This document shows, in pieces, positions 1-64,000 of a stretch of 64,000 bases of DNA (position 1 is its first letter; each line of letters begins with the position of its first letter). The notes under the pieces are model-generated. The model ran no database searches. It was not told the origin of the DNA and was given only the letters and a program-made list of their open reading frames with translations. The stretch spans positions 1 through 64,000 of the forward strand of contig JAFQYG010000003.1 in the NCBI GenBank assembly GCA_017406565.1, in the 5' to 3' direction. This DNA comes from Candidatus Saccharimonadota bacterium. Its GTDB lineage: Bacteria; Patescibacteriota; Saccharimonadia; Saccharimonadales; Saccharimonadaceae. The position numbers and the translations under genes were made by a program.

Positions 1-1
1 A

Positions 2-1039
2 CTAACTCCTGTAGTTGGTGAGATGGGACAGCAAACACCTAGTAGCTCCGAACTAACCAATGGCGTACAACTTTGGGCTTCCAACTTCAGCCGTGAAGGT
101 TATGGCTTTGCTGGTTGGGCTGATTCCACTACCTACAACGGAGTAAAATACGGTCCTAATGAGACCATTACTGCTCCAGACGACATTTCTACTAACGGCT
201 ATTCCCTCTACGTCATCTGGATCAAATCTGCTGGCAATATGCAAAACTGGACCGGTTGTTCCAACTTAAGCCAAGGTGAAGTCACTGCCCTTAAAGATAG
301 TAGAGATAACGACGTCTATGCCGTAGCTAAACTCGCCGATGGCAAGTGTTGGATGATAGAAAACCTCAGACTAGAAAATACAGGAATTGATAATACCAAT
401 GGTTCGCTAGCTCAAGGTTACAACTCTAGTTTTATTGGCCTAGCTGATCCAGAACCTGCAGATTTCATTGACTCCACTACCGCTAACTCCCTCTATTCTA
501 TAGACGGTTCTACTGACGCTACTATCTCAGGTGACTACCAAGACCACAGATTTCCTCGTTATAACAACTCTAATACTAATTCTAGGCAATCCAGTTCTGG
601 GTATTCACCAACAAGAAACACATATTCATATGGTAACTACTACACTTGGCATGCTGCTATCGCAGACACTACCCATTATTATAGCGGTGACCATAACACT
701 ACTTCCATTTGCCCTGCAGGCTGGCACATACCAACAGGCATAGCCACCACTGGTGAATTCGCCCTTCTAGACATCGCTTTAGGTGGTACTGGTAGTAGAT
801 CATTTTCGCCAGTTTTATCCAATAGATACCGTTCATATCCTAACAATTTCCTCTACTCCGGCTTCTTCGATGAGTATGCGGACTATAGGAGTTATTATGG
901 CATTTATTGGTCGTCTACTGCATACAGTAGCGACCGTGCGTACGAAATGAGCCTGTATAATTTATACGACGGCGTCTATATAGGTGAATGGAACTATAAG
1001 TACCGCGGCCGCTCAATTAGGTGTATGATAGATTCCTAA
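2..1039 (+). CDS. Secreted FISUMP-domain surface protein (5' end outside window)
   Basis: The reading frame is open from the window edge, so this is the C-terminal part of a longer protein; the ATG at 23 is internal by comparison with the paralogue at 6518. The visible part has an InlB/Listeria-Bacteroides-type repeat (GYGFAGWADSTTYNG, then TNGYSLYVIW), then a FISUMP domain (Fibrobacter succinogenes major paralogous family): KCWMIENLRL, GNYYTWHAA, ICPAGWHIPT, YWSST and a terminal IRCM. FISUMP proteins are secreted or surface proteins of unclear function. About 110 residues around the repeat and the start of the FISUMP domain are nearly identical to the 6518 protein, while the rest diverges. 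No anchor or sorting signal follows the FISUMP domain. Adhesion or host interaction is inference only. Confidence 0.85.
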   Translation, partial: LTPVVGEMGQQTPSSSELTNGVQLWASNFSREGYGFAGWADSTTYNGVKYGPNETITAPDDISTNGYSLYVIWIKSAGNMQNWTGCSNLSQGEVTALKDSRDNDVYAVAKLADGKCWMIENLRLENTGIDNTNGSLAQGYNSSFIGLADPEPADFIDSTTANSLYSIDGSTDATISGDYQDHRFPRYNNSNTNSRQSSSGYSPTRNTYSYGNYYTWHAAIADTTHYYSGDHNTTSICPAGWHIPTGIATTGEFALLDIALGGTGSRSFSPVLSNRYRSYPNNFLYSGFFDEYADYRSYYGIYWSSTAYSSDRAYEMSLYNLYDGVYIGEWNYKYRGRSIRCMIDS

Positions 1040-1057
1040 TAAAACTATAGTTTAAAC

Positions 1058-3358
1058 CTATTTATCCTTAGTTATCTTTTTAGCCTTCCTCACCCCAGAC
1101 TTCTTCCGCTTTCCTCTCGCCCCACGTCGAGTAGTTTTGGGTTTTTCCTCTAACATTTTACGTGCTTCGGCCTCAGAAATCTTCTTCGGGTCAACATCTT
1201 TCGGAATCTTAGCGTTATTGCGTCGTCCTGGCCCTTTCACATACGGACCATACGCACCGTTAATAATCAATACATCACCCCAGTCTGCGATAATTGAATC
1301 CACCTTCTTTTGGTACAGAGGCAATGCTTCCTCAAACGTTACCGTATATGGATCGTAATCTTTCATTGGGATATTGTATTTACCACCTTTTAGATATGGT
1401 CCAAACGGTCCTGCCGCGGCAATTAACTCTGCGCCATCCGGTGCTTTACCTAGTATTCTGGGGAGCGACGGTAACTCTAATTGCTTCAAAGCTTGTTCCA
1501 GTGTCACGGTTTTCACGGATTTACGCTTTGGCAAAGGCGCAAATGTCGGCTTTTCTTTAGACTCTTTTTCATTATCGCCTAGTTGAATAAATCCACCAGT
1601 TTTCCCAACTTTCGCGTAAATTGGTTTGCCATTTTTTGGATGATGCCCAAGTAGGCGCGCATTATTATATCGTTCTACTCCGTTTGCGATAAGCACTGTA
1701 TCATGGAACGGACCATAGAAATCTCGGAGCATCTTTACGCGCTCCAATTTTGCATCCGCCACGAGGTCTAAGTCTTTTTCAATATTTGCAGTGAATTTAT
1801 AATCAACAATGTTCTTGAAGTTATCTAATAAAAATCCAGATACTAACTCGCCAATTGGCGTTGGAATCAGCTTTCCTTTATTGGCTCCAAATTTTTCTTT
1901 GACTAAGGACTTTTTAATAGAACTACCCTTTATATAAGATAACTCAACTACTTCTCGCTCTTCACCTTCTGATTCGCCTTTTTCAACATAACCACGCACT
2001 TGGATTGCTGTCATAATCGAAGCGTAAGTTGATGGTCGTCCGATACCTAGCTCCTCTAACTTTTTCACCAAAGAGCCTTCAGTATAGCGTGCTGGTGGTT
2101 TCGCAAAAGTTTGTTTAGCCGTTAGGGCCAAGCAATCTAACTGATCGCCTTTTGAGACTTTCGGTAGTTCCAAATCTTTAGATTTACCATAAACTTTTAA
2201 AAATCCATCGAATATTACTACTTCACCTTTAGCTACAAAATCATGCGAAATTTTAATAGTAGTTTTTGCAACCTTTGCCGCTGCCATTTGTGTAGCTACT
2301 GTGCGCGACCAAATCAAATTATAAAGTCGTTTTTCATAGTCATTCTTCCCTGCCGTTGTTCTGGTCACATCAGTTGGACGGATTGCTTCATGCGCTTCTT
2401 GTGCTGAGGCGCTTTTAGTCTTGAATGCTCGTATCTTTAGGTAGTTTTTACCAAATTTAGTTTCAATATATTTAGCAATCGCAGCCACTGCCTGTGATGA
2501 TAAATTCAAAGAATCAGTTCTATGATACGTAATCAACCCAGCCTGATATAACCCTTGTGCTGCTGACATCGTTGTGCGAGATGAGAATCCAAGCTTAGCG
2601 TTTGCCTCAATTTGCATTGATGCGGTAGTAAACGGTACTGGGTTTGCTTTAGTTCCCTCAGTTTCTTCAACATCTACAACTTCAAAATCGGCTTTAGCTA
2701 ATTTTTCTAGTAATTCATGTGCAGTTTTTTCATTCTTTGGCTGATTCTTTTCTAAGTTTGCATCAAATTCTGCCTTACCTTTCGCGAATTTACCGGTTAC
2801 CTTAAAATTTGATTTACTCTCAAATTTTTCAATCTGTTTTTCACGTTCTACGATTAACCTTAAAGCTGGTGACTGTACGCGCCCAGCTGACACTGCTCCA
2901 GGTACCTTTTTTCGCACCATATCAGATAAATCATAACCCACCAACATATCCAAAGTCTGCCTCGCCTGCTGCGAAGACACCATATTCATATCTACCGTAC
3001 GCGGGTTTTTAATGGCTTCCTCTAACGCTGGCTTAGTAATCTCGTGAAAAGTAATTCGTGCTGTATTCTTTGGCAATTCCAATACTTCGCAAAGATGCCA
3101 TGAAATCGATTCGCCTTCACGGTCTTCATCAGTTGCGAGCCAAATTTTATCAGCCTTTTTAGCTTCTTTTTTTAGTTCAGTAATAATAGACTTATGTTCT
3201 GGATCGATTTCATAAGTCACTTCAAAAGTAGCTTTGTCTACTCTAGTGTCTTTTCGAATATGTCCCACCGAAGCCAATACCTTAAAATCGCCACCGAGAT
3301 ATTTCTCTATAGTTTTAGCTTTTGCTGGGCTCTCTACTATTACTAAATTTTTTGCCAT
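1058..3358 (-). CDS. topA: DNA topoisomerase I
   Basis: Type IA topoisomerase relaxing negative supercoils. The TOPRIM domain begins at the N-terminus (KNLVIVESPAKAKTIEKYLG) and contains the acidic DEDREGE motif. The active-site tyrosine is Tyr278 in LITYHRTDS. The C-terminus carries two topo_C-type repeats (GPFGPYLKGGKYNIP, GAYGPYVKGPGRRNNAKIP) and a Lys/Arg-rich tail instead of cysteine zinc fingers. At 766 residues it is close to family length. I place the start at 3358, not further upstream, because MAKNLVIVES is the canonical N-terminus and a TATCAT -10 box ends exactly 6 bases before this ATG, predicting a leaderless mRNA. Confidence 0.96.
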   Translation of the reverse strand: MAKNLVIVESPAKAKTIEKYLGGDFKVLASVGHIRKDTRVDKATFEVTYEIDPEHKSIITELKKEAKKADKIWLATDEDREGESISWHLCEVLELPKNTARITFHEITKPALEEAIKNPRTVDMNMVSSQQARQTLDMLVGYDLSDMVRKKVPGAVSAGRVQSPALRLIVEREKQIEKFESKSNFKVTGKFAKGKAEFDANLEKNQPKNEKTAHELLEKLAKADFEVVDVEETEGTKANPVPFTTASMQIEANAKLGFSSRTTMSAAQGLYQAGLITYHRTDSLNLSSQAVAAIAKYIETKFGKNYLKIRAFKTKSASAQEAHEAIRPTDVTRTTAGKNDYEKRLYNLIWSRTVATQMAAAKVAKTTIKISHDFVAKGEVVIFDGFLKVYGKSKDLELPKVSKGDQLDCLALTAKQTFAKPPARYTEGSLVKKLEELGIGRPSTYASIMTAIQVRGYVEKGESEGEEREVVELSYIKGSSIKKSLVKEKFGANKGKLIPTPIGELVSGFLLDNFKNIVDYKFTANIEKDLDLVADAKLERVKMLRDFYGPFHDTVLIANGVERYNNARLLGHHPKNGKPIYAKVGKTGGFIQLGDNEKESKEKPTFAPLPKRKSVKTVTLEQALKQLELPSLPRILGKAPDGAELIAAAGPFGPYLKGGKYNIPMKDYDPYTVTFEEALPLYQKKVDSIIADWGDVLIINGAYGPYVKGPGRRNNAKIPKDVDPKKISEAEARKMLEEKPKTTRRGARGKRKKSGVRKAKKITKDK

Positions 3359-3364
3359 ATAATT

Positions 3365-3370
3365 ATGATA
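3365..3370 (-). promoter_or_regulatory. -10 box of topA (leaderless type)
   Basis: TGT-TATCAT with 6 bases to the topA ATG, so transcription should begin at or next to the start codon. Confidence 0.55.
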
Positions 3371-3400
3371 ACACACGACGTCAAACATTAGCAGCATTAT

Positions 3401-3428
3401 TTGACAAGCATTCTATCCGTGGTATGAT
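3401..3428 (+). promoter_or_regulatory. Sigma70-type promoter of small gene 3492
   Basis: TTGACA at 3401-3406, a 16-base spacer, TATGAT at 3423-3428. It drives the small gene at 3492 and lies back to back with the topA promoter. Confidence 0.75.
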
Positions 3429-3491
3429 GGATGTCATGGTGGTGACAGCCATTCCGAAGAAGGTATTTTTAGTATCTAAGGAGGTGGCCAA

Positions 3492-3767
3492 ATGTTTAAA
3501 GAACATCATAATCAGGTGGACAATAAACGCGACGAATTGATAGATTGTGCAATCCATCAATGTCACAATGAAGAACTAGACCTTTACGAAGAGTATCTAC
3601 GGGACCTTGAGGAAGAGATTTGTCAAAGATTTCAAGATACCTTAGATGATTATTACGACCTCAGAGCCGACTATATCATCGGAGGCTATCAAAAATTCAT
3701 TGATAATATCTACAGAGCTCCTGATATTGAAGTCGAAAGAATCCATGCTCGTGTTTTCGGCAATTAA
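3492..3767 (+). CDS. Small acidic helical protein, paralogue of 3903
   Basis: Unrecognised 91-residue protein rich in Glu, Asp and Tyr, predicted helical, with no signal peptide or membrane segment. A near-ideal Shine-Dalgarno (AAGGAGGTGG, 3478-3487) sits 7 bases from the ATG, with a strong promoter upstream and an intrinsic terminator downstream, so it is a self-contained, probably highly expressed transcription unit. Its C-terminus (IDNIYRAPDIEVERIHARVF) matches the C-terminus of the next gene (IDDLDRASDKKVEELYHNIF), marking them as diverged tandem duplicates. Function is unknown. Confidence 0.75.
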   Translation: MFKEHHNQVDNKRDELIDCAIHQCHNEELDLYEEYLRDLEEEICQRFQDTLDDYYDLRADYIIGGYQKFIDNIYRAPDIEVERIHARVFGN

Positions 3768-3796
3768 TTTGCCGAAAATACCCACCACCCGCACCT

Positions 3797-3824
3797 TAAA
3801 CCCCGATTTAGTGTCGGGGTTTTT
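3797..3824 (+). terminator. Intrinsic terminator after small gene 3492
   Basis: CCCCGA / TCGGGG stem with a 7-base loop followed by five T. Confidence 0.85.
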
Positions 3825-3848
3825 GCCAGGACCATTTTTTACACGAAA

Positions 3849-3877
3849 TTGACAAAAATATCTAACCATGATATAAT
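3849..3877 (+). promoter_or_regulatory. Consensus promoter of small gene 3903
   Basis: TTGACA (3849-3854), exactly 17 bases, TATAAT (3872-3877). The predicted start site is near 3884, which excludes the ATG at 3885 as a normally led start and supports the ATG at 3903. Confidence 0.85.
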
Positions 3878-3902
3878 ATAAATTATGGAAGGGGGTGACA
3901 AC

Positions 3903-4160
3903 ATGTACTTTAGCAAAAAAACGATTAATGCAGAAAGAGCTGCAATCAGAAAATACTACGAGAGTAAATATCAAAGGCTTATCAACAAGGAATACAACGA
4001 ATATATTGATTCACAGAAAGATGAAAAGCCCAAGTATGCTAGAGATTTTTTAAGGACAAAGACTAAATTCCTGATGCGTGAAAAGAATAATCTCATCGAT
4101 GATTTAGATCGAGCCAGCGATAAAAAAGTCGAAGAACTCTATCACAATATTTTCGGTTAA
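3903..4160 (+). CDS. Small basic/acidic helical protein, paralogue of 3492
   Basis: Unrecognised 85-residue, highly charged, tyrosine-rich protein. The start is set at the ATG at 3903 because a GAAGGGGGTGA Shine-Dalgarno lies just upstream; an in-frame ATG at 3885 falls on the predicted transcription start. It has its own consensus promoter and a terminator, like its neighbour at 3492, and shares with it the C-terminal pattern I-D-x-[IL]-x-R-A-x-D-x-x-V-E. No function can be assigned. Strong signals on such short genes suggest an abundant structural, regulatory or nucleic-acid-associated protein (inference). Confidence 0.75.
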   Translation: MYFSKKTINAERAAIRKYYESKYQRLINKEYNEYIDSQKDEKPKYARDFLRTKTKFLMREKNNLIDDLDRASDKKVEELYHNIFG

Positions 4161-4171
4161 TCGTACACACT

Positions 4172-4200
4172 TTGCCCCAGCCATAGTGCTGGGGAATTTT
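4172..4200. terminator. Intrinsic terminator between convergent genes
   Basis: CCCCAGC / GCTGGGG stem (4175-4194) with a 6-base loop and a T-rich tail on the + strand. It serves the gene at 3903 and may also stop the opposing transcript. Confidence 0.75.
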
Positions 4201-5101
4201 ATAGTTTATCTACTTTGGTTACATAAAAAACTTCGCAAGCGCCATCACCAAAATCACTTCGTGTACTACTAGAAACGAGTTGGATTCCTCCATAGCGCAC
4301 AGTCACTAAGTATCCAGATAATCTTACTTTATCGCCTTTCTTTAATCCGAAAACTTGGCTGCGTATTTCGGTCGAGCTTGGGATTATATGATTATTAGAA
4401 AACTCATGTAGGGCCAACATTTTGTTACCAAAAACACCTCTCACCTCCGATATATCTAAATTATTATATTCTTGTCCGTCAATTATTGGGTTACAAAATC
4501 TGCCACTTTGTTTAAAATTTGCTGTTCCACGGTGCAGAGCATCAACCAATCCGCCCCAAACCAAACAAACATCCCTCGGCACCAGTGTGTCATAATCACC
4601 TAGTCCCCAATAATCTTTTACACTTGCAACCACCGCGGTGATATCATAATAATATCTATAAGTGACTCCAATTTCACGTCCCTTATAGGTGCCATTTTCT
4701 CTACCATCGACTTCAATCTGAATTGGTTCCCTATCGAGAGATGGCGAATAATCATCATAATAATTCTCTATCCCCTCAGCTGTTAAAGAGTTTTGGAAAC
4801 TAAATCTTCCATATATGTATACTATAGCCGGAATTGTCGATAGGATTATAAACCCAATTAGTATGATCCAAGTTTTTTTCTTGGGTGCAGCAGCCTGTGG
4901 TCTCTCGGTCTTTTCTTCTGGTACTGTGAGCGCAACTAATTCTTTATTATATCTAGCTCCATCAATTTCACCTTTTTCAAAGCGCGCCTTTAAGGCTGCT
5001 TTTGTTGCTTCTTCTTCAGCTTTTTCCTTCTCAGTCGTTAGATCTTCCCTGCTTTCGTTAGCTGCTCTAACTCGCTGAAGTCTATCATCTTCTGGACTCA
5101 T
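4199..5101 (-). CDS. Single-pass membrane protein with short helical cytoplasmic domain
   Basis: 300 residues from the ATG at 5101, chosen because TATAAT ends 6 bases upstream. The first ~75 residues are a charged helical region containing a SHOCT-like stretch (LKARFEKGEIDGARYNKEL), followed by one transmembrane helix (WIILIGFIILSTIPAIVYIYG) and about 200 extracytoplasmic residues. The outer part resembles, loosely, a nucleic-acid-binding-like beta domain seen in other small membrane proteins (GLKKGDKVRLSGYLVTV near the end), but I do not recognise a named family. It contains several cysteines (CLVWGG, RFCNP, ACEVFY) that could form disulfides. Function unknown. Confidence 0.8.
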   Translation of the reverse strand: MSPEDDRLQRVRAANESREDLTTEKEKAEEEATKAALKARFEKGEIDGARYNKELVALTVPEEKTERPQAAAPKKKTWIILIGFIILSTIPAIVYIYGRFSFQNSLTAEGIENYYDDYSPSLDREPIQIEVDGRENGTYKGREIGVTYRYYYDITAVVASVKDYWGLGDYDTLVPRDVCLVWGGLVDALHRGTANFKQSGRFCNPIIDGQEYNNLDISEVRGVFGNKMLALHEFSNNHIIPSSTEIRSQVFGLKKGDKVRLSGYLVTVRYGGIQLVSSSTRSDFGDGACEVFYVTKVDKL

Positions 5102-5107
5102 ACCTTG

Positions 5108-5113
5108 ATTATA
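5108..5113 (-). promoter_or_regulatory. Extended -10 of the 4199-5101 gene (leaderless type)
   Basis: TGC-TATAAT followed by 6 bases (CAAGGT) and the ATG at 5101. Confidence 0.75.
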
Positions 5114-5129
5114 GCATAACCATAATATC

Positions 5130-5166
5130 AAAAAAGCCTCAGGTAAGGGTGGGCATCACCTGAGGC
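5130..5166 (-). terminator. Strong intrinsic terminator of the 5130-5438 RNA
   Basis: On the minus strand GCCTCAGGT pairs with ACCTGAGGC (9 bp) and is followed by six T. Confidence 0.9.
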
Positions 5167-5438
5167 TATTTTGGCCCTCTAACGCTTCACTACTATACCG
5201 GGTGAACCCCGGAGCGTAACCCACCTCACACAAATTGGGGCCCGCCGGTTAGAGGGATTGCTAAGCCTTCGAAAGTGGCCTTTCAAAGTGGAGGTAATAC
5301 TTATAAGCAATTAAACCATGAAGAAATTTAATGCCCGAAAGGGTTTCAAAAGCTCGCAACTTCTGCTATACTGGAAGTAGTATAGCTGAAATCATAACTT
5401 ATTTAGGTGCGGTGTGGCACGCTTTTTGCGTACCAACT
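5130..5438 (-). ncRNA. Structured ~309-nt non-coding RNA, family not identified
   Basis: A stretch without credible coding potential is bounded by a perfect TTGACA-N17-TATAAT promoter and a strong terminator, both on the minus strand. The RNA is rich in stems, from 5' to 3': GGTACGC/GCGTGCC with an A5 loop (5434-5416), CTATACT/AGTATAG (near 5385-5366), a 9-bp stem CTTTGAAAG/CTTTCGAAG with a GCCA loop (5288-5267) enclosed by ATTGCT/AGCAAT, CCCTCTAAC pairing at distance with GTTAGAGGG, ACGCT/AGCGT, and the hairpin CCGGG-GTTCA-CCCGG. I looked for and did not find RNase P core motifs (GAGGAAAGTCC), the tmRNA ends, the SRP domain IV core or a 6S-like rod. The length and strong signals suggest a housekeeping or abundant regulatory RNA. 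Confidence 0.75.
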
Positions 5439-5444
5439 GTCTTA

Positions 5445-5473
5445 ATTATAGCACAGGAGAATTAAAATGTCAA
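5445..5473 (-). promoter_or_regulatory. Consensus promoter of the 5130-5438 RNA, overlapping the dprA start
   Basis: Minus-strand TTGACA (5473-5468), 17-base spacer, TGC-TATAAT (5450-5445). The -35 box lies over the dprA start codon (5467-5469), so RNA-polymerase binding here could interfere with dprA transcription. Confidence 0.88.
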
Positions 5474-6453
5474 CACTTTTTAACAACTTTTTTGAAAAAA
5501 TCAACCAAATTTCACCCCTAGAGCACAATTTTACAGAGGTGTTAGACGCCATTGCGCTTAAGCCTAAAACATTGTTTTTTTATGGTAAATTACCACAAAA
5601 TGTGTCAAAAAATGGCAAAATGACTCGCCCCAAAACCGTCGCAATCGTTGGTTCTAGACATAACACTAGCTATGGCGAGGAAATCGCTTACAGACTCGCT
5701 TATGAGCTTGCCAAACATAATGTAATCATAGTTTCGGGTCTAGCCTACGGAATCGACTCAATCGCCCATAAGGGTTGTCTTGCAGCCGGTGGTAAGACGA
5801 TTGCCGTACTTGGTACCCCAATCGACCATATCTATCCAGCCAATCATAAAACCTTGGCTAGAGAAATTCTCCACCAGGATGGCGCCATCATTTCGGAATA
5901 TGCCCCTAAAACTCACGATTATTATGATTCCCCGCTCGCTCCGGGCGAATATTATGATGATGCTGGCAGTCGCACTCAAGATCCTAAGATTTCATTCTTA
6001 TATCGTAATCGCCTAATCTCTGGTTTATCCGATGTCGTAGTCGTAGTCGAAGCCGCCGAAAAATCCGGTTCGCTGAATACTGCCACCCACGCTTTGGAAC
6101 AAGGCAAAGATGTTTTTGCCGTACCAGGTAATATCACCAATCCCTATTCACAGGGTTGTAACAAGTTAATCAAACAGGGCGCCACTCCCTACACCACACC
6201 TAAAGATATTTTGGCACTTTTATTTCCAGAAGAGTATATCAAAAGGCATAAAAAAATGAGAGCCCAACGTCTCATCGGCGATACTGATGCCGAGACGCTT
6301 GTTCTCCAAGCTATTGCAAGTGGACTTCGCTCTGGTGAAGCCATCATGGAGTCCACCAAACTCCCACCCGAAGTCTTCAGCCAGACTGCCACACTTCTTG
6401 AAATCAAATCTCGCATTCATTCGCTCGGTATGAATAATTGGGGGCTAGTATAG
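5467..6453 (+). CDS. dprA: DNA processing protein DprA (Smf)
   Basis: RecA loader for incoming single-stranded DNA during natural transformation. The Rossmann-fold DprA domain shows VAIVGSRHNTSYGEE, IIVSGLAYGIDSIAH, AVLGTPIDHIYPANH, FLYRNRLISGLSD, EAAEKSGSLNTATHALEQG and VFAVPGNITNPYSQG, and a C-terminal DprA-type winged-helix region follows. Length (328) is normal for the short form. Between IISEYAP and FLYRNR there is an insertion of roughly 25 residues rich in Tyr, Asp and Pro. The start is supported by AGGAGA upstream. Presence of dprA fits DNA uptake in Saccharibacteria. The promoter of the opposing RNA overlaps its start. Confidence 0.95.
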   Translation: MSTLFNNFFEKINQISPLEHNFTEVLDAIALKPKTLFFYGKLPQNVSKNGKMTRPKTVAIVGSRHNTSYGEEIAYRLAYELAKHNVIIVSGLAYGIDSIAHKGCLAAGGKTIAVLGTPIDHIYPANHKTLAREILHQDGAIISEYAPKTHDYYDSPLAPGEYYDDAGSRTQDPKISFLYRNRLISGLSDVVVVVEAAEKSGSLNTATHALEQGKDVFAVPGNITNPYSQGCNKLIKQGATPYTTPKDILALLFPEEYIKRHKKMRAQRLIGDTDAETLVLQAIASGLRSGEAIMESTKLPPEVFSQTATLLEIKSRIHSLGMNNWGLV

Positions 6454-6456
6454 TGC

Positions 6457-6484
6457 TTGCAATAGATTTTATATATGTTATTAT
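6457..6484 (+). promoter_or_regulatory. Promoter of the 6518 surface gene
   Basis: TTGCAA (6457-6462), 16 bases, TGT-TATTAT (6479-6484). It partly overlaps the end of dprA. Confidence 0.6.
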
Positions 6485-6517
6485 AAAAACATAAAGGTAA
6501 TACATTAAATCATACTC

Positions 6518-8278
6518 ATGAAAAGAAAAATCATAACCTCTACTTTAACAGGGGCAACAAAAATCATACTCTTAAGTCCAATAATCATAACTCTATGTTT
6601 ATTAAACATACTATTTTATTCTTTTGATAATTCATTAGCTTTAACTTACTCATCCAACGCCGAGGTCGGCTTCACCTTCAATCCTACTATCTCAGTAAAC
6701 TTGTCTGGTGATTTACTAATCAATAATCTCTCCCCAGGTTCAGTCTCAGACTCTAATACTATCAATGTAAATGTATCTACCAATGCCTCTCAGGGCTATG
6801 TGCTAACTGCTACTTCTGGTACAAAGACTACTAATACAGACTTAGTCAATCAAACCAATTCAGCCTATAAGTTCTCTAGTATTGCTACTAATGCTAGTCT
6901 ATCAAACCTCACTACAGACAATACCTGGGGCTTCTCCTATTCAGAAGACAGTGGCACTAATTGGTCTAACTATTCAGGTCTTCCATTAGACAATGATGAT
7001 GAAGGAGCTACCGGAAAACAATTAATCAATACTATTAACCCAGCAGACAATAGAACTCTGCAGTTCAAAATAGCAGCTAGAGCATCCAGTAACCAAGCTG
7101 CTGGTACTTATATAAATACCATTAACTTCTATGCTGTAGCTAATCCAGATCCTACCCTGCAGCCTGTTTCTTGTCCTGCTGGGAAGGTTTGCTACAATGC
7201 CAATTCCTTAACCACAGTTCAGGGTGAGATGGGGCAACAGACTGCCAATAATGGCGCAGAAAAGACACTGTGGGCATCTAATTTCAAAAGAAATGGCTAT
7301 GGCTTTGCTGGTTGGGCTGATTCCACCACTTATAACGGCCTACGTTATGGTCCTAATCAAACCATTACCGCCCCTAGTGATATCAGTACCAACGGATATT
7401 CCCTTTACGCTATCTGGGTTAAATCTGCTGGCGACATGCAAAACTGGACTGGTTGTTCTAGCCTAAGTCAAGGTGAAGTCACCGCTCTTAAAGATACTAG
7501 AGACAACGATGTTTATGCTGTAGCTAAATTAGCTGACGGTAAATGCTGGATGATTGAAAACTTAAGACTAGATGATTCCGCTACGTTATCCTCCATCAAC
7601 ACTCATAATCCATCCCTACCATTAACTAACATCTATGACACAGGAGCAACCTCAAATCACTTATCCCCAACTTCATTCGTAGTTTATGATGCCGCCACAA
7701 CTCCAGAAGGATGGTGTTTTAATAGATCCGCTGCCTGTGACAATCAATCTAGACTCAGCACAATTAACACAGCTCTTTTCACTAATAATACCTCCTCAAA
7801 CTACGATGCTAATGGTGATGTGTATAGTTACGGAAATTATTACAACTGGTACTCAGCTACAGCAGGTCATGGTAAATATGGCACTAGCTATGGCAATGGT
7901 TACTACGCTCCTGGTGATATTTGCCCAGTCGGGTGGTATTTACCTACCGGTGGTTCATCTACGGCGGACTTCAACACACTAGATATTTCTATGGGTGGAG
8001 CAGGTCAAGAATATCAAGGCGGCGATGCTGGTACATTATCTTCACGTAAATGGCGTTCATATCCAAATAATTTTGTCTTATCTGATAGTCCTTCTAGCAA
8101 TGACGGCTCATCCATCTTATTATTTCGAGGTATGAATGGAAGCTATTGGTCTTCTTCCGGAGAAAATGATAAAGAAGCTTACAAATTAAGTTTTGGATCT
8201 AACTATATAGCCCCAGGCGCTGGCACTGTTAGCTACAAGGATGGTGGAGGGACAGTCCGCTGTATCGCCGGCACCTAA
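6518..8278 (+). CDS. Large secreted FISUMP-domain surface protein
   Basis: 586 residues. A basic N-terminus and a hydrophobic segment (about residues 15-35) form a signal peptide or anchor. Residues ~40-210 are Ser/Thr/Asn-rich, beta-rich and resemble the WxL/spore-coat-U-like N-terminal domains of the 13703 protein (INVNVSTNASQGYVLTA versus LNVSTNNANGFTASM). A cysteine-bracketed segment (SCPAGKVCYNAN) leads to an InlB-type repeat (GYGFAGWADSTTYNG) and then the FISUMP domain (KCWMIENLRL, GNYYNWYSA, ICPVGWYLPT, YWSSS, VRCIAGT). No sorting signal is present at the C-terminus, so it is probably secreted or retained by its N-terminal segment. It is one of three FISUMP paralogues here and the closest relative of the gene at 2-1039. 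Ligand and role are unknown. Confidence 0.88.
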   Translation: MKRKIITSTLTGATKIILLSPIIITLCLLNILFYSFDNSLALTYSSNAEVGFTFNPTISVNLSGDLLINNLSPGSVSDSNTINVNVSTNASQGYVLTATSGTKTTNTDLVNQTNSAYKFSSIATNASLSNLTTDNTWGFSYSEDSGTNWSNYSGLPLDNDDEGATGKQLINTINPADNRTLQFKIAARASSNQAAGTYINTINFYAVANPDPTLQPVSCPAGKVCYNANSLTTVQGEMGQQTANNGAEKTLWASNFKRNGYGFAGWADSTTYNGLRYGPNQTITAPSDISTNGYSLYAIWVKSAGDMQNWTGCSSLSQGEVTALKDTRDNDVYAVAKLADGKCWMIENLRLDDSATLSSINTHNPSLPLTNIYDTGATSNHLSPTSFVVYDAATTPEGWCFNRSAACDNQSRLSTINTALFTNNTSSNYDANGDVYSYGNYYNWYSATAGHGKYGTSYGNGYYAPGDICPVGWYLPTGGSSTADFNTLDISMGGAGQEYQGGDAGTLSSRKWRSYPNNFVLSDSPSSNDGSSILLFRGMNGSYWSSSGENDKEAYKLSFGSNYIAPGAGTVSYKDGGGTVRCIAGT

Positions 8279-8281
8279 TAA

Positions 8282-8797
8282 TCAATTATCACCAATTCTA
8301 CTAATTACTTCATCCAGCACCGCTGGCAATTGCCCCTTTTCCTCTTCTGTAAATTTTGACAAAACAAAATCTACATCTCCTACACGGGCCCGCAAATCGT
8401 CGTTTGCCGTCCCTATCCGAATCCGCGGAAAATCCTCCGTGCCGATAGATGCAATAATAGATTTTAGCCCATTGTTCCCTCCTGCGGAACCGCCAGCACG
8501 GTAGCGGATTTTACCAAATTCCAAGTTAAAATCATCACAAATCACTAATATGTCTGGCGCTGGAATCTTGTAATAGTTCATATATGCAGCTACAACTTGT
8601 CCTGAATTATTATAAAACTTCTGAGGCTTAATGAAAATAGTATCGTTTTCTCGCCCCCACAGCGCACCTAGGCGTGGTTTATCACTCCACTTTATCCCCT
8701 TCACTTTAAAATAATAATCCAACACCAAAAATCCAGTATTATGCCTCGTAAAATTATACCGATTTTCAGGATTCCCTAGTCCAACTACTAATTTCAT
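8282..8797 (-). CDS. pth: Peptidyl-tRNA hydrolase
   Basis: Recycles peptidyl-tRNAs released from stalled ribosomes. The N-terminus KLVVGLGNPENRYNFTRHNTGF holds the conserved Asn and catalytic His; PQKFYNNSG and DDFNLEFGKIRYRAGGSAG follow. An oddity: the family motif GHNGL is GNNGL here, so the second conserved histidine appears to be Asn. At 171 residues it is slightly short for the family. The TATAAT box ends 6 bases before the ATG, so it is probably leaderless. The gene is separated from the upstream phoH-like gene by a terminator. Confidence 0.94.
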   Translation of the reverse strand: MKLVVGLGNPENRYNFTRHNTGFLVLDYYFKVKGIKWSDKPRLGALWGRENDTIFIKPQKFYNNSGQVVAAYMNYYKIPAPDILVICDDFNLEFGKIRYRAGGSAGGNNGLKSIIASIGTEDFPRIRIGTANDDLRARVGDVDFVLSKFTEEEKGQLPAVLDEVISRIGDN

Positions 8798-8803
8798 AAA
8801 AAC

Positions 8804-8809
8804 ATTATA
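8804..8809 (-). promoter_or_regulatory. Extended -10 of pth (leaderless type)
   Basis: TGT-TATAAT, 6 bases to the ATG. Confidence 0.75.
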
Positions 8810-8814
8810 ACATG

Positions 8815-8835
8815 AAAAGCCCCGCAGAGCGGGGC
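8815..8835 (-). terminator. Terminator after the PIN-PhoH gene
   Basis: GCCCCGC / GCGGGGC stem with a 3-base loop, then TTTT on the minus strand, placed just upstream of the pth -10 box. Confidence 0.85.
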
Positions 8836-8856
8836 CGTAGGTGGGAGTGATATATT

Positions 8857-10515
8857 TTATTCTTTAAACTTCTGTCTTATTGCAACCATTTTGACCAACG
8901 GATGGCGAATTACCTCGTCTTCGGTGAAACAGACCTGTGCTACTAGCGGACTATCCTTCAGCATTGTTGATGCATAAACGAGACCGCTACTAGACGAGTC
9001 AATATACGGAGCGTGAATTTGCTCTAAATCACCTGTGATAATAATCTTACCTTCCGTCCCCAAGCGTTTGATTAAGGTATCTGCTTGAGAGATATTCTGG
9101 TCCTGGAATTCATCATAGATAGCTAACTCGTAGCTAAAATCGCGTCCTCTAGCGTGTTCAATTGGGATATTGGAAAACCAATTATCCCAAATCAAATCCA
9201 CCCGGTCAGTGAGCTTAGCTTTGATTGACCTTTTGTCAGCTTCATCATCACAACAACCTTGAGATTTTGCTTTTTTCTTACCTTCTGCCCCCGTACCGAA
9301 TTTCTTCAAGTTCGTTAGCTCCCTTTTTAGCTTTGAATCTTCGTTCAGTAGGTAATTCCTCAAGGCATTTTTAAGTGGCTGTACTTCTGGGTCCATTTTT
9401 TCGTCTAAGTCACCAGGCAAAGCACCTAATTTGCTTTTTGAATCGCATGGTACCACCGTTACGCCGATAAATTCACCGTTTCTGCACGCTTGATATCCAT
9501 ATACTGTCGCCATATAAGTTTTACCAGAACCTGCTGGACCGGTACAAATTACTGCCGAAATATTTGGGTCTACCAATGCTTCCGCATAAATTGCTTGCCC
9601 TGCATTCTTGAGCCCTACTGGGAAGTCCCTAATATGTCTCAATGGAACAATGGCCTCTTCGCGTATTTCATAACGCCCGATATTGCAAAAATACGGATTA
9701 TTTGATGGGTCAAAATCACTTGGGTAATCCGACTCATCACTAAGATGCATTACGATAAACTCATTAGCAATTAACTCTGGCTCATCTGGCATATGCTCAT
9801 TCCAGAATTCCAATTGAAGTTTTCCAGTATTATAGAACTCATAGAAAACCTCTTTTGGCACACACACATCTCTTCTACCAGTATACGGTGCTGGATATTT
9901 GTATCCATAGCGTTCGGTTCTAATTCCACGTTCACGCGCGCGACTTGCTAAACCATTATCATTGGTTATTAGTATCACGTCGTTGAAATAGGTATCCCAA
10001 AGCTCTTCTGGATCTGCCGTACCATCGATTGGCATATTATGTTGCAGCATCCCTACCGTAAGAGCAGTAAGAATGATTTGCCCGTCCATATCGCTATCCG
10101 ATGGATGAAACGGCAAAGCCTTACGGAAATTTTTGTGTACTGGCAAAATTGAAATCAACTGCTCTGAATAGAATGCTTCTTTTAGTACATCTATACTTAC
10201 ATCAGCATCTTCCTCAAAACAGCTAATTGGTTCAATTGCTGCATCTAGCAAATAAGATTCCTTCATAGTGCAATAACTGTGCTCTGCCAACTTTCTCAGT
10301 CGCCTTAGCGCTGTCCTTGCCGCTTTGCCGCGTTCACCTTTCTCCTTTTTAAAATTTGAAAGCTCTCTGATTACGACTGACGGAATTACAATATGCGCGT
10401 CCGATAAATCAATCGTTGGCTCAACCGGGGGTTTACCGTCCTCGCCAGGAATTATATCGACATAATCTATGATTACGTTCGTATCAAGCACGAAAATAGG
10501 TCGATTATCTGACAT
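8857..10515 (-). CDS. PIN domain-PhoH family ATPase fusion
   Basis: 552 residues. The N-terminal PIN-type nuclease domain starts at FVLDTNVIIDYVD and includes further acidic residues (DSDMDGQIILTAL, ITNDNGLA). The C-terminal PhoH-type ATPase domain has a Walker A motif (CTGPAGSGKTYMA), a Walker B-like IYDEFQD and GDLEQI. This matches the PhoH2-type architecture, in which a PIN domain and a helicase-like ATPase act together on RNA (family knowledge). A Lys-rich insertion with a Cys pair (KSQGCCDDE) lies between Walker A and B. The start is supported by a strong Shine-Dalgarno (AAAAAGGAGGGG). It lies alone between two terminators. Probable RNA quality control or toxin-like role. Confidence 0.92.
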   Translation of the reverse strand: MSDNRPIFVLDTNVIIDYVDIIPGEDGKPPVEPTIDLSDAHIVIPSVVIRELSNFKKEKGERGKAARTALRRLRKLAEHSYCTMKESYLLDAAIEPISCFEEDADVSIDVLKEAFYSEQLISILPVHKNFRKALPFHPSDSDMDGQIILTALTVGMLQHNMPIDGTADPEELWDTYFNDVILITNDNGLASRARERGIRTERYGYKYPAPYTGRRDVCVPKEVFYEFYNTGKLQLEFWNEHMPDEPELIANEFIVMHLSDESDYPSDFDPSNNPYFCNIGRYEIREEAIVPLRHIRDFPVGLKNAGQAIYAEALVDPNISAVICTGPAGSGKTYMATVYGYQACRNGEFIGVTVVPCDSKSKLGALPGDLDEKMDPEVQPLKNALRNYLLNEDSKLKRELTNLKKFGTGAEGKKKAKSQGCCDDEADKRSIKAKLTDRVDLIWDNWFSNIPIEHARGRDFSYELAIYDEFQDQNISQADTLIKRLGTEGKIIITGDLEQIHAPYIDSSSSGLVYASTMLKDSPLVAQVCFTEDEVIRHPLVKMVAIRQKFKE

Positions 10516-10537
10516 GCTATCATCCCCTCCTTTTTAA

Positions 10538-10552
10538 AGTACTTAAAGTACT
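10538..10552. repeat. Inverted repeat AGTACT-TAA-AGTACT upstream of the PhoH gene
   Basis: A symmetrical 15-base element between the der terminator and the Shine-Dalgarno of the PIN-PhoH gene. It could be an operator or an mRNA hairpin; no factor is known from the window. Confidence 0.45.
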
Positions 10553-10557
10553 GGTTT

Positions 10558-10579
10558 AAAAAAAGAGTAATCACTACTC
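10558..10579 (-). terminator. Probable terminator after der
   Basis: GAGTA / TACTC stem on the minus strand followed by seven T. The stem is short, so confidence is moderate. Confidence 0.55.
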
Positions 10580-10605
10580 CCACCTTATACTAGTTTATCA
10601 CAAAA

Positions 10606-11943
10606 TTAGGAGTTTTTGTCGTTTCTGTAGGAAAACATGATTGGTGTGCCGACAAAAGGATATTTTTCGCGAATTTTTCGTTCCAAGAATCGTTTCCAAG
10701 ACCAGTGTAATAATCCCAAATCGTGACCATGCACTACAAACCAAGGTGGACAGGTATCGGTCTGCACTATGTATTTTGGTTTTGGGCGAGTATTTTTAAG
10801 ACCTGCTGGTGGATGCGAAACAATTGCGTCGTTTAGAATTTTATTCAATTCTGATGTTTTTACTTCCGTATGGCGAGCTTCATCAATTTCAAGTACTAAC
10901 TCAAATAATTGCGTAACATTGTGCCCAGTTGTCGCGCTTATTAGTAATACTGGCGCATATGGCAAGAAGTTATAATCTTTTTCTAAAGCGTCTAATAGAA
11001 AATCTGCTGCTGTGCGATTAGCTACATTTTCTTCACCAAAGAAATTAGTTGGTTCGGCTTCGTCAAGCAAATCCGACTTTGTCACTACCATAATTATCCC
11101 TTTACCGGCCTCAATGATTTGTCCGGCAAGTGATTGGTCTAATTTAGAATGCGGTTCAGTTGAGTCTACTAATAAACAACAAATGTCTGCTTCTTCAATG
11201 GCTGCCAATGTTCGAATCGCTGAAAATTTTTCAATGCCTACTTCACGCTTACCAGGTTTTCTTAGTCCTGCAGTATCAAGAATTTCAAGCTCACGGCCTT
11301 TGTATTTTATCTGTACACGATTCACATCACGTGTTGTTCCCTGTTTGGAGCTCACGATTGCTTGCTGCTTTTTCCCTAGAGCGTTAAACAACGACGACTT
11401 ACCCACATTTGGACGCCCAATCAGAGCTATTTTAAGCTTGTTGCTAGTTTCAGGCACCTTTTCTTTTGGCAAGACGTTTTTTAGCTTTTCAAACCCCTGG
11501 CCAGTGGTAGCCGAAACATAAATAATCTTCTCTGGTGCAACACCTAGCGCCCTAAACTCTTCAATTGGTAAAGAGTCACCTAGGTCACATTTGTTTAATA
11601 CTAAGAATACTTCTTTACCAGACCTTAGTGCATCTTTCGCGATTTTTGCATCTTTATGGTCGAAATATTTTGTAGAATCTAAAGTCACCAGTATTACATC
11701 AGCTGTTTCAATCGCGTCATTAATCTGCTCTTGAATTGAAGCTTCAAATTCATCGGTAGGATTTTTTAAACCTGCTGTATCGATCAGAATAAATGAATTA
11801 TCAATCGTTGCCATTACATTATCGCGTGTAGTTCCTTCTTCACGTGCTACAATCGCAATATTTTTGCGCGCCAACCTATTTAAAATGCTAGATTTACCTG
11901 CATTTGTTTGACCGACTAAAGCTACGATTGGCATTCTTTTCAT
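10606..11943 (-). CDS. der: GTPase Der (EngA), ribosome assembly
   Basis: Essential GTPase of 50S subunit maturation with two tandem G domains. The first has ALVGQTNAGKSS, DTAGLKN and NKCD; the second has GRPNVGKSSLFN, DTAGLRKPG and TKSD. A C-terminal KH-like domain ends the 445-residue protein (PPAGLKNTRPKPKYIVQTD). The first P-loop reads GQTNAGKS rather than the usual GRPNVGKS. TATAAT lies 7 bases before the ATG, so the mRNA is probably leaderless or nearly so. The gene stands alone. Confidence 0.96.
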   Translation of the reverse strand: MKRMPIVALVGQTNAGKSSILNRLARKNIAIVAREEGTTRDNVMATIDNSFILIDTAGLKNPTDEFEASIQEQINDAIETADVILVTLDSTKYFDHKDAKIAKDALRSGKEVFLVLNKCDLGDSLPIEEFRALGVAPEKIIYVSATTGQGFEKLKNVLPKEKVPETSNKLKIALIGRPNVGKSSLFNALGKKQQAIVSSKQGTTRDVNRVQIKYKGRELEILDTAGLRKPGKREVGIEKFSAIRTLAAIEEADICCLLVDSTEPHSKLDQSLAGQIIEAGKGIIMVVTKSDLLDEAEPTNFFGEENVANRTAADFLLDALEKDYNFLPYAPVLLISATTGHNVTQLFELVLEIDEARHTEVKTSELNKILNDAIVSHPPAGLKNTRPKPKYIVQTDTCPPWFVVHGHDLGLLHWSWKRFLERKIREKYPFVGTPIMFSYRNDKNS

Positions 11944-11950
11944 ACCATAT

Positions 11951-11956
11951 ATTATA
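11951..11956 (-). promoter_or_regulatory. Extended -10 of der (leaderless type)
   Basis: TGT-TATAAT with 7 bases to the ATG. Confidence 0.7.
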
Positions 11957-12000
11957 ACATAAAAACCATAAAAATAAAGCCTTACAGGCTTTTTATTAAA

Positions 12001-12019
12001 TGGTGACTCCTGCGGGAGT
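12001..12019 (-). repeat. Duplicate of the tRNA-Glu 3' end
   Basis: The 19 bases are identical to 12083-12101, the 3' end of the tRNA-Glu gene including the CCA. The copy lies beyond the tRNA terminator and has no tRNA body. This is what a tRNA-associated attachment site or recombination scar can look like. Confidence 0.8.
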
Positions 12020-12044
12020 AATTCTCCCGAACGTCGTCTAAAAA

Positions 12045-12072
12045 CAAAAATAAGAATCCCTCCGGGATTCTT
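12045..12072 (-). terminator. Terminator of tRNA-Glu
   Basis: AAGAATCCC / GGGATTCTT stem with a 3-base loop and a T-rich tail (ATTTTTG) on the minus strand. Confidence 0.85.
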
Positions 12073-12082
12073 CTTCTTGTTT

Positions 12083-12159
12083 TGGTGACTCCTGCGGGAG
12101 TCGAACCCGCGATTTTCTGGATGAGAACCAGACGTCCTGGACCACTAGACGAAGGAGCC
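12083..12159 (-). tRNA. tRNA-Glu (anticodon CTC)
   Basis: Full cloverleaf: acceptor GGCTCCT / AGGAGTC, D-arm with TAGTGG, anticodon stem CTGG/CCAG with loop TTCTCAT (anticodon CTC), T-arm GCGGGTTCGACTCCCGC, discriminator A and an encoded CCA. CTC reads GAG. Confidence 0.95.
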
Positions 12160-12183
12160 ACATTTTATCCCCCTATACTAAGT

Positions 12184-12209
12184 GCGGACCCAAGGGGGGT
12201 TAGGTCCGC
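12184..12209 (-). other. Hairpin at the 5' end of the pre-tRNA-Glu leader
   Basis: GCGGACC pairs with GGTCCGC. The predicted transcription start near 12209 coincides with the first base of the stem, so the primary transcript would begin with a stable hairpin roughly 24 bases before the mature tRNA. Confidence 0.55.
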
Positions 12210-12215
12210 GAAATA

Positions 12216-12244
12216 ATTATAACACAACTATATTTAATATTCAA
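12216..12244 (-). promoter_or_regulatory. Promoter of tRNA-Glu
   Basis: TTGAAT (12244-12239), 17 bases, TGT-TATAAT (12221-12216). The -35 box lies over the last codons of the upstream DUF3048 gene. Confidence 0.75.
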
Positions 12245-13544
12245 CACTTCCGTAGTTTGGCACCGCTGATACAAAGGTTTGTCCTGGGGCTAATTTGACT
12301 TCATTTCCTGCTTCGTCGGCAAACTTAATCTGATCTTGCCTAGAATCTTTTCTCCAAGTACCTTTTATAACTGTACCGTTTTGGAAAATATAAGCTTCGC
12401 CTGAGCCAATTGCGTCAATTGATTCATGGTAATTATCTGCTGCTTTACGCTCAGCCACTTTTATCGCTATCACTACCGACGGGGCTAATTGACCTAACTG
12501 ACAAACATCCTCTGGATTTCTTTCTCCAAGATCCTCTGCACTACAATTGTATACGTCGTGTGCTACTCCATTCTCATAACTTCTTAAATACCTATTCGAC
12601 TCAGCATCGTAAACGTAGTGCGCGTTAAAAGAAGGAATACCGCCAAAACGCATTGTTACTTCAGATACTGCAGCTGTAGTATTAGAGGTATTCCCTTTTG
12701 CCGGAGCGGTAATATCGAGCTTCTCACCTGCTAAAGCTTCCGCGCGGTTTTTTTCCGATTCGTCAGGCGTCATTCTAGCAAATCCTGTAACTTCAGAAGT
12801 ATTGTACCCTCTGTCAGCACTATGCTTCTTTAAATAACTACTAGTAGTGAACAAATTATTCCAGCGACGAGCTCCATAGGTACCACGATACATATAAGAA
12901 TAACTTTCATCTAACTCTTTATAACCACCAGCGCGTAATGCCGCAATTGCGTCATCCGCTCCACCAGCATGTACAACCGTACAATCAAATGGGGTATCCC
13001 ATTCTAGATAATACATTCGGAGTGAACGAATTGGCCCAATCACTGCGGCTGATGGGTTTTGATAGATTGCTGCAAAACGCGTAATTCCTGCTTCCGCAAT
13101 CGCTTCGAATATAACACCAGCTTCATTTAGACCAGACTGTGGACGTGCTCCATCAGTACCGTTGGGAGTTTGGATGCAGACAACTGGTGCAGTAGCGAGG
13201 CTAGCATCTGTCAAAGGTTCACCAGTAAGGGGGCTATAGATTGCATCTTCTTTAACTTTTGAAGGTATTGAGGGGAATTCAAGTGCTGTTTCTTCTGCGC
13301 GTGGCAGTAATAGTGCCACTACAAACATACTCACGCCACCTACTAGTCCAACGATACCAATAATTAACATTACTAATAGTTTTTTATTTAATGATGACGC
13401 GTGGCGATCTTTTTTCTTAAATTTTTTCTCAGATTTGTCAAGATTATGTTTTTTACTCTTATTTGAGCTAGTGCTATCAGAAGACCCACCTTCAAAAGCT
13501 AGTCTTAAATCTTCTTCCGTTACTACTTGCTTTGTCTTATCCAT
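12234..13544 (-). CDS. Membrane-anchored DUF3048 (YerB-like) protein
   Basis: 436 residues: a charged cytoplasmic N-terminus (~50 residues, Lys/Ser-rich), one transmembrane helix (LLVMLIIGIVGLVGGVSMFVV) and a large outer domain. The outer part has DUF3048 hallmarks: SPLTGEPL, ARPQSGLNEAGVIFEAIAEA, GITRFAAIYQ, IGPIRSLRMYYLEW and VVHAGG, and a second subdomain with SFNAHYVYDAESNRYLRS. Bacillus YerB is a lipoprotein of this family; function is not well established. GGAG precedes the ATG, with a TATAAT box further upstream. Confidence 0.9.
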   Translation of the reverse strand: MDKTKQVVTEEDLRLAFEGGSSDSTSSNKSKKHNLDKSEKKFKKKDRHASSLNKKLLVMLIIGIVGLVGGVSMFVVALLLPRAEETALEFPSIPSKVKEDAIYSPLTGEPLTDASLATAPVVCIQTPNGTDGARPQSGLNEAGVIFEAIAEAGITRFAAIYQNPSAAVIGPIRSLRMYYLEWDTPFDCTVVHAGGADDAIAALRAGGYKELDESYSYMYRGTYGARRWNNLFTTSSYLKKHSADRGYNTSEVTGFARMTPDESEKNRAEALAGEKLDITAPAKGNTSNTTAAVSEVTMRFGGIPSFNAHYVYDAESNRYLRSYENGVAHDVYNCSAEDLGERNPEDVCQLGQLAPSVVIAIKVAERKAADNYHESIDAIGSGEAYIFQNGTVIKGTWRKDSRQDQIKFADEAGNEVKLAPGQTFVSAVPNYGSVEY

Positions 13545-13646
13545 TAATTACTCCACTTTATGTATCTATTATACCTTAATACATAACTTTTTTCCACAAA
13601 AAACCATAAAAACTTTACAAAATGGTAAAAAAGTTTAAAAAAAGTC

Positions 13647-13675
13647 TTTACAAACCATTTTTCTTATGCTAATAT
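13647..13675 (+). promoter_or_regulatory. Promoter of the 13703 surface gene
   Basis: TTTACA (13647-13652), 17 bases, TGC-TAATAT (13670-13675). The core TATGCTAATATA recurs identically upstream of the 37053 surface gene. Confidence 0.7.
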
Positions 13676-13702
13676 AGTTGCATAACAGGTCATACATTAA
13701 AA

Positions 13703-14752
13703 ATGAAAACCATTAATTTTAACACAAACACAAATATTGCGTATAAAAATTTCTCTAAAAAAGGAAATAAAAATCGCAGAATCGCCGCAGCCTTCTTCGG
13801 GTTAGCTGGCTTAGTTGCTCCGGTTGCATATGCCGCAGCAAATTTTGGTTCAGTGCATGCTGAAACCGCCAATACTACTTTTAACGTTAATGTAAAAGAA
13901 TCGTTATCAGTTTCGATTACGGCTCCTTCCGAATATGCTAGAGGAGATGCCGGAGAATTTCTTCGTAACCAAGTCAATCTTAATGTATCGACCAACAATG
14001 CTAATGGCTTTACTGCCTCAATGTATTCCCAGAATAATACCAATTTAACCAACATGCTAGAAAGCACTGAAACTATTCCAACTCTCGCAAGCTATTCTAC
14101 TAGAAGTTCCTTCCCTGCTAACAGCTGGGGTTATTCACTTGGTACTGGTACCATTTCAGGTGAAACTAGGACTTATGGTGAAACCGAAGCTGGTAATAAT
14201 AGTAGTAGATATTATCCACTCACGACTTCAACTACTGCACCAATTAAGATTCTTACTGGCACCAGTACTGGTGAACAGCAAATCTTCTTCGGCGCCAAAA
14301 GTGATCTTACCAAATCCTCCGGTACATATACTGGCACAGTAATTATCAGTGTGGTTACTGATGTGATCGATTCTAATAATCCAATTACTCCAACCAATCC
14401 TGCTGAACCGAACAACACCAATGAAGTAGCAGCATTTACTAGCGCACCAACTGGTAGTACCTCCAGTGGTAGCACTACTTATACATATCGTCGCACCAAC
14501 TCCTCAACTGGTACCACTACGACCACTACCCAAGTCAGTGAAGGCGATAACGTAAGCGCTTACCAAGGTTATACTCCACCACAGGGCGTAATTGAAAATT
14601 CACTTTCAAACGTCTACGATGGTGGCACACCACTTGCTAGTGCACTCGCTGCAACCTCCGCTTCAGCTGCCGCCGCTGGAATGTTCTTCTTCATCCTAGC
14701 TAAACGCAAAGACGAGGACGAAGAAGAGGAAGAACAACAGATTCAGTACTAA
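13703..14752 (+). CDS. Secreted, C-terminally membrane-anchored surface protein
   Basis: 349 residues. A long basic leader (about 35 residues) precedes a hydrophobic signal segment ending near AYAAANFGSVHA. The mature part (about residues 55-215) is a beta-rich Ser/Thr/Asn domain resembling the N-terminal domains of the FISUMP proteins (VNLNVSTNNANGF). A Pro/Asn/Thr linker follows (NPITPTNPAEPNNTN), then a Thr-rich stalk, a C-terminal hydrophobic helix (LAATSASAAAAGMFFFILA) and a KRK plus acidic tail. No LPXTG-type motif precedes the helix, so it is probably held as a membrane protein. Likely an abundant cell-surface protein given its promoter and terminator. Function unknown. Confidence 0.85.
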   Translation: MKTINFNTNTNIAYKNFSKKGNKNRRIAAAFFGLAGLVAPVAYAAANFGSVHAETANTTFNVNVKESLSVSITAPSEYARGDAGEFLRNQVNLNVSTNNANGFTASMYSQNNTNLTNMLESTETIPTLASYSTRSSFPANSWGYSLGTGTISGETRTYGETEAGNNSSRYYPLTTSTTAPIKILTGTSTGEQQIFFGAKSDLTKSSGTYTGTVIISVVTDVIDSNNPITPTNPAEPNNTNEVAAFTSAPTGSTSSGSTTYTYRRTNSSTGTTTTTTQVSEGDNVSAYQGYTPPQGVIENSLSNVYDGGTPLASALAATSASAAAAGMFFFILAKRKDEDEEEEEQQIQY

Positions 14753-14761
14753 ACCAATTTT

Positions 14762-14788
14762 AAAAGAGGGCTACGGCCCTCTTTTTTC
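14762..14788 (+). terminator. Terminator after the 13703 gene
   Basis: AGAGGGC / GCCCTCT stem closed by a TACG (UNCG-type) tetraloop and followed by six T. Confidence 0.9.
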
Positions 14789-14809
14789 ATATATCCCTTT
14801 TTTTAGTGA

Positions 14810-14815
14810 TATAAT
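14810..14815 (+). promoter_or_regulatory. Extended -10 of gltX (leaderless type)
   Basis: TGA-TATAAT, 7 bases to the ATG at 14823. Confidence 0.75.
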
Positions 14816-14822
14816 AAAATAT

Positions 14823-16262
14823 ATGGAAATAATTACAAGATTTGCTCCCAGCCCAACTGGGTATATTCACATTGGTAACGTGCGTTCTGCCATTTATCCG
14901 TATTTGCTCGCACGCCAAAATAATGGTAAATTAATTTTACGCATCGAGGACACCGATCGTGCTCGTTATGTTGAAGGAGCCACCGAATTAATTGAAGATA
15001 CTCTCAAATGGCTTGGCATTGATTGGGATGAAGGCCCTATCGTAGGCGGCCCTAATGGTCCTTATTTCCAAAGCGAACGCAAAGATATTTATCATACTTG
15101 GGCACGTAAATTAATCGAATCGGGCCGAGCCTATGCCGACCCCACCTCTCCAGAGAAAATCGATGAATATCGCAAAGAATGCAATGATAAAAAAATCCCG
15201 TTTCTCTATCGTAACTATCGTCCAGAGAATCCTCCAGAATGGCAGCCAGGTATCCCGCTCCGTTTTAAAGCTGAGCCTAAGGAATATAGTTGGCACGACG
15301 AAGTGATGGGCGACATACAGACTGGTCCTGAAGTATTAGATGATATTATCCTTATCAAAAAAGACGGCTATCCCACCTACAACTTCGCTCACATCGTAGA
15401 TGATTACGAAATGGGTGTTACGCATTTAATGCGTGGCGTAGAATACCTTTCTAGCACCCCTAATTATCTTGCTATCTATGAAGCGCTTAATCTTGATCGA
15501 CCTAAGATTATTTCCCTGCCTCACATTTTAGCCCCGAACGGTAACAAAAAACTCGGTAAGCGCGATGGCGCAAAATCTGTTACCGAATATCGCGAAGACG
15601 GTATTCTTCCCGAAGCTATGCTAAACTACCTTGCTTGTCTAGGTTGGAATGATGGCACTGAACAAGAAATCTACACCAAAGAAGAATTAATTAAAAGTTT
15701 TTCCATCGAACGCATTCAAAATTCTGGCGCCCGCTACGACGAGACAAAACTTCTTTGGATGAATGGTCAATGGATTCGCAGAATTTTTGATGAGCAAGGT
15801 ATAGACGCATTATATGAACGTACCTTGGGCTTCTGGCCCGAAAACGCCAAAGATGCTACAGACGAATATAAGAAAAAGGTTCTCTCGATTATCTACGATC
15901 GTCTCAAAACACTATCTGATCTTCGCGAAATGACCGCGTATTTCTTTTCCGATCCAAAGATAGATATAGATATGTTAGTCAACAATAAATTCCTCAAAAA
16001 ACTCGCCGAATCAGAACTCGAATCGCTACTCAAAACGTCCATTTCTAAATTATCTAATCTCAAAACATGGGATGCGGATAATCTTCAATCTACTCTTAAC
16101 GAATTACTCAAATCTACTGGCAAAAAACCAGCCGAACTTTTTAGCTTAATTCGTATCGCAGTTAGCTTTGCGCCATTTAGTCCAGCTCTTCATCTAACAC
16201 TCGATGTTTTAGGTCGTGAAGTTTCCCTTGCTCGACTCAACGCTGTAGCCTCAGCTATCTAA
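14823..16262 (+). CDS. gltX: Glutamyl-tRNA synthetase
   Basis: Charges tRNA-Glu. Class I catalytic motifs are clear: the HIGH-type PSPTGYIHIGNVRSAIY at the N-terminus and the KMSKS-type KLGKRDGAKSV in the middle. Length (479) is normal. Because a GatCAB operon is present at 53-56.6 kb, the enzyme is probably non-discriminating and also makes Glu-tRNA-Gln for transamidation (inference from pathway logic; a GlnRS gene elsewhere cannot be excluded). The mRNA is predicted leaderless. A convergent terminator follows. Confidence 0.97.
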   Translation: MEIITRFAPSPTGYIHIGNVRSAIYPYLLARQNNGKLILRIEDTDRARYVEGATELIEDTLKWLGIDWDEGPIVGGPNGPYFQSERKDIYHTWARKLIESGRAYADPTSPEKIDEYRKECNDKKIPFLYRNYRPENPPEWQPGIPLRFKAEPKEYSWHDEVMGDIQTGPEVLDDIILIKKDGYPTYNFAHIVDDYEMGVTHLMRGVEYLSSTPNYLAIYEALNLDRPKIISLPHILAPNGNKKLGKRDGAKSVTEYREDGILPEAMLNYLACLGWNDGTEQEIYTKEELIKSFSIERIQNSGARYDETKLLWMNGQWIRRIFDEQGIDALYERTLGFWPENAKDATDEYKKKVLSIIYDRLKTLSDLREMTAYFFSDPKIDIDMLVNNKFLKKLAESELESLLKTSISKLSNLKTWDADNLQSTLNELLKSTGKKPAELFSLIRIAVSFAPFSPALHLTLDVLGREVSLARLNAVASAI

Positions 16263-16265
16263 ATT

Positions 16266-16298
16266 AAAAAAAGAATGGGCTAAAGACTCATTCTTTTT
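16266..16298. terminator. Bidirectional terminator between gltX and the 16304 gene
   Basis: GAATG / CATTC stem flanked by A-run and T-run, extending the pairing and functional on both strands. Confidence 0.75.
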
Positions 16299-16303
16299 TG
16301 TTT

Positions 16304-17389
16304 TTACAAAGAAACAGCAATTGAGCGGATTTGTTTATTCGTGAGTACGCCATCGGCAGCTTTTAACTTATAGACTATACCGCCGTTTACCCATGCAGCA
16401 TTGCTGCCACTGATATAAATAGTCAAACCTTGTTCACGTACAATAGAATATTCATCACGGTAAGTTTCTTTGACAAAGTTATTAAGAAGAGCATTGGAAT
16501 CCCATGTTGATGCTTCTTCTTCTAGTGTAAACTTATCATCGGAATTAGTGTGACGAAACTCTAATACTACTCTCCCGTTTTCCGAAGTAATGCCTGATAC
16601 GCTATAGTCACGCGGAACATAACTTGGGTACGTAGCATTAATGCCAGTTTGCATTGCAGCGACCCTCAATGAGATATCGGGCATATTTAGATTCACGAAA
16701 TACGCAATTGCGAAAACTGCAGCTGTAGCGCAAGATAATGCCAACATAACTCGACCAAAACCAAAACGCATTTTCCCCATACTTTTAGTTTTCTTAGCCT
16801 TCTGGGATGAGGCCATCTTTTTTTCTTTCATATCAGCAGTTGCGGCCGACATTAGGGCTTTCTTGATAGCTTGATCTTTCAATTCTTTAGCAGTCATACG
16901 CTGACCCTGCGTTTGTTGTTTTGCCATCATTTGCTGACGTTCGCGCATTTTAGTCTGAGCACTCTTTTGCATCGGATGAGCTTCAACCGGTTTCATGGAA
17001 TCCTCTACTTGTATTTTAGTCCGTCCAGACATCTTAGTTTGCATCATCTTCTTCTCGGTCTGCATTTGCATCTGTATTTCTGACTTTTGTTGGTTCATTT
17101 GTTGAGTTTTCATTTGATTTTGCATTGAGTCTTGACCTTGTTTTGCCATCATCTGTTGCTGACTCTGCATCTGTTTTTGCTTCTGCATTTGCTGTTGACT
17201 CATTGAGGTGCCAAAACGAGTGATTTTAGGACTACGCTTGATTGAAACTTGCACATCAGTGCTCTTAGTAGTTTGCGTAGACATCATTTTACCAGTAGGA
17301 CGACGAACATACCTACGATTTAATGTCGTAGATGCTTGCGCACGACGGTGCGAAACTGTGGCTGAATGATTGGCGTTTGATTTCTGCAT
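16304..17389 (-). CDS. Met/Gln-rich membrane protein with DUF4367-like outer domain
   Basis: 361 residues in three parts. Residues ~1-60 are basic. Residues ~60-205 are a low-complexity, disordered tract dominated by Gln, Met and Lys (for example QQQMQKQKQMQSQQQMMAK). After one transmembrane helix (MLALSCATAAVFAIAYFV, about residue 220) comes an outer domain with the pattern of DUF4367/anti-sigma-associated domains: YPSYVPRDYSVSG, STWDSNALLNNFV, GLTIYISGSNAAWVNGGIVY and a terminal IRSIAVSL. The Met/Gln tract is cytoplasmic by topology, since the outer domain lies C-terminal. Function is unknown; metal binding, phase separation or RNA contact by the tract are speculations. Confidence 0.82.
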   Translation of the reverse strand: MQKSNANHSATVSHRRAQASTTLNRRYVRRPTGKMMSTQTTKSTDVQVSIKRSPKITRFGTSMSQQQMQKQKQMQSQQQMMAKQGQDSMQNQMKTQQMNQQKSEIQMQMQTEKKMMQTKMSGRTKIQVEDSMKPVEAHPMQKSAQTKMRERQQMMAKQQTQGQRMTAKELKDQAIKKALMSAATADMKEKKMASSQKAKKTKSMGKMRFGFGRVMLALSCATAAVFAIAYFVNLNMPDISLRVAAMQTGINATYPSYVPRDYSVSGITSENGRVVLEFRHTNSDDKFTLEEEASTWDSNALLNNFVKETYRDEYSIVREQGLTIYISGSNAAWVNGGIVYKLKAADGVLTNKQIRSIAVSL

Positions 17390-17466
17390 TTAATACCTCG
17401 CTTGTTCCTATTTCAATCATACACTGCTTTTGTTTAAAACGCAAGAGCTTTTATTGCGTATTATGT

Positions 17467-17472
17467 TATAAT
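17467..17472 (+). promoter_or_regulatory. Extended -10 upstream of the PEGA gene
   Basis: TGT-TATAAT. The predicted start site (6 bases later) falls on a GTG codon at 17479. Confidence 0.65.
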
Positions 17473-17478
17473 ATAAGT

Positions 17479-17520
17479 GTGAGCCTATCTTTTAAACAGT
17501 TTTTAAAAATATGGATATAG
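17479..17520 (+). CDS. Possible 13-codon leaderless leader peptide
   Basis: A GTG lies exactly 6 bases after TATAAT, the same geometry as the leaderless genes in this window, and opens a 13-codon frame (MSLSFKQFLKIWI) whose TAG overlaps the ATG of the PEGA gene by 10 bases. The PEGA gene itself lacks a Shine-Dalgarno, so coupled translation is plausible. It could equally be chance. Confidence 0.3.
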   Translation: MSLSFKQFLKIWI

Positions 17521-18935
17521 AAAAACAAAAGAAACGCCAAAGCTTCAAGATTATCATATCTGAAATTATTATGGTGCTCGCTGTTATAGCTACGGTCACG
17601 GTTTTAGCATTCATTGTTTCTGGCTATTGGATTAATTCTGATTTTGAAGTTGAACGTCAAGGTATGGTACAAGTTTCCTCTGTCCCAACCGGAGCCAATG
17701 TCGATATTGATGGAAGTTCATCATGGTTACAACGCACTAACACATCCAGGGTCCTTTCTAGTGGCGAACATACTATTACGCTAACTAAGGATGGCTACGA
17801 TTCTTGGTCTAAGACTGTTAATATTAAAGAAGGGTTACTTTACCGATTGCATTATCCGCGCCTCTTCCTTAGTGAGCGTACTCCAGAGCATATGTTGCCA
17901 ATCACAGGCGATACTATGGCAACCGTGTCATCAGATCATAGCACAATGGTATTTATAAATAACACTACTAAATGGTCTTATTTGAATCTAACTTCAGATA
18001 AACTAGAACCAAAACCGCTTGACATTTCTAAGGCTTTTTCCAGCGTTAGTTTAGCCGAGTCTTCTTCGACTGGTTTGTTTACTGGTGAAATAATTAAAGC
18101 CGATTGGGATTTTGATGGTACACATATTCTATTCAAAGTTCGTCAGGAAGATAAAATTGAGTGGGTATTAATCAATGTTCGTGATGTTACAAAAAGTATT
18201 AATCTTACCAAAGAGTTTGGTGCCGACTTTAGCGACGTTAAAATTTTAGATAATTCTTCTAATAATTTACTCGCAGTGCGTAATTATAATTTACATCGGA
18301 TTGATACATCGAGCAAACAAATCTCCTCGGTTTTAGTTGAGAATGTAATTGATTTTGATCATTTTGAAAATGAGATTGTTTTCACTGCTAAGCATACAGT
18401 AGACACTACCGACCAACTGCCTAATGCAGAATACTATGTCGGTTATTTCAAACTTGGAGACGAAAAAATAACCAAACTCGAGACTACTACTACTCCAGTC
18501 AAAGTTGTTTTAAGCAAATTCTATGACAAAAAATACATCACAGTTTTATCAGATAATCAGCTGGTTGTACATTCTAGGGACAAATATACTGAAAAAACTA
18601 ATTATGAACTATCATTTACACCCAAGCGTATGCTAGTTGGGCACGATGGCGAATTCATTCTGATGGCCACCGACAATAATCTAGCTACTCTGGATATGGA
18701 AGCCAACTTAGTTCGCGAATGGACAATCGAAAACGACAAATATGGCTGGCTAGATAATGATATGCTCTATGTTGTATCCGACGGTGAATTAATTGTCTAT
18801 GATTTTGATGGTTACAATCGTCGCTCGGTCGCTAAAAACGCTTCTTCTCACTTCCCTGTCGCAATCACCGATAATAAATGGCTTTACTATGTCAGTGATG
18901 ATGAATTGATTCGAGAATGGATAGTAGAGCACTAA
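17511..18935 (+). CDS. Membrane-anchored PEGA-domain protein with beta-propeller-like outer part
   Basis: 474 residues. A short basic N-terminus is followed by one transmembrane helix (about residues 15-38, IMVLAVIATVTVLAFIVSGY). A PEGA domain follows (VQVSSVPTGANVDIDG, LSSGEHTITLTKDGYDSWSK). The rest consists of repeated beta-strand units of WD/Tol-type character (STMVFINNTTKWSYL, HILFKVRQEDKIEWVLI, KYGWLDNDMLYVVSDGELIVYDFDG), suggesting a propeller. PEGA domains commonly occur in surface or periplasmic proteins. It is convergent with the sortase gene with no gap between the stop codons. Function unknown, probably an envelope sensor or scaffold. Confidence 0.85.
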   Translation: MDIEKQKKRQSFKIIISEIIMVLAVIATVTVLAFIVSGYWINSDFEVERQGMVQVSSVPTGANVDIDGSSSWLQRTNTSRVLSSGEHTITLTKDGYDSWSKTVNIKEGLLYRLHYPRLFLSERTPEHMLPITGDTMATVSSDHSTMVFINNTTKWSYLNLTSDKLEPKPLDISKAFSSVSLAESSSTGLFTGEIIKADWDFDGTHILFKVRQEDKIEWVLINVRDVTKSINLTKEFGADFSDVKILDNSSNNLLAVRNYNLHRIDTSSKQISSVLVENVIDFDHFENEIVFTAKHTVDTTDQLPNAEYYVGYFKLGDEKITKLETTTTPVKVVLSKFYDKKYITVLSDNQLVVHSRDKYTEKTNYELSFTPKRMLVGHDGEFILMATDNNLATLDMEANLVREWTIENDKYGWLDNDMLYVVSDGELIVYDFDGYNRRSVAKNASSHFPVAITDNKWLYYVSDDELIREWIVEH

Positions 18936-20144
18936 TTATTGACCAGTCATAAAGTTCCAGATTCCTTCAAAGAAGGATGGTTCATTGGAAGGTAGTGCTT
19001 CAGTTTCGGTGGATGGCGTGAATTGCTCTGCCTCTTCTGCTCCCTCTACGTTCGGCGAAATCTGTTCACTAGTCACAAGTAAACGGTATCTCGACGTGCC
19101 AAGTGGTGTACAGGTTACCAAAGTCAACATTGGTTTATCAGTCTCAATTACCAATGCTGCTACATTTGACGGATCCACGACTTCCTTTTTGATTACACGG
19201 TACGTATATCGGGTAGAATTATAGTTAACATAAATAAGATCACCATCTTCCAACCTCTCTAATCCCGAAAAGATATACTTGTATGGATTTGAACTATAGA
19301 CATCGCCTGCTGAATGTCCAGTGATTACTAAATTACCAATTTCACCCGGATACGCACTCGCGCCAGCGATTCGATAATGCGCAACACCATTATTCATGGC
19401 TGACATTACTTCAGATAGCTGAATACCAAAATGTACCGGTACGTCAACATTTAATTTCGGGATAATTAATCTCGGTTCCGGCGATACATTCTGCGTAATT
19501 GTCGGGTCAATTGCTTCAATTTGCGAAGGTGGTGCATTCCCTGGCGACACATAAGCCATAATTGGTGCAAATATTAGACGATTGTATTGTAAAAACAAAA
19601 TTACTAACACTACGGCAAGACCAGCTAAAATCGGCATTAAATGGCGTTTCCGACGTGTATTCTTGGCACTTTCAGTCGCTTTCTTTCGAATGCGATGTCT
19701 TAATCTTGACTTTATCTCATCAATTTCGGAAACTTCCTCTGCGCTTCCATCGATATTCTCCCCTGTCCCTAAAGACATACTACCTTTTTTGCCAAGTTTA
19801 GCACTAGAGCGTGTCAAAGAGTTTAATATTTCTTCTTCTTCCGCCTTTTCACGCGCATCTTTCAACCTTTCTTTCGCTACATAGTTCTGAGCCGCCTTAG
19901 AATAGTATTCACTATAGTATCTCTGATAATAATCTTGCCAAGCAGAGTGGTATTTCTTCCATGATTCAGAATTAATCTTAGTAGTGACAGGCTCATCCTT
20001 CATCCTGGCATTGTCTGTTCCGACTTCTTTGGCCGCTTTTTTCGCTGATTCAGCATAAGCAGCTAGGACTTTTTTCCTAGCTAAAGCTGCTGCAGCTTGT
20101 CTTTGCAGATCACTCGAAGATTGCCCACCGTTTTCGGAATTCAT
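18936..20144 (-). CDS. Sortase (class C-like transpeptidase)
   Basis: 402 residues from the ATG at 20144, chosen because TATAAT ends 6 bases before it. The N-terminal ~165 residues are cytoplasmic, charged and helical, unusually long for a sortase; one transmembrane helix follows (LMPILAGLAVVLVILFLQY). The catalytic domain shows LNVDVPVHFGI, the His motif ITGHSAGD and the Cys motif TLVTCTPLGTSRYRLLV. TCTP with the downstream Arg fits class C/D sortases, which join surface proteins to cell wall or polymerise pilins. The only sorting signal seen in this window is VPNTG in the protein at 46335. The C-terminal Pro/Glu-rich tail ends at FMTGQ. Confidence 0.93.
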   Translation of the reverse strand: MNSENGGQSSSDLQRQAAAALARKKVLAAYAESAKKAAKEVGTDNARMKDEPVTTKINSESWKKYHSAWQDYYQRYYSEYYSKAAQNYVAKERLKDAREKAEEEEILNSLTRSSAKLGKKGSMSLGTGENIDGSAEEVSEIDEIKSRLRHRIRKKATESAKNTRRKRHLMPILAGLAVVLVILFLQYNRLIFAPIMAYVSPGNAPPSQIEAIDPTITQNVSPEPRLIIPKLNVDVPVHFGIQLSEVMSAMNNGVAHYRIAGASAYPGEIGNLVITGHSAGDVYSSNPYKYIFSGLERLEDGDLIYVNYNSTRYTYRVIKKEVVDPSNVAALVIETDKPMLTLVTCTPLGTSRYRLLVTSEQISPNVEGAEEAEQFTPSTETEALPSNEPSFFEGIWNFMTGQ

Positions 20145-20150
20145 AGGGTT

Positions 20151-20156
20151 ATTATA
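20151..20156 (-). promoter_or_regulatory. Extended -10 of the sortase gene (leaderless type)
   Basis: TGC-TATAAT, 6 bases (AACCCT) to the ATG at 20144. Confidence 0.75.
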
Positions 20157-20177
20157 GCACATTTCACCAGATTATGA

Positions 20178-20183
20178 TATAAT
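20178..20183 (+). promoter_or_regulatory. Extended -10 of tRNA-Leu
   Basis: TGA-TATAAT, about 8 bases before the mature tRNA, so the 5' leader is very short. It is divergent from the sortase promoter about 25 bases away. Confidence 0.7.
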
Positions 20184-20191
20184 TGCAACAT

Positions 20192-20278
20192 GGGCGAATG
20201 GCGGAACTGGTAGACGCGCTAGACTCAAAATCTTGTGGCCTCCGGGCCGTGAGGGTTCAAGTCCCTCTTCGCCCACCA
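20192..20278 (+). tRNA. tRNA-Leu (anticodon CAA)
   Basis: Acceptor GGGCGAA / TTCGCCC, D-arm GGCGGAACTGGTAGACGC, anticodon loop CTCAAAA (anticodon CAA), long variable arm GTGGCCTCCGGGCCGT, T-arm GAGGGTTCAAGTCCCTC, encoded CCA. The long variable arm is typical of tRNA-Leu. Confidence 0.96.
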
Positions 20279-20300
20279 AGTCCCAGAGAGGGACTTTTTT
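20279..20300 (+). terminator. Terminator of tRNA-Leu
   Basis: GTCCC / GGGAC stem, five-base loop, six T. It overlaps the stop codon of the opposing histidine kinase gene. Confidence 0.9.
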
Positions 20301-21249
20301 AATGGCTAAAAGTAATTGTAAATCTCGTTATGGTTTTATTGCTTTCGCAACGGATATCCCATTTGTTTTGCTCGCAGAGCGCTTTAGCGATAGCGAGCCC
20401 AAGCCCAGAACCATCTTTAGTTTTGTCGGTCTGATAAAAGCGATCAAATACCTTCTCTAAATCTTCTTTAGGAATTGTCGCCCCATCGTTTGCGATGGCG
20501 ATACTGTTTTTATTTAGAGTTATTGATACTTTTTTATTACCATATTTTGTGGCGTTATCTAGTAATATGTCTAGAGACTGGAGAATATCTTGTTTTGGTA
20601 ACATAAAAATACTATCATCGGTTGTGGATTTTAAAGTAATATTTCCCTTAAATTTAGGCTTAAACATTTCAATGCGTTTTTTAATTTCTTCCTTTAAATC
20701 AATTTTTTCTGATGTATTTTTTTCAATACTACCTGCATCCATTCTAGCTAGTTGCAATAAGTCCAGTACTAGTTTATTAGCGTGTCCGATTTCGTTTTCG
20801 ATATTAGATTTCCATTTTTCATCATCCTTATCTACATCAAGTGCTTCAATGTTGGCCTGAATAATAGCGAGTGGCGTTTTTAACTCATGAGAAGCGTTAG
20901 CTATAAATAGTTTTTGCTTTTCGTAAGAATCTCTGACTGGCTCAACAATTTTTTGCGATGTGTAATAAATGATTAAAAAAGTTACTAATTCAATAATAGC
21001 CCCAACGCAAAGCAGTGTTATAAGAAGACGCTCGCTCCCTTCTTTACGGTCCTTTTCAATAAAATCCTGTAATTCCTGATCGCCATAGAGTGCGGGATTT
21101 GGCATACTAAAATCTGGTTCCATCTGCGGTTTTGGCTCTGGGCGCGTAGTGGATGAGAAAACCATAATCAAAACACCCGACAGAACCAAAATAGCAGTAG
21201 TGACGGCCATTGTGATGACTATTATTCTATTTCTTAATTTCTTAAACAT
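20299..21249 (-). CDS. Sensor histidine kinase (EnvZ/PhoR type)
   Basis: 316 residues. Two transmembrane helices (about residues 12-32 and 75-95) enclose a short outer loop rich in Pro and acidic residues (PEPKPQMEPDFSMPNP). The HisKA motif is FIANASHELKTPLAII with the phosphoacceptor His; HATPase boxes are LLDNATKYGN (N), a D-box-like AIANDGATIP and GSGLGLAIAK (G). It is cotranscribed with the response regulator 1 base upstream. The small sensor loop suggests sensing of membrane or envelope state. It resembles Firmicutes/Clostridia kinases more than its neighbours do (inference, not tested). Confidence 0.94.
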   Translation of the reverse strand: MFKKLRNRIIVITMAVTTAILVLSGVLIMVFSSTTRPEPKPQMEPDFSMPNPALYGDQELQDFIEKDRKEGSERLLITLLCVGAIIELVTFLIIYYTSQKIVEPVRDSYEKQKLFIANASHELKTPLAIIQANIEALDVDKDDEKWKSNIENEIGHANKLVLDLLQLARMDAGSIEKNTSEKIDLKEEIKKRIEMFKPKFKGNITLKSTTDDSIFMLPKQDILQSLDILLDNATKYGNKKVSITLNKNSIAIANDGATIPKEDLEKVFDRFYQTDKTKDGSGLGLAIAKALCEQNKWDIRCESNKTITRFTITFSH

Positions 21250-21250
21250 A

Positions 21251-21910
21251 CTATTTACTCGTTAACTTATATCCTAAACCACGGATAGTGATAATTTTAG
21301 CTTTACTATGAACTTTCTTCAATAGTTTACGAATTCTAGATATATATGATTCAATATAATTATCTTCACCGAGGCCGTCCTCACCCCAAACTTTCGCAAG
21401 CAGATGATCTTTACTAATCAATATTTCAGGTGATCTCATGAGCTCAGTTATTATTTCAATTTCTTTAGCCGTGAGTTGCTCTCCATTCAAAGTTGCATTT
21501 GTTTTATCTAGCACTAAATCCCCATAAGTGACATCCGAGATATCAATGGTTTTTGGACGACGAATTAGAGCTTTAATTCTAGCGACCAATTCTGCAGTTT
21601 TAAATGGTTTAGCTAAGTAATCATCCGCTCCGTGTTCTAAATGACTGACTTTAGTCTCAACTTCTGATAAGGCCGACAACATGATGACTGGAGTTTGAAC
21701 ATTTTTTTCACGCATGCGCTTTAAAATATCAGTACCAGACAATTTCGGTAGCATAATGTCCAAAACCACACAATCATATATATCGCTTAGGGCATTATCT
21801 AATCCAGTTTCACCATCACTAGCCAAATCAACCGTAATACCTTGTTTTTCTAAATTATGTTTGACCGCTTCAGCCAAGAAAGTCGCATCTTCTACATAGA
21901 GTACTCTCAT
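21251..21910 (-). CDS. OmpR/PhoB-family response regulator
   Basis: 219 residues: receiver domain with the phosphoacceptor Asp in CVVLDIMLPKLSGTD and the conserved KPFKTAEL lysine, then a winged-helix DNA-binding domain (LTAKEIEIITELM, VWGEDGLGEDNYIESYISRIRKLL, IRGLGYKL). AAGGAG precedes the ATG. It forms an operon with the kinase downstream and is divergent from the surface operon at 22056, the most likely target. Confidence 0.95.
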   Translation of the reverse strand: MRVLYVEDATFLAEAVKHNLEKQGITVDLASDGETGLDNALSDIYDCVVLDIMLPKLSGTDILKRMREKNVQTPVIMLSALSEVETKVSHLEHGADDYLAKPFKTAELVARIKALIRRPKTIDISDVTYGDLVLDKTNATLNGEQLTAKEIEIITELMRSPEILISKDHLLAKVWGEDGLGEDNYIESYISRIRKLLKKVHSKAKIITIRGLGYKLTSK

Positions 21911-21982
21911 CTTAATTCTCCTTATTTAATTATAGTATAATTCTGCACTTTGAAGCTAAAACGAAACTGAAAAATAACTTAT

Positions 21983-22029
21983 GGTTCTTTTAAGGTTTCT
22001 TTCAGAAAAATAAATAATAATAGTATTAT
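21983..22029 (+). promoter_or_regulatory. Predicted response-regulator site and promoter of the 22056 operon
   Basis: Two direct repeats with an 11-base period, GGTTCTTTTAA (21983-21993) and GGTTTCTTTCA (21994-22004), run into a -35 box TTCAGA (22001-22006), then 17 bases and TATTAT (22024-22029). Tandem repeats with one-helical-turn spacing overlapping -35 are typical of OmpR-family activators. Confidence 0.6.
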
Positions 22030-22055
22030 AATAATATTTAAACAGGAGAACTATT

Positions 22056-22391
22056 ATGGAAAATGAAAAAGACAATCATCAAAAAGACCACGTTAAAGAG
22101 AAAATTATTCTCTTTATTATAGGCGTGCTAGTTGGCGCAGTAATTTCAACTGGTGCATTTTTTGCATATATTAATATAGCTGGCGTTGGAAACAATAGTA
22201 GTCATAGCCACTCAATGCAAAAACAGAGTGGTACGCCACCAGAAAAACCAAGCGGTGACAATGAACAAAGCAATACCCCACCAGAAATGCCAAACGGTGA
22301 AAACGATTCAGATAGCCAAAGCAATACCCCACCAGAAATGCCAAACGGTGAAAACGATTCTGGAAGTAATAATAATTCAAACAATAGCTAA
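22056..22391 (+). CDS. Small membrane protein with Pro/Asn/Glu-rich repeats
   Basis: 111 residues: charged N-terminus, one transmembrane helix with a glycine face (IILFIIGVLVGAVISTGAFFAY), then an outer, disordered tail with repeats of the type NTPPEMPNGENDS; two copies are identical at DNA level over 44 bases. The tail resembles the TPPEMP-rich low-complexity segments of Clostridia surface proteins. First gene of an operon with the beta-helix protein at 22401, 9 bases downstream, and divergent from the two-component system. Function unknown; it may be a ligand or partner of the kinase. Confidence 0.8.
   Translation: MENEKDNHQKDHVKEKIILFIIGVLVGAVISTGAFFAYINIAGVGNNSSHSHSMQKQSGTPPEKPSGDNEQSNTPPEMPNGENDSDSQSNTPPEMPNGENDSGSNNNSNNS
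22266..22360 (+). repeat. Tandem 51-base repeat inside the 22056 gene
   Basis: 44 identical bases at 22266-22309 and 22317-22360, period 51, encoding the NTPPEMPNGENDS units. Recent duplication or slippage. Confidence 0.85.
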
Positions 22392-22400
22392 GGAGAAAAA

Positions 22401-23744
22401 GTGAATAAAAAACAAATTATTACGTATTCATCCATAATTGCTGCCTTAGTTATAACTCTAGGTGCATTATGGTTTTTAATTATCGCTACTGTCAATTCAA
22501 ATACCGCAGAAGATGACAACAGTAGTGTTCCCACCATGAGTGACGATTCGTCGTCTACCTCCTACACCGCAGTTAAAGAAATCACCTCGGATGAGGAAGT
22601 CGCAAATGGCGAGTTTTCATCAACAAACGCAGATGAAAATGTTATTTCTGCAACTGGAAACATTAAAGCTACTCTGTCCAACATCACAGTTACGAAAACT
22701 GGTGATTCAGACGGCGGCGACAACACTAGTTTTTATGGTACTAATTCGGCGATTATCGCGAAAGGCGGCGCGAACCTAACCATTAAAAACGCCAATATTA
22801 CAACCGACGCTACTGGCGCGAACGGTGTATTTAGTTATGGTGGCTCTGCTACAACTAACAACTCCTCGTCGGATGGCACAACGGTAAACATTTCTGATTC
22901 CACTATTACAACATCTAAGGGTAATTCTGGTGGTATCATGACTACTGGCGGTGGTACCATGAATGCTGAAAATCTCACCATCACCACAGCTGGCACTTCC
23001 AGTGCGGCGATTCGCTCGGATCGTGGTGGAGGAACCGTTACGGTAAACAAAGGTACTTACAAAACTACTGGCAAAGGTTCACCTACTATTTATTCTACGG
23101 CAGACATCACTGTCAAGAATGCAACTCTAACTGCGACAGCTTCAGAGGGTGTAGTAATTGAAGGTAAAAATAGCGTCACACTTGAAAACGTAAACCTCAC
23201 TGATACAAATAATATGCTGAATGGTAAATCTACTACATATAAAAACATTTTCTTGTATCAGTCTATGAGTGGCGATGCAGCAAGCGGAAAAGCCGTGTTC
23301 ACTGCTAAAAATTCCACGATTACGACTAATCAAGGTGATAGCTTCTATGTAACGAATACTACCGCAGAAATCAACCTAGAAAACAATAAAATCGTTAACA
23401 ACGATACGACTGGGAATTTCTTAAAAATTCAAAAAGATTCATGGGGCAAGTCTGGCAGTAACGGCGGCACGGTTACATTGAATCTAACAAATCAAAAAGC
23501 TACTGGCAATATTATTGTAGATTCTATCTCCAAACTAACTATGAATCTCAGTGATAACAGTTCGTATAAAGGCGCCATTAACAGTGATAATGCTGGTGAA
23601 GTGGAGCTAACGTTAGATAAAACAAGTTCAATCACCCTAACTGGTGACACATATGTTAAATCACTTAATAACGCCGATACGACTAACAGTAATATTAATC
23701 TAAATGGTTATAAACTATATGTAAATGGCGTTGAGCTAAAGTAA
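22401..23744 (+). CDS. Secreted parallel beta-helix (Cthe_2159-like) surface protein
   Basis: 447 residues, GTG start with AAGGAG upstream. A signal-anchor helix (about residues 8-30) is followed by a Ser/Asp linker and long runs of short strand repeats (LTIKNANITTDATGANG, VNISDSTITTSKGNSGG, MNAENLTITTAGTSSAA, VTVNKGTYKTTGKGSP, ITVKNATLTATASEG), the signature of a right-handed beta-helix. This resembles the Cthe_2159-type carbohydrate-binding domain family (polygalacturonate binding in Clostridium; family knowledge). It ends at LNGYKLYVNGVELK. Probably a glycan-binding surface protein regulated by the divergent two-component system. Confidence 0.85.
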   Translation: MNKKQIITYSSIIAALVITLGALWFLIIATVNSNTAEDDNSSVPTMSDDSSSTSYTAVKEITSDEEVANGEFSSTNADENVISATGNIKATLSNITVTKTGDSDGGDNTSFYGTNSAIIAKGGANLTIKNANITTDATGANGVFSYGGSATTNNSSSDGTTVNISDSTITTSKGNSGGIMTTGGGTMNAENLTITTAGTSSAAIRSDRGGGTVTVNKGTYKTTGKGSPTIYSTADITVKNATLTATASEGVVIEGKNSVTLENVNLTDTNNMLNGKSTTYKNIFLYQSMSGDAASGKAVFTAKNSTITTNQGDSFYVTNTTAEINLENNKIVNNDTTGNFLKIQKDSWGKSGSNGGTVTLNLTNQKATGNIIVDSISKLTMNLSDNSSYKGAINSDNAGEVELTLDKTSSITLTGDTYVKSLNNADTTNSNINLNGYKLYVNGVELK

Positions 23745-23753
23745 ACGACGAAA

Positions 23754-23783
23754 CCGGTTATTTATCAATAATCGGTTTTTTTA
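23754..23783 (+). terminator. Terminator of the 22056-22401 operon
   Basis: AACCG-TTATT / AATAA-CGGTT stem with one mismatch and TATC loop, then seven T. It may also serve the convergent gene. Confidence 0.75.
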
Positions 23784-23795
23784 TTGTTTTTCTAC

Positions 23796-25838
23796 TTAGC
23801 TAATTTTAGGGGGCGTCTTTTTCTTATCATTAAATATTAACATAATAATCACTACTGTAATAATACCGATACCCAGCAGCACCGGCATCACAAATGGTAA
23901 ATCTCTGGTAAACCATAATACTGCAGCAAATACTCCCACGGCACCTGTTATATAAATCCGTTTTTGTTTAATTAGGATACCGCCAACTAAAATTAAGACC
24001 GCCTCAATTATAAATAAATACATTGCGAAATTGCCTTGTGCAATCGCCTGTCCACCAACTAGTATGAGTAAAATAAGACACCCGATTAGTAGCCTATTAC
24101 GTTCCAGTTTCTCAAACAATAAACTACACGTTAATAAAGCAGCAAAGCTAATATGTCCAAGTATTATTGGTATATTTTTCTCTATGTTTCCAGCATCAAG
24201 AAGGAATGAAAAGACGCTTCCGCCAAGCAAATAAATAGTAATTTCTTGCATGGTCAACTTTTTTTGGAAAAATCCTCTTACGCCAAAGGCAGTCGCCATT
24301 ATAAGCAGAATTAATCCAGAGCTAGCGAAACCATGACGAGCTATAAGTGTCGCAATCCCGAAAGCAACAATCGCTGAACCAGTTAGCACATCACCATCCT
24401 TGAAGGTGTTTTTCCAAAGCAGCGCTTCCATACCTATTGTTTCAATGGTGTACATCAAAATATAATACGGAGCAGCTTCATCGCCGAAAAGCTGTAAAGC
24501 GTTTAGTAGTGTTATCGGTAAAGCTGTACCTGCAATGATTAAGCCGAGACACCAACTATCCTCTTTTGTGCTGAATCTCGCTAGCAGTAGGATTATAATA
24601 TCAATAACAATCGCACCAGTCAGCCACCCCATCATCATATTGAGGACAGGGCTCCCAATTAGAGCACCAGCTCCTGCAAACGACATTAGAGATACTACTA
24701 ACCAAAATGATTCGACGCTTTGTCGATCTTTCTCACGAGTGACATTTTTTGAAATTCTAAAAAAACTATATAATGTATGTGCCAGTGCTGTTGCAGCTAA
24801 GGTCAAGCCAATTGGTTTTGCTGATGAATCAATCAAATGTGTTAGCATGCATACAAACACAGTCAAGCTTAAACGCAACAAAGTCTCACGCCATAAGCTC
24901 TGATCGTGGAAATAATTTATAATCATCTGCAGAGTGACGATTCCAAACATAATCACATATTCGAATTCTTGGATATTTGAAAATGCTATGATACTCGATA
25001 TAAATGCAGCTAGTGCCAACCAATCCCCAGCCTGTCGTACCGGTTCTTCCATAATCCCAAAATTTTTCGAAGCTCCCAACATATCCACTACGTCCATAAT
25101 GATGCCGAGAAGCATTACAAAGATAAAATACCACATCATAGCGAGCCCCATAGTTGCGGATGGCGAACAACTAAGTGATACAAATCCCAAGATGGCAAAA
25201 TAAGAAAAAACTTTGCTTTGCATAATATAAGTTGCAGCTAAATACAACGGTGCTCCAACAAAACTTACAATAAACCAGATAATATTTGGATCTATTTTTG
25301 TAATCTCATGAACTAGAATACCAATAAATGGCAATATCATCATACCGGTGCCCACAAAAACATAGCTGACGATTTTTAGAGAATCGATTTTTCTAATAAA
25401 TAAACCACCGCCATAAAACACTATTGTCATCAATACTAATAGTATTAGTCCAAGTTCTCGTACTCCGGAAAAAACTAATCCACCGATGCCTGCAAGTATC
25501 AATAAACTACCTACGAAAAGCGCGACCGAAAGGCTATTCAAATCAGTATTTTGTTCTGTTTTTGGACTTTCATTAAAAACACTATTGGTGGGCACTTCCG
25601 GCAAATTATCCATTTGCGCGCGCAGTTCTTTTAATTTATTATAATCAGGGTCTGATTTTTCGAGTTCTGCTAAAATCTCTTGATTGATTTTCTCTTTCAA
25701 GCTATTATCTACGATTGCTATCTGTGCTTGCTTTTTTTCTTTCCTCTTTTTCACTTTTCTTTGAACAACCAAAACAATAAGTACTATTGGCAATATCTGT
25801 ATAATAAGAGCAAGCAAAAGAATTAGAGGTATCAGCAT
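23796..25838 (-). CDS. Large polytopic membrane protein
   Basis: 680 residues. The N-terminal helix is followed by a charged coiled region (about residues 28-85, KVKKRKEKKQAQ ... ELEKSDPDYNKLKELRAQM), then roughly eighteen predicted transmembrane helices to the end. It has the general look of DUF2339/DUF2157-like multipass proteins, but I cannot assign the family with confidence. No enzymatic motif is evident. TATAAT ends 6 bases before the ATG, so it is probably a leaderless monocistronic gene. Confidence 0.8.
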   Translation of the reverse strand: MLIPLILLLALIIQILPIVLIVLVVQRKVKKRKEKKQAQIAIVDNSLKEKINQEILAELEKSDPDYNKLKELRAQMDNLPEVPTNSVFNESPKTEQNTDLNSLSVALFVGSLLILAGIGGLVFSGVRELGLILLVLMTIVFYGGGLFIRKIDSLKIVSYVFVGTGMMILPFIGILVHEITKIDPNIIWFIVSFVGAPLYLAATYIMQSKVFSYFAILGFVSLSCSPSATMGLAMMWYFIFVMLLGIIMDVVDMLGASKNFGIMEEPVRQAGDWLALAAFISSIIAFSNIQEFEYVIMFGIVTLQMIINYFHDQSLWRETLLRLSLTVFVCMLTHLIDSSAKPIGLTLAATALAHTLYSFFRISKNVTREKDRQSVESFWLVVSLMSFAGAGALIGSPVLNMMMGWLTGAIVIDIIILLLARFSTKEDSWCLGLIIAGTALPITLLNALQLFGDEAAPYYILMYTIETIGMEALLWKNTFKDGDVLTGSAIVAFGIATLIARHGFASSGLILLIMATAFGVRGFFQKKLTMQEITIYLLGGSVFSFLLDAGNIEKNIPIILGHISFAALLTCSLLFEKLERNRLLIGCLILLILVGGQAIAQGNFAMYLFIIEAVLILVGGILIKQKRIYITGAVGVFAAVLWFTRDLPFVMPVLLGIGIITVVIIMLIFNDKKKTPPKIS

Positions 25839-25844
25839 AAGCTA

Positions 25845-25850
25845 ATTATA
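25845..25850 (-). promoter_or_regulatory. Extended -10 of the 680-residue membrane protein (leaderless type)
   Basis: TGC-TATAAT, 6 bases (TAGCTT) to the ATG at 25838. It lies between metK and this gene. Confidence 0.75.
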
Positions 25851-25859
25851 GCATAAGAA

Positions 25860-26825
25860 TTATTTATCCCAATCAAATCCTTCACCATAATGCCCATAAC
25901 AGGCGGTTTTTTCGTAGATTGGTCGCTTTAAATCCAAATACTTAATAATGCCATTTGGTGTCAAATCATAGCCCTCAATTTCTTCTGGTTTGCCATCAAT
26001 TATCACAGTTTTTTCTAAAGGCTCTGCGTAACCAATTGCATAAGCCAATCGCACAAGTACTTCATGCGCTTTACGTTTTCTAAGGTAATCCACCGCAATA
26101 CGACGTGCCATATAAGCTGCTGAGCGATCCACTTTAGATGGATCCTTGCCTGAATAACAACCACCACCAATTGCTACTCTGGGTCCATAGTTGTCAACAA
26201 TCAATTTGCGACCCGTAAGCCCAGTGTCTGCATCAAATCCACCTTGATTCCAGTCTCCTGCTGGGTTAATGTGTAACTCTAATTTACCAGATAGCTTGTT
26301 ATTTTTAACGAATTCACGTACTAGTTTCTCAAGCTCATCATGTGATACGTTTTGGAAGCTTGCTACAATAGAATCGATTGAACCATCAGGAGCAATCGTA
26401 ATTTGTGTTTTTCCATCATATGGATGTTTATCATAAATAAACTGGTTGAGACGACGACTCAATACTACTTCTAGTGGCAACATTTCAAGCGTTTCATCGC
26501 AGGCAAAACCAATCATAATTCCCTGGTCTCCAGCTCCACCTGTATCTACACCTTGGGCAATTTCTGGTGATTGCTTAACGATTTTAGTGTGAACCTCCAC
26601 ATCTTCACCCGCAATTCGATGCACAATTGCCGGGATGTCTACGTCTTTAGCTAGAGACGTTACTTCACCCGTCACAAATACTACACCATGCCCACCACAA
26701 GCCTCAGCAGCTACACGTGAGTTTGGGTCTTCTTTAAAATAAGCGTCCAAAATAGCGTCGCTAACTCTGTCGCATAATTTATCTGGATGTTTTGGAGAAA
26801 CGCTCTCCGCGGTTCGATAGAACAT
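25860..26825 (-). CDS. metK: S-adenosylmethionine synthetase
   Basis: Makes SAM from methionine and ATP. Motifs: ESVSPKHPDKLCDRVSDAILDA, the glycine-rich signature GGAGDQGIMIGFACDET, NPAGDWNQGGFDADTGLTGRK and GGGCYSGKDPSKVDRSAAY (P-loop-like and metal-binding regions). It is compact: 321 residues against about 380-400 for typical bacterial enzymes, yet both conserved signatures are present, so a shortened version rather than a broken one. Regulated by a SAM-type riboswitch whose 3' end runs into the Shine-Dalgarno and ATG. Confidence 0.96.
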   Translation of the reverse strand: MFYRTAESVSPKHPDKLCDRVSDAILDAYFKEDPNSRVAAEACGGHGVVFVTGEVTSLAKDVDIPAIVHRIAGEDVEVHTKIVKQSPEIAQGVDTGGAGDQGIMIGFACDETLEMLPLEVVLSRRLNQFIYDKHPYDGKTQITIAPDGSIDSIVASFQNVSHDELEKLVREFVKNNKLSGKLELHINPAGDWNQGGFDADTGLTGRKLIVDNYGPRVAIGGGCYSGKDPSKVDRSAAYMARRIAVDYLRKRKAHEVLVRLAYAIGYAEPLEKTVIIDGKPEEIEGYDLTPNGIIKYLDLKRPIYEKTACYGHYGEGFDWDK

Positions 26826-26912
26826 ATCTTTCCTTTCTGGTCGGAATTACCACCTTGGCTTATGCTAGGTTGGCAGGAGGTCATCGGGCCGTTCCCTCAC
26901 TCCTTCTTGATA
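26826..26912 (-). promoter_or_regulatory. SAM riboswitch (SAM-I/IV type) of metK
   Basis: The leader contains the S-box core in order: TATCAAGAAGGAG, AGGGAACGGCCCGATGA, CTCCTGCCAACC, AAGGTGGTAATTCC and GACCAGA. P2 forms by AGGAG/CTCCT. The 3' P1 strand (GATAT) would pair with ATATC and includes the A and T of the start codon, and the Shine-Dalgarno AAAGGAAAG lies inside the 3' flank. No terminator is seen between the aptamer and metK, so control is probably translational: SAM binding would hide the ribosome site. Confidence 0.88.
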
Positions 26913-26931
26913 TTAAATTGGTAACTTTATA

Positions 26932-26959
26932 ATTGTAGCATAATTAATATATGGTGCAA
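26932..26959 (-). promoter_or_regulatory. Promoter of the metK leader
   Basis: TTGCAC (26959-26954), 16 bases, TGC-TACAAT (26937-26932). The transcript would start near 26925, just before the riboswitch. Confidence 0.7.
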
Positions 26960-27008
26960 TAGTCATTATAGAATATAAACAGATGTTCTTATCTTATCAG
27001 TTTTGTAG

Positions 27009-27014
27009 TACAAT
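27009..27014 (+). promoter_or_regulatory. -10 of the GT4 gene (leaderless type)
   Basis: TACAAT with 6 bases (AGAGCT) to the ATG at 27021. Confidence 0.65.
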
Positions 27015-27020
27015 AGAGCT

Positions 27021-28253
27021 ATGAAGATCGCATTTTTTTCCGATTGCTACCTAGATCTAACTGGAGGCATTGTTTCATCCATCAACGCACAAAAAGCTGC
27101 GCTCGAAAAAAACGGCCATACGGTCTATATTTTTAGTTCTGGTTATCCGCGTAGCCGTGTAGAGCTACAAAAAATTGCTAAAAACCACATTTATCAAGTT
27201 CCGAGTTGCAAGTATTGCTTCAAACCTCTTACTCCAGTTTCTCGTCGTCCTAAGATTATCGAGGATTGGTTAATTAAAACTCATCCAGAGTTAAAAGATT
27301 TTGATGTATTTTATATTCACTACGAATCCGGTTGTTCCATCGCTGGGTTAAGGCTAGGGAAAAAACTTCATATCCCCACAGTTCAAGTTATGCATGGTCG
27401 TGAAGACATGGGCGAAGCCGGTCTAATTCCCTTTGGTTTTCGCACTATTGTCGCTGCATCATTAAATTGGTTCCATTCATGGTATTTACCTCACAAAACT
27501 ACCGTCCATCGTGACGAATATTATGCTGACACATTTGCTAAGGCCAAAATGTGGACTATGATGGTTAACCACGCTAATTCTGCTGACCTTGTTTTAACTC
27601 CGTCCGAGCATTTTAGGAAAAAACTCATCCACTATGGCGTCGCTAAAGATATCGTGGCTTTTCCTAACGGTTACCCCGACGAGAAATATCCATCCTCGCC
27701 CACAGTTAAGCAACTTCAACCCGACGAAGAACTAAAAATGATCTGGCATTCGCGTGTTTCTGCTGAAAAACGCATTATACCGTTTTTGCAGGCCCTTACA
27801 AATGTTCGTGGCAAATATCGTCTTGAAGTTTATGGCGGCGGCGGTGATTTAAAACGTGCAAAGCGTTTTGTCGACAAACACCATCTGAACGTTCATTTTC
27901 ATGGTGATACACCATTTACTGAAGTTCAAAAAGTAATCATGGATTCTCATTTAGATATTTTAGTTTCATACAATTATGATACTTTTGGGATGACTCTAAT
28001 CGAAGCCGAAGCCGCCGGTATACCAGTGTTTTTCTGCGATCCAGATATGGAGGAAGTTGTACCGCCAGATAGTTTTATTATATCCAAAAATGAATCCCCA
28101 CAAGAAATGGCTAAAGCTCTCAACAAAATATTCAAACATCCTGAAATGATTGAACAAATGTCCAAAGTTATGCTTGAAAATCGTCACGACGTTCTCATCA
28201 GTCATCGCATCAAAGCATTAGAAAAAATCTTTAATGGTATAATTAAAAAATGA
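27021..28253 (+). CDS. GT4-family glycosyltransferase
   Basis: 410 residues, GT-B fold. The N-terminal domain starts KIAFFSDCYLDLTGGIVSSI (acceptor side); the C-terminal domain has LKMIWHSRVSAEKRIIPFLQAL and a donor-binding NYDTFGMTLIEAEAAGIPVFF. In that EX7E-type motif the first acid is Asp (D-T-F-G-M-T-L-I-E). The family includes diacylglycerol glucosyltransferases and PIM-type mannosyltransferases. It overlaps by 4 bases the CDP-alcohol phosphatidyltransferase gene, so a role in glycolipid or phosphoglycolipid synthesis on the cytoplasmic membrane face is the best inference. Confidence 0.9.
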   Translation: MKIAFFSDCYLDLTGGIVSSINAQKAALEKNGHTVYIFSSGYPRSRVELQKIAKNHIYQVPSCKYCFKPLTPVSRRPKIIEDWLIKTHPELKDFDVFYIHYESGCSIAGLRLGKKLHIPTVQVMHGREDMGEAGLIPFGFRTIVAASLNWFHSWYLPHKTTVHRDEYYADTFAKAKMWTMMVNHANSADLVLTPSEHFRKKLIHYGVAKDIVAFPNGYPDEKYPSSPTVKQLQPDEELKMIWHSRVSAEKRIIPFLQALTNVRGKYRLEVYGGGGDLKRAKRFVDKHHLNVHFHGDTPFTEVQKVIMDSHLDILVSYNYDTFGMTLIEAEAAGIPVFFCDPDMEEVVPPDSFIISKNESPQEMAKALNKIFKHPEMIEQMSKVMLENRHDVLISHRIKALEKIFNGIIKK

Positions 28254-28900
28254 GATATTTAGCCGACATACTCACTTCGATGAGATTGATTATTTCAATA
28301 ATCATTTTTGTACTAGCACTAACTGGCGGTACGCCAGAGGTCGTTTTTATTTTATTTATTATTGCTGAACTGACTGACGCTTTTGACGGCACTTGTGCGC
28401 GCAAGTGGCCATTTCCTAAAAATAAAACTCCTAAATATCGTAAATATGCCCCTATTTTTGATATGGTCTCAGATGTGTCTCTAGCTGGATTTCAAGTTAT
28501 TTTCGTGATACTTCAAATTAACCAACCAATTGGCCTTGCAATCCTAATTTATGAGCTTATTTCATCAATTGGCGGAGATTTATTAGTGTATGGTAAGCTC
28601 TTTGGCCATCCAGACAATTGTACTAAAAATTCATTAGCTTACCGCAATTTCCCACTCGCCAAAGCAATCATTTTGACTCGCCGCTATATTTATGTAGTAT
28701 GCATAGGAGTTGTTAACGCAATCATTCTCTTCGCTACTAATTGGCCAGATTCAATTAAGATCGCTTTGTTTGCTTTTGGTTGTTCTATCTTTGTCTTTGC
28801 TTGGTTCTTCTTACGTCAACGTCGTCAAAATATTTCCCGCGACGCTGTAGATATTGAAAAACAACTCACTCAAAAATCGCAGCGCAAGAAGCATCAATAA
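28250..28900 (+). CDS. CDP-alcohol phosphatidyltransferase
   Basis: 216 residues, about six transmembrane helices. The family signature is D-x2-D-G-x2-A-R ... x3-D-x3-D: here DAFDGTCAR and APIFDMVSD. The position normally Gly before the third Asp is Ala, and there is an insertion of about 16 residues (KWPFPKNKTPKYRKYA) between the halves of the motif. Enzymes of the family make phosphatidylglycerophosphate, phosphatidylinositol phosphate or related lipids. The ATGA overlap with the glycosyltransferase marks an operon. The 3' end overlaps the convergent gene by 35 bases. Confidence 0.9.
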   Translation: MRYLADILTSMRLIISIIIFVLALTGGTPEVVFILFIIAELTDAFDGTCARKWPFPKNKTPKYRKYAPIFDMVSDVSLAGFQVIFVILQINQPIGLAILIYELISSIGGDLLVYGKLFGHPDNCTKNSLAYRNFPLAKAIILTRRYIYVVCIGVVNAIILFATNWPDSIKIALFAFGCSIFVFAWFFLRQRRQNISRDAVDIEKQLTQKSQRKKHQ

Positions 28901-29645
28901 ACTGATTTGGATTATACAAATTCATTCCCACAATCTTAGCGGCCAATTCTCCACTCCATATCATAATTGGAGAATAACCAGATTTTTCCAGCGGTATTGC
29001 CCTAACTATGCCATTTTCGGCTAATAATATCTGTTCATTATGCAACGTCACTAATGCAACTGGGTAACTTAGTGTAAATTTATGTAGTACTTCTACGACT
29101 TGGACTAATGATTGTGATAGCAATAACATTTTAGGGTAATACACTGCCCTAAGTATTTTTTGTAATTGTGGCATTGAGGCCATTAAAACTAAGTTTTCGT
29201 TCATTAGCCATCGCTCCGCCTCGTGTTCTGCTAGTAGTTCTACTGTATCCTTAGTTACCAAAGTCATTCGCTCAGTTTTTCGGCAAGCTTGCGCCAAGGC
29301 TTTTCCAGTAATCGCATTACGTGACAAATCACCTAGCACTAAGTTGTAATCCGCTGCATTAAATACGTCATACAATTCTTGACTCTCGCTAAAGGAACCA
29401 GTCTCAGTAGCGGGCATAAAAATAAAATTTGGTAAAGGCGGTAATTTGTTTTTTAGACTATCTGGTAAAACAACTTTAATATCTTCTATTGGGTATTCTC
29501 TGCCGATAAACTCCGCGACTTTTATCTCATTATTAAAACTACCAGTATTTCCACCAATAATATTAACGATACCCTGCTTTCGTTCTGGAATATTCCACCT
29601 CAAGTCTTCCTTAGGTTTTTTGGCAATTTTTTCAAAATATTCCAT
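28866..29645 (-). CDS. Hypothetical protein, possibly a degenerate ribokinase-like fold
   Basis: 259 residues, soluble. Features such as GIVNIIGGNTGSFNNEIKVAEF near the N-terminus, VLGDLSRNAITGKALAQAC in the middle and a C-terminal PIMIWSGELAAKIVG recall the ordered elements of NAD(P)HX dehydratase (NnrD/CARKD, ribokinase-like), but the diagnostic catalytic GAGD is absent, so I would not call it active. It directly follows xth (stop and start codons adjacent), forming the operon smpB-xth-this gene. Confidence 0.7.
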   Translation of the reverse strand: MEYFEKIAKKPKEDLRWNIPERKQGIVNIIGGNTGSFNNEIKVAEFIGREYPIEDIKVVLPDSLKNKLPPLPNFIFMPATETGSFSESQELYDVFNAADYNLVLGDLSRNAITGKALAQACRKTERMTLVTKDTVELLAEHEAERWLMNENLVLMASMPQLQKILRAVYYPKMLLLSQSLVQVVEVLHKFTLSYPVALVTLHNEQILLAENGIVRAIPLEKSGYSPIMIWSGELAAKIVGMNLYNPNQFIDASCAAIFE

Positions 29646-30428
29646 CTAAAACTCCAATTCAATTGACACTGGGCAATGATCTGACCCCATCACATTGTCA
29701 TGAATTTCCGCAGCCTTCAAATGTGACTTTAGACTATCTGAAATGAAGAAATAATCAATCCTCCAACCTACGTTATTGGCTCGTGCATGGCCCCAATGTG
29801 ACCACCAAGTATAACGCACCTCATCTGGATGCAGATTTCGGAAAGTATCAACTAACCCAGCGTTAATCAAATTTGTGATTCCCTGTCGTTCTTCATCTGT
29901 AAACCCAGCGGAATGGTGGTTGGTGCTTGGTCTTGCAATATCAATTTCTCCATGTGCCGCATTAAAATCACCGCATACTACTACGGGTTTAGTTTTTTCT
30001 AATTCCATTAAATAATGTTTGAATTCCGGGTCCCATTTCTTAGCGCGCAATGGCAATCGTTCCAGATTGTTTTTGGAATTAGGTGTATAGACATCAACTA
30101 AGAAAAACTTTTCGAACTCTGCCGTTAGAACCCTACCTTCTGTTAATGGGTCGCCGTATTCATCCTCAAAGACTACTCCAGTAGGTAGGTTATTTCTGAC
30201 CGAAAGCGGCTTAATTTTAGTAAAAATTGCCGTGCCTGAATACCCAGCTCGTTCCGCCGAATTCCATAATTCTTCGTATTCTGGCAAATCAATTTCAGCC
30301 TGACCTTGTTTGGCTTTAGTTTCCTGCAAACACAGAATATCTGGATCATATTCATTTAAAAAATCCTGCAGAGCACCTTTACGAATCACAGCCCTTAGGC
30401 CATTAACATTCCAAGAATAAATTCTCAT
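29646..30428 (-). CDS. xth: Exodeoxyribonuclease III / AP endonuclease
   Basis: Base-excision repair enzyme of the EEP family. Key motifs: YSWNVNGLRA at the N-terminus, LCLQETKA (metal-binding Glu), VDVYTPNS, VVCGDFNAAHGEID, WRIDYFFIS and the terminal GSDHCPVSIELEF with the catalytic His. 260 residues, normal length. The ATG overlaps the smpB stop (ATGA), so it is translated with smpB. Confidence 0.96.
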   Translation of the reverse strand: MRIYSWNVNGLRAVIRKGALQDFLNEYDPDILCLQETKAKQGQAEIDLPEYEELWNSAERAGYSGTAIFTKIKPLSVRNNLPTGVVFEDEYGDPLTEGRVLTAEFEKFFLVDVYTPNSKNNLERLPLRAKKWDPEFKHYLMELEKTKPVVVCGDFNAAHGEIDIARPSTNHHSAGFTDEERQGITNLINAGLVDTFRNLHPDEVRYTWWSHWGHARANNVGWRIDYFFISDSLKSHLKAAEIHDNVMGSDHCPVSIELEF

Positions 30429-30841
30429 AAGTATCGTCCTCTTTCGATGTCACGTTTTTTAATTGTTTCGCGTTTATCATATTTTTTCTTACCTTTACCT
30501 ACGGCAATTACTAACTTAATATGTCGTGAGCCTCCAAGCAATCTAACTGGCACAATAGTTGAGCCAGCCACTTTTTCACGTTCCAATGCCGCGATTTGTT
30601 TGCGCGTTGCTAGTAATTTAATATTTCGAGCCGTATCAGCACCAAGCGTCAGATTGTTTAACCATAATTCAGCGTTCCGAATTGTTACGAAAGATCCTTT
30701 GAGCTGCACATGGTGATCGCGAATCAAACGGACTTCTGGCCCAGCTAACGCCATTCCGACCGTCAATTCATCACCAAGAGTATAATCGTATCTCGCTTTA
30801 CGATTAACCGTCACGTTATCTGACACCCTTTTCTTTTTCAT
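30425..30841 (-). CDS. smpB: SsrA-binding protein SmpB
   Basis: Binds tmRNA for trans-translation. Conserved features: NRKARYDYTLGD, AGPEVRLIRDHHVQLKGSF, GKGKKKYDKRETIKKRDIER at the basic C-terminus that enters the ribosome mRNA channel. 138 residues from the ATG at 30841, selected because TATAAT ends 6 bases before it and the family N-terminus fits. First gene of an operon with xth. It implies a tmRNA gene, which I did not recognise in this window. Confidence 0.95.
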   Translation of the reverse strand: MKKKRVSDNVTVNRKARYDYTLGDELTVGMALAGPEVRLIRDHHVQLKGSFVTIRNAELWLNNLTLGADTARNIKLLATRKQIAALEREKVAGSTIVPVRLLGGSRHIKLVIAVGKGKKKYDKRETIKKRDIERGRYL

Positions 30842-30847
30842 ATATTG

Positions 30848-30853
30848 ATTATA
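30848..30853 (-). promoter_or_regulatory. Extended -10 of smpB (leaderless type)
   Basis: TGG-TATAAT, 6 bases (CAATAT) to the ATG at 30841. Confidence 0.75.
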
Positions 30854-30892
30854 CCAAAATTCCAATTGATTGACAAAGCTATCAGGGGTAAG

Positions 30893-33800
30893 TTAGCAAA
30901 CCTTTACTCTGTCATCTCCGACTAATTCTTTTAGTTTCCCAAGTAATTCATCTGTTACGTCCACTCTGAATGGCATTCGTAGTGGCCGCTTAGATTCACC
31001 ATCCTTTAATACTAATACCACCTCTTGCATCCCTAAATTCAAATCAGCCAGCCGTCGAATAGCAGTCAAAGTTTCTGTGTCAGAAGCATCTTCAATTAGT
31101 ATGTATAATCGCTCTTTACGGTGGTCTTTGGGTGGTTCTTTCAATACTCTAGGTTCGTCTGTCGTCGGAGAAACCTTACGCGCTTCTTTCGTGCCACCAC
31201 CTCTGTTATAAACTTTTTCCGCCGAAGAACGCCCTCGCCTGCTAGGTGCTGGAGACGGTGCAGCGAGTTTTGTCCCAGTAGAAACATATGAATCGAGTAT
31301 CTCATCAGAAATTGTCTCGACATTTTCAGCTAAGATTTTAATCTCAGAGCTGACTCGCCCATCTTTATCGGTCGCATTGACGCGTCCCTTGACCCTAACC
31401 ACATTATCAACTTCGAGTTTGCCACCACATTCTGCAAATACTGATGGAAAGACGATGAATTCCGCTTCGTCGGTCTTATTTTCGATTTTCACGAAGGCCA
31501 TTTTGTCGCCTTTCTTAGTTAAAATAGAACGCACAGCTGTAATTATGCCACCAATCGTCACCATTTTACCGTCATTTTCAGCCGTAATTAAGCTCATCGG
31601 GTGAGTTTGTTCTTCAAAATACGTATCATATTTATCTAGTGGGTGCGCAGATAAATACAATCCCATCAAATCGCGTTCCCACAACAATTGTTCTTTTTCC
31701 GGGTGTTGTACAGGCGCTGGTTTAATTTCTACTTCCGGCACTGCACCTGCTTCGCCCATCATACCAAACAAATCAGTTTGTCCTGACCCAACATCTTTTT
31801 GAATCTTTGCTCCATAAGCTTGGACCGCCTCAAGATTAAATAGCAAATCCGAACGCGTAGCCCCAAATCTATCAAATGCTCCAGTTTTAATTGCGGCTTC
31901 CCAGGATTTCTTATTAAATTTGGTCGAATCTACTCGTTTAGCAAAATCGCATACTGATTTAAATGGGCCATTCTTATCGCGTTCTGGGATTACGATGTCT
32001 TCAACTAACGATTTACCCATATTTTTAATTCCCGATAAGCCAAACCGAATCGTGTTTTCGCCTCCGACAATCCCGAAATCTCCATATGATTGGTTAATAT
32101 CAGGACCTAGTACTTTTAGCCCCATTTTCTTGCATTCAGAAATCTCAATTGCCAAACGGTCGGTCCAGCGCATATCAGATGTCATTAGCGCCGCCATAAA
32201 AGCATCCGGGTAGTGAGCTTTGAGATAAGCCGTCCAATAAGCAATCAATGCATAGCACGCTGCATGAGACTTATTAAAACAATAATTCGCAAACTCAAGT
32301 AGCTGATTCCAAAAAGTTTCTGCAATTTCACGACTAGCACCACCGACTTTGATAGCTCCTTCAATAAACTCTGGCTTCACTTTTTTCATCAAATCAATCT
32401 TCTTTTTACCTACCGCTTTACGCAGAGTATCCGCTTGCCCGCCCGTAAATCCACACCAAGTTCGAGAAATCTGCATGAACTGCTCTTGGTAGATCAAAAT
32501 TCCATAAGTGTTTTTGAGCGCACCCTCTAATCCTGGATGCAAGTAAGTAATTGGTTCTTTACCGTGTTTTCGCTTAATAAACGAGTCAATGAACTGCATA
32601 GGACCAGGACGATAAAGTGCCACCATAGCGATAATATCTTCAAAGGTAGATGCCTTTAGGTCACGCAAATATCGCTTCATTCCAGCAGATTCCAATTGGA
32701 ATACACCGGTTGTCTCTGCTCTCTGCAACAATGCGTAAGTTTTTTCGTCATCTAGCGGCAGAGCTGACAAATTAATATCGTCATGATAGACTTTACGAAT
32801 CATCCGGAGTGCATTGTTGATGACTGAAAGGTTAGATAGTCCCAAAAAGTCCATTTTAAGAAGGCCAAGTTCTTCCACCTGTCCCATCGGAAATTGTGCT
32901 GCGATTGGTCCTTTTGCCGATACTTCAAGCGGCAAGAATTTTACCAAATCGTCTGGTGCGATAATTACACCACAAGCATGCACGCCGTGATTACGTATCG
33001 TCCCTTCAAGTCTTGCAGCAAAATCGATTACTTCTTTTGAGGTCGGGTTGGTTTCATATTCTTGTTTCAAATCAGGTACATCGCGAATTGCGTCCGCTAG
33101 ATGCACATGGTGGCCTTGCACTGGATCTGGCACCATTTTGGCTAGCCTGTCTGCTTCGGCGTAAGGCACTTCTAATACTCTCGCAACGTCACGCACTGCG
33201 TTTTTGGCCATCATCTTACCAAATGTCGCAATATTTGATACTCTTTCAAACCCATACTTATCTGAACAGTATTGAATCACTTCATCGCGTCTAGTATCCT
33301 GAATATCAGTATCGATATCTGGCATACTAATTCTATCTGGGTTCAAGAATCTTTCAAAGAGTAAATCATATTTCAATGGATCCAATTCTGTGATACGTAG
33401 AGCATAAGCCAAAATTGAACCAGCCGCGCTTCCGCGCCCAGGTCCGTATACGATTCGCTGTGATTTCCCCCAGTTGATAAAATCTTGCACAATCAAGAAA
33501 TACCCATTGTACCCCATTTTATCAACTACGGACAATTCATAATCAATACGTGGTAAAACTTTGTGTTCTTCGTCACGTTCTTTATCTATCTTCTCTAAGA
33601 TCTTACGGCACTCATCTATATCGAGTTTTTCGACCTCTTCTAGACTTTTGCCAGCGTATCGATTAACTAAACCTTGAAAAACTAACTTATCCAAATAAGT
33701 TTTTTCATCTTCACCATCTGGCACTGGGAACTTCGGAATCAAAATTCGTCCGAGTTGTAAATCCACATCACACCTTTCGGCAATTTTTTTCGTATTTAGT

Positions 33801-34630
33801 ACCGCCTCTGGACAAGTGTCTTGCCAATGTTCGATGATTTCACTTGCCGAAATAACATGTAAGTCAAAGTCTTTCAATGTCATCCGATTCTTGTCGGATA
33901 AATTCGCTGCCGTACCAATACATAATAATACTTCATGTGCATCTTGGTCTTCATGTTTCAGATAATGCGCGTCGCAGGTCACCACCAGTGGCAATCCCAA
34001 CTCTTTGGCGTGCGCCATATGCCAATCATTGACTTTTTTCTGCTCTGCCGAATGCGTCGAAGACTTAGGATGCCCATGATCTTGCATCTCTAGATAGAAT
34101 CTATCTTTAAACACATTTCGGTACCAATCAATTAGTTCCAAAGCTCTTTCATCATCGTCGTTGCGAATCGCTTCAGAGATTTCCGAACCCATACATCCAG
34201 ACAAACAGATAATTCCCTCATTGTATTTTTTGAGTTCGTCGTGGTCGGTGCGTGGTTTATAATATTTACCGTGCTCCTCAGCATTAGACATAATCCGACA
34301 AAGGTTTTCGTAGCCCTTATTATTCATCGCAATAAGAGTGATATGGAATCTTTGTTTGTCATGTGCCGGATCCTTATCGGTCATTTTTCGCGCCGCCACA
34401 TAAGCCTCTAAACCTAGTAGAGGCTTAATCCCGTTTGCATTGCATTCTTTATATAGTTCCACTAAACCAGACATTGTACCGTGGTCGGTCACCGCCACAG
34501 CTTCCATGCCCTGTTCTTTCACAAATTGCACCAATTCCGGCACCTTAGTTAAACCATCCAACAACGAATAATGTGTATGGTTATGTAAATGCACAAAATC
34601 GCTGGGTTTCAGCGTAGGCGCTTTAGGCAT
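30893..34630 (-). CDS. dnaE: DNA polymerase III alpha subunit
   Basis: Replicative polymerase, 1245 residues. The PHP domain starts at FVHLHNHTHYSLLDG with its metal-binding histidines apparently intact. The polymerase palm has the catalytic acids in MPDIDTDIQD; the finger and thumb blocks follow (GPGRGSAAGSILAYAL, LYRPGPMQFI, CFNKSHAACYALIAYWTAYL). A tandem HhH and an OB-fold (VTIGGIITAVRSILTKKGDKMAFVKIEN) come next. The C-terminus carries a basic linker (RRGRSSAEKVYNRGG) and a tau-binding-like domain. The gene overlaps by 8 bases the small H1-like gene upstream, so it belongs to a three-gene operon starting at 35310. Confidence 0.97.
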   Translation of the reverse strand: MPKAPTLKPSDFVHLHNHTHYSLLDGLTKVPELVQFVKEQGMEAVAVTDHGTMSGLVELYKECNANGIKPLLGLEAYVAARKMTDKDPAHDKQRFHITLIAMNNKGYENLCRIMSNAEEHGKYYKPRTDHDELKKYNEGIICLSGCMGSEISEAIRNDDDERALELIDWYRNVFKDRFYLEMQDHGHPKSSTHSAEQKKVNDWHMAHAKELGLPLVVTCDAHYLKHEDQDAHEVLLCIGTAANLSDKNRMTLKDFDLHVISASEIIEHWQDTCPEAVLNTKKIAERCDVDLQLGRILIPKFPVPDGEDEKTYLDKLVFQGLVNRYAGKSLEEVEKLDIDECRKILEKIDKERDEEHKVLPRIDYELSVVDKMGYNGYFLIVQDFINWGKSQRIVYGPGRGSAAGSILAYALRITELDPLKYDLLFERFLNPDRISMPDIDTDIQDTRRDEVIQYCSDKYGFERVSNIATFGKMMAKNAVRDVARVLEVPYAEADRLAKMVPDPVQGHHVHLADAIRDVPDLKQEYETNPTSKEVIDFAARLEGTIRNHGVHACGVIIAPDDLVKFLPLEVSAKGPIAAQFPMGQVEELGLLKMDFLGLSNLSVINNALRMIRKVYHDDINLSALPLDDEKTYALLQRAETTGVFQLESAGMKRYLRDLKASTFEDIIAMVALYRPGPMQFIDSFIKRKHGKEPITYLHPGLEGALKNTYGILIYQEQFMQISRTWCGFTGGQADTLRKAVGKKKIDLMKKVKPEFIEGAIKVGGASREIAETFWNQLLEFANYCFNKSHAACYALIAYWTAYLKAHYPDAFMAALMTSDMRWTDRLAIEISECKKMGLKVLGPDINQSYGDFGIVGGENTIRFGLSGIKNMGKSLVEDIVIPERDKNGPFKSVCDFAKRVDSTKFNKKSWEAAIKTGAFDRFGATRSDLLFNLEAVQAYGAKIQKDVGSGQTDLFGMMGEAGAVPEVEIKPAPVQHPEKEQLLWERDLMGLYLSAHPLDKYDTYFEEQTHPMSLITAENDGKMVTIGGIITAVRSILTKKGDKMAFVKIENKTDEAEFIVFPSVFAECGGKLEVDNVVRVKGRVNATDKDGRVSSEIKILAENVETISDEILDSYVSTGTKLAAPSPAPSRRGRSSAEKVYNRGGGTKEARKVSPTTDEPRVLKEPPKDHRKERLYILIEDASDTETLTAIRRLADLNLGMQEVVLVLKDGESKRPLRMPFRVDVTDELLGKLKELVGDDRVKVC

Positions 34631-35027
34631 CTATAGTCTTCTTTACTTTCTCAGCACCCTTTTCGGCTTTTTTTGCAACTTTCTTTACTTCTTTTGCTGC
34701 AGTTTTGCCTACTTTTTTTGCACCTTTTTCTGCTGCTTTACTAACTTTTTTGGCTTCTTCTGCTACAGTTTTGCTGACTTTTTCGGTTTTTTCTTTTACT
34801 TCCTCGGCTTTTTCGCTAATTTCTTCTTTTTTTTCTTCAACCTCTTCTTTTTTCTCTTCGGTTTCAGAATCATCGAAATCTTCTTCAAAATTGTCAAACT
34901 CGTCGTCGCAATCTTCATCTTCTTCTAACTTCTTTGATACGAATTTGCCTGCTAACGCACCAGCTAACGCCCCGAGTGCCGCACCCAAAATAAACTTGCC
35001 CGCCCCACTTTTATTTTTTTCCGCCAT
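34623..35027 (-). CDS. Small protein with glycine-zipper helix, acidic stretch and H1-like Lys/Ala tail
   Basis: 134 residues in three blocks: a short glycine-rich hydrophobic helix (GKFILGAALGALAGALAGKF, YtxH-like), an acidic block (about residues 35-60, EDEDCDDEFDNFEEDF), and a long Lys/Ala/Glu heptad region (KKVSKAAEKGAKKVGKTAAK), which resembles eukaryotic histone H1 and bacterial Hc1/AlgP tails. The charge split suggests either an envelope protein with an extended coil or a nucleoid contact. It overlaps dnaE (8 bases) and the 35011 gene (17 bases). AAAGGAGCG precedes the ATG. Confidence 0.8.
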   Translation of the reverse strand: MAEKNKSGAGKFILGAALGALAGALAGKFVSKKLEEDEDCDDEFDNFEEDFDDSETEEKKEEVEEKKEEISEKAEEVKEKTEKVSKTVAEEAKKVSKAAEKGAKKVGKTAAKEVKKVAKKAEKGAEKVKKTIDA

Positions 35028-35310
35028 TTTCGCTCCTTTCTTTGGCTTTGGCCTCTTTGATTTTTTCCTTCATTTTAGGGGTAATGTATTTGTCTACAAA
35101 CATTTCTACAGTCCCACCAAAAGAAGTCATACCTTTGACGTTTGATACGATTCCATTTGCATTTTTGGCAATATCCTGGCTCTCGACTACAACCTTTTCA
35201 ACTTCTTTACTTAGTTTAATTAGCTTTACCAAAAGTATAATCGCCAAAATTAAAAGCAAAAGCAAAGTTGTACTTAAAATTGCTACGATTATCCATTCTG
35301 CTACATTCAT
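35011..35310 (-). CDS. Small membrane protein, DUF948-like
   Basis: 99 residues: N-terminal transmembrane helix (WIIVAILSTTLLLLLILAIILLV) followed by an amphipathic coiled coil (KLSKEVEKVVVESQDIAKNA) and a Lys/Glu-rich tail. The layout matches small YtxG/DUF948-type proteins that often accompany YtxH-like proteins, as here. Strong AAGGAGG site 8 bases before the ATG. First gene of the operon leading into dnaE. Confidence 0.8.
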   Translation of the reverse strand: MNVAEWIIVAILSTTLLLLLILAIILLVKLIKLSKEVEKVVVESQDIAKNANGIVSNVKGMTSFGGTVEMFVDKYITPKMKEKIKEAKAKERSENGGKK

Positions 35311-35330
35311 TTTTATTCCTCCTTAATTAA

Positions 35331-35336
35331 ATTATA
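35331..35336 (-). promoter_or_regulatory. Extended -10 of the 35310-dnaE operon
   Basis: TGC-TATAAT with a short Shine-Dalgarno-bearing leader before the ATG at 35310. Confidence 0.65.
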
Positions 35337-35371
35337 GCATATACCCAGGATAGTCCATAAAGCTAGCTAGG

Positions 35372-36247
35372 TTATTCGCTAGCACTATATTCTTCTACGA
35401 ATTTCTGCACATCCTTAGCATAATCCGTGTGGCCCATTACATATTCTAAATGTGCCATAAAGTAATTCTTTGGATCGCCTGTAGTAATCCATTTACCCTT
35501 GCTATGTGCAACTACCACGTCGCCATGTTCTGCCAGCTTAGTAATTGCATCAACTGTCCACAACTCGCCATCTAGACCAGTATTAGATGGAATCAAATAA
35601 TCAAATACTTCCGGAGTTAACAAATATCGTCCATAGCTGGTCAAATTACTTGGGGACAAATCTGGAGTCTTTGGTTTTTCGACAATATGGCTAAGCGTGC
35701 CATTGTCTTTTAGAGCTACCATACCGAATTTATTCCAAGTTTCTTCAGGCATTTCTTGGGTTGCAATTACAGCTTTGGCATCTGGGTGTTCTTTATATTT
35801 TTCAATCAATGTTTTGACGTCACCCTCACCTAGGATTAAGTCGTCGCTATAAAGCACCACGAACGCATCATCATTCTCGACGAATTTCTTTGCCGATACG
35901 ATTGGAGAGCCGTTACCATATGGCAAGCTAGCATCCTGTTCAATGACGGTGATTTTTGGGAATTTCAATACTTTTTCTACTGGCTCAAAACGCTCTGATT
36001 TGCCTTGTTTATCTAGCAAAGCCTTAACGTTGTCGGATGGATTATGGAAATAGTCGTCATAGATTTCTTTACTTTTAGTGTTTGGAGTTGCGACTATTAT
36101 GATTTCATCAATTCCCGCTTCGGCACATTCCTCTACGCATAGTTGCATCACTGGCTTAGCGCCAATCGGAATCATAGCCTTTGGAATAGTTTTAGTGATA
36201 GGTAGATAACGGCTAGCAAAGCCAGCATCTGTAATTATTGCTTTCAT
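35372..36247 (-). CDS. galU: UTP-glucose-1-phosphate uridylyltransferase-like enzyme
   Basis: 291 residues, nucleotidyltransferase fold: LPITKTIPKAMIPIG, PVMQLCVEECAEAGIDEIIIV, DASLPYGNGSPIVSAKKFV, FVVLYSDDLILGEGD and IVEKPKTPDLSPSNL follow the GalU pattern. The nucleotide-binding loop is atypical: where GalU has AAGxGTRFLP this protein has DAGFASRYLP. The central catalytic acidic pair (SDD) is present. The likely product is UDP-glucose or a related sugar nucleotide for surface glycans. AGGAGG lies upstream. Confidence 0.9.
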   Translation of the reverse strand: MKAIITDAGFASRYLPITKTIPKAMIPIGAKPVMQLCVEECAEAGIDEIIIVATPNTKSKEIYDDYFHNPSDNVKALLDKQGKSERFEPVEKVLKFPKITVIEQDASLPYGNGSPIVSAKKFVENDDAFVVLYSDDLILGEGDVKTLIEKYKEHPDAKAVIATQEMPEETWNKFGMVALKDNGTLSHIVEKPKTPDLSPSNLTSYGRYLLTPEVFDYLIPSNTGLDGELWTVDAITKLAEHGDVVVAHSKGKWITTGDPKNYFMAHLEYVMGHTDYAKDVQKFVEEYSASE

Positions 36248-36267
36248 TAAAGCCTCCTTAAGTCTTA

Positions 36268-36273
36268 ATTATA
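36268..36273 (-). promoter_or_regulatory. Extended -10 of the galU-like gene
   Basis: TGC-TATAAT; a ~15-base leader with AAGGAGG follows. Confidence 0.65.
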
Positions 36274-36285
36274 GCATGTAAGCAT

Positions 36286-36320
36286 ACAAAAAGGTGATAA
36301 AAGTATAATTTTTATCACCT
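36286..36320 (-). terminator. Terminator after the HdeD-like gene
   Basis: AGGTGATAAAA / TTTTATCACCT 11-bp stem with a 7-base loop, followed on the minus strand by TTTTT. Confidence 0.8.
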
Positions 36321-36343
36321 CTGTAAAAACGCCGAGTATGTTT

Positions 36344-36955
36344 CTATTTCTTGCGAGTATGTTTTTTAGCTGTCTTCTTTTTTGCAGATTGGCTACGTGC
36401 AGCCTTATCTTCTAATTCTTGCGAACGATTATGCACGCCATAAATCAAGCTAGTTGCACCCACAATCATCATGTATGTTCCAAAGAAACGAATGAACGTA
36501 GAAATTTCAAAATTTCCTGCATTCAAAATCACTAAACCAATCACACAGCCTGCTACACCAGCGAAAACGCGGATAAATCTGTCGGTTGGATCGACCGTTG
36601 ACAAGAATCCATGAAAAATATCAATTAAGCCCGAGGCAATTGTGTAAACCGAAATCACAATTACTACGTTAGCAAGATTGTCTACTGAGAACAAGAGTGT
36701 CAAGGCTGCAGCTACATCAATTGCTGCATCAATTACTGCGTTAAACCAACCGTGTTTCTTGGTCGAACAATATAATGCACCTACTGCATCAATGATACCC
36801 ATGAGTAGCAAGAATACACTGATGATTGCGATTACGTTTTCTAAGCTAGCCATTCTCGTAAACAGTGCAAAACAGCCAAATGTAGCGGCGAGAGCACCTC
36901 TAAACAAAAACACTAACCAATGCTTGTCGATATATTTTCGATTAATCTTTGCCAT
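36344..36955 (-). CDS. HdeD/DUF308-family membrane protein
   Basis: 203 residues with six predicted transmembrane helices arranged as three similar pairs (WLVFLFRGALAATFGCFALF, VIAIISVFLLLMGIIDAVGA; FRFFGTYMMIVGATSLIYG near the end). This is the HdeD family layout. The C-terminal 25 residues are Lys/Arg-rich (SAKKKTAKKHTRKK). Family members are linked to stress or acid resistance in E. coli, but a role here is unknown. AAGGA precedes the ATG. Confidence 0.88.
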   Translation of the reverse strand: MAKINRKYIDKHWLVFLFRGALAATFGCFALFTRMASLENVIAIISVFLLLMGIIDAVGALYCSTKKHGWFNAVIDAAIDVAAALTLLFSVDNLANVVIVISVYTIASGLIDIFHGFLSTVDPTDRFIRVFAGVAGCVIGLVILNAGNFEISTFIRFFGTYMMIVGATSLIYGVHNRSQELEDKAARSQSAKKKTAKKHTRKK

Positions 36956-36979
36956 AGTTTTCCTTATTTACTTATGCTT

Positions 36980-36985
36980 ATTATA
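36980..36985 (-). promoter_or_regulatory. Extended -10 of the HdeD-like gene
   Basis: TGC-TATAAT, back to back with the promoter of the 37053 surface gene about 20 bases away. Confidence 0.65.
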
Positions 36986-37004
36986 GCACAAATTAAACTT
37001 TTTA

Positions 37005-37013
37005 TGCTAATAT
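37005..37013 (+). promoter_or_regulatory. Extended -10 of the 37053 surface gene
   Basis: TGC-TAATAT within TATGCTAATATA, the same 12 bases found upstream of the 13703 surface gene. No good -35 box is visible. Confidence 0.55.
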
Positions 37014-37052
37014 AATAATATATAGTGTCATACAAACAAGAATAAGGAAACT

Positions 37053-38915
37053 ATGAAAAACAATATCTTAATTAACACAACGTTAGTTCTATTAACAACT
37101 ACGATCTTTTTTGGTGTAGAATTATCTAGTGGTAGCTCCTCCGCCACCTCCGCTTCTACCGCTCTTGCTTCAGTCAAAGTAGCAGCATCCTGTACCCTCT
37201 CTACTTCTGGAGGAGGTAACTATTCTGCTACTGTACCAAATGGCACTAGTGCAGAAATAGCAGGTAGTACTATGTCAGTATCCTGTAATGATGCAGGAGG
37301 CTTTGCACTATATGCTGTAGGTTATTCTGATGACACTGTAGGTAATAATAATATGATAGGTAGTTCTACTAATATACCTACTAATACCTCAGGTACTAAC
37401 TCCTACTGGGCTATGAAGATTAATCCTACTTCTGGTACTACTCCTACTATAGAAAACTCCTTCAATAACTATCACATAGTACCAGACATTCATACTAAAG
37501 TAGCTTCATATGCTAGTTCTACTGGTACAGGCAGTCTATCCGTCAATGCTACTTATAAAGCTAATATCTCTTCTACTCAACTTGCTGGTAATTATCTAGG
37601 TAAGGTTAAATATACTCTGATTCATCCATCAAGTGGGCCTGCGCCTGCTGCTCCACTGGCTGCTTCTGATTGTCCTGCTCGCTCTATTTGTTACGCTCCT
37701 AATGCTGATGATATAGAGGGTACTATGCTTGGCACAGAATTTAGTGCTGTAGCTGCATCGCCTAAGGCTGGTAGACAAACTAACGTTCCCACTAACTCTA
37801 CAGTAGACTTAAGAGCCTATAATTATTCAAGACCAAGCTATGGTTTCGCTGGTTGGTCTCCCAAATATGATGCAGAAGTGAATACTTCAGATATTATTTA
37901 TGGTCCTCAAGCCACTATCTCCACTAACCCAAACGATCCAGAAGGTGTAGACGTTTCTACTAATGGCCTTATTCTCTACCCTGTTTGGGTAGCTTCTACT
38001 GGAACTATGCAGTCCTTTACATATTCAACTTGTAACTCTATGAATATAGGCGATGTTACTGCTAGAACTGATTCCCGTGATGATGAAGTATATGCTATCG
38101 CTAAGTTAGCTGATGGAAAGTGTTGGATGATTGAAAACTTAAGATTAGATTATGGCGCAAATATCACTCCATCAAACACTCAAAGTAATAATGGTGCTTT
38201 TGGTGGGGTATTTACAGGACTTGCCATGCCTGAAAATGCTAATTTCGACAACGTAAATCCACCGATACCCAATAGTTTATATGGTACAGAGAATGATAAT
38301 AGACCAAACATTATTGCAGGTGGGCATAGTTCTTATTATGCATATCGTATCCCAAGATATAATAATAATAATACTTTGCTAAATAGTGGACTAACACCTA
38401 GCTATAAGGGAAATGGTAATAATTTGCAATGGTATGGATATGGGAATTACTATACGTGGGCAGCTGCAAATGCTGACACGAATTTTTACGAAATAGAACA
38501 TAATAGGGTATTAACATCAATTTGTCCAATGGGATGGATTTTACCGACTGGCGGAAATAATGATGATATTATCGAGGATAACAATGATTATTATCTCCTA
38601 GCATCATCAATTATTGGAACAGAACCGAACCAGCATTCTAATAATGGCGACCCATATTGGGGATATTCCTCCAATGAATATTATGCTGCACCAATAGCTA
38701 TGAAAAAATATCCCAATAATTTTGTTCTCTCTAAAAAGTATATTAATACTAGATCAAGTATCAACGACGAGGGTTATTATTGGACGTCTTCTACCTCGAT
38801 GTATAGTAATACCTCTTATATTTTCTATATAACGCAATCTAAAGTATCACCGTCCGAAAGTGACTTGCTTTATGACGGTTTTTCTGTTAGATGCTTTACT
38901 CAGCCTCAAGCTTAA
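37053..38915 (+). CDS. Secreted FISUMP-domain surface protein
   Basis: 620 residues. N-terminal signal segment (about residues 5-25), then a beta-rich Ser/Thr/Asn domain with one Cys pair (SCTLSTSGGG ... SVSCNDAGGF). A cysteine-bracketed element (DCPARSICYAPNADD) leads to an InlB-type repeat (SYGFAGWSPKYDAEV ... STNGLILYPVWVAS) and the FISUMP domain (KCWMIENLRLDYG, GNYYTWAAA, ICPMGWILPTGG, YYWTSSTSM, VRCFTQ). The overall layout is that of the 6518 protein, but the N-terminal domain differs in sequence. Third FISUMP paralogue in 64 kb. A strong AAGGA site precedes the ATG. No C-terminal anchor. Confidence 0.88.
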   Translation: MKNNILINTTLVLLTTTIFFGVELSSGSSSATSASTALASVKVAASCTLSTSGGGNYSATVPNGTSAEIAGSTMSVSCNDAGGFALYAVGYSDDTVGNNNMIGSSTNIPTNTSGTNSYWAMKINPTSGTTPTIENSFNNYHIVPDIHTKVASYASSTGTGSLSVNATYKANISSTQLAGNYLGKVKYTLIHPSSGPAPAAPLAASDCPARSICYAPNADDIEGTMLGTEFSAVAASPKAGRQTNVPTNSTVDLRAYNYSRPSYGFAGWSPKYDAEVNTSDIIYGPQATISTNPNDPEGVDVSTNGLILYPVWVASTGTMQSFTYSTCNSMNIGDVTARTDSRDDEVYAIAKLADGKCWMIENLRLDYGANITPSNTQSNNGAFGGVFTGLAMPENANFDNVNPPIPNSLYGTENDNRPNIIAGGHSSYYAYRIPRYNNNNTLLNSGLTPSYKGNGNNLQWYGYGNYYTWAAANADTNFYEIEHNRVLTSICPMGWILPTGGNNDDIIEDNNDYYLLASSIIGTEPNQHSNNGDPYWGYSSNEYYAAPIAMKKYPNNFVLSKKYINTRSSINDEGYYWTSSTSMYSNTSYIFYITQSKVSPSESDLLYDGFSVRCFTQPQA

Positions 38916-38937
38916 AAAATACTACGCTTCGTAAAAA

Positions 38938-39960
38938 TCATACATGCCTAATCTTTTTTCTCGCCGACTCTACTAATCTCGTCTTTTGGTAAGCTAAAGG
39001 CTTCAATATCATATCATGTGCTGGTGTGTAGCGTAATTCCGTACACCCAAACGAGCGTTTGAATTCCGACACGCCATAAAACCTATGCGAAGTTTCATCA
39101 GGTTCCACGATTCCCCACAAATTGTATCGGATACAACCACGCTTCCTGGCTTCTTCCATTGCTGCCATATGAAGCAAAGGCGCCGCCGAATACTTGGTGC
39201 CAAGTTCCGACGATACTCCATAGTGGTAACTTGCCTCTGGTCCGTAAAAAATCATAAAGTTCTGTGCCAATACTTCCCCGTCTTTGCGAGCCGTATATAT
39301 CAGTATTTCCCCACCTTCGCGGAATGCTTCAAATTGTTTAGTGAGAAACGACGATGAGAATGCCACGTATTTCTGCCTCTCAGCATGCAGTTTTTCTAAC
39401 CGGCAAAACTCCTTAATCGACGCGTCATCGGTATCAGCCGTAATTTCAATTTCATTTTTGGCTGCTTTGCGTAGTTTGCGGCGAAATCCTTGCGAAGCTC
39501 CTGCTAAGATCTCTTCTTTAGAATTTCGTAAATCTAGCACACCAGCAAATTCTACCGATAAATACATTGGTGCCTTTTTAAGCCCCAATTCCCCCATCAA
39601 TTTCAAGGCATCATTTGAGAGCTCTAATTGTGGTCGCACGCGTACGAACACGCATCCAAGCTTTAATCCCTGCTCGCGGATATCATCAAAAACCATCTTC
39701 ACGGCTTCTTTATCATCCCAATCTATAATTGGCCCACCAGCAATCGCCATATAACGTCCGCGCTTCGCTGTCTCTACCACGCCAGCGTAGGCACCGACAA
39801 TCTTTTTATCATCCATCAGTAGTCGTCGTACGACCTTCTTCCCACGATTAAGATGAAATTCATAAAAATCCCATGACTGTAAGAAGTTGGCTTCCTCATG
39901 TGAAGTTACAAATTTGTCCCACTCTGGGCGACTCGTAGCGTCTATTATCTGTTTACTCAT
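38938..39960 (-). CDS. FemX/MurM-like peptidoglycan bridge aminoacyltransferase (second copy)
   Basis: 340 residues, FemABX (GNAT-like) family. Conserved features: ANFLQSWDFYEFHLNRGKKV, GGPIIDWDDKEAV, FVRVRPQLELSN, FRRKLRKAAKNEIEI, AQNFMIFYGPEASYHYGVSSE and YNLWGIVEPDET. Such enzymes move amino acids from aminoacyl-tRNA to lipid II or similar peptides. Last gene of a five-gene operon; its ATG overlaps the stop of the first FemX-like gene (ATGA). It has the same layout as the upstream copy, but sequence identity is only moderate, so the two may add different residues or act in turn. Confidence 0.9.
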   Translation of the reverse strand: MSKQIIDATSRPEWDKFVTSHEEANFLQSWDFYEFHLNRGKKVVRRLLMDDKKIVGAYAGVVETAKRGRYMAIAGGPIIDWDDKEAVKMVFDDIREQGLKLGCVFVRVRPQLELSNDALKLMGELGLKKAPMYLSVEFAGVLDLRNSKEEILAGASQGFRRKLRKAAKNEIEITADTDDASIKEFCRLEKLHAERQKYVAFSSSFLTKQFEAFREGGEILIYTARKDGEVLAQNFMIFYGPEASYHYGVSSELGTKYSAAPLLHMAAMEEARKRGCIRYNLWGIVEPDETSHRFYGVSEFKRSFGCTELRYTPAHDMILKPLAYQKTRLVESARKKIRHV

Positions 39961-40946
39961 AGATGTCTCCTTTTCTTGCGCGCAGTCTCCACAATATAAT
40001 CCTTCAGATAGCCAATTTTTGAAATTACGAGATCATGCGCTGGCACATATTCAACCACATCACTACTAAACCCAGTCTTAAAAGTCGTTACTCCGGCATA
40101 ACGGTGGTTGGGTTGTCCCGCCGGAGCAATTCCCCATAGATTAAATCTCTTGCAGCTATCTGCTTTCAAATCCCGCATCGCTCTCCAAAGTAGAGCATAA
40201 GCTCCAGGTAATTTACGGTTAAGTGCAGTAGATGCCGCCTCATAGTAATCGCCTTCGTGTTTATCATGAATAATTAATCCATACGCTACTGCTTCGCCTT
40301 CTGCCGTCTTCGCTATATAAATATCAATATTATCGCCAAATGCTTCCCTTTCAGCTAGCAAAGTTTTTAAATCCGGCGGTACAAAATTCTGTCTTTTTGC
40401 AGTTTCAGATTGAACTTTATGAAATTCTTCAAAAATTGCCTTATCGCGACTCTTCTCTACCGTAATTCCAAGCTTATCAGCTCTGCGTACTTCGTACCGA
40501 GTTTGTCTTCGCATATTACTTAACAGTTCTTCCTCAGTTTTAGTTAAATCAATCACTACGGTATGTTCTGCCGCTAAATGCATTGGCGATTTTTTCATTC
40601 CTAAATCTGCTAATATTTGCAAATTCTTCCGATTAGCCAAAAGTTGCGGGCGCACTCTTACAAAAACACACTTCTCTTTTTCTGCTATTTCACTAATCTT
40701 CGCAAAGACTTTCTTCGTCAGTTTTTTATCATCCCAATCAATTAAGGGGCCACACGGTATTTCAAGGTATCGTCCACGCTTAGCATCTCTCACTATCATC
40801 TGCGCCCAACCTTTACCGTCAAAATCCTCAACGATTACTTTGTCTCCTAAGATTTCATTCATTTTGCCATATTCTGGCGACTGTAAGAAGTTTGCCTCTG
40901 GATGGTTTTTTACGATTGTAGCCCAAGTCATTTTTCCTCCTCCCAT
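39957..40946 (-). CDS. FemX/MurM-like peptidoglycan bridge aminoacyltransferase (first copy)
   Basis: 329 residues, FemABX family: ANFLQSPEYGKMNEILGDKV, CGPLIDWDDKKLTKK, FVRVRPQLLANR, RRQTRYEVRRADKLGITVE, AVAYGLIIHDKHEGDYYEAAS and FNLWGIAPAGQPNH. Paralogue of the next gene. Overlaps the DegT-like gene upstream by 19 bases and the second FemX-like gene by 4 bases, so expression is coupled. Probably builds or extends an interpeptide bridge using aminoacyl-tRNA (family knowledge). Confidence 0.9.
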   Translation of the reverse strand: MGGGKMTWATIVKNHPEANFLQSPEYGKMNEILGDKVIVEDFDGKGWAQMIVRDAKRGRYLEIPCGPLIDWDDKKLTKKVFAKISEIAEKEKCVFVRVRPQLLANRKNLQILADLGMKKSPMHLAAEHTVVIDLTKTEEELLSNMRRQTRYEVRRADKLGITVEKSRDKAIFEEFHKVQSETAKRQNFVPPDLKTLLAEREAFGDNIDIYIAKTAEGEAVAYGLIIHDKHEGDYYEAASTALNRKLPGAYALLWRAMRDLKADSCKRFNLWGIAPAGQPNHRYAGVTTFKTGFSSDVVEYVPAHDLVISKIGYLKDYIVETARKKRRHL

Positions 40947-42055
40947 AAATACTCTCTTACGATGTCAATTGCTGGCATCAAGTCACTTCTACGATAATAA
41001 TTCGGAAAATTAATCACATGTTCCGCTACTGATACCGCAGTCGGGCAATCATGCTCAGGAAATCCAAGTTTCTTATAATAACGTTCTGGCGAAACTGGTT
41101 GCTTATACCACAACCCATCGAAATAAAACCCCGCTTTCGCCAATTTCTTTAAAACGGTATCACGTTCTTTTACGAAACAAAACTCACGTATCGGCAACTC
41201 ACCAGATTTGCGTAGATTTTTGAACTGTTTTAAAGCTAATTTAGCTTCAAATTTACTGATTTTTCGTTTCAGATCCAAACGATTGTCGGCCGATTTCTCT
41301 ACGAAGTGAATCGCTACTAAAATCTTCATTAGTACACCGCCTAGGTGTAAAAAGGTTAATTTACGACAAGTCCATCCAAACAAAGGATAAAATCTAGCTC
41401 TCAAATGGTCAGAGAATTTCGGTAATTTGCTAGGCGCTTTAATTCGGTGCTTAACAGGGGCACGTAGTACTACCGCCCCACCAGAAATCGTATCAATTAC
41501 CTTATCCTTCCCAAAAGAAAATGCCGCAGCCGCACCCACCGTGCCGCATTCTCGTCCATCAGGATATTTTACCCCAGCGCAATGCGCCAAATCTTCGATT
41601 ATCGTCAGACCATGTTTTTCGGCAAATTGTTCAATTGATACAACACTGACTGGATTTCCTAAGCTATTTTGTATAATAATTCCCTTAATTTTGTCCTGAG
41701 AAACTTTGACTTGCCTGCTCTTAATAGCTGCGTCCAAAGTATTAATATCAAAATTTAAATCTTCTTTAGTAATATCGGCAAAAATCGGTACAAGACCAGC
41801 CGCTTGGACAGCCTCATATACCGCGTAGCAGGTAAAACCATTCACAATTACCGCATCACCTGGCTCAAAATATGATTTTAATGCAATCGCTAGTGCCGAG
41901 CGCCCATTCTTGCATAATATCGCATCGCCTTCGTAGCGTTCCTTTAAATATGCACACAACTTACCGCAGTGTTTTTTTCTCCCCACTGCAAAAAGGTGTC
42001 GGAAAACATCACGTCCCCGATAGGTTGCTGCCATACCTAAGAAATATCGCTTCAC
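40928..42055 (-). CDS. DegT/DnrJ/EryC1-type PLP aminotransferase-like protein
   Basis: 375 residues. The aminotransferase core is visible: GDAVIVNGFTCYAVYEAVQAAG, VPIFADITKEDLNFD, IIEDLAHCAGVKYPDG and the PLP-lysine segment FSFGKDKVIDTISGGAVV. Family members aminate sugar nucleotides; some transfer to other carbonyl groups. Location between a hydrolase and two FemX-like genes suggests that it makes an amino substrate for cell-wall or surface-glycan modification. ATGA overlap with the hydrolase gene. The exact substrate cannot be read from the sequence. Confidence 0.88.
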   Translation of the reverse strand: MKRYFLGMAATYRGRDVFRHLFAVGRKKHCGKLCAYLKERYEGDAILCKNGRSALAIALKSYFEPGDAVIVNGFTCYAVYEAVQAAGLVPIFADITKEDLNFDINTLDAAIKSRQVKVSQDKIKGIIIQNSLGNPVSVVSIEQFAEKHGLTIIEDLAHCAGVKYPDGRECGTVGAAAAFSFGKDKVIDTISGGAVVLRAPVKHRIKAPSKLPKFSDHLRARFYPLFGWTCRKLTFLHLGGVLMKILVAIHFVEKSADNRLDLKRKISKFEAKLALKQFKNLRKSGELPIREFCFVKERDTVLKKLAKAGFYFDGLWYKQPVSPERYYKKLGFPEHDCPTAVSVAEHVINFPNYYRRSDLMPAIDIVREYLWEEEK

Positions 42056-42732
42056 TTATTTAGCCTTTCTACAAGTGTACCTAAAGCTCTCGCTAATTCA
42101 TCTGGACTAGAAATATACGGTGCATGTGTCCAATTCGCATAAAACTTTAATTCGGCGTTTGGTAATTTTTCGTACATCATCGTTGCTTGACGTGGTGGCG
42201 TGGTGGTATCCTTTTTGCCCCACAAAATGAATGTCTTAGTCTCCACTTTCGTTAGGTCCAAATTTTTGTCAGAGTCAATCATATTGACTAAGGTCTTTTT
42301 CATATTCTCTGGCGCTTTTGAATAATCTGTCGACCCAGTAATACGGTGGAAGGCTTTATCGACTAGAGGAATTTTCTTAAGGGGTTTACCAATCTTCGCT
42401 ACCTTTTCCACCATCTTCTTTTTCATAGACGGTTCATAAATCCCGGCCGCATCTAACAAAATCAAATATTTCAATTTTTCTGGCTTTTCTGCGCATAGAT
42501 TTAGCAAAATTCGTCCGCCATTTGAATGGCCCAGTGCAATCGCTCCGTCTGGTATTTCTTGGTCTGCCCATTTCATATAATCGTCAATAGTAAATTCTTT
42601 CTTTGACTCCTCGGTGAGACCAGGTACGTGTAACATCTTAACGCTAAGGCCCTTCTCTCGTAAAAGTTCAATTGTTTTTTTCCACGGTTCCACCGTATAA
42701 GTCCACCCGTGTATTATGTAGAGATCAGCCAT
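42052..42732 (-). CDS. Alpha/beta hydrolase
   Basis: 226 residues, cytoplasmic. Nucleophile elbow IALGHSNGGRILLNL (Ser), oxyanion motif YIIHGWTYTVEPW, acidic segment ILWGKKDTTTPP and a likely catalytic His in YANWTHAPYISSP. No signal peptide. AAGGAGG precedes the ATG. Second gene of the cell-wall operon. Possible roles include an esterase or amidase acting on an intermediate of the pathway (inference). Confidence 0.88.
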   Translation of the reverse strand: MADLYIIHGWTYTVEPWKKTIELLREKGLSVKMLHVPGLTEESKKEFTIDDYMKWADQEIPDGAIALGHSNGGRILLNLCAEKPEKLKYLILLDAAGIYEPSMKKKMVEKVAKIGKPLKKIPLVDKAFHRITGSTDYSKAPENMKKTLVNMIDSDKNLDLTKVETKTFILWGKKDTTTPPRQATMMYEKLPNAELKFYANWTHAPYISSPDELARALGTLVERLNK

Positions 42733-42774
42733 TAAGCCCTCCTTTTTGATTGTTAACGCACCTATTTTTAATCA

Positions 42775-44046
42775 TTACGAATCCAACCCCCAGCTTTTAC
42801 GCCGCGCTACGGCAGCTTTTTCACGTCGGCAGAGTTTTTTTGCATCTTTTGGATTAGCGAGTAACTTTTCAATAATCCACTCTAAATACTGACTCCCCTT
42901 AAAAATCAACGTTTCTCTACCCCGTACGCGTTTTTCAATATACTCTAAAGCTTTTCGAGGGTCAGTCGTCGCCACCGCTGAAATACCGAGTTTTTTGAGC
43001 TCTGGCGCTGTAAACTGTTTGGTGCGGCGACCTACTAGGATTACCTTCTCTGGTTCCACATCGGCAATTAACTTAGCTAAACGAATATGTTCCTCCTCAG
43101 TCAATGAGCCTTGATCTACGATGTCACCGATAATCAACCATTTATGTTCGGCGTGCATTCGTTTTGCCATATCAAGCACCGACATCATCGAAATCATATG
43201 AGCGTTATAACTGCTATCAATAATATCAATTCCCTTAATACCCTTAAAATGCGAACACCTCCCAGGCGCAATTTTGAGCCCCGTAAAATCAGGGTTGAAC
43301 TTAAGCTTCAAATACTTCATCAAATCTTTTGCCACAAACAGATTAAAGGAAATATCCTTTGGCTCCGGATGATCAAAATGGAAAGTAGTGTCACCATAGG
43401 TAAAATCTGTATAATCTGGATAAACTACATATTTCTTCAAATCCGTTTTATTAATTGGAATTACCTTAGCATCAATTCCTTTTGTAGCTTCCACCATAAT
43501 TTTAGATTTAGCATCAATATAAACTCGCTTAGTAGTATTAGCTGGTAAATTAGCAAATTCCGCCGCAATTGCTTCTTCTACACTCTTAAATTTGCCCTCA
43601 TTTACAATTTTTTCGAATTGTACAGCATGCGACAAACCAATTGATACCCAGATTGTTACCTCTGGTTTTAGCCACTCAGCCAAAAACTCAGCCTCATGTG
43701 GTCGTTCCCCATCAATCTCTACTACATAAAACTCTTTTCGTCTCCAGGTGAAAACAGCTTTAATTGGTGCAGCGATTAACAGCCAAATCCAACGTAACTT
43801 AGAACCCCGTATACCTTTTAAACCTAAGACATCAAAAGGTATTCCAAAAGCTGAATTGGCATCGTGTGAAAAATGAGCTTTCTTGCCGATTTCGTGTTCT
43901 AGCATCATCATCATTGTGGTCTTACCCGCCGAACCAGTTACCGCAATAATACGCGGTTTCCATCTCTTAAGTACAAGATTCGCACAATGTCTGAAATATC
44001 GAGCCACTACGAAATAAAAGCGTTTCTTAAATTTAGCAACACTCAT
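42775..44046 (-). CDS. Mur ligase family protein (MurF/MurT-like)
   Basis: 423 residues. ATP-grasping P-loop IIAVTGSAGKTTMMMML, VEIDGERPHEAEFLAEWLKPEVTIWVSIG, GLKIAPGRCSHFKG, the DSSYNAHMISMMSVLDMA motif (family D-x-Y-N-A-N/H-P) and a C-terminal IIGDIVDQGSLTEEEH ... FKGSQYLEWIIEKLL. The N-terminal UDP-sugar-binding domain of classical MurF is missing: the protein starts almost at the central ATPase domain, as in MurT or other Mur-like ligases. First gene of the five-gene operon; predicted leaderless (TATAAT ends 6 bases before ATG). A typical murC-murF set may lie elsewhere. Confidence 0.9.
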   Translation of the reverse strand: MSVAKFKKRFYFVVARYFRHCANLVLKRWKPRIIAVTGSAGKTTMMMMLEHEIGKKAHFSHDANSAFGIPFDVLGLKGIRGSKLRWIWLLIAAPIKAVFTWRRKEFYVVEIDGERPHEAEFLAEWLKPEVTIWVSIGLSHAVQFEKIVNEGKFKSVEEAIAAEFANLPANTTKRVYIDAKSKIMVEATKGIDAKVIPINKTDLKKYVVYPDYTDFTYGDTTFHFDHPEPKDISFNLFVAKDLMKYLKLKFNPDFTGLKIAPGRCSHFKGIKGIDIIDSSYNAHMISMMSVLDMAKRMHAEHKWLIIGDIVDQGSLTEEEHIRLAKLIADVEPEKVILVGRRTKQFTAPELKKLGISAVATTDPRKALEYIEKRVRGRETLIFKGSQYLEWIIEKLLANPKDAKKLCRREKAAVARRKSWGLDS

Positions 44047-44052
44047 GCCCTA

Positions 44053-44058
44053 ATTATA
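44053..44058 (-). promoter_or_regulatory. Extended -10 of the cell-wall operon (leaderless type)
   Basis: TGA-TATAAT, 6 bases (TAGGGC) to the ATG at 44046. It is divergent from the promoter of the ManC-like gene. Confidence 0.75.
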
Positions 44059-44088
44059 TCACATCTTGCATTTTTAGTGAAAGTATGG

Positions 44089-44094
44089 TATAAT
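44089..44094 (+). promoter_or_regulatory. Extended -10 of the ManC-like gene
   Basis: TGG-TATAAT; transcription should start near 44101, directly ahead of the leader hairpin. Confidence 0.7.
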
Positions 44095-44106
44095 TACATA
44101 GAGAGA

Positions 44107-44127
44107 GGTCCCTAAGGGACCATTTTT
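44107..44127 (+). terminator. Leader hairpin resembling an attenuator
   Basis: GGTCCC-TAA-GGGACC followed by ATTTTT, within the 5' leader of the ManC-like gene, 26 bases before its ATG. It has the form of an intrinsic terminator and would lower readthrough unless an antiterminating event occurs. Confidence 0.5.
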
Positions 44128-44152
44128 GTACATTAATAGGAGGAAATAGAGG

Positions 44153-45427
44153 ATGAAACACATGTATGATGGGCTATATCAGAAGTTTATTGCATCATCT
44201 AGAGTGAATACTCTTTCAAAAATGGCGCACTTATATCTAGTAATCTTGGCGGGAGGTGAAGGAACGCGCCTCTTCCCTTATAGTAATCCAGGACGTCCAA
44301 AACAGCTTTGCCCTATTGGTGGCAACAATCCGCGCACCAATACTTTTATAAAGCGTACTATCGCAAACTATATCAATTGTGGTTTTAATCGTGAACGTAT
44401 TATGGTTATCACATCTAACGATTACCAAACCAGATTAATCAAACGCCAAATCACAGGCCCAGGAGGAATCCCACTAGATAATATCTGGGAGATCCCTTCC
44501 AGTTTTGGTTACTCCGGTACTATGGTTGAAACTACCAAGAGGATTACTGAATTCGACAGCGAAGCTATCATTCTTAATACTCCATCTGACCATATATTAA
44601 CACCTGATTACAAATTTATTGAAGCGGTTTTTACAGCCGTCATCAATGCCGAAAAAGGCTATGTCTCTGCAATCGGTGTCAAAACCAATAACCTAGACAC
44701 CGTCATGGCTTGTGGCAATATTATTTATGACCAGGAAAAGCTCAATAATGGCATCACTATATCCAAAGATTTTATTGAAAAACCGGGTATAACACGAGCC
44801 AGAGAGTTGATTAAGAATGATATATCGGTTTGCAATACGGGCATCTGTGCTTGGCGAGCTGACGCTTTATTGGAATACGCTCCAAAAAACACTAAGGACC
44901 TCACTACCGAACGCTTAATGAGAGCTTTCAATGGTTACTTAAGGATTGTAGTAGGAGAATTCCAATGGCAGGATTGTGGTACTTTGAGGGGCCTTTATTC
45001 AGCTTTGGATAAAATGCCACACACCCAAAATGTAGTTTTAGGTGAAGGGAAAATTAATCTAGATAATAGCTGTAAGCGTAGCTTGTTTTACGCCGATAAA
45101 GGCTTATCATTGAATGTTAGCGATACTTCAGATTGTGCAATAATTTTTACTAAAGTCCATAATCAACCGGTATTACTCATTTCGCATCTCGATGAAAGTC
45201 AAAAAATCAAAGAACTCGCTGAAGACTACTCTCGACACGAGAAAATCTTAATTGATGACTTTTCACTTGGGGCGCGCAATAACAGGGTTCTATATTCGAA
45301 CATGTATTATGAATATAGTGTCGGATTTGTTAATGTAGAAGATTACATTGTTCATATTGTTCGCCGTTCTAATTATGGCGATATTGAAGCAGAAATCTTC
45401 AAGAAAAAATCTACTTCCACCAAATAG
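44153..45427 (+). CDS. manC: Mannose-1-phosphate guanylyltransferase-like enzyme
   Basis: 424 residues, sugar nucleotidyltransferase with C-terminal cupin-like region. Motifs: LVILAGGEGTRLFPYSNPG followed by RPKQLCPIGG, AIILNTPSDHILTPDY, FIEKPG and CNTGICAWRADALLEY. The C-terminal half (ADKGLSLNVSDTSDC ... EDYIVHIVRRSNYGD) replaces the usual isomerase domain of bifunctional ManC/AlgA. It would make GDP-mannose for surface glycans. A 24-residue N-terminal extension precedes the core; the start is supported by AGGAGG (44138-44143). Confidence 0.88.
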   Translation: MKHMYDGLYQKFIASSRVNTLSKMAHLYLVILAGGEGTRLFPYSNPGRPKQLCPIGGNNPRTNTFIKRTIANYINCGFNRERIMVITSNDYQTRLIKRQITGPGGIPLDNIWEIPSSFGYSGTMVETTKRITEFDSEAIILNTPSDHILTPDYKFIEAVFTAVINAEKGYVSAIGVKTNNLDTVMACGNIIYDQEKLNNGITISKDFIEKPGITRARELIKNDISVCNTGICAWRADALLEYAPKNTKDLTTERLMRAFNGYLRIVVGEFQWQDCGTLRGLYSALDKMPHTQNVVLGEGKINLDNSCKRSLFYADKGLSLNVSDTSDCAIIFTKVHNQPVLLISHLDESQKIKELAEDYSRHEKILIDDFSLGARNNRVLYSNMYYEYSVGFVNVEDYIVHIVRRSNYGDIEAEIFKKKSTSTK

Positions 45428-45437
45428 TAACACTTCA

Positions 45438-45468
45438 AAAATCCCCGACTTTTAGATCGGGGATTTTT
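45438..45468. terminator. Bidirectional terminator between manC-like gene and rpsJ
   Basis: AAAATCCCCGA / TCGGGGATTTTT stem with an 8-base loop. Confidence 0.9.
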
Positions 45469-45478
45469 CATAAATCAA

Positions 45479-45802
45479 TTACATCTTAATTTCTGCATCA
45501 ACACCTGCAGGGAGTGAAAGATTTTGCAAGCTTTCAATCGTCTTAGGGGTAGCGTTCGAAATATCAATCAAACGCTTATGCACTTTCATTTCAAACGCCT
45601 CACCGCCAGTCTTATAAACGTGTGGCGATTTCACTACAGTAAAAGTGCTACGTTTGGTTGGCAACGGGATTGGCCCACTGATTGTAGCACCAGTACGGAT
45701 GGCGGTGTCTACGATTTGTTTTGCACTCTGATCGATCACGCGATGATCATAAGCCTTTAGGCGGATTCGGATCTTAAGTCCTTCTTGTTTTTTTTCTGTC
45801 AT
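45479..45802 (-). CDS. rpsJ: Ribosomal protein S10
   Basis: 107 residues: [64 protein letters not shown] are canonical S10 sequence. It also acts in NusB-dependent antitermination in other bacteria. It usually heads the S10 operon, but here it stands alone, downstream of tuf and fusA on the same strand with other genes between them. GGAGAAAGGG precedes the ATG. Confidence 0.97.
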
Positions 45803-45929
45803 TTTTCCCTTTCTCCTCTATAATCTTAGATGAACACTAGGAGAATTGGTTCGTCAATAAGTTTTTAGAGGTAGATAATTAATTTATATCTACCTCCATT
45901 ATAACACTTTTATGCTGTATGTCAATTCG

Positions 45930-46214
45930 CTATCTGTTTTCCGAAAATTTGCGGATTTCTGAGTAATAGTAAATGTTTCCCAGTAAGAATAACCCAATAA
46001 ACAAGAAAAACGTGCCAGTAATTGGGTAGAATAGCTCTGCACTTTGTTCAAGCATTGCCGCAAATATCAATCCAATCATCACGAGTAGTGACATAAATGG
46101 CGCAAAATATGCCAAGAAAAACACTGTCCTGCCATATAATGTATTTGCAAAATCCCGAATTAATCCGCGCATTTCTTTTACGCTGAGTCTATAAATATTC
46201 TTTTTCTCCGCCAT
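45930..46214 (-). CDS. Small two-helix membrane protein
   Basis: 94 residues from the ATG at 46214, which has AAGGAG upstream; longer upstream starts are less likely. N-terminal basic region (MAEKKNIYRLSVKEMRGLIRD is too long to be a signal), then two transmembrane helices (TVFFLAYFAPFMSLLVMIGL and FYPITGTFFLFIGLFLLG). Function unknown. Confidence 0.7.
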   Translation of the reverse strand: MAEKKNIYRLSVKEMRGLIRDFANTLYGRTVFFLAYFAPFMSLLVMIGLIFAAMLEQSAELFYPITGTFFLFIGLFLLGNIYYYSEIRKFSENR

Positions 46215-46269
46215 GATTCTCCTTATGCTTATACAATTATTATAACATACATTATTATAAATCAAATAC

Positions 46270-46297
46270 TTGACTAAAATAAAAAAGCGTTTATAAT
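46270..46297 (+). promoter_or_regulatory. Promoter of the sortase-substrate gene
   Basis: TTGACT (46270-46275), 16 bases, TATAAT (46292-46297). Confidence 0.75.
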
Positions 46298-46334
46298 TAT
46301 AAACATAATTGGTTATACAAACAAGGAAAATAAA

Positions 46335-47654
46335 ATGAAAAAAATAAAAAGAATGGTCGCGGTGGCTGCAGTGGTATTACTTAGTGCCCAGCTTAGTGAG
46401 GCCAACGTATTCGCAGTTAACCCATATAATATTTATTACGAAGGTGGAAATCCACTTAGTGCTAACAATGTCAGTATCGAACCAGAATCAATAGATCAAC
46501 TAGTCCCACTGCTTAATTCAGATGTTGTTTCGACTACACCTGTCTACCCAGAAAACTGGGAAGATGGTTATGTAAAAGATTCAGGAGTATGCTATCCGTC
46601 TAAGTATTATACGATTCATGAAGGTTTTTCTCCTATGTTAAGCGGAGCTCCCGACAGTCATAGTTTTACCATTTCTAACGGCAAATTTCGAGCGGACGTC
46701 GATATTCTAAATGAAGTAACAGAGTATTTAGGTGAAGGTGATTATGCCATCGCGATAAGGCCAAATCTCAACTTTATTTATGCTGGATGGAGTATTTATT
46801 CAGACGCAAATTGTGAAAATGCTATCGATTATATATCTCCCCTAAATTATAATGATGGTAGGATTTTCCTTGAATTGAAATCGACCCTCTATAAAGAGGA
46901 TACTATTGTGCCTTTTGTAACAAATGCTCTGGCTTTTGGTATCTCTGATATAGACGCTGCTCAATCATATAAAATATTGAGCGAAGGAAATGAACTTAAC
47001 CCAGAAATCATGTTTGCTTCTTCAGCTGAGTCTCTACAACCAGAGCCGGGCATTCCTTTCAAAAATATGTTCGTAGATAGCGATGGATACATCTATTCTG
47101 AATACGACCCAGTCACTAAAGACCACATCGAAACAACTAATCGTAGCAACATATATGTACAATTATATCCTTCTACTCAAGCTGATGGCGTCCACTTCGT
47201 CTTCGGTTTTGCTGGTAATGCAGCTAGCGGCATAGAATACTATACTATCAAACATAAAGTTCAATATGATACGGACGCCAATGGCGAAATCACTGGTATC
47301 GTCGACGAGGATAGATACGATGGTGAATATGCAAGCGGTTCACTGTATAGAGCTAAAAATAGCTATAGATTCTCGCACTGGGTTGCCGATGTAGACGTAT
47401 TCTTAGAAGATGGAACCCTAATTAGGGCTGGCGAGCCAATCACTAGTGAACAAATCAAAACAGTCGTAGTCGACAGAGATATTAAGTTTACTGCCATTTT
47501 TGAAATCGATGTAGCTGTTCCAAATACTGGCGCCTCTACTTCAGAAACTAATGCTGTAGCAATTACCTTCTCAGCTTTCGGGATTTTATTAGGCGCTTTG
47601 TTGATTCGCTTCCTACCTCGCTTTACGCATAGGAAGATAGGTTTCGATAAATAG
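46335..47654 (+). CDS. Sortase-anchored surface protein (VPNTG sorting signal)
   Basis: 439 residues. Signal peptide with AVAAVVLLSAQLSEANVFA at the N-terminus. The C-terminus is a textbook cell-wall sorting signal: VPNTG, a hydrophobic helix (AITFSAFGILLGALLIRFL) and a basic tail (RFTHRKIGFDK). Two segments resemble InlB/SHIRT-type beta repeats (FIYAGWSIYSDANCE and YRFSHWVADVDVFL). It is the only LPXTG-like substrate in the window and the natural partner of the sortase at 18936. AAGGA upstream of the ATG. It is inserted between rpsJ and tuf. Probable adhesin; partner unknown. Confidence 0.9.
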   Translation: MKKIKRMVAVAAVVLLSAQLSEANVFAVNPYNIYYEGGNPLSANNVSIEPESIDQLVPLLNSDVVSTTPVYPENWEDGYVKDSGVCYPSKYYTIHEGFSPMLSGAPDSHSFTISNGKFRADVDILNEVTEYLGEGDYAIAIRPNLNFIYAGWSIYSDANCENAIDYISPLNYNDGRIFLELKSTLYKEDTIVPFVTNALAFGISDIDAAQSYKILSEGNELNPEIMFASSAESLQPEPGIPFKNMFVDSDGYIYSEYDPVTKDHIETTNRSNIYVQLYPSTQADGVHFVFGFAGNAASGIEYYTIKHKVQYDTDANGEITGIVDEDRYDGEYASGSLYRAKNSYRFSHWVADVDVFLEDGTLIRAGEPITSEQIKTVVVDRDIKFTAIFEIDVAVPNTGASTSETNAVAITFSAFGILLGALLIRFLPRFTHRKIGFDK

Positions 47655-47660
47655 AACAAT

Positions 47661-47690
47661 AAAAAATAACCCCTCACGGGGTTATTTTTA
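47661..47690. terminator. Bidirectional terminator between the VPNTG gene and tuf
   Basis: AATAACCCC / GGGGTTATT stem with TCAC loop, flanked by A-run and T-run. Confidence 0.9.
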
Positions 47691-47701
47691 AATGTATCAA
47701 A

Positions 47702-48886
47702 TTATTTGATAACCTTGGTGATAACACCAGAACCGACAGTCTTGCCACCTTCACGGATAGCAAAGCGGTCTTGATCGTTCATAGCCACAGGAGCGAGCAA
47801 TTTAACCTTGAAGGTTACCTGATCGCCAGGCATGACGATTTCTTTGTCAGCTGGAAGTTCAACTTCACCAGTTACGTCAGTAGTACGGAAGTAGAACTGT
47901 GGTTTGTAACCCTTGGAGAATGGAGTGTGGCGACCACCTTCCTCTTTCTTCAAGATATAAACCTGAGCTTCAAATTCAGTGTGTGGAGTGATAGTGCCTG
48001 GCTTGGCAATTACCTGACCACGTTCGATTTGATCACGCTCAATACCACGGAGGAGAAGACCAGCGTTATCGCCAGCTTGACCTTGATCGAGAGTCTTGTG
48101 GAAGGCTTCAATACCAGTAACAACTGATTTTTGAGTTTCTTTAAGACCAACGATTTCAACTTCGTCATTCAACTTGATAACACCTTGCTCAATACGACCA
48201 GTTGCAACAGTACCACGGCCTTTAATTGAGAAGACATCTTCGATTGGCATAAGGAATGGTTTGTCGAGATCGTGTTCTGGGATATCAAAGTACTCATCCA
48301 TAGCAGTGACGAGTTCCATGATAGCATCTTCAGCTTCCTTATCACCTTCTAAGGCCTTAGTAGCAGAACCTTTGATGATAGGAGCGTTGTCGCCGTCGAA
48401 ACCATATTTGTTGAGAAGTTCACGTACATCCATTTCAACGAGCTCAACGAGTTCTGGATCAGCGAGGTCCATCTTGTTGAGGAATACGATGATTTTTGGT
48501 ACGTTCACCTGGTGAGCCAAAAGTACGTGCTCACGAGTCTGTGGCAAAGGACCATCATTGGCAGCAACCACGAGGATTGCACCATCTACCTGAGCAGCAC
48601 CAGTAATCATGTTCTTAATGTAGTCTGCGTGACCAGGCATATCTACGTGTGCATAGTGACGCTTTTCAGACTCATACTCCTGGTGAGAAGTAGCAATGGT
48701 GATACCACGTGCTTTTTCTTCTGGAGCGTTATCGATTTGATCATAAGCGACTGCCTTGTTCACGTCGGACGGCAAGCGCTTTGCGAGTACGTTTGTAATC
48801 GCAGCAGTTAAAGTAGTTTTACCATGGTCGACGTGACCCATAGTACCCACATTAATATGTGGCTTGGAACGGTCAAAATTTGCCAT
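47702..48886 (-). CDS. tuf: Elongation factor Tu
   Basis: 394 residues; GTPase motifs [30 protein letters not shown] and [15 protein letters not shown], with [20 protein letters not shown] and C-terminal domains 2 and 3 intact. Delivers aminoacyl-tRNA to the ribosome. AAAAGGAGATTG Shine-Dalgarno. A ~60-base leader contains a strong hairpin. Follows fusA on the same strand but is separated from it by two unrelated genes. Confidence 0.98.
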
Positions 48887-48911
48887 TCAATCTCCTTTTA
48901 TATTATTAATG

Positions 48912-48941
48912 TTTGGAGCGCTAATAAAAACCAGCTCCAAA
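48912..48941 (-). other. Hairpin in the tuf leader
   Basis: TTTGGAGC / GCTCCAAA stem (8 bp) with a 14-base loop between the promoter and the tuf Shine-Dalgarno. It may stabilise the mRNA or mediate control. Confidence 0.6.
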
Positions 48942-48954
48942 ACTCTACCATACT

Positions 48955-48983
48955 ATTTTAGACTATTTTTGCTAAATTGTAAA
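48955..48983 (-). promoter_or_regulatory. Promoter of tuf
   Basis: TTTACA (48983-48978), 17 bases, TAAAAT (48960-48955). Confidence 0.75.
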
Positions 48984-49049
48984 GAGTAAAATGTGTTTTT
49001 GTTTAACATAAAAAATGTGGCCCGTTTATGGACCACGTAGATTAAGTTG

Positions 49050-49559
49050 TTACAGTCTTTCACGAACATCTCCGCCAAAGAAAGATTTTGGTTTTTTAAG
49101 TAACCATATGATTGCTTCAAACTTAGCAAGGCTTCTCAGCGGTTCCTGATATTTTGTCCTAGTAGCAAATCTTGTCAAAAGCTCTGCATACATATCAGAT
49201 GTAGACTTTGTTCTCGATTGGATTTCCGCAAAATCACTGGACAAAGCTCTCTTGATGTGTTGGATTATTGCCCAACGTTTGTCGTCGAGTCGCTTTGCGT
49301 GGTTGACTAGTGAAAATGGGTTTTCATATCCTTCATCCGGAACCATTGCGATAATATCCTGCTTCGGGAATGAAAAAACCATTTCAGACTTCTTTATAGG
49401 TCGGTCGTCATCGATTTTGTGATGTGCCCAATATATAAACTTGACATCGATAGCCTCGTCATTAGAATCCATTACAGTATTCCAACCCAAAGGGCTTTTT
49501 CGTTCTATAGGGCTATTATTTTCTACTATCTTCTTCTCCTTAGCTGCCTTTACTTCCAT
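49050..49559 (-). CDS. Hypothetical soluble protein
   Basis: 169 residues from the ATG at 49559 (AAGGAGGG 8 bases upstream). Charged, without signal or membrane segment. Features such as DVKFIYWAHHKIDDDRPIKKSE and a C-terminal helical part (AIIQHIKRALSSDFAEIQSR, LRSLAKFEAIIWLL) do not match a family I know. It lies between tuf and the lipoprotein gene. Confidence 0.7.
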   Translation of the reverse strand: MEVKAAKEKKIVENNSPIERKSPLGWNTVMDSNDEAIDVKFIYWAHHKIDDDRPIKKSEMVFSFPKQDIIAMVPDEGYENPFSLVNHAKRLDDKRWAIIQHIKRALSSDFAEIQSRTKSTSDMYAELLTRFATRTKYQEPLRSLAKFEAIIWLLKKPKSFFGGDVRERL

Positions 49560-49606
49560 TATGTAACCCTCCTTATAAATGTGCAAAGATAACAACTTAT
49601 ACAGTA

Positions 49607-49612
49607 ATTATA
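49607..49612 (-). promoter_or_regulatory. Extended -10 of the 49050-49559 gene
   Basis: TGC-TATAAT followed by a ~47-base leader with AAGGAGGG. Confidence 0.6.
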
Positions 49613-49643
49613 GCATAAAAAGGCTAAAAAGTCAATTATTACC

Positions 49644-49672
49644 ATTTACTTTTTATTAAATTTATGGTATAA
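49644..49672 (+). promoter_or_regulatory. Promoter of the lipoprotein gene
   Basis: TTTACT (49644-49649), 17 bases, TGG-TATAAT (49667-49672). Confidence 0.75.
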
Positions 49673-49734
49673 TTAAAAAAGTTTGTTATTAATACAAAAG
49701 CAATTTAATAGATGGATTTTGAGGAGGGGTTAAA

Positions 49735-50379
49735 ATGAAAAAAATTAGCGTGGTGCTAATAATCTGTCTTCTTGTTTTGTGCTTAGCAAGTTGCGCTCAA
49801 GAAGAGGAAGACACAGCGGAAGACGAAGGATATAATAACGAACTTGTTGCTCAAATCGATGAATTAAAAAAATCTATAGATGACCCAATTTTCTGGTCAT
49901 CATCCGAACGCGCTATTAGAATGGCGGGCGAAGCCCTTGAAGTAGGCTACCCTGTTTCAATAGATTTTAGGTTGCAAGTTGGCGACAAAACCAAAATAGT
50001 TACAGATTTTGATATGTATCTAGATGGTTCCGCGGATTATTGCAGAGAATTAAATATTTCAAAAGTGATCTGTGATCTAGCCCACGATGACACCGTTATC
50101 AGCGCCCATGCATCGGGTCAAACTGTAGAAGTAACCGGTATCATTATTAGGTGGCAAGCTAAGAAACATTGGTTTTCTAAAGAAATGATGGACTTCTCGG
50201 CGTGCGAGTTGGATTCTGAAGGTGGTTGGGACTATGCCAGCACCGGCAAAATGGAGTTTTTCGGTATGCCCCACATCATCAGTGTAGAATACGAAATCAC
50301 TGGAGTTGAACTAACCTTCCTTTCGCCAGTTAAAGACGAAAAAACTCTTTCAGATTTGCGCGTCCGTGCCCTCAGATGA
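49735..50379 (+). CDS. Predicted lipoprotein
   Basis: 214 residues. Signal peptide with a lipobox (ICLLVLCLASC, Cys at about residue 20), then an acidic linker (QEEEDTAEDEG), a short helical segment and a beta-rich domain with several acidic surfaces (YPVSIDFRLQVGDKTKIVT, IISVEYEITGVELTFLSPV). I do not recognise the family. GAGGAGGGG before the ATG; own promoter and terminator. It is an inserted gene between tuf and fusA. Confidence 0.82.
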   Translation: MKKISVVLIICLLVLCLASCAQEEEDTAEDEGYNNELVAQIDELKKSIDDPIFWSSSERAIRMAGEALEVGYPVSIDFRLQVGDKTKIVTDFDMYLDGSADYCRELNISKVICDLAHDDTVISAHASGQTVEVTGIIIRWQAKKHWFSKEMMDFSACELDSEGGWDYASTGKMEFFGMPHIISVEYEITGVELTFLSPVKDEKTLSDLRVRALR

Positions 50380-50391
50380 TCCATCTTTCCT

Positions 50392-50420
50392 AATCCCCGA
50401 CTCTAAGCCGGGGATTTTTC
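50392..50420 (+). terminator. Terminator after the lipoprotein gene
   Basis: AATCCCCG / CGGGGATT stem with a 9-base loop, then T-run. Close in sequence to the terminators at 45438 and 61044. Confidence 0.9.
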
Positions 50421-50442
50421 TATGCATACAAACTAATCTAAC

Positions 50443-50471
50443 AAAACCACCCTTCATGGAGGGTGGTTTTT
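50443..50471. terminator. Bidirectional terminator between the lipoprotein gene and fusA
   Basis: AAAACCACCCT / AGGGTGGTTTT stem with TCATGG loop. Confidence 0.9.
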
Positions 50472-50488
50472 AGTTTAAGAACTTAAGA

Positions 50489-52588
50489 TTATTTAGAATT
50501 TCTCTTCTCAATAATCTCTTGTGCCACATTTGGTGGTACTTCTTCGTAAGCATAGAGCTCCATCGAAGAAGCTGCACGACCTTGAGTCATACCACGTAGA
50601 TCGCCAGTATAACCGAATAAGTTAGCCAAAGGACAAAATGCCTTGATTAGCTTAGCGCCACCGTTCAAGTCTTCCATCTCATCGATACGACCACGGCGCG
50701 AGTTGATATCACCAATCACGTCACCCATGAAATCTTCTGGGGTAGTAATCTCTAACTTCATTACTGGCTCTAGTAGTACTGGATTAGCTTTCTTGATACC
50801 TTCGCGGGTAGCCAAACTACCAGCGAGAGTAAAGGCTAATTCAGAAGAGTCCACATCGTGGTAAGAACCATCGTAGAGAGTCGCCTTAATGTCGACTACT
50901 GGATAACCAGCAATCACACCACCAGCCAAAGTATCCTCGACACCTTTTTGTACTGGTTTACGATATTCCTGAGGCACCACACCACCTTTGATTTGATCGA
51001 TAAACTCGAAGCCCTTCCCTGGTTCATTCGGCTCAAATTTAATCCAAACATCACCATACTGGCCACGACCACCAGACTGCTTGATGTGTTTACCTTGTGC
51101 TTCTGCAGTACCACGAATGGTTTCACGGTAAGCAACCTGTGGTGCGCCAGTGTTGGCTTCAACGTTATGCTCTCTCTTCAAGCGGTCGATAATAATCTCA
51201 AGATGCAACTCACCCATACCTGAAATAATGGTTTGACCAGTTTCTTCGTCGGTATGAACGCGGAAAGTTGGATCTTCTTCTGCCATCTTTGAGAGACCAA
51301 TACCCATTTTCTCTTGATCAGCCTTAGTCTTTGGTTCTACTGCAATTGATACAGGTGGATCTGGGAATTCAATCGATTCGAGTAGGATTGGAGATGCAGG
51401 TGCACAAAGTGTCGTACCAGTAGTACAATTCTTTAACCCCACTACAGCGGCAATGTCGCCAGCACCAATTTCTGAAATATCTTTACGGTCATTAGCGTGC
51501 ATACGCACTAAGCGACCGACTCTTTCCTTATCACCAGTTGTAGCATTTAGTACTGTATCACCAGATTTTAATTTTCCAGCATATACACGAATGAAAATCA
51601 ATTTACCCACGAATGGATCGGTTGCAATCTTAAAGGCAAGAGCGGTAAGAGGTTCAGAGTTGTCAGCCCTACGTACAACTTGGTCACCAGTTTTTGGATT
51701 AGTACCGACAGTCTGGCCTTGATCACGATCAAGCGGGGAAGGTAGGTAATCAGTCATAAGATCAAGAACTTTTTCTACAATCACACCACGACCATCACCA
51801 CCAGTTACTAGGAAGAAGTCACCATCAAGCACGCGTTTGCGAAGAGCAGCCTTTAATTCTGCCTCAGTAATTGCTTCTTCACCTTCACTAAAGAATTTTT
51901 CCATCAAAGCTTCATCGGCCTGTACGGCTTCCTCAATTAGCATTGAACGAGCATTTTTGGCTTTTTCGACCATGTCGGCTGGGATTTCACCAACAGTGAG
52001 CTCATGATCGGCATAATCTTTGTAAGTGTAAGCCTTCATATCGATAAGGTCAACTACACCACAGATGTCTTTTTCAAAACCAATTGGCAAATGAATTGCT
52101 ACTGCATTTTTAGACAAACGCTTGTGAATTGAATCTAACGATTTGTAGAAATCACCACCGATTTGGTTAATCTTATTTACGAAACAAATGCGTGGCACAC
52201 CATACTTAGTAGCCTGGCGCCAGACCGTCTCAGATTGCGCTTCGACACCCATTTTACCGTCAAACACTACTACAGCACCATCAAGCACGCGTAGAGAACG
52301 TTCCACCTCAGCAGTAAAATCAATATGTCCTGGGGTATCAATGATATTAATTTGGTGGTTTTTCCAATAAACAGTTACCGCAGCTGAAGTAATCGTGATA
52401 CCACGTTCCTTCTCCTGTTCCATCCAGTCAGTATCAGCACCGCCAGTGCCGCCCTTGACTAGGTCAATTTTATGCTTCAAACCGGTTCGATACAAAATCG
52501 CTTCCGAAGTCGTCGTCTTACCAGCATCAATATGGGCAATAATACCAATATTGCGAAGCTTACTTAAATCTTTTATCTCAGTAGCCAT
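50489..52588 (-). CDS. fusA: Elongation factor G
   Basis: 699 residues; GTPase motifs IAHIDAGKTTTSEAILYRTG, IDTPGHIDFTAEVERSL, FVNKINQIGGDF (NKxN where NKMD is usual) and the translation-elongation domains II-V (GDLRGMTQGRAASSMELYAYEEVP). Drives ribosome translocation. AAAGGAGC precedes the ATG with a ~70-base leader. Upstream lie the fusA promoter and the second unidentified RNA. Confidence 0.98.
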   Translation of the reverse strand: MATEIKDLSKLRNIGIIAHIDAGKTTTSEAILYRTGLKHKIDLVKGGTGGADTDWMEQEKERGITITSAAVTVYWKNHQINIIDTPGHIDFTAEVERSLRVLDGAVVVFDGKMGVEAQSETVWRQATKYGVPRICFVNKINQIGGDFYKSLDSIHKRLSKNAVAIHLPIGFEKDICGVVDLIDMKAYTYKDYADHELTVGEIPADMVEKAKNARSMLIEEAVQADEALMEKFFSEGEEAITEAELKAALRKRVLDGDFFLVTGGDGRGVIVEKVLDLMTDYLPSPLDRDQGQTVGTNPKTGDQVVRRADNSEPLTALAFKIATDPFVGKLIFIRVYAGKLKSGDTVLNATTGDKERVGRLVRMHANDRKDISEIGAGDIAAVVGLKNCTTGTTLCAPASPILLESIEFPDPPVSIAVEPKTKADQEKMGIGLSKMAEEDPTFRVHTDEETGQTIISGMGELHLEIIIDRLKREHNVEANTGAPQVAYRETIRGTAEAQGKHIKQSGGRGQYGDVWIKFEPNEPGKGFEFIDQIKGGVVPQEYRKPVQKGVEDTLAGGVIAGYPVVDIKATLYDGSYHDVDSSELAFTLAGSLATREGIKKANPVLLEPVMKLEITTPEDFMGDVIGDINSRRGRIDEMEDLNGGAKLIKAFCPLANLFGYTGDLRGMTQGRAASSMELYAYEEVPPNVAQEIIEKRNSK

Positions 52589-52662
52589 ATGCTCCTTTAT
52601 AATTTATTATTACGATTATCTATCTTTTTAAGTTATACACTCAAAAAGAAAACATTCCCTTA

Positions 52663-52668
52663 ATTATA
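52663..52668 (-). promoter_or_regulatory. Extended -10 of fusA
   Basis: TGG-TATAAT; predicted start near 52656, giving a ~68-base leader. Confidence 0.65.
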
Positions 52669-52730
52669 CCATAAAAATATAAAAATAACGAAATTCACTT
52701 CAGTTTTTATAATGAATTATTTAAGTTACA

Positions 52731-52759
52731 AAGAAAAACCGGCGCAAATGAGCGCCGGT
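52731..52759 (-). terminator. Terminator of the 52732-53014 RNA
   Basis: ACCGGCGC / GCGCCGGT 8-bp GC-rich stem with a 6-base loop and TTTTT on the minus strand. Confidence 0.9.
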
Positions 52760-53014
52760 ATATATAGAAAAGAAAGACAGTGCGTGGGCGAGGAGTTGAA
52801 TAATTATAAGCAAAGCTATATAGCGATGAATTTACGGTGGTATTTAGTTCTGCTTGTTAAAATTGAACCCGTCGGTTCGCTTACTAAATAACGTTATGAA
52901 AATGTTCACCCCGCGGCGTCTTTTCTGTTCTATCATTTTAAGGAGCCTGCCTATAGTTATCTCCCGACAGCTATGGGCAACTATGGTAAATGAAAAAGCA
53001 TTGGATAAATGCTC
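52732..53014 (-). ncRNA. Unidentified ~283-nt RNA downstream of gatB
   Basis: Bounded by a perfect TTGACA-N17-TATAAT promoter and a strong terminator on the minus strand. Contains hairpins AGCATT/AATGCT at the 5' end, a long-range stem CCATAGTT/AACTATAGG (one bulge) enclosing GCTGTCGGGAG, and GAACC/GGTTC. A 30-codon frame (MIEQKRRRGVNIF...) at 52936-52844 lacks a Shine-Dalgarno, and a 63-codon extension starts before the predicted transcription start. No known RNA family is recognised: no tmRNA ends, RNase P core, SRP core or 6S rod. Less clearly folded than the RNA at 5130-5438; a small-protein mRNA remains possible. Confidence 0.65.
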
Positions 53015-53020
53015 TACATA

Positions 53021-53049
53021 ATTATAGCATGACACTCAAAAATTGTCAA
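53021..53049 (-). promoter_or_regulatory. Consensus promoter of the 52732-53014 RNA
   Basis: TTGACA (53049-53044), 17 bases, TGC-TATAAT (53026-53021), immediately after the gatB stop. Confidence 0.88.
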
Positions 53050-53050
53050 C

Positions 53051-54526
53051 TCATTTTAGTTTTTTGCGCAAAATTTCCTGCACACTAGATGGATTAGCTT
53101 TGCCATGCGATTCCTTCATGACCTGACCCACTAAGAATCCAATTACCTTTTCTTCACCAGCTTTAAAATCTATCTGTGCTTTCTGAGTTTCTGGTTTCGC
53201 TAAAACAATATCAACTATCTTTTCTAGCGCCCCCAAATCATTCTCCTGAATTAATCCTAATTCTTTCGCAATCTGCTTAGTTCCCCTCCCTTTCATTTGC
53301 GGATCAAACAAATGTAAGAACACTTCCTTTGTAGCTGTAGACGATAATTCCTTCTTCTCATTCATTTCCGCGAGTTCATTTAAATCTTTAGCACTTGGTA
53401 AATCATTCAAATACTCAACTGACTTTTCCTCAGCTAATAATACCGACGTAAACAAGTTAGAAGTAAGAGAAATAGCTGAAGTTGTCCCATCGAGGACCAT
53501 AAGCTCGGCCGAACGGCCTTGAGTGTGTCCGAGATGGGACGACAAAGCTATTTCTCCTAATTTATTCATAAGTTGCGGATAATCAAGTAATACTTCCAAA
53601 ACATCTTCTTTAATTATATCGTGGAATAAATTACGATAATCCATCGGCATCAAAGGTAATTTAGCCGATTCTGTGTCAATAAATTCTTTAGTTAAATTAA
53701 TTGGTGGAATATCTGGTTCCGGCATATAACGATAATCTTTAGCTTCCTCTTTAGAACGCTGAGGAGAGGTTTTTCCAGTCGCATCATCCCAACCTCTTGT
53801 TTCCTGCTTGACTTTTTCACCAGCCTCTAGCAGTTTAGTCTGGCGTTTAATTTCGAACTCAGCTGCTCGTTCAGCCGATCGAAATGAATTCAAATTTTTG
53901 ATTTCTGCACGTGTACCAAGTTTTTCCGAACCTTCTTCAGCTACGGAAACATTAACATCAAATCGCATATTACCATTATATAAATCACCATTAGTCACGC
54001 CGGCATGACACATTAAACGCCACAATTCTTTACAGTAATCATGTACATCTTTAGCAGAATGGATGTCAGGCATAGACACAATTTCAATTAGCGGCGTGTC
54101 TACTCGGTTTAAATCAACTAAAGAATAGTCTTTAAAGTGCGTTAATTTCCCAGCGTCACCTTCGAGGTGTGCATGCTCAATTCGCACACGAGTACCTGAA
54201 GGTAACTCTACGTAACCTTCACCAATGATTGGGTGATAGAATTGCGTAATCTGATATCCTTTTGGTGAATCAGGATAAAAATAGTGCTTGCGATCGAAGC
54301 GTGACGATGCATTAATCTCACAATTCATTGCTCGTCCAGCGCGAATAGCATACTTGATTGCTTCACCATTGAGTCTTGGCAACATTCCAGGTAAAGCATA
54401 ATCGACTGGTGATACACATGAATTTGGTTCCTTGCCACGCGCATCATTGTCGACTTCTGAAAAAAGCTTTGTCTTAGTACAGAGCTGTACGTGGCATTCA
54501 ATACCGATAGTTGGAATATACTTCAT
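53051..54526 (-). CDS. gatB: Aspartyl/glutamyl-tRNA amidotransferase subunit B
   Basis: 491 residues. Kinase-like GatB domain (PTIGIECHVQLCTKTKLFSE, YALPGMLPRLN, FDRKHYFYPDSPKGYQITQF, YRYMPEPDIPP) and a C-terminal GatB/Yqey tail (FLVGQVMKESHGKANPSSVQEIL). Converts Glu-tRNA-Gln to Gln-tRNA-Gln with GatA and GatC. Its ATG shares a base with the stop of the HEPN-like gene (TAATG), so they are translationally coupled. Last gene of gatC-gatA-x-gatB. Confidence 0.97.
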   Translation of the reverse strand: MKYIPTIGIECHVQLCTKTKLFSEVDNDARGKEPNSCVSPVDYALPGMLPRLNGEAIKYAIRAGRAMNCEINASSRFDRKHYFYPDSPKGYQITQFYHPIIGEGYVELPSGTRVRIEHAHLEGDAGKLTHFKDYSLVDLNRVDTPLIEIVSMPDIHSAKDVHDYCKELWRLMCHAGVTNGDLYNGNMRFDVNVSVAEEGSEKLGTRAEIKNLNSFRSAERAAEFEIKRQTKLLEAGEKVKQETRGWDDATGKTSPQRSKEEAKDYRYMPEPDIPPINLTKEFIDTESAKLPLMPMDYRNLFHDIIKEDVLEVLLDYPQLMNKLGEIALSSHLGHTQGRSAELMVLDGTTSAISLTSNLFTSVLLAEEKSVEYLNDLPSAKDLNELAEMNEKKELSSTATKEVFLHLFDPQMKGRGTKQIAKELGLIQENDLGALEKIVDIVLAKPETQKAQIDFKAGEEKVIGFLVGQVMKESHGKANPSSVQEILRKKLK

Positions 54527-54945
54527 TAGATGGCTCCTAAATCTATTAGTGCTTGTTTATAAACTTGTAAGGCGTTATATGCTTGCTTATAGGTAATCTC
54601 AAGATCTGATTCATGCGCTAAGGCATTACGTAATTTGTGTGAACGCCAGACCGCATTTAAATGCGTAAATCTATCACCGCATTTTTTTAGACGTTCACCC
54701 ATAGTTTTACCAGGTATACCCATCTCAATCATAGCTTTATCGAGTAGCTTATCTGCTTCAATCACAGTGGTCATAAAAGTTGCCGCATTATGTTGATTTA
54801 ATTTATTTTCAATAGCTAAAAATTTTGTCTGATATACTTGCTTATTAAAGGTATATCCTCGTTTGCCAGTCAAAAGTATGGCCACAAAAACCAATACGGC
54901 TACAATTAATATTGCGATAATAAATGTTACTACCCCACCATCCAT
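54526..54945 (-). CDS. Membrane-anchored protein with HEPN-like RNxxxH motif, inside the gat operon
   Basis: 139 residues. N-terminal transmembrane helix (VTFIIAILIVAVLVFVAILL), then an all-helical soluble domain with HNAATFMTTVIEADKLLDKAM and the segment KLRNALAHESDLEIT. RNALAH fits the HEPN signature R-N-x3-H of many RNases and of their inactive relatives. It is placed exactly between gatA and gatB with TAATG overlaps on both sides, a place not used in the usual gatCAB order. Function unknown; a role near the GatCAB complex or tRNA is inferred only from context. Confidence 0.75.
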   Translation of the reverse strand: MDGGVVTFIIAILIVAVLVFVAILLTGKRGYTFNKQVYQTKFLAIENKLNQHNAATFMTTVIEADKLLDKAMIEMGIPGKTMGERLKKCGDRFTHLNAVWRSHKLRNALAHESDLEITYKQAYNALQVYKQALIDLGAI

Positions 54946-56318
54946 TAGATTAGCTCCTTTGAGAATTCAATCAAAGCCTTATCACTACGTCTCGGTCCGA
55001 CCAACTGCAAACCTAGTGATAACCCTTCTTTGGTTTCACCTGCCGGAATAGCTAAGCCAGGCACACCAGCGAGGTTTAATGAAACACTCATTACATCTTC
55101 AAGATACATCGCTACCGGATCATCTACCTTTTCGCCTAGTTTAAATGCTGGATTTGGTGACACTGGAGTTAAAATATAATCAACTTTTGAAAACGCCCTT
55201 GCGTATTCTTGCACAATTAGAGTCCTAGCTTTGGCTGCTTTTAAGAAATATGCATCATAAAAACCAGATGATAACACAAAGTTCCCAATCATAATACGAC
55301 GCTTGTTCTCTGGCATGAAACCTTCATTGCGTGTGTTTTCATATAAAGCATCTAAATCTTTGGACTTCTCTGAACGAAATCCATAACGTATACCATCATG
55401 TCGTGATAGGTTTGAGCAGAGTTCTGCTGGCACCAAAATATAATATGCCGCAAGACCATATTTTAGTGCTGGCATTTCAAGCTCAATAATCTCGTGACCT
55501 TTAGATTTTAGAAGCTCGACTTTGTTTTTTAATGCTTTTCTAATCTCTGGATGTACTGAGTCATTATCAAAATCTTTGATAATCCCTACTTTTGCTGGTC
55601 CTTTTTTGTAAACAGAGTCATTGTAATAATCTGGCAAAGTCGTCATATCTTTTGAATCTTGCCCTGAGGCTACCGACATCAAAAGATCCATATCTTCCGG
55701 GGTCTTAGTAAAGAATCCAATACAGTCAGTCGAAGACGCCATCGCTACTACACCATAGCGTGAAATCGTACCGTAAGTCGGCTTTAATCCATAAATCCCA
55801 TTAAATGAAGCCGGTTGACGCACTGAGCCGCCAGTATCAGTACCAGTGGCAAACTCGACAATATCTAAAGCTACTGCTACTGCCGAACCACCAGATGAAC
55901 CACCTGCTACGCGTTGTTTATCATGTGAATTTAGCGTTGGGCCAAAGTATGAATTTTCTGTCGATGATCCATGCGCAAACGCATCCAAATTAGTCCGCCC
56001 AATCATAATCGCACCTTCTGCTTCTAGTTTTGCTACAGAAGTTGCAGTTACTGGTGAATTAAATCCTTGTAAAATATGTGCAGAAGCTGTAGTTTCACCC
56101 TCAGTGCTAAGGAAATTATCTTTCAAAGCATAAGGCACACCAGCGAGTCGCCCTACTTTTTCTCCACGTGCGATTTTTTGATCAATCTCACGGGCTTTTT
56201 TGAGGGCTCCCTCTTCATTTATAAACGTAAAAATATGATAATCCTCAAAATGCTTAGCTTTTTCTAAAGCATCACGGACCAATCTTTCAGCAGTAACTTT
56301 TTTATTAGCGACTTTCAT
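54945..56318 (-). CDS. gatA: Aspartyl/glutamyl-tRNA amidotransferase subunit A
   Basis: 457 residues, amidase-signature enzyme: GVPYALKDNFLSTEGETTAS (Lys of the triad), RVAGGSSGGSAVAVALDIV (Ser) and GTDTGGSVRQPASFNG (second Ser). It supplies ammonia from glutamine to GatB. Slightly short at the C-terminus compared with typical GatA (~480-490). ATG overlaps gatC (ATGA). Confidence 0.97.
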   Translation of the reverse strand: MKVANKKVTAERLVRDALEKAKHFEDYHIFTFINEEGALKKAREIDQKIARGEKVGRLAGVPYALKDNFLSTEGETTASAHILQGFNSPVTATSVAKLEAEGAIMIGRTNLDAFAHGSSTENSYFGPTLNSHDKQRVAGGSSGGSAVAVALDIVEFATGTDTGGSVRQPASFNGIYGLKPTYGTISRYGVVAMASSTDCIGFFTKTPEDMDLLMSVASGQDSKDMTTLPDYYNDSVYKKGPAKVGIIKDFDNDSVHPEIRKALKNKVELLKSKGHEIIELEMPALKYGLAAYYILVPAELCSNLSRHDGIRYGFRSEKSKDLDALYENTRNEGFMPENKRRIMIGNFVLSSGFYDAYFLKAAKARTLIVQEYARAFSKVDYILTPVSPNPAFKLGEKVDDPVAMYLEDVMSVSLNLAGVPGLAIPAGETKEGLSLGLQLVGPRRSDKALIEFSKELI

Positions 56319-56602
56319 AATACTTTTGGCACCTTTATCTGATTATCTTTTTCTTCTTTAGTTAATGCAAGCAAAGCCTCTCTATCGGCTTCTTGCGGTA
56401 ATATTTCGTCTTCACGCCAAACATTTTCCATCTCAAACACTTGATAAGTTGGCTCAACATCATCAACTTTTAATTCATCAAGCTGTGAAATATACCTAAT
56501 GATTCCCTGTAAATCTGTCTGGAGTGATTTAATTTCTTTCTCTGGCAAAGAAAAATTCGACAACTCTGCCAAATGAATGATATCCTCGCGTTTTATATCC
56601 AT
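56315..56602 (-). CDS. gatC: Aspartyl/glutamyl-tRNA amidotransferase subunit C
   Basis: 95 residues: IIHLAELSNFSLPEKEIKSL, LDELKVDDVEPTYQVFEMENVWREDE and the end typical of GatC. Assembly factor of GatCAB. TATAAT ends 6 bases before the ATG: leaderless operon start. Confidence 0.93.
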   Translation of the reverse strand: MDIKREDIIHLAELSNFSLPEKEIKSLQTDLQGIIRYISQLDELKVDDVEPTYQVFEMENVWREDEILPQEADREALLALTKEEKDNQIKVPKVL

Positions 56603-56608
56603 AGATTG

Positions 56609-56614
56609 ATTATA
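56609..56614 (-). promoter_or_regulatory. Extended -10 of the gat operon (leaderless type)
   Basis: TGA-TATAAT, 6 bases (CAATCT) to the gatC ATG. Confidence 0.75.
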
Positions 56615-56619
56615 TCACT

Positions 56620-58260
56620 TTATCTTACGTTTCTAAAGAGTATTTTCTTGAAATACTTAAAAATTGGTAAGGCTTCTTTTAGACTTAAGAAATAACTAGC
56701 TATCAAATAAGAAAGTGCAGAAATCGAGGATATTACTAAGAATTTCGGAATTGTAATCACCAAAGATGTATCAGTCGCCATCAAAGGAATAAACTTCGTC
56801 ATTGAAAAAGCTACACATCCAGCCACTGCCGTAGCAAATAACATTCGGGTTATTGCACGCCAAAAGCTTTTGTTTAAGAGCTCTTTATCGGAACGTTTTT
56901 GTAATATATATAATAGAATTATTATTTCTAAAATTGCCCCGATTGATTGAGCCAAACCTAAACCGTCGACACCCCAACCTAAAAGGTAGAACCATACCGA
57001 TAATGCAATAGTGAATCCAATTGCAAAAATCGAAACTACAAACGGCGTCTTAGTATCTTGGTAAGCATAAAATCCACGCGAAGCAATATGAAAAATGCTT
57101 CGAGCAAAAATTGCGATACATAGTGTACCAAGTACTGATGCAATCGTCCCGTTACTATCATTGTTACCAATATTAGAAATAAAACTCGTGACATAACCGC
57201 GTCCGAAGAATGCAATTACTGATACCGGTAGTGCAATCCAGGTAATAGTACGTAATGCTTGTCTAAAAGTGTTATTAAATTCTTTCGTGTCTCCATCGCC
57301 CAACTCCTCAGTTAGCTTCGGGAAAAATGCCGTCGAAATTGCTACACCAATTAAGTTGACTGGCATTTGATGTAGTGCTGACGCTTGGTTAAATGAGCGT
57401 ACCGCTCCAGCCCCCATACGTGATGATAGATTAGTATTAACGATTCCATTGATATAATCAATTCCCTGATCCAATGAACGCGCAGGTAGAAGTTTTAGAA
57501 TCGAACGAAATCCTTGGTTACGCCAGTAAATCTTAAACTCATAATCCATACCTAGACCAAATAAACCAATCAAAGAGACAATCAACTGCATAATCGCACC
57601 TAGGATTACCCCAAGCGCAACGCCCATAATACCACCTTCGAAGATCTGTACACCGAATAGATTAATCCCACCAGTAAACCAGGTGATGCCGATAATAATG
57701 CCTATATTATATATAGCAGGCGCAAACGCATAAAATACAAACCGACCTACTGCTTGTTGGATTGAAGTGACTACTGTTGCAATCGAGAATAAGAACGGAT
57801 TCATCGCAATCACGCGTGTCATATTGATAGCCAGTACCATGCCTGATTCATCCAAACCAGGGCTTACCACATAACGAATCAGTGGATCCGCAAAAATCAT
57901 AATAAGAACACTGGAAATTAAAGTTAGGATTGCTAATAAATTAATCAAAGAAGAAGACAACTCCCAAGCGGATTTTTTGTTACCAGAAGCTAAGCGTTGA
58001 TTGAATACCGGTATAAAAGATACTGCAAGAGCGCCCGAAGTTAGAATAAAAAACATAAAATCCGGAATCGTAAAAGCAGCTGTATAGGCATCGATACCAG
58101 TTGGATAAGTGCCCAAATAGTACGAATTTAATAATCGGTCGCGGAATAAACCTAGTAATGCAGAAATTAAAGTTGAGGACGCTAACACTATTGCAGCAGA
58201 TTTAACAGATAAACGCATATTCGCGAGCGCTACAACCGACTTAAACTTAAATCTCCTCAT
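56620..58260 (-). CDS. murJ: Lipid II flippase MurJ
   Basis: 546 residues, MVF (MATE-like) family with about 14 transmembrane helices. Typical segments: SSTLISALLGLFRDRLLNSYYLG, FTIPDFMFFILTSGALAVSFIPVF, LGVILGAIMQLIVSLIG, RSFNQASALHQMPVNLIGVAISTAFFP (family: alpha-helix 7-8 region), FYAYQDTKTPFVVSI. It moves lipid II across the membrane. Start at 58260 (TATTAT 7 bases upstream) rather than further upstream. Divergent from the PBP gene. Confidence 0.95.
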   Translation of the reverse strand: MRRFKFKSVVALANMRLSVKSAAIVLASSTLISALLGLFRDRLLNSYYLGTYPTGIDAYTAAFTIPDFMFFILTSGALAVSFIPVFNQRLASGNKKSAWELSSSLINLLAILTLISSVLIMIFADPLIRYVVSPGLDESGMVLAINMTRVIAMNPFLFSIATVVTSIQQAVGRFVFYAFAPAIYNIGIIIGITWFTGGINLFGVQIFEGGIMGVALGVILGAIMQLIVSLIGLFGLGMDYEFKIYWRNQGFRSILKLLPARSLDQGIDYINGIVNTNLSSRMGAGAVRSFNQASALHQMPVNLIGVAISTAFFPKLTEELGDGDTKEFNNTFRQALRTITWIALPVSVIAFFGRGYVTSFISNIGNNDSNGTIASVLGTLCIAIFARSIFHIASRGFYAYQDTKTPFVVSIFAIGFTIALSVWFYLLGWGVDGLGLAQSIGAILEIIILLYILQKRSDKELLNKSFWRAITRMLFATAVAGCVAFSMTKFIPLMATDTSLVITIPKFLVISSISALSYLIASYFLSLKEALPIFKYFKKILFRNVR

Positions 58261-58267
58261 ATATATA

Positions 58268-58273
58268 ATAATA
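58268..58273 (-). promoter_or_regulatory. Extended -10 of murJ (leaderless type)
   Basis: TGC-TATTAT, 7 bases to the ATG at 58260. Confidence 0.6.
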
Positions 58274-58309
58274 GCACATAAAAAATTATTATGTTTTTTA
58301 AATTTAGTG

Positions 58310-58315
58310 TATAAT
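58310..58315 (+). promoter_or_regulatory. -10 of the class A PBP gene (leaderless type)
   Basis: TATAAT with 6 bases (ATATAC) to the ATG at 58322. This excludes the in-frame GTG at 58307, which precedes the hexamer. Confidence 0.75.
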
Positions 58316-58321
58316 ATATAC

Positions 58322-61039
58322 ATGACTAAGAAAAAATCTGAGGTGATTTTGCCGTCTAAGAAGCGGAAAAAGAAGAAATCATCTAAAAAAACTGCGAAAT
58401 CTAATATGAATTTATACTCGAGCTTGAGTTACAAGCGTCGAGCTAAACAAGAGGCTAACTCTAGGCGTCGTGCCGAAGAACTTGCCAAACTACCCAAAGA
58501 ACCAGTCAAACGTTTCTTTGCTAGATTACACCCCAAGCGTGTTTTTAAATGGTGGTTTTCTTGGCGTGGTCAAAAAGCTATTCTTAAGTTCTTTGCAGCC
58601 TGTTTTCTTATTTTAATTATCTTTATCGGCGGTCTATTCCTCTACTACAAAAAAGATCTCGACGAAATCCGTCTTGATGAAATGTCTATCTCTGAAACCG
58701 TCAACACCTATCTCGACCGTAATGGCGAATTACTTTGGAAAGATACCGGTAATGAAGATTATCGTTTAGTTGTTAATGCAGATGAAATCTCGGACTATAT
58801 GTACAAAGCCACTGTGGCAATCGAAGATAAGAATTTTTACAATCACTCCGGTGTTGATTTTGGCGCTTTGATTCGTGCTACCTTTTCAACTTTAGGTGGT
58901 CATGGCGTACAAGGTGGTTCAACTTTGACTCAGCAGCTAATCAAACAGGTTTATTTCTCAGATGAAGCTGCTAGTGCCAACCGTGGTGGTCTTACTCGTA
59001 AAATCAAAGAGTTAATCTTAGCTATCGAGTTAGAAAAAATGTACAACAAAGACCAAATTCTTACTATGTACTTAAACCAGTCCCCATACGGTGGTCGTCG
59101 TAATGGTGTTGAATCTGCTGCCCAGACTTATTTTGGCAAAACTGCCAAAGAGCTTAATCTCTCTGAATCAGCTTTGCTTGCCGCTATCCCAAATAACCCA
59201 GGTGTTTTAAACCCTTACAATACCTACGGTAATGAAATGCTCATCGCACGTCAACATAAAGTGCTCGACGATATGGTATCTATGGGCTACATCACCGAAG
59301 ACGAAGCTAAAGAAGCTAAAGAAGTCGCCATCCTCGACACGATTAAGCCAGAGTCAAGCCAGTACGCTGGCATGCTGGCACCACATTTTGTACTTGAAGT
59401 AAAGAAACAACTCGAAGAAAAATATGGTATCCAAACTATGCGCGCAGGTGGTTGGACTATCAAAACGACCGTCGATTTACGTGCACAAAAAATTGCCGAA
59501 GACGCTGTCGCAGTTGGCGCTGCTAATACCTACAAGAATCATAGTGATGATGTAGCCTTAGTATCAGTAGACGTTGAAACATCACAAGTAATTGCCATGG
59601 TCGGCTCAATTGACTTCTTCAATGAAACCTATGGCGAAATGAATGCTACTACAGATTCTATTATCGAGCCAGGCTCTTCAATCAAGCCGATTCTAGACTA
59701 TGCACCATTATTCATGCAACGCGAAGGCATCAACTATGGCCCAGGCTCAGTTCTGAAGGATGAAAACATCAATCGTTTGTATTGTGCCGGCTATTCTGGT
59801 AGCTGTTCACTTACTAACGCTACTGGTTCTTTCTATGGTAACGTTACTATCCGTTTCTCACTTGGTCATTCTTTGAATATTGCTGCGGTTAAAGCATTGT
59901 ATATTAATGGTATCGATAATTCACTCGAAATTGCTCATCAGCTAGGTGACAAATCCTACTGCGATGGCCGTGAAGGCTATGGTCTATCTATCGCAATTGG
60001 CTCAGGTTGTGGTGTCAAGATGGTAGAACATGCCAATGCGTATGCTTCCATTGCACGTGGCGGTTCCTACAAAGATTTAGCCTATGTACTTGAAATCAAA
60101 AATTCTTCTGGCGAAGTTGTTGATTCTTGGACTGACTCTGAAGCTAAACCAGTTGTAGACGAGCAAGTTGCATATATGATTTCAAATATTTTAAGTGACG
60201 GCAGCGCTCGTTTCGGTATCTATGCCGCGGGCGGTTCTCAAAGTGCTGGCTACGTTATTCCTGGCGTCTGGACTGCAACTAAGACTGGTACTACCACTAC
60301 AGCAAATTCAGCTGTCACTAAAGACTCCCTTATGGAAAGCTACTCGACGGCTGTTTCTACTCTCGTGTGGAACGGTAATCATGACGGTAGCGGCCTTACT
60401 TCCAACACTCACGATATTGCACGTCTAACTGTTGCTGAATATATGGGACGTATCCACAAAGAAGTTTACGAACCAGATGGTCGTTGGCACCCAGGTGATC
60501 AGCCAGCTAAACCAGCCGGCATCCAAACCCTTACCGTCAATGGCAAAACAGATATTTGGCCAAGCTGGTTTAATTCTGCCAAAAACTCTGGTGTAGCCAA
60601 AGAAACCCTCACCTTTAACCGTTACAATCATCTCCTAGCATCTGATTGTACACCTGAAGACCAAAAAATCCAAGTTGAGGTGACTAAGGTGACTGATCCT
60701 ATGACCGGCAATGCTGTCTATAGTGTTCCAGAACCATATCAACGCGACAATCAAGATACTTGCGACTATGCACCACCACAACTGTCGCTTTCTACTAGCG
60801 GAAACAACATCGTTGCTACAATTCGTCGTGGTAGTTATGATATCGCTGGTTATACACTATATGTAAATGGCGTCGAACAGAGTGGTATCTCTCTCGGCGG
60901 AAATGGTGTAATCAGTGGATATACTTTGAAAGAGACCGATAAGAGCGTTAAGCTTGTTATCACTGATACAGCAGGTTACTCTGCATCTAGTGAAATAACG
61001 GTCACAGTCAAACCCAAAGTAGACAGTAATAAACCATAA
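58322..61039 (+). CDS. Class A penicillin-binding protein (transglycosylase-transpeptidase)
   Basis: 905 residues. A long basic cytoplasmic N-terminus (about 85 residues, Lys/Arg-rich) precedes one transmembrane helix (FFAACFLILIIFIGGLFLYY). The GT51 domain has AIEDKNFYNHSGVD and GGSTLTQQLIKQVYF. The transpeptidase domain has SxxK in EPGSSIKPILDYA, SxN in LGHSLNIAAVKAL and KTGT in ATKTGTTTTANS. A C-terminal Ig-like/PASTA-like beta domain (NIVATIRRGSYDIAGYTLYV) follows. It polymerises and crosslinks lipid II that MurJ exports; the two genes are divergent with their promoters back to back. A terminator follows. Confidence 0.96.
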   Translation: MTKKKSEVILPSKKRKKKKSSKKTAKSNMNLYSSLSYKRRAKQEANSRRRAEELAKLPKEPVKRFFARLHPKRVFKWWFSWRGQKAILKFFAACFLILIIFIGGLFLYYKKDLDEIRLDEMSISETVNTYLDRNGELLWKDTGNEDYRLVVNADEISDYMYKATVAIEDKNFYNHSGVDFGALIRATFSTLGGHGVQGGSTLTQQLIKQVYFSDEAASANRGGLTRKIKELILAIELEKMYNKDQILTMYLNQSPYGGRRNGVESAAQTYFGKTAKELNLSESALLAAIPNNPGVLNPYNTYGNEMLIARQHKVLDDMVSMGYITEDEAKEAKEVAILDTIKPESSQYAGMLAPHFVLEVKKQLEEKYGIQTMRAGGWTIKTTVDLRAQKIAEDAVAVGAANTYKNHSDDVALVSVDVETSQVIAMVGSIDFFNETYGEMNATTDSIIEPGSSIKPILDYAPLFMQREGINYGPGSVLKDENINRLYCAGYSGSCSLTNATGSFYGNVTIRFSLGHSLNIAAVKALYINGIDNSLEIAHQLGDKSYCDGREGYGLSIAIGSGCGVKMVEHANAYASIARGGSYKDLAYVLEIKNSSGEVVDSWTDSEAKPVVDEQVAYMISNILSDGSARFGIYAAGGSQSAGYVIPGVWTATKTGTTTTANSAVTKDSLMESYSTAVSTLVWNGNHDGSGLTSNTHDIARLTVAEYMGRIHKEVYEPDGRWHPGDQPAKPAGIQTLTVNGKTDIWPSWFNSAKNSGVAKETLTFNRYNHLLASDCTPEDQKIQVEVTKVTDPMTGNAVYSVPEPYQRDNQDTCDYAPPQLSLSTSGNNIVATIRRGSYDIAGYTLYVNGVEQSGISLGGNGVISGYTLKETDKSVKLVITDTAGYSASSEITVTVKPKVDSNKP

Positions 61040-61043
61040 TATC

Positions 61044-61071
61044 ATCCCCAGCCACCGGCTGGGGATTTTTT
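61044..61071. terminator. Bidirectional terminator between the PBP and PIN-TRAM genes
   Basis: ATCCCCAGCC / GGCTGGGGAT 10-bp stem with a 3-base loop, then T6. Confidence 0.92.
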
Positions 61072-61753
61072 ATTTGCGTACAATTTTAGCAAAAATCATT
61101 TTACCAGAAGATGTCTCGTAAAACCTAACAAACTCTACCGTTAAATCCTTACCAATTTTATTACTTGCCTTATCGACAACCACCATTGTGCCATCCTTCA
61201 GATGCCCTACTCCTTGGCCACGATTAGAGCCTTTTTCAGTAATTCTTAAACGAATCTTTTCTCCAGGTAGGAATTCTGTTCGCACCGCCAAAGCTAAATC
61301 ATTTACATTCAGAGTTGGAATTCTTTCTGCTTCTGCAACTTTAATCAAATTATAATCAATCGTTAAGATTGTTCCCTTCGACTCCCTAGCGTATTTCAGT
61401 AATTCCTCATCGACTTTTTTGTGTCCCTCCCCGTCGTCTAATATCTCAGTATTTACTTCAAGCACGCGTTCTAATTCAGCAACGTTATTTAAACCTGCTC
61501 TTGCGCGATTACGTTTCTCGTTATCTTTACCGTCTGCCAATAATTGTAATTCCCTTAATACACTCTTCAAAATAATCAAATCACCATCAATAAACCCAGT
61601 TCTAGCAATATTTAGTATTCTTCCATCAATCAAAACTGATGTATCCACGTAGATTTTACGATTACCAGCTCGTACCGGCTTGTATTTGCGCACGACCAAC
61701 CAAGTTGTTTCCGCTAAAATAATCAAAACTATAATTAAAATCAAAAATTCCAT
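61070..61753 (-). CDS. PIN-TRAM domain protein (YacL-like)
   Basis: 227 residues: N-terminal transmembrane helix (LILIIVLIILAETTWLVV), PIN-type nuclease domain (RKIYVDTSVLIDGRILNIA, LRELQLLADGKDNEKRNRARAG, GTILTIDYNLIKVAEAERI) and a C-terminal TRAM RNA-binding domain (LPGEKIRLRITEKGSNRGQGVGHL, DGTMVVVDKASNKIG). Related Bacillus YacL is a membrane protein. Acidic PIN residues appear present, so RNase activity is plausible. Predicted near-leaderless (TACAAT, 9 bases to ATG). Confidence 0.93.
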   Translation of the reverse strand: MEFLILIIVLIILAETTWLVVRKYKPVRAGNRKIYVDTSVLIDGRILNIARTGFIDGDLIILKSVLRELQLLADGKDNEKRNRARAGLNNVAELERVLEVNTEILDDGEGHKKVDEELLKYARESKGTILTIDYNLIKVAEAERIPTLNVNDLALAVRTEFLPGEKIRLRITEKGSNRGQGVGHLKDGTMVVVDKASNKIGKDLTVEFVRFYETSSGKMIFAKIVRK

Positions 61754-61760
61754 AATGTGA

Positions 61761-62933
61761 TTATTGTATCAAATCTTCGCCATGTTGGGTAGCGTGTAAA
61801 TGATTTTGCTCTAGTACTTCTTGGTATTTTGAGATCAATACATCACGATCAAGTATCGTTGCAACATCAATAGCTAAATCATATCTTGAAGCCATATTAC
61901 GTCTTAACATTTCGAATGGTGTTGTGGTGGAGCCTTCTTCATTAAAGCCGTGTACCCTTAATCTACTTCTGTGAGCATAATTCTCTAAGATAGTTTTCAA
62001 TGTCTCAGGATAACCATGAAAGTTCGCGATAATTGGTTTGTCAGCAGTAAACAGTTCTTCGAATTTATCCTTGTTCATTTTGTTACTAACAGTACCGATT
62101 GCACGATATGAAAGCGCATTTATGCCAACGAAACGAATTTTAATTTCAGGCATATCCTGTTTTAAAATATGAATTGCTTCAATTGCTTCATGCGATACAA
62201 TATCCCCCGCTGCAGTAAATATAAAATCTGGTTCATCATCAGAAACAAAATCAAATATCGATGCTCCGCCGTTTTCGAATTGATATCTAGCATGGTTCGA
62301 ATCAATATAGCGAGGACGGTCATTCTTATCAAATGTTGTAAGATTTACAACATTTCTGGAATTAATCATATAATGATATGCTTCCTCGGCTGCGACATCA
62401 TCAATTGGGAAGATACAGTTTGCTAGACCAGACGGCACTGATAATAAAGTCGAAATCAAAGCTGGTGATTGATGGGTAAAACCATTATGATCTTGTCGCC
62501 AACAAGTAGAAGTCGATAACAGGTTTACCGCTGGCAAAGGTTCGCGCCAGCTTACATCCTTAGATTGTTTAATGAATTTCATTTGTTGCAATAATTGTGC
62601 AGTGATAATTGGGAAAAATGCTTCATAACTTCCCATCATAGCTTGTTCGCCGTTCATAAGGTGTCCAGTCATCACGCTAAATAAAATATTCTCAGATAGC
62701 ATTTCAACGATTCGTCCGTCTGGTGATTCCGGTAAATCCCAAGATTTTATAGGCATATCACCCCAGGCCCGTTTTTCTACCTCAAATATCTCGTCAAATT
62801 TGTTTGATGTCGTTTCGTCTGGTGAAAAGAAATAAAAATGTGGATCCTGGCGAAACTCTTCGGTTAGTAACCTACCGATTTGTCTAGCTGGTGAATACCT
62901 TTCTCCCCCCGGGTTGCTAACACTCTCAATCAT
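61761..62933 (-). CDS. Phosphoketolase, C-terminal half as a separate gene
   Basis: 390 residues. Carries the middle and C-terminal domains of phosphoketolase: FSPDETTSNKFDEIFEVEKR, GRIVEMLSENILFSVMTGH, GEQAMMGSYEAFFPIITAQL, CWRQDHNGFTHQSPALI, RYIDSNHARYQFENGGASI and FHGYPETLKTILEN. The start overlaps the end of the N-terminal half (ATGATTGA) and has its own Shine-Dalgarno (GGAGAAAGGA). The reading frame therefore looks built for separate, coupled translation, not a chance frameshift. The catalytic Glu/His regions are on this chain, while TPP-binding residues are on the other, so the enzyme must assemble from both. Confidence 0.92.
   Translation of the reverse strand: MIESVSNPGGERYSPARQIGRLLTEEFRQDPHFYFFSPDETTSNKFDEIFEVEKRAWGDMPIKSWDLPESPDGRIVEMLSENILFSVMTGHLMNGEQAMMGSYEAFFPIITAQLLQQMKFIKQSKDVSWREPLPAVNLLSTSTCWRQDHNGFTHQSPALISTLLSVPSGLANCIFPIDDVAAEEAYHYMINSRNVVNLTTFDKNDRPRYIDSNHARYQFENGGASIFDFVSDDEPDFIFTAAGDIVSHEAIEAIHILKQDMPEIKIRFVGINALSYRAIGTVSNKMNKDKFEELFTADKPIIANFHGYPETLKTILENYAHRSRLRVHGFNEEGSTTTPFEMLRRNMASRYDLAIDVATILDRDVLISKYQEVLEQNHLHATQHGEDLIQ
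61763..61768 (-). promoter_or_regulatory. -10 of the PIN-TRAM gene
   Basis: TACAAT, 9 bases to the ATG, within the last codons of the phosphoketolase C-half. Confidence 0.5.
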
Positions 62934-63861
62934 ATTTAAATCCTTTCTCCGGGTCAAATAACTCACTAAAATTATATGACTTCAACCAAGCCTCGAGCGT
63001 CTTCAATTCATCATCGTTAGTTTTCGGGTCCTTCAAAGGAATTTGATGTGCCATATGATAACTATTTGGACCGCCAGCGCCCTTTTTCGTCCTCATAATA
63101 TAAAATGGTGATGGCGCTTCACTTCTTAGAGCTTGTTGAAATTCATCCACGTCGTCGCCGTTTAATACAATAGGCGTAAATCCAAAACCGCGAATCATTT
63201 CATTTAATTCGCGTTCTGATTTTCGTGCGTAAATAGTCGGTGCTGAAATCTTGTAACCATTGAGGTGCAATATCGGAATGATTTTACCATTCTTATCACT
63301 CGCTAGCAGGTTCCTCAGATTAAAAGAACCAAGTGCCGTAGCGGTCTCGAGCTCACCGTCACCAATTAATACCGCGATGGTTTTTTCCGGATGTCCTAAT
63401 GCCACACCATATGCATTAGCTAGAGCATAGCCTAGCTCACCGCCTTCTGTAATTACACCCGGTGTATATGGGCTAGCGTGGCTTGGGAACCCATCCGGCC
63501 AAGAAAAATTCTTGCAGATGTATTTAATTCCTTCTACATTCACAGTAGCTTCGCTGTCGACCTTTTCTAATTCCCCGTCGATAAATAAGTTGGCCTGCAA
63601 AGCAGGAAACCCATGTCCAGGCCCCAGGATGAAACTAAAATGCTCATTATTCTTATAATAATCTTTAAGATTGGCATAGGCTACATTGATTCCATGGCAT
63701 GTCCCCCAGTGCCCAAGGAGTCTTGCTTTGATGTCATCATGAGTCAATTCGCGTTCCAACAAAAAATTATCCTGTAAATAAAGTTGCGCTACTACTAAAT
63801 AATCACAAATCCGAATGCGCTTTTTAATACTGTCTATTTCTGCAATGCCCACCGTGCTCAT
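62926..63861 (-). CDS. Phosphoketolase, N-terminal (TPP-binding) half as a separate gene
   Basis: 311 residues, XFP N-terminal domain: LLGHWGTCHGINVAYANLKD, GPGHGFPALQANLFIDGELE, GVITEGGELGYALANAYGVAL, VLIGDGELETATALGSFNLR (TPP motif), ILHLNGYKISAPTIYARKSE and MRTKKGAGGPNSYHMAHQIPL. It ends right after SYNFSELFDPEKGFKYD, at the natural inter-domain boundary. The normal full-length enzyme (about 800 residues) cleaves xylulose-5-phosphate (or fructose-6-phosphate) to acetyl-phosphate and glyceraldehyde-3-phosphate (or erythrose-4-phosphate). The start has TATACT 6 bases upstream, so the operon is leaderless. N- and C-halves together total about 700 residues: the usual N-half/C-half linker is missing. 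Confidence 0.92.
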   Translation of the reverse strand: MSTVGIAEIDSIKKRIRICDYLVVAQLYLQDNFLLERELTHDDIKARLLGHWGTCHGINVAYANLKDYYKNNEHFSFILGPGHGFPALQANLFIDGELEKVDSEATVNVEGIKYICKNFSWPDGFPSHASPYTPGVITEGGELGYALANAYGVALGHPEKTIAVLIGDGELETATALGSFNLRNLLASDKNGKIIPILHLNGYKISAPTIYARKSERELNEMIRGFGFTPIVLNGDDVDEFQQALRSEAPSPFYIMRTKKGAGGPNSYHMAHQIPLKDPKTNDDELKTLEAWLKSYNFSELFDPEKGFKYD

Positions 63862-63867
63862 ACCTTG

Positions 63868-63873
63868 AGTATA
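63868..63873 (-). promoter_or_regulatory. Extended -10 of the phosphoketolase operon (leaderless type)
   Basis: TGA-TATACT, 6 bases (CAAGGT) to the ATG at 63861. Confidence 0.65.
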
Positions 63874-63899
63874 TCATAAGCGAAAATGAAAATCCAGGG

Positions 63900-63927
63900 T
63901 TGACTCGCTCAGATAAGAATATATAAT
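63900..63927 (+). promoter_or_regulatory. Promoter of the gene at 63934 (leaderless type)
   Basis: TTGACT (63900-63905), 16 bases, TATAAT (63922-63927), then 6 bases (ATAAGT) to the ATG at 63934. Divergent from the phosphoketolase promoter. Confidence 0.75.
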
Positions 63928-63933
63928 ATAAGT

Positions 63934-64000
63934 ATGAGCATTAAGCGCCCGTATCTTATTATTAATAGTATGTGGTTTTTTGTAGCGTTTGTCGCTACTT
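63934..64000 (+). CDS. Start of a gene continuing beyond the window, probably a membrane protein
   Basis: Begins MSIKRPYLIINSMWFFVAFVAT: a basic N-terminus followed by a hydrophobic segment. Only 22 codons are visible. Start fixed by the 6-base distance from TATAAT. Confidence 0.6.
   Translation, partial: MSIKRPYLIINSMWFFVAFVAT

Follow-up and report, generated by a model that had tools for sequence, protein, structure and literature searches.

An apparently undescribed structured RNA of the order Saccharimonadales and copies of its parts in phage contigs

An RNA gene divergent from dprA

The stretch of DNA analyzed here, which we call the window (64,000 nucleotides), carries on its minus strand an RNA gene of ∼309 nt (5438-5130), lying between a perfect promoter and a terminator and transcribed divergently from dprA (Table 1). 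These coordinates had been put forward in an initial annotation and proved correct, as did the placement of the gene opposite dprA, whose start codon is abutted by the −35 box of the RNA promoter. The promoter, TTGACA-N17-TATAAT with an extended −10 (TG), is as perfect as had been claimed, scoring 12/12, and is the sole perfect one between positions 4000 and 7000, where shuffles average 8 weaker sites. The terminator had been described as a 9-bp stem followed by T6; the terminator and the T6 are there, but the stem has 10 bp (5167-5158 with 5144-5135). The RNA folds with −109.9 kcal/mol (z = −5.15), a value matched by 0 of 100 dinucleotide shuffles, which together with the conserved and covarying homologues presented below upholds the view that it is structured. 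No credible ORF was found within the gene, in agreement with the earlier judgment of its coding potential, and a coding reading was rejected since a conserved ORF is absent. Elsewhere in the window, an ordinary S-adenosylmethionine (SAM) riboswitch at 26821-26916 (minus strand) sits directly upstream of metK (25860-26825).

TABLE 1 Coordinates of the RNA gene, its structural elements, and the neighboring gene in the window
Feature	Position	Strand	Basis or remark
RNA gene	5130..5438	−	Sequence, fold, homologues
Promoter	5445..5473	−	TTGACA 5473-5468; 17-nt spacer with TG; TATAAT 5450-5445; predicted start ∼5438
5' hairpin P1, GGTACGC/GCGTGCC	5416..5434	−	Alignment; stem sequence varies between species
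Conserved single-stranded GCACCUAAAUAA (GCACCUUAUACCCCCUAUU in other genera)	5399..5410	−	GCACCUUAUACCCCCUAUU form copied by phage 5'-module mini-RNAs
Hairpin P2, GCTATACT/AGTATAGC (CUAAC/GUUAG in other genera)	5365..5386	−	
Helix A, 5359-5345 UUGCGAGCUUUUGAA with 5273-5258 UUCGAAGGCUUAGCAA	5258..5359	−	Covariation
Small hairpin AAGU-AUUACCUCC-ACUU	5285..5302	−	Invariant C-rich loop (CUACCCUCC in other genera)
Helix D, CCCTCTAAC 5256-5248 with GTTAGAGGG 5183-5175	5175..5256	−	Covariation
Hairpin GUGUGA-GGUGGG-UUACGC	5214..5231	−	Loop GGUGGG 5225-5220, proposed partner of terminator loop
Hairpin E, CCGGGG/CCCGG	5198..5212	−	CCGGUG/CACCGG and CCGGA/UCCGG in relatives
Terminator hairpin AGCCTCAGGT-GATGCCCACCCTT-ACCTGAGGCT, then T6	5135..5167	−	Loop core UGCCCACCC at 5155-5147
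dprA, divergent neighbor	5467..6453	+	Context only, outside the RNA

The initial annotation had reported no features of RNase P, tmRNA, signal recognition particle (SRP), or 6S RNA, and this held for each of the four. RNase P RNA (RF00010) and tmRNA (RF00023) were rejected as identities since the genome has its own, at G000:C6:118884-119218 (238 bits) and G000:C6:122637-122988 (95 bits), respectively. The 6S model (RF00013) has no match in the genus, and the fold is multidomain rather than a single long hairpin with a central bubble, so that 6S identity was likewise rejected, although the RNA could still be an analogue of 6S in function. SRP RNA was detected neither by two models (RF00169 and RF01854) nor by the Ffh-binding core motif GGAA...AGCAG, and tblastn with Escherichia coli Ffh and FtsY gave nothing significant in either of the two genomes searched, the window genome G000 (covered except for 0.7 kb) and G152 (800 of 845 kb), while the SecA control was found in the same searches. 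As Ffh and FtsY are missing from both genomes examined, it is very unlikely that the RNA is an SRP RNA; the SRP pathway itself seems to be missing in G000 and G152, given that Ffh, FtsY, and SRP RNA could not be found and SecA could.

A comparison with Rfam had also been proposed. Against Rfam 15 the RNA gene has no match at the gathering threshold and only chance matches up to E = 10, and distant copies searched at a permissive threshold likewise returned only chance matches. The raiA-motif RNA, or ModT (RF03072), was not matched by the window RNA at E values up to 10 or by other lineages at E values up to 5. Complementarity to rRNA, for which E. coli rRNA served as a proxy since that of G000 is not assembled, was limited to short matches of up to 10 nt with G-U pairs allowed. 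We found nothing on noncoding RNAs of Saccharibacteria in the literature, which is only weak evidence of novelty as open-access papers alone were covered. Judged by these sequence comparisons, the RNA belongs to no described family.

Conservation and predicted structure

By blastn, the RNA was recovered from 22 of 24 genomes in the genus, and the 16 other genera of the order that were searched gave no match. Two covariance models, R1 (220 positions) and R2 (built from the distant 5' domain), extend this distribution: among 198 genomes from the order Saccharimonadales, R1 matches 53 and R2 138, for a union of 161 that includes all 52 sampled genomes of the family. There is one match per genome, the exception being a weak second match in G077. 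When R2 was run on a sample of 380 genomes of the phylum, every match fell inside the order; both models are homemade and their E values rough. A 19-mer from the terminator loop, searched across ∼85,000 species genomes, was found almost only in Saccharibacteria records among the matches listed, and 78 of the first 80 loci carrying it match R1, with one more, L133, matching R2. A match in Ornatilinea (L145) was set aside as chance, as it lies inside an apparent coding region and has no extended stem. Across the order the RNA measures about 250 to 420 nt, and the promoter is kept along with it upstream of most homologues. Originally, two possibilities had been left standing: the RNA could be a housekeeping RNA that has diverged, or it could represent a new class of RNA in Saccharibacteria. 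The new class is the one supported, by covarying homologues throughout the order, occurrence once per genome, and the lack of an Rfam match.

Two side observations concern the homologous loci. In distant homologues (e.g., L065, L074, and L077), the −35 region of the promoter is often palindromic (TTGACAT-N-ATGTCAA), which gives the appearance of an operator overlapping it. At L190 and at G006:C5 82029-82873, extra copies of the terminator hairpin stand in tandem downstream of a full RNA.

The gene downstream of the window RNA is shared with none of the other 42 loci examined. What would be expected of a cis-acting riboswitch or leader, a common downstream ORF, is thus not met, and the RNA is therefore not a cis-element of that gene but an autonomous, trans-acting gene. 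Upstream, dprA is the divergent neighbor in 37 of 43 loci, which, with the −35 box abutting its start codon, could suggest that the RNA is a cis-regulator or divergent-promoter partner of dprA, linked to competence. We regard this as hardly tenable, since six loci with the RNA (e.g., L049, L050, L053, L055, L070, and L084) showed no dprA in the flank examined and phages copy the RNA without dprA.

The alignments bear out most of the pairings first proposed for the RNA: GGTACGC/GCGTGCC, CTATACT/AGTATAG, the long-range CCCTCTAAC/GTTAGAGGG, and CCGGG/CCCGG all hold in homologues. The proposed hairpin CTTTGAAAG-GCCA-CTTTCGAAG inside ATTGCT/AGCAAT does not, since its 3' strand pairs instead with UUGCGAGCUUUUGAA, forming helix A. 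The covariation check on aligned homologues that had been suggested came out in favor of helices A and D. Helix A shows double changes at 4 of 15 pairs when members of the genus are compared, and at 11 of 11 when different genera are; in helix D, both sides have changed in 4 of 8 pairs. The covariation score of the R2 structure is 0.432; shuffles give 0.190, and sliding the register makes the score far worse in every case. In the genus alignment, 98.2% of cells are paired, with 9 double-change pairs against a comparison value of 2.8. The structures were derived from the same sequences they are tested on, and the slid-register control is the fairer one. For P1, P2, and hairpin E, whose register varies, the support comes from inspection by eye. 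Three C-rich elements are conserved and unpaired: GCACCUAAAUAA/GCACCUUAUACCCCCUAUU, the loop AUUACCUCC/CUACCCUCC, and the terminator loop UGCCCACCC. Helix A reads GUUUUAGAGCG/CGYUCUAAAAC in loci from other families of the order (L237-L276), like the start of type II-A CRISPR repeats; this is probably a coincidence because the window genus has a different helix A sequence.

The terminator stem differs between lineages and its loop is fixed. An interior perfect complement of at least 6 nt to GCCCACCC is found in 97.8% of 180 distinct RNAs, compared to 10.1% of mononucleotide shuffles, and this G-rich complement shifts position between lineages with its complementarity kept: the window genus has it as the loop in GUGUGA-GGUGGG-UUACGC, and most other lineages have it as GGGUGGG immediately 5' to the second (3') strand of helix D. 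The terminator loop UGCCCACCC is thus predicted to fold back on a G-rich segment of the body as a pseudoknot, which we consider likely; it cannot be proven by covariation because both sides hardly vary, and the invariant loop could instead be recognized purely by a protein.

Copies of the two halves in phage contigs

The odd 19-mer match mentioned above, L133, is an Antrihabitans record (NZ_JAEMNW010000001.1, 1024001-1032000) with two separate fragments of the RNA, and it led us to scan IMG/VR. There, 60-odd phage contigs have the same terminator loop on stems that vary among the phages. We located the 19-mer, GGTGATGCCCACCCTTACC, in 28 viral contigs, its flanks adding 6.25 stem pairs on average versus 0.59 at random positions, with differing stem sequences; a −10 box of at least 5/6 lies just upstream in 50% versus 10% in controls. 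The loop form of the other families of the order, GCGGTGCCCACCCCCTC, was found in 36 viral contigs with a mean extra stem of 8.2. A control 17-mer of the window genus, the near-genus loop AAGTATTACCTCCACTT, gave 15 viral hits, none with the flanking structure of the RNA, and shows what chance hits look like. The phage hairpins lie in the sense of transcription in 50 of the 57 analyzed. Readings at the level of DNA, such as an attachment site or a replication-origin hairpin, are disfavored, and a role at the RNA level is favored, because the stems differ with compensation and because of this orientation.

The other half of the RNA is copied as well. The 5' domain stands alone, with helix A turned into a terminator, in L277, L337, L339, L133, and L343, and L340 has its elements in permuted order. 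L343 carries both halves as two neighboring small-RNA genes with a promoter and a terminator each, and L341 carries a nearly full-length copy plus a second hairpin. Phage mini-RNAs fold as predicted, with z values of −5.6 and −6.0. As far as sequence evidence can establish them, both the RNA family and its mimicry by phages may be taken as shown.

The carriers tested against PHROGs are real and diverse tailed phages, one of them phi29-like. That they infect Saccharibacteria is inferred only indirectly, from lineage-matched forms of the motif and from literature on shared phages. In L133, both modules of the Saccharibacteria-specific RNA are carried by an island that spans no more than ∼45 kb and has genes for portal, Erf, and recombinase proteins; its GC content is 54%, against 64% for the Antrihabitans contig around it. 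The island is prophage-like and would be a prophage in an actinobacterium. Phages common to both bacterial partners would explain this finding, but such sharing is not demonstrated here. The same hairpin also occurs in an actinobacterial isolate record, Arthrobacter terricola contig12 (L208), in a stretch related to viral contig L284, and in an Aeriscardovia metagenome-assembled genome (MAG) contig (L225), which is probably a phage binned with an actinobacterium since it is closely related to viral contig L292.

Possible roles and comparison with known systems

The loops stay intact in phages, so the copies must be of use to them, and the separate copying of the two halves by unrelated phages suggests some component of the cell that has to be captured or blocked by a phage. 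We propose a trans-acting RNA with a C-rich surface on which a partner docks, the phage modules titrating or recruiting that partner; with transcript, partner, and phenotype all inferred, we put the chances of this proposal at about even. The RNA would be a single-copy, probably constitutively transcribed molecule acting in trans. Three conserved C-rich single strands would be exposed on its outer surface: ACCUWA..., ACC(C)UCC in a loop, and UGCCCACCC in the loop of the terminator. A G-rich segment elsewhere in the molecule, GGUGGG or GGGUGGG, would either mask UGCCCACCC or be the site on which it docks. A partner in the cell, be it a protein or a second RNA, may recognize the surface formed by these C-rich elements, and the RNA may be the scaffold or regulator of a ribonucleoprotein. 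The phage modules would then either titrate the partner off the host RNA, as RNA anti-CRISPRs do with Cas proteins, or recruit it to phage transcripts.

The layout of the copies bears on this choice. Complete mini-genes consisting of promoter, hairpin, and T-run are found in L278, L281, L282, L295, and L297. About ten phage contigs share another layout, in which the hairpin lies 7 to 13 nt after one ORF and ∼65 to 73 nt before a scaffold-like ORF of ∼270 to 290 amino acids that has its own ribosome-binding site, and L291 and L294 are arranged likewise. Free mini-RNAs favor titration; hairpins in the intergenic stretches of structural operons or in operon leaders favor recruitment. It is conceivable, if rather unlikely, that the copies act by hijack and not as decoys, the phages recruiting the partner (e.g., an RNA-binding protein that stabilizes or translates transcripts) to their own mRNAs via the hairpin, with the host RNA merely the best natural ligand or storage form of that partner. 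The contigs with a hairpin before an ORF agree with this reading, but the five mini-RNAs, in which the T-run comes right after the hairpin, hold no message.

Two further alternatives to partner docking rest on base pairing. In one, the phage UGCCCACCC loop pairs in trans with the host GGGUGGG and breaks the pseudoknot, for which the perfect complementarity of 6 to 8 nt kept in nearly all host RNAs is an argument; it appears improbable to us, as it explains neither the phages that carry the 5' domain only nor the fixed loop bases outside the pairing. In the other, the C-rich loops block ribosome-binding sites, like those of the C-rich small RNAs of Firmicutes, and the copies in phages would then silence host genes or act as false antitoxins. 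A perfect match of 12 nt, AAGUGGAGGUAA, the complement of the ACCUCC hairpin, does lie over ribosome-binding sites at G000:C2:119840 (a 37-amino-acid membrane peptide) and C4:60297 (a serine recombinase). In G152 (800 kb), however, long complements are at chance level and outside leaders, and the conservation of the RNA reaches far past seed length. Genome-wide base pairing with mRNAs, examined in two genomes, is not convincing, and we think this second alternative very improbable.

Returning to partner docking, its broadest form is that the Saccharimonadales share, throughout the order, a ribonucleoprotein with an undescribed ornate RNA as its core, and that this harms or limits phages so widely that many unrelated ones, some of them also entering actinobacteria, have split the RNA into two decoy modules. 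We offer this only tentatively and lean against it. Deeply conserved structured RNAs usually mark a core cell function, as do the RNase P, tmRNA, 6S, and SRP RNAs. The present RNA is confined to the best-studied ultrasmall parasitic bacteria, in which no Ffh, FtsY, or SRP RNA was found (G000 and G152), and offers a concrete handle on their special cell biology. The phage copies are an independent sign of its importance, and the functional pieces that phages have cut out show what bait to use. Should the partner be an antiviral system, this would be an RNA-mimicry arms race outside CRISPR, in epibiotic bacteria.

Among known systems, the raiA-motif RNA, or ModT, is an abundant, trans-acting ornate RNA with a 7-bp pseudoknot and comFC as its usual neighbor (PMC11706538, PMC11751092). 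The RNA described here resembles it in being a single trans-acting ornate RNA with a predicted pseudoknot, conservation on an order-to-phylum scale, and a competence gene adjoining (comFC there, dprA here), but differs in its domain order, the use of the terminator loop in that predicted pseudoknot, its phylum, and the lack of an Rfam match. GOLLD, ROOL, and OLE are large, highly structured RNAs of largely unknown function, some of them found in phages. Structures have been reported for large ornate RNAs of this group (PMC12286853). Our RNA has no sequence or Rfam match to them, and the phages here carry fragments, with the near-full-length copy in L341 as the exception.

C-rich regulatory RNAs of the RsaI/RsaOG type combine C-rich loops with a pseudoknot near the terminator. 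Our RNA shares the C-rich loops and, as predicted, the 3' pseudoknot; unlike them it is much larger, with domains conserved well past a seed, and no homology was found. RNA anti-CRISPRs (Racr, solitary repeat units) are promoter-driven small RNAs with which phages imitate the portion of a host RNA that binds protein (PMC10651486). Here the host RNA is not a CRISPR repeat and decoy action has not been shown, but phage-encoded, promoter-driven copies of part of a host RNA are present all the same. What is new is that phage contigs copy the two halves of the RNA separately, as tiny RNAs or as hairpins, and for these copies the RNA anti-CRISPRs would, by analogy, be the nearest precedent.
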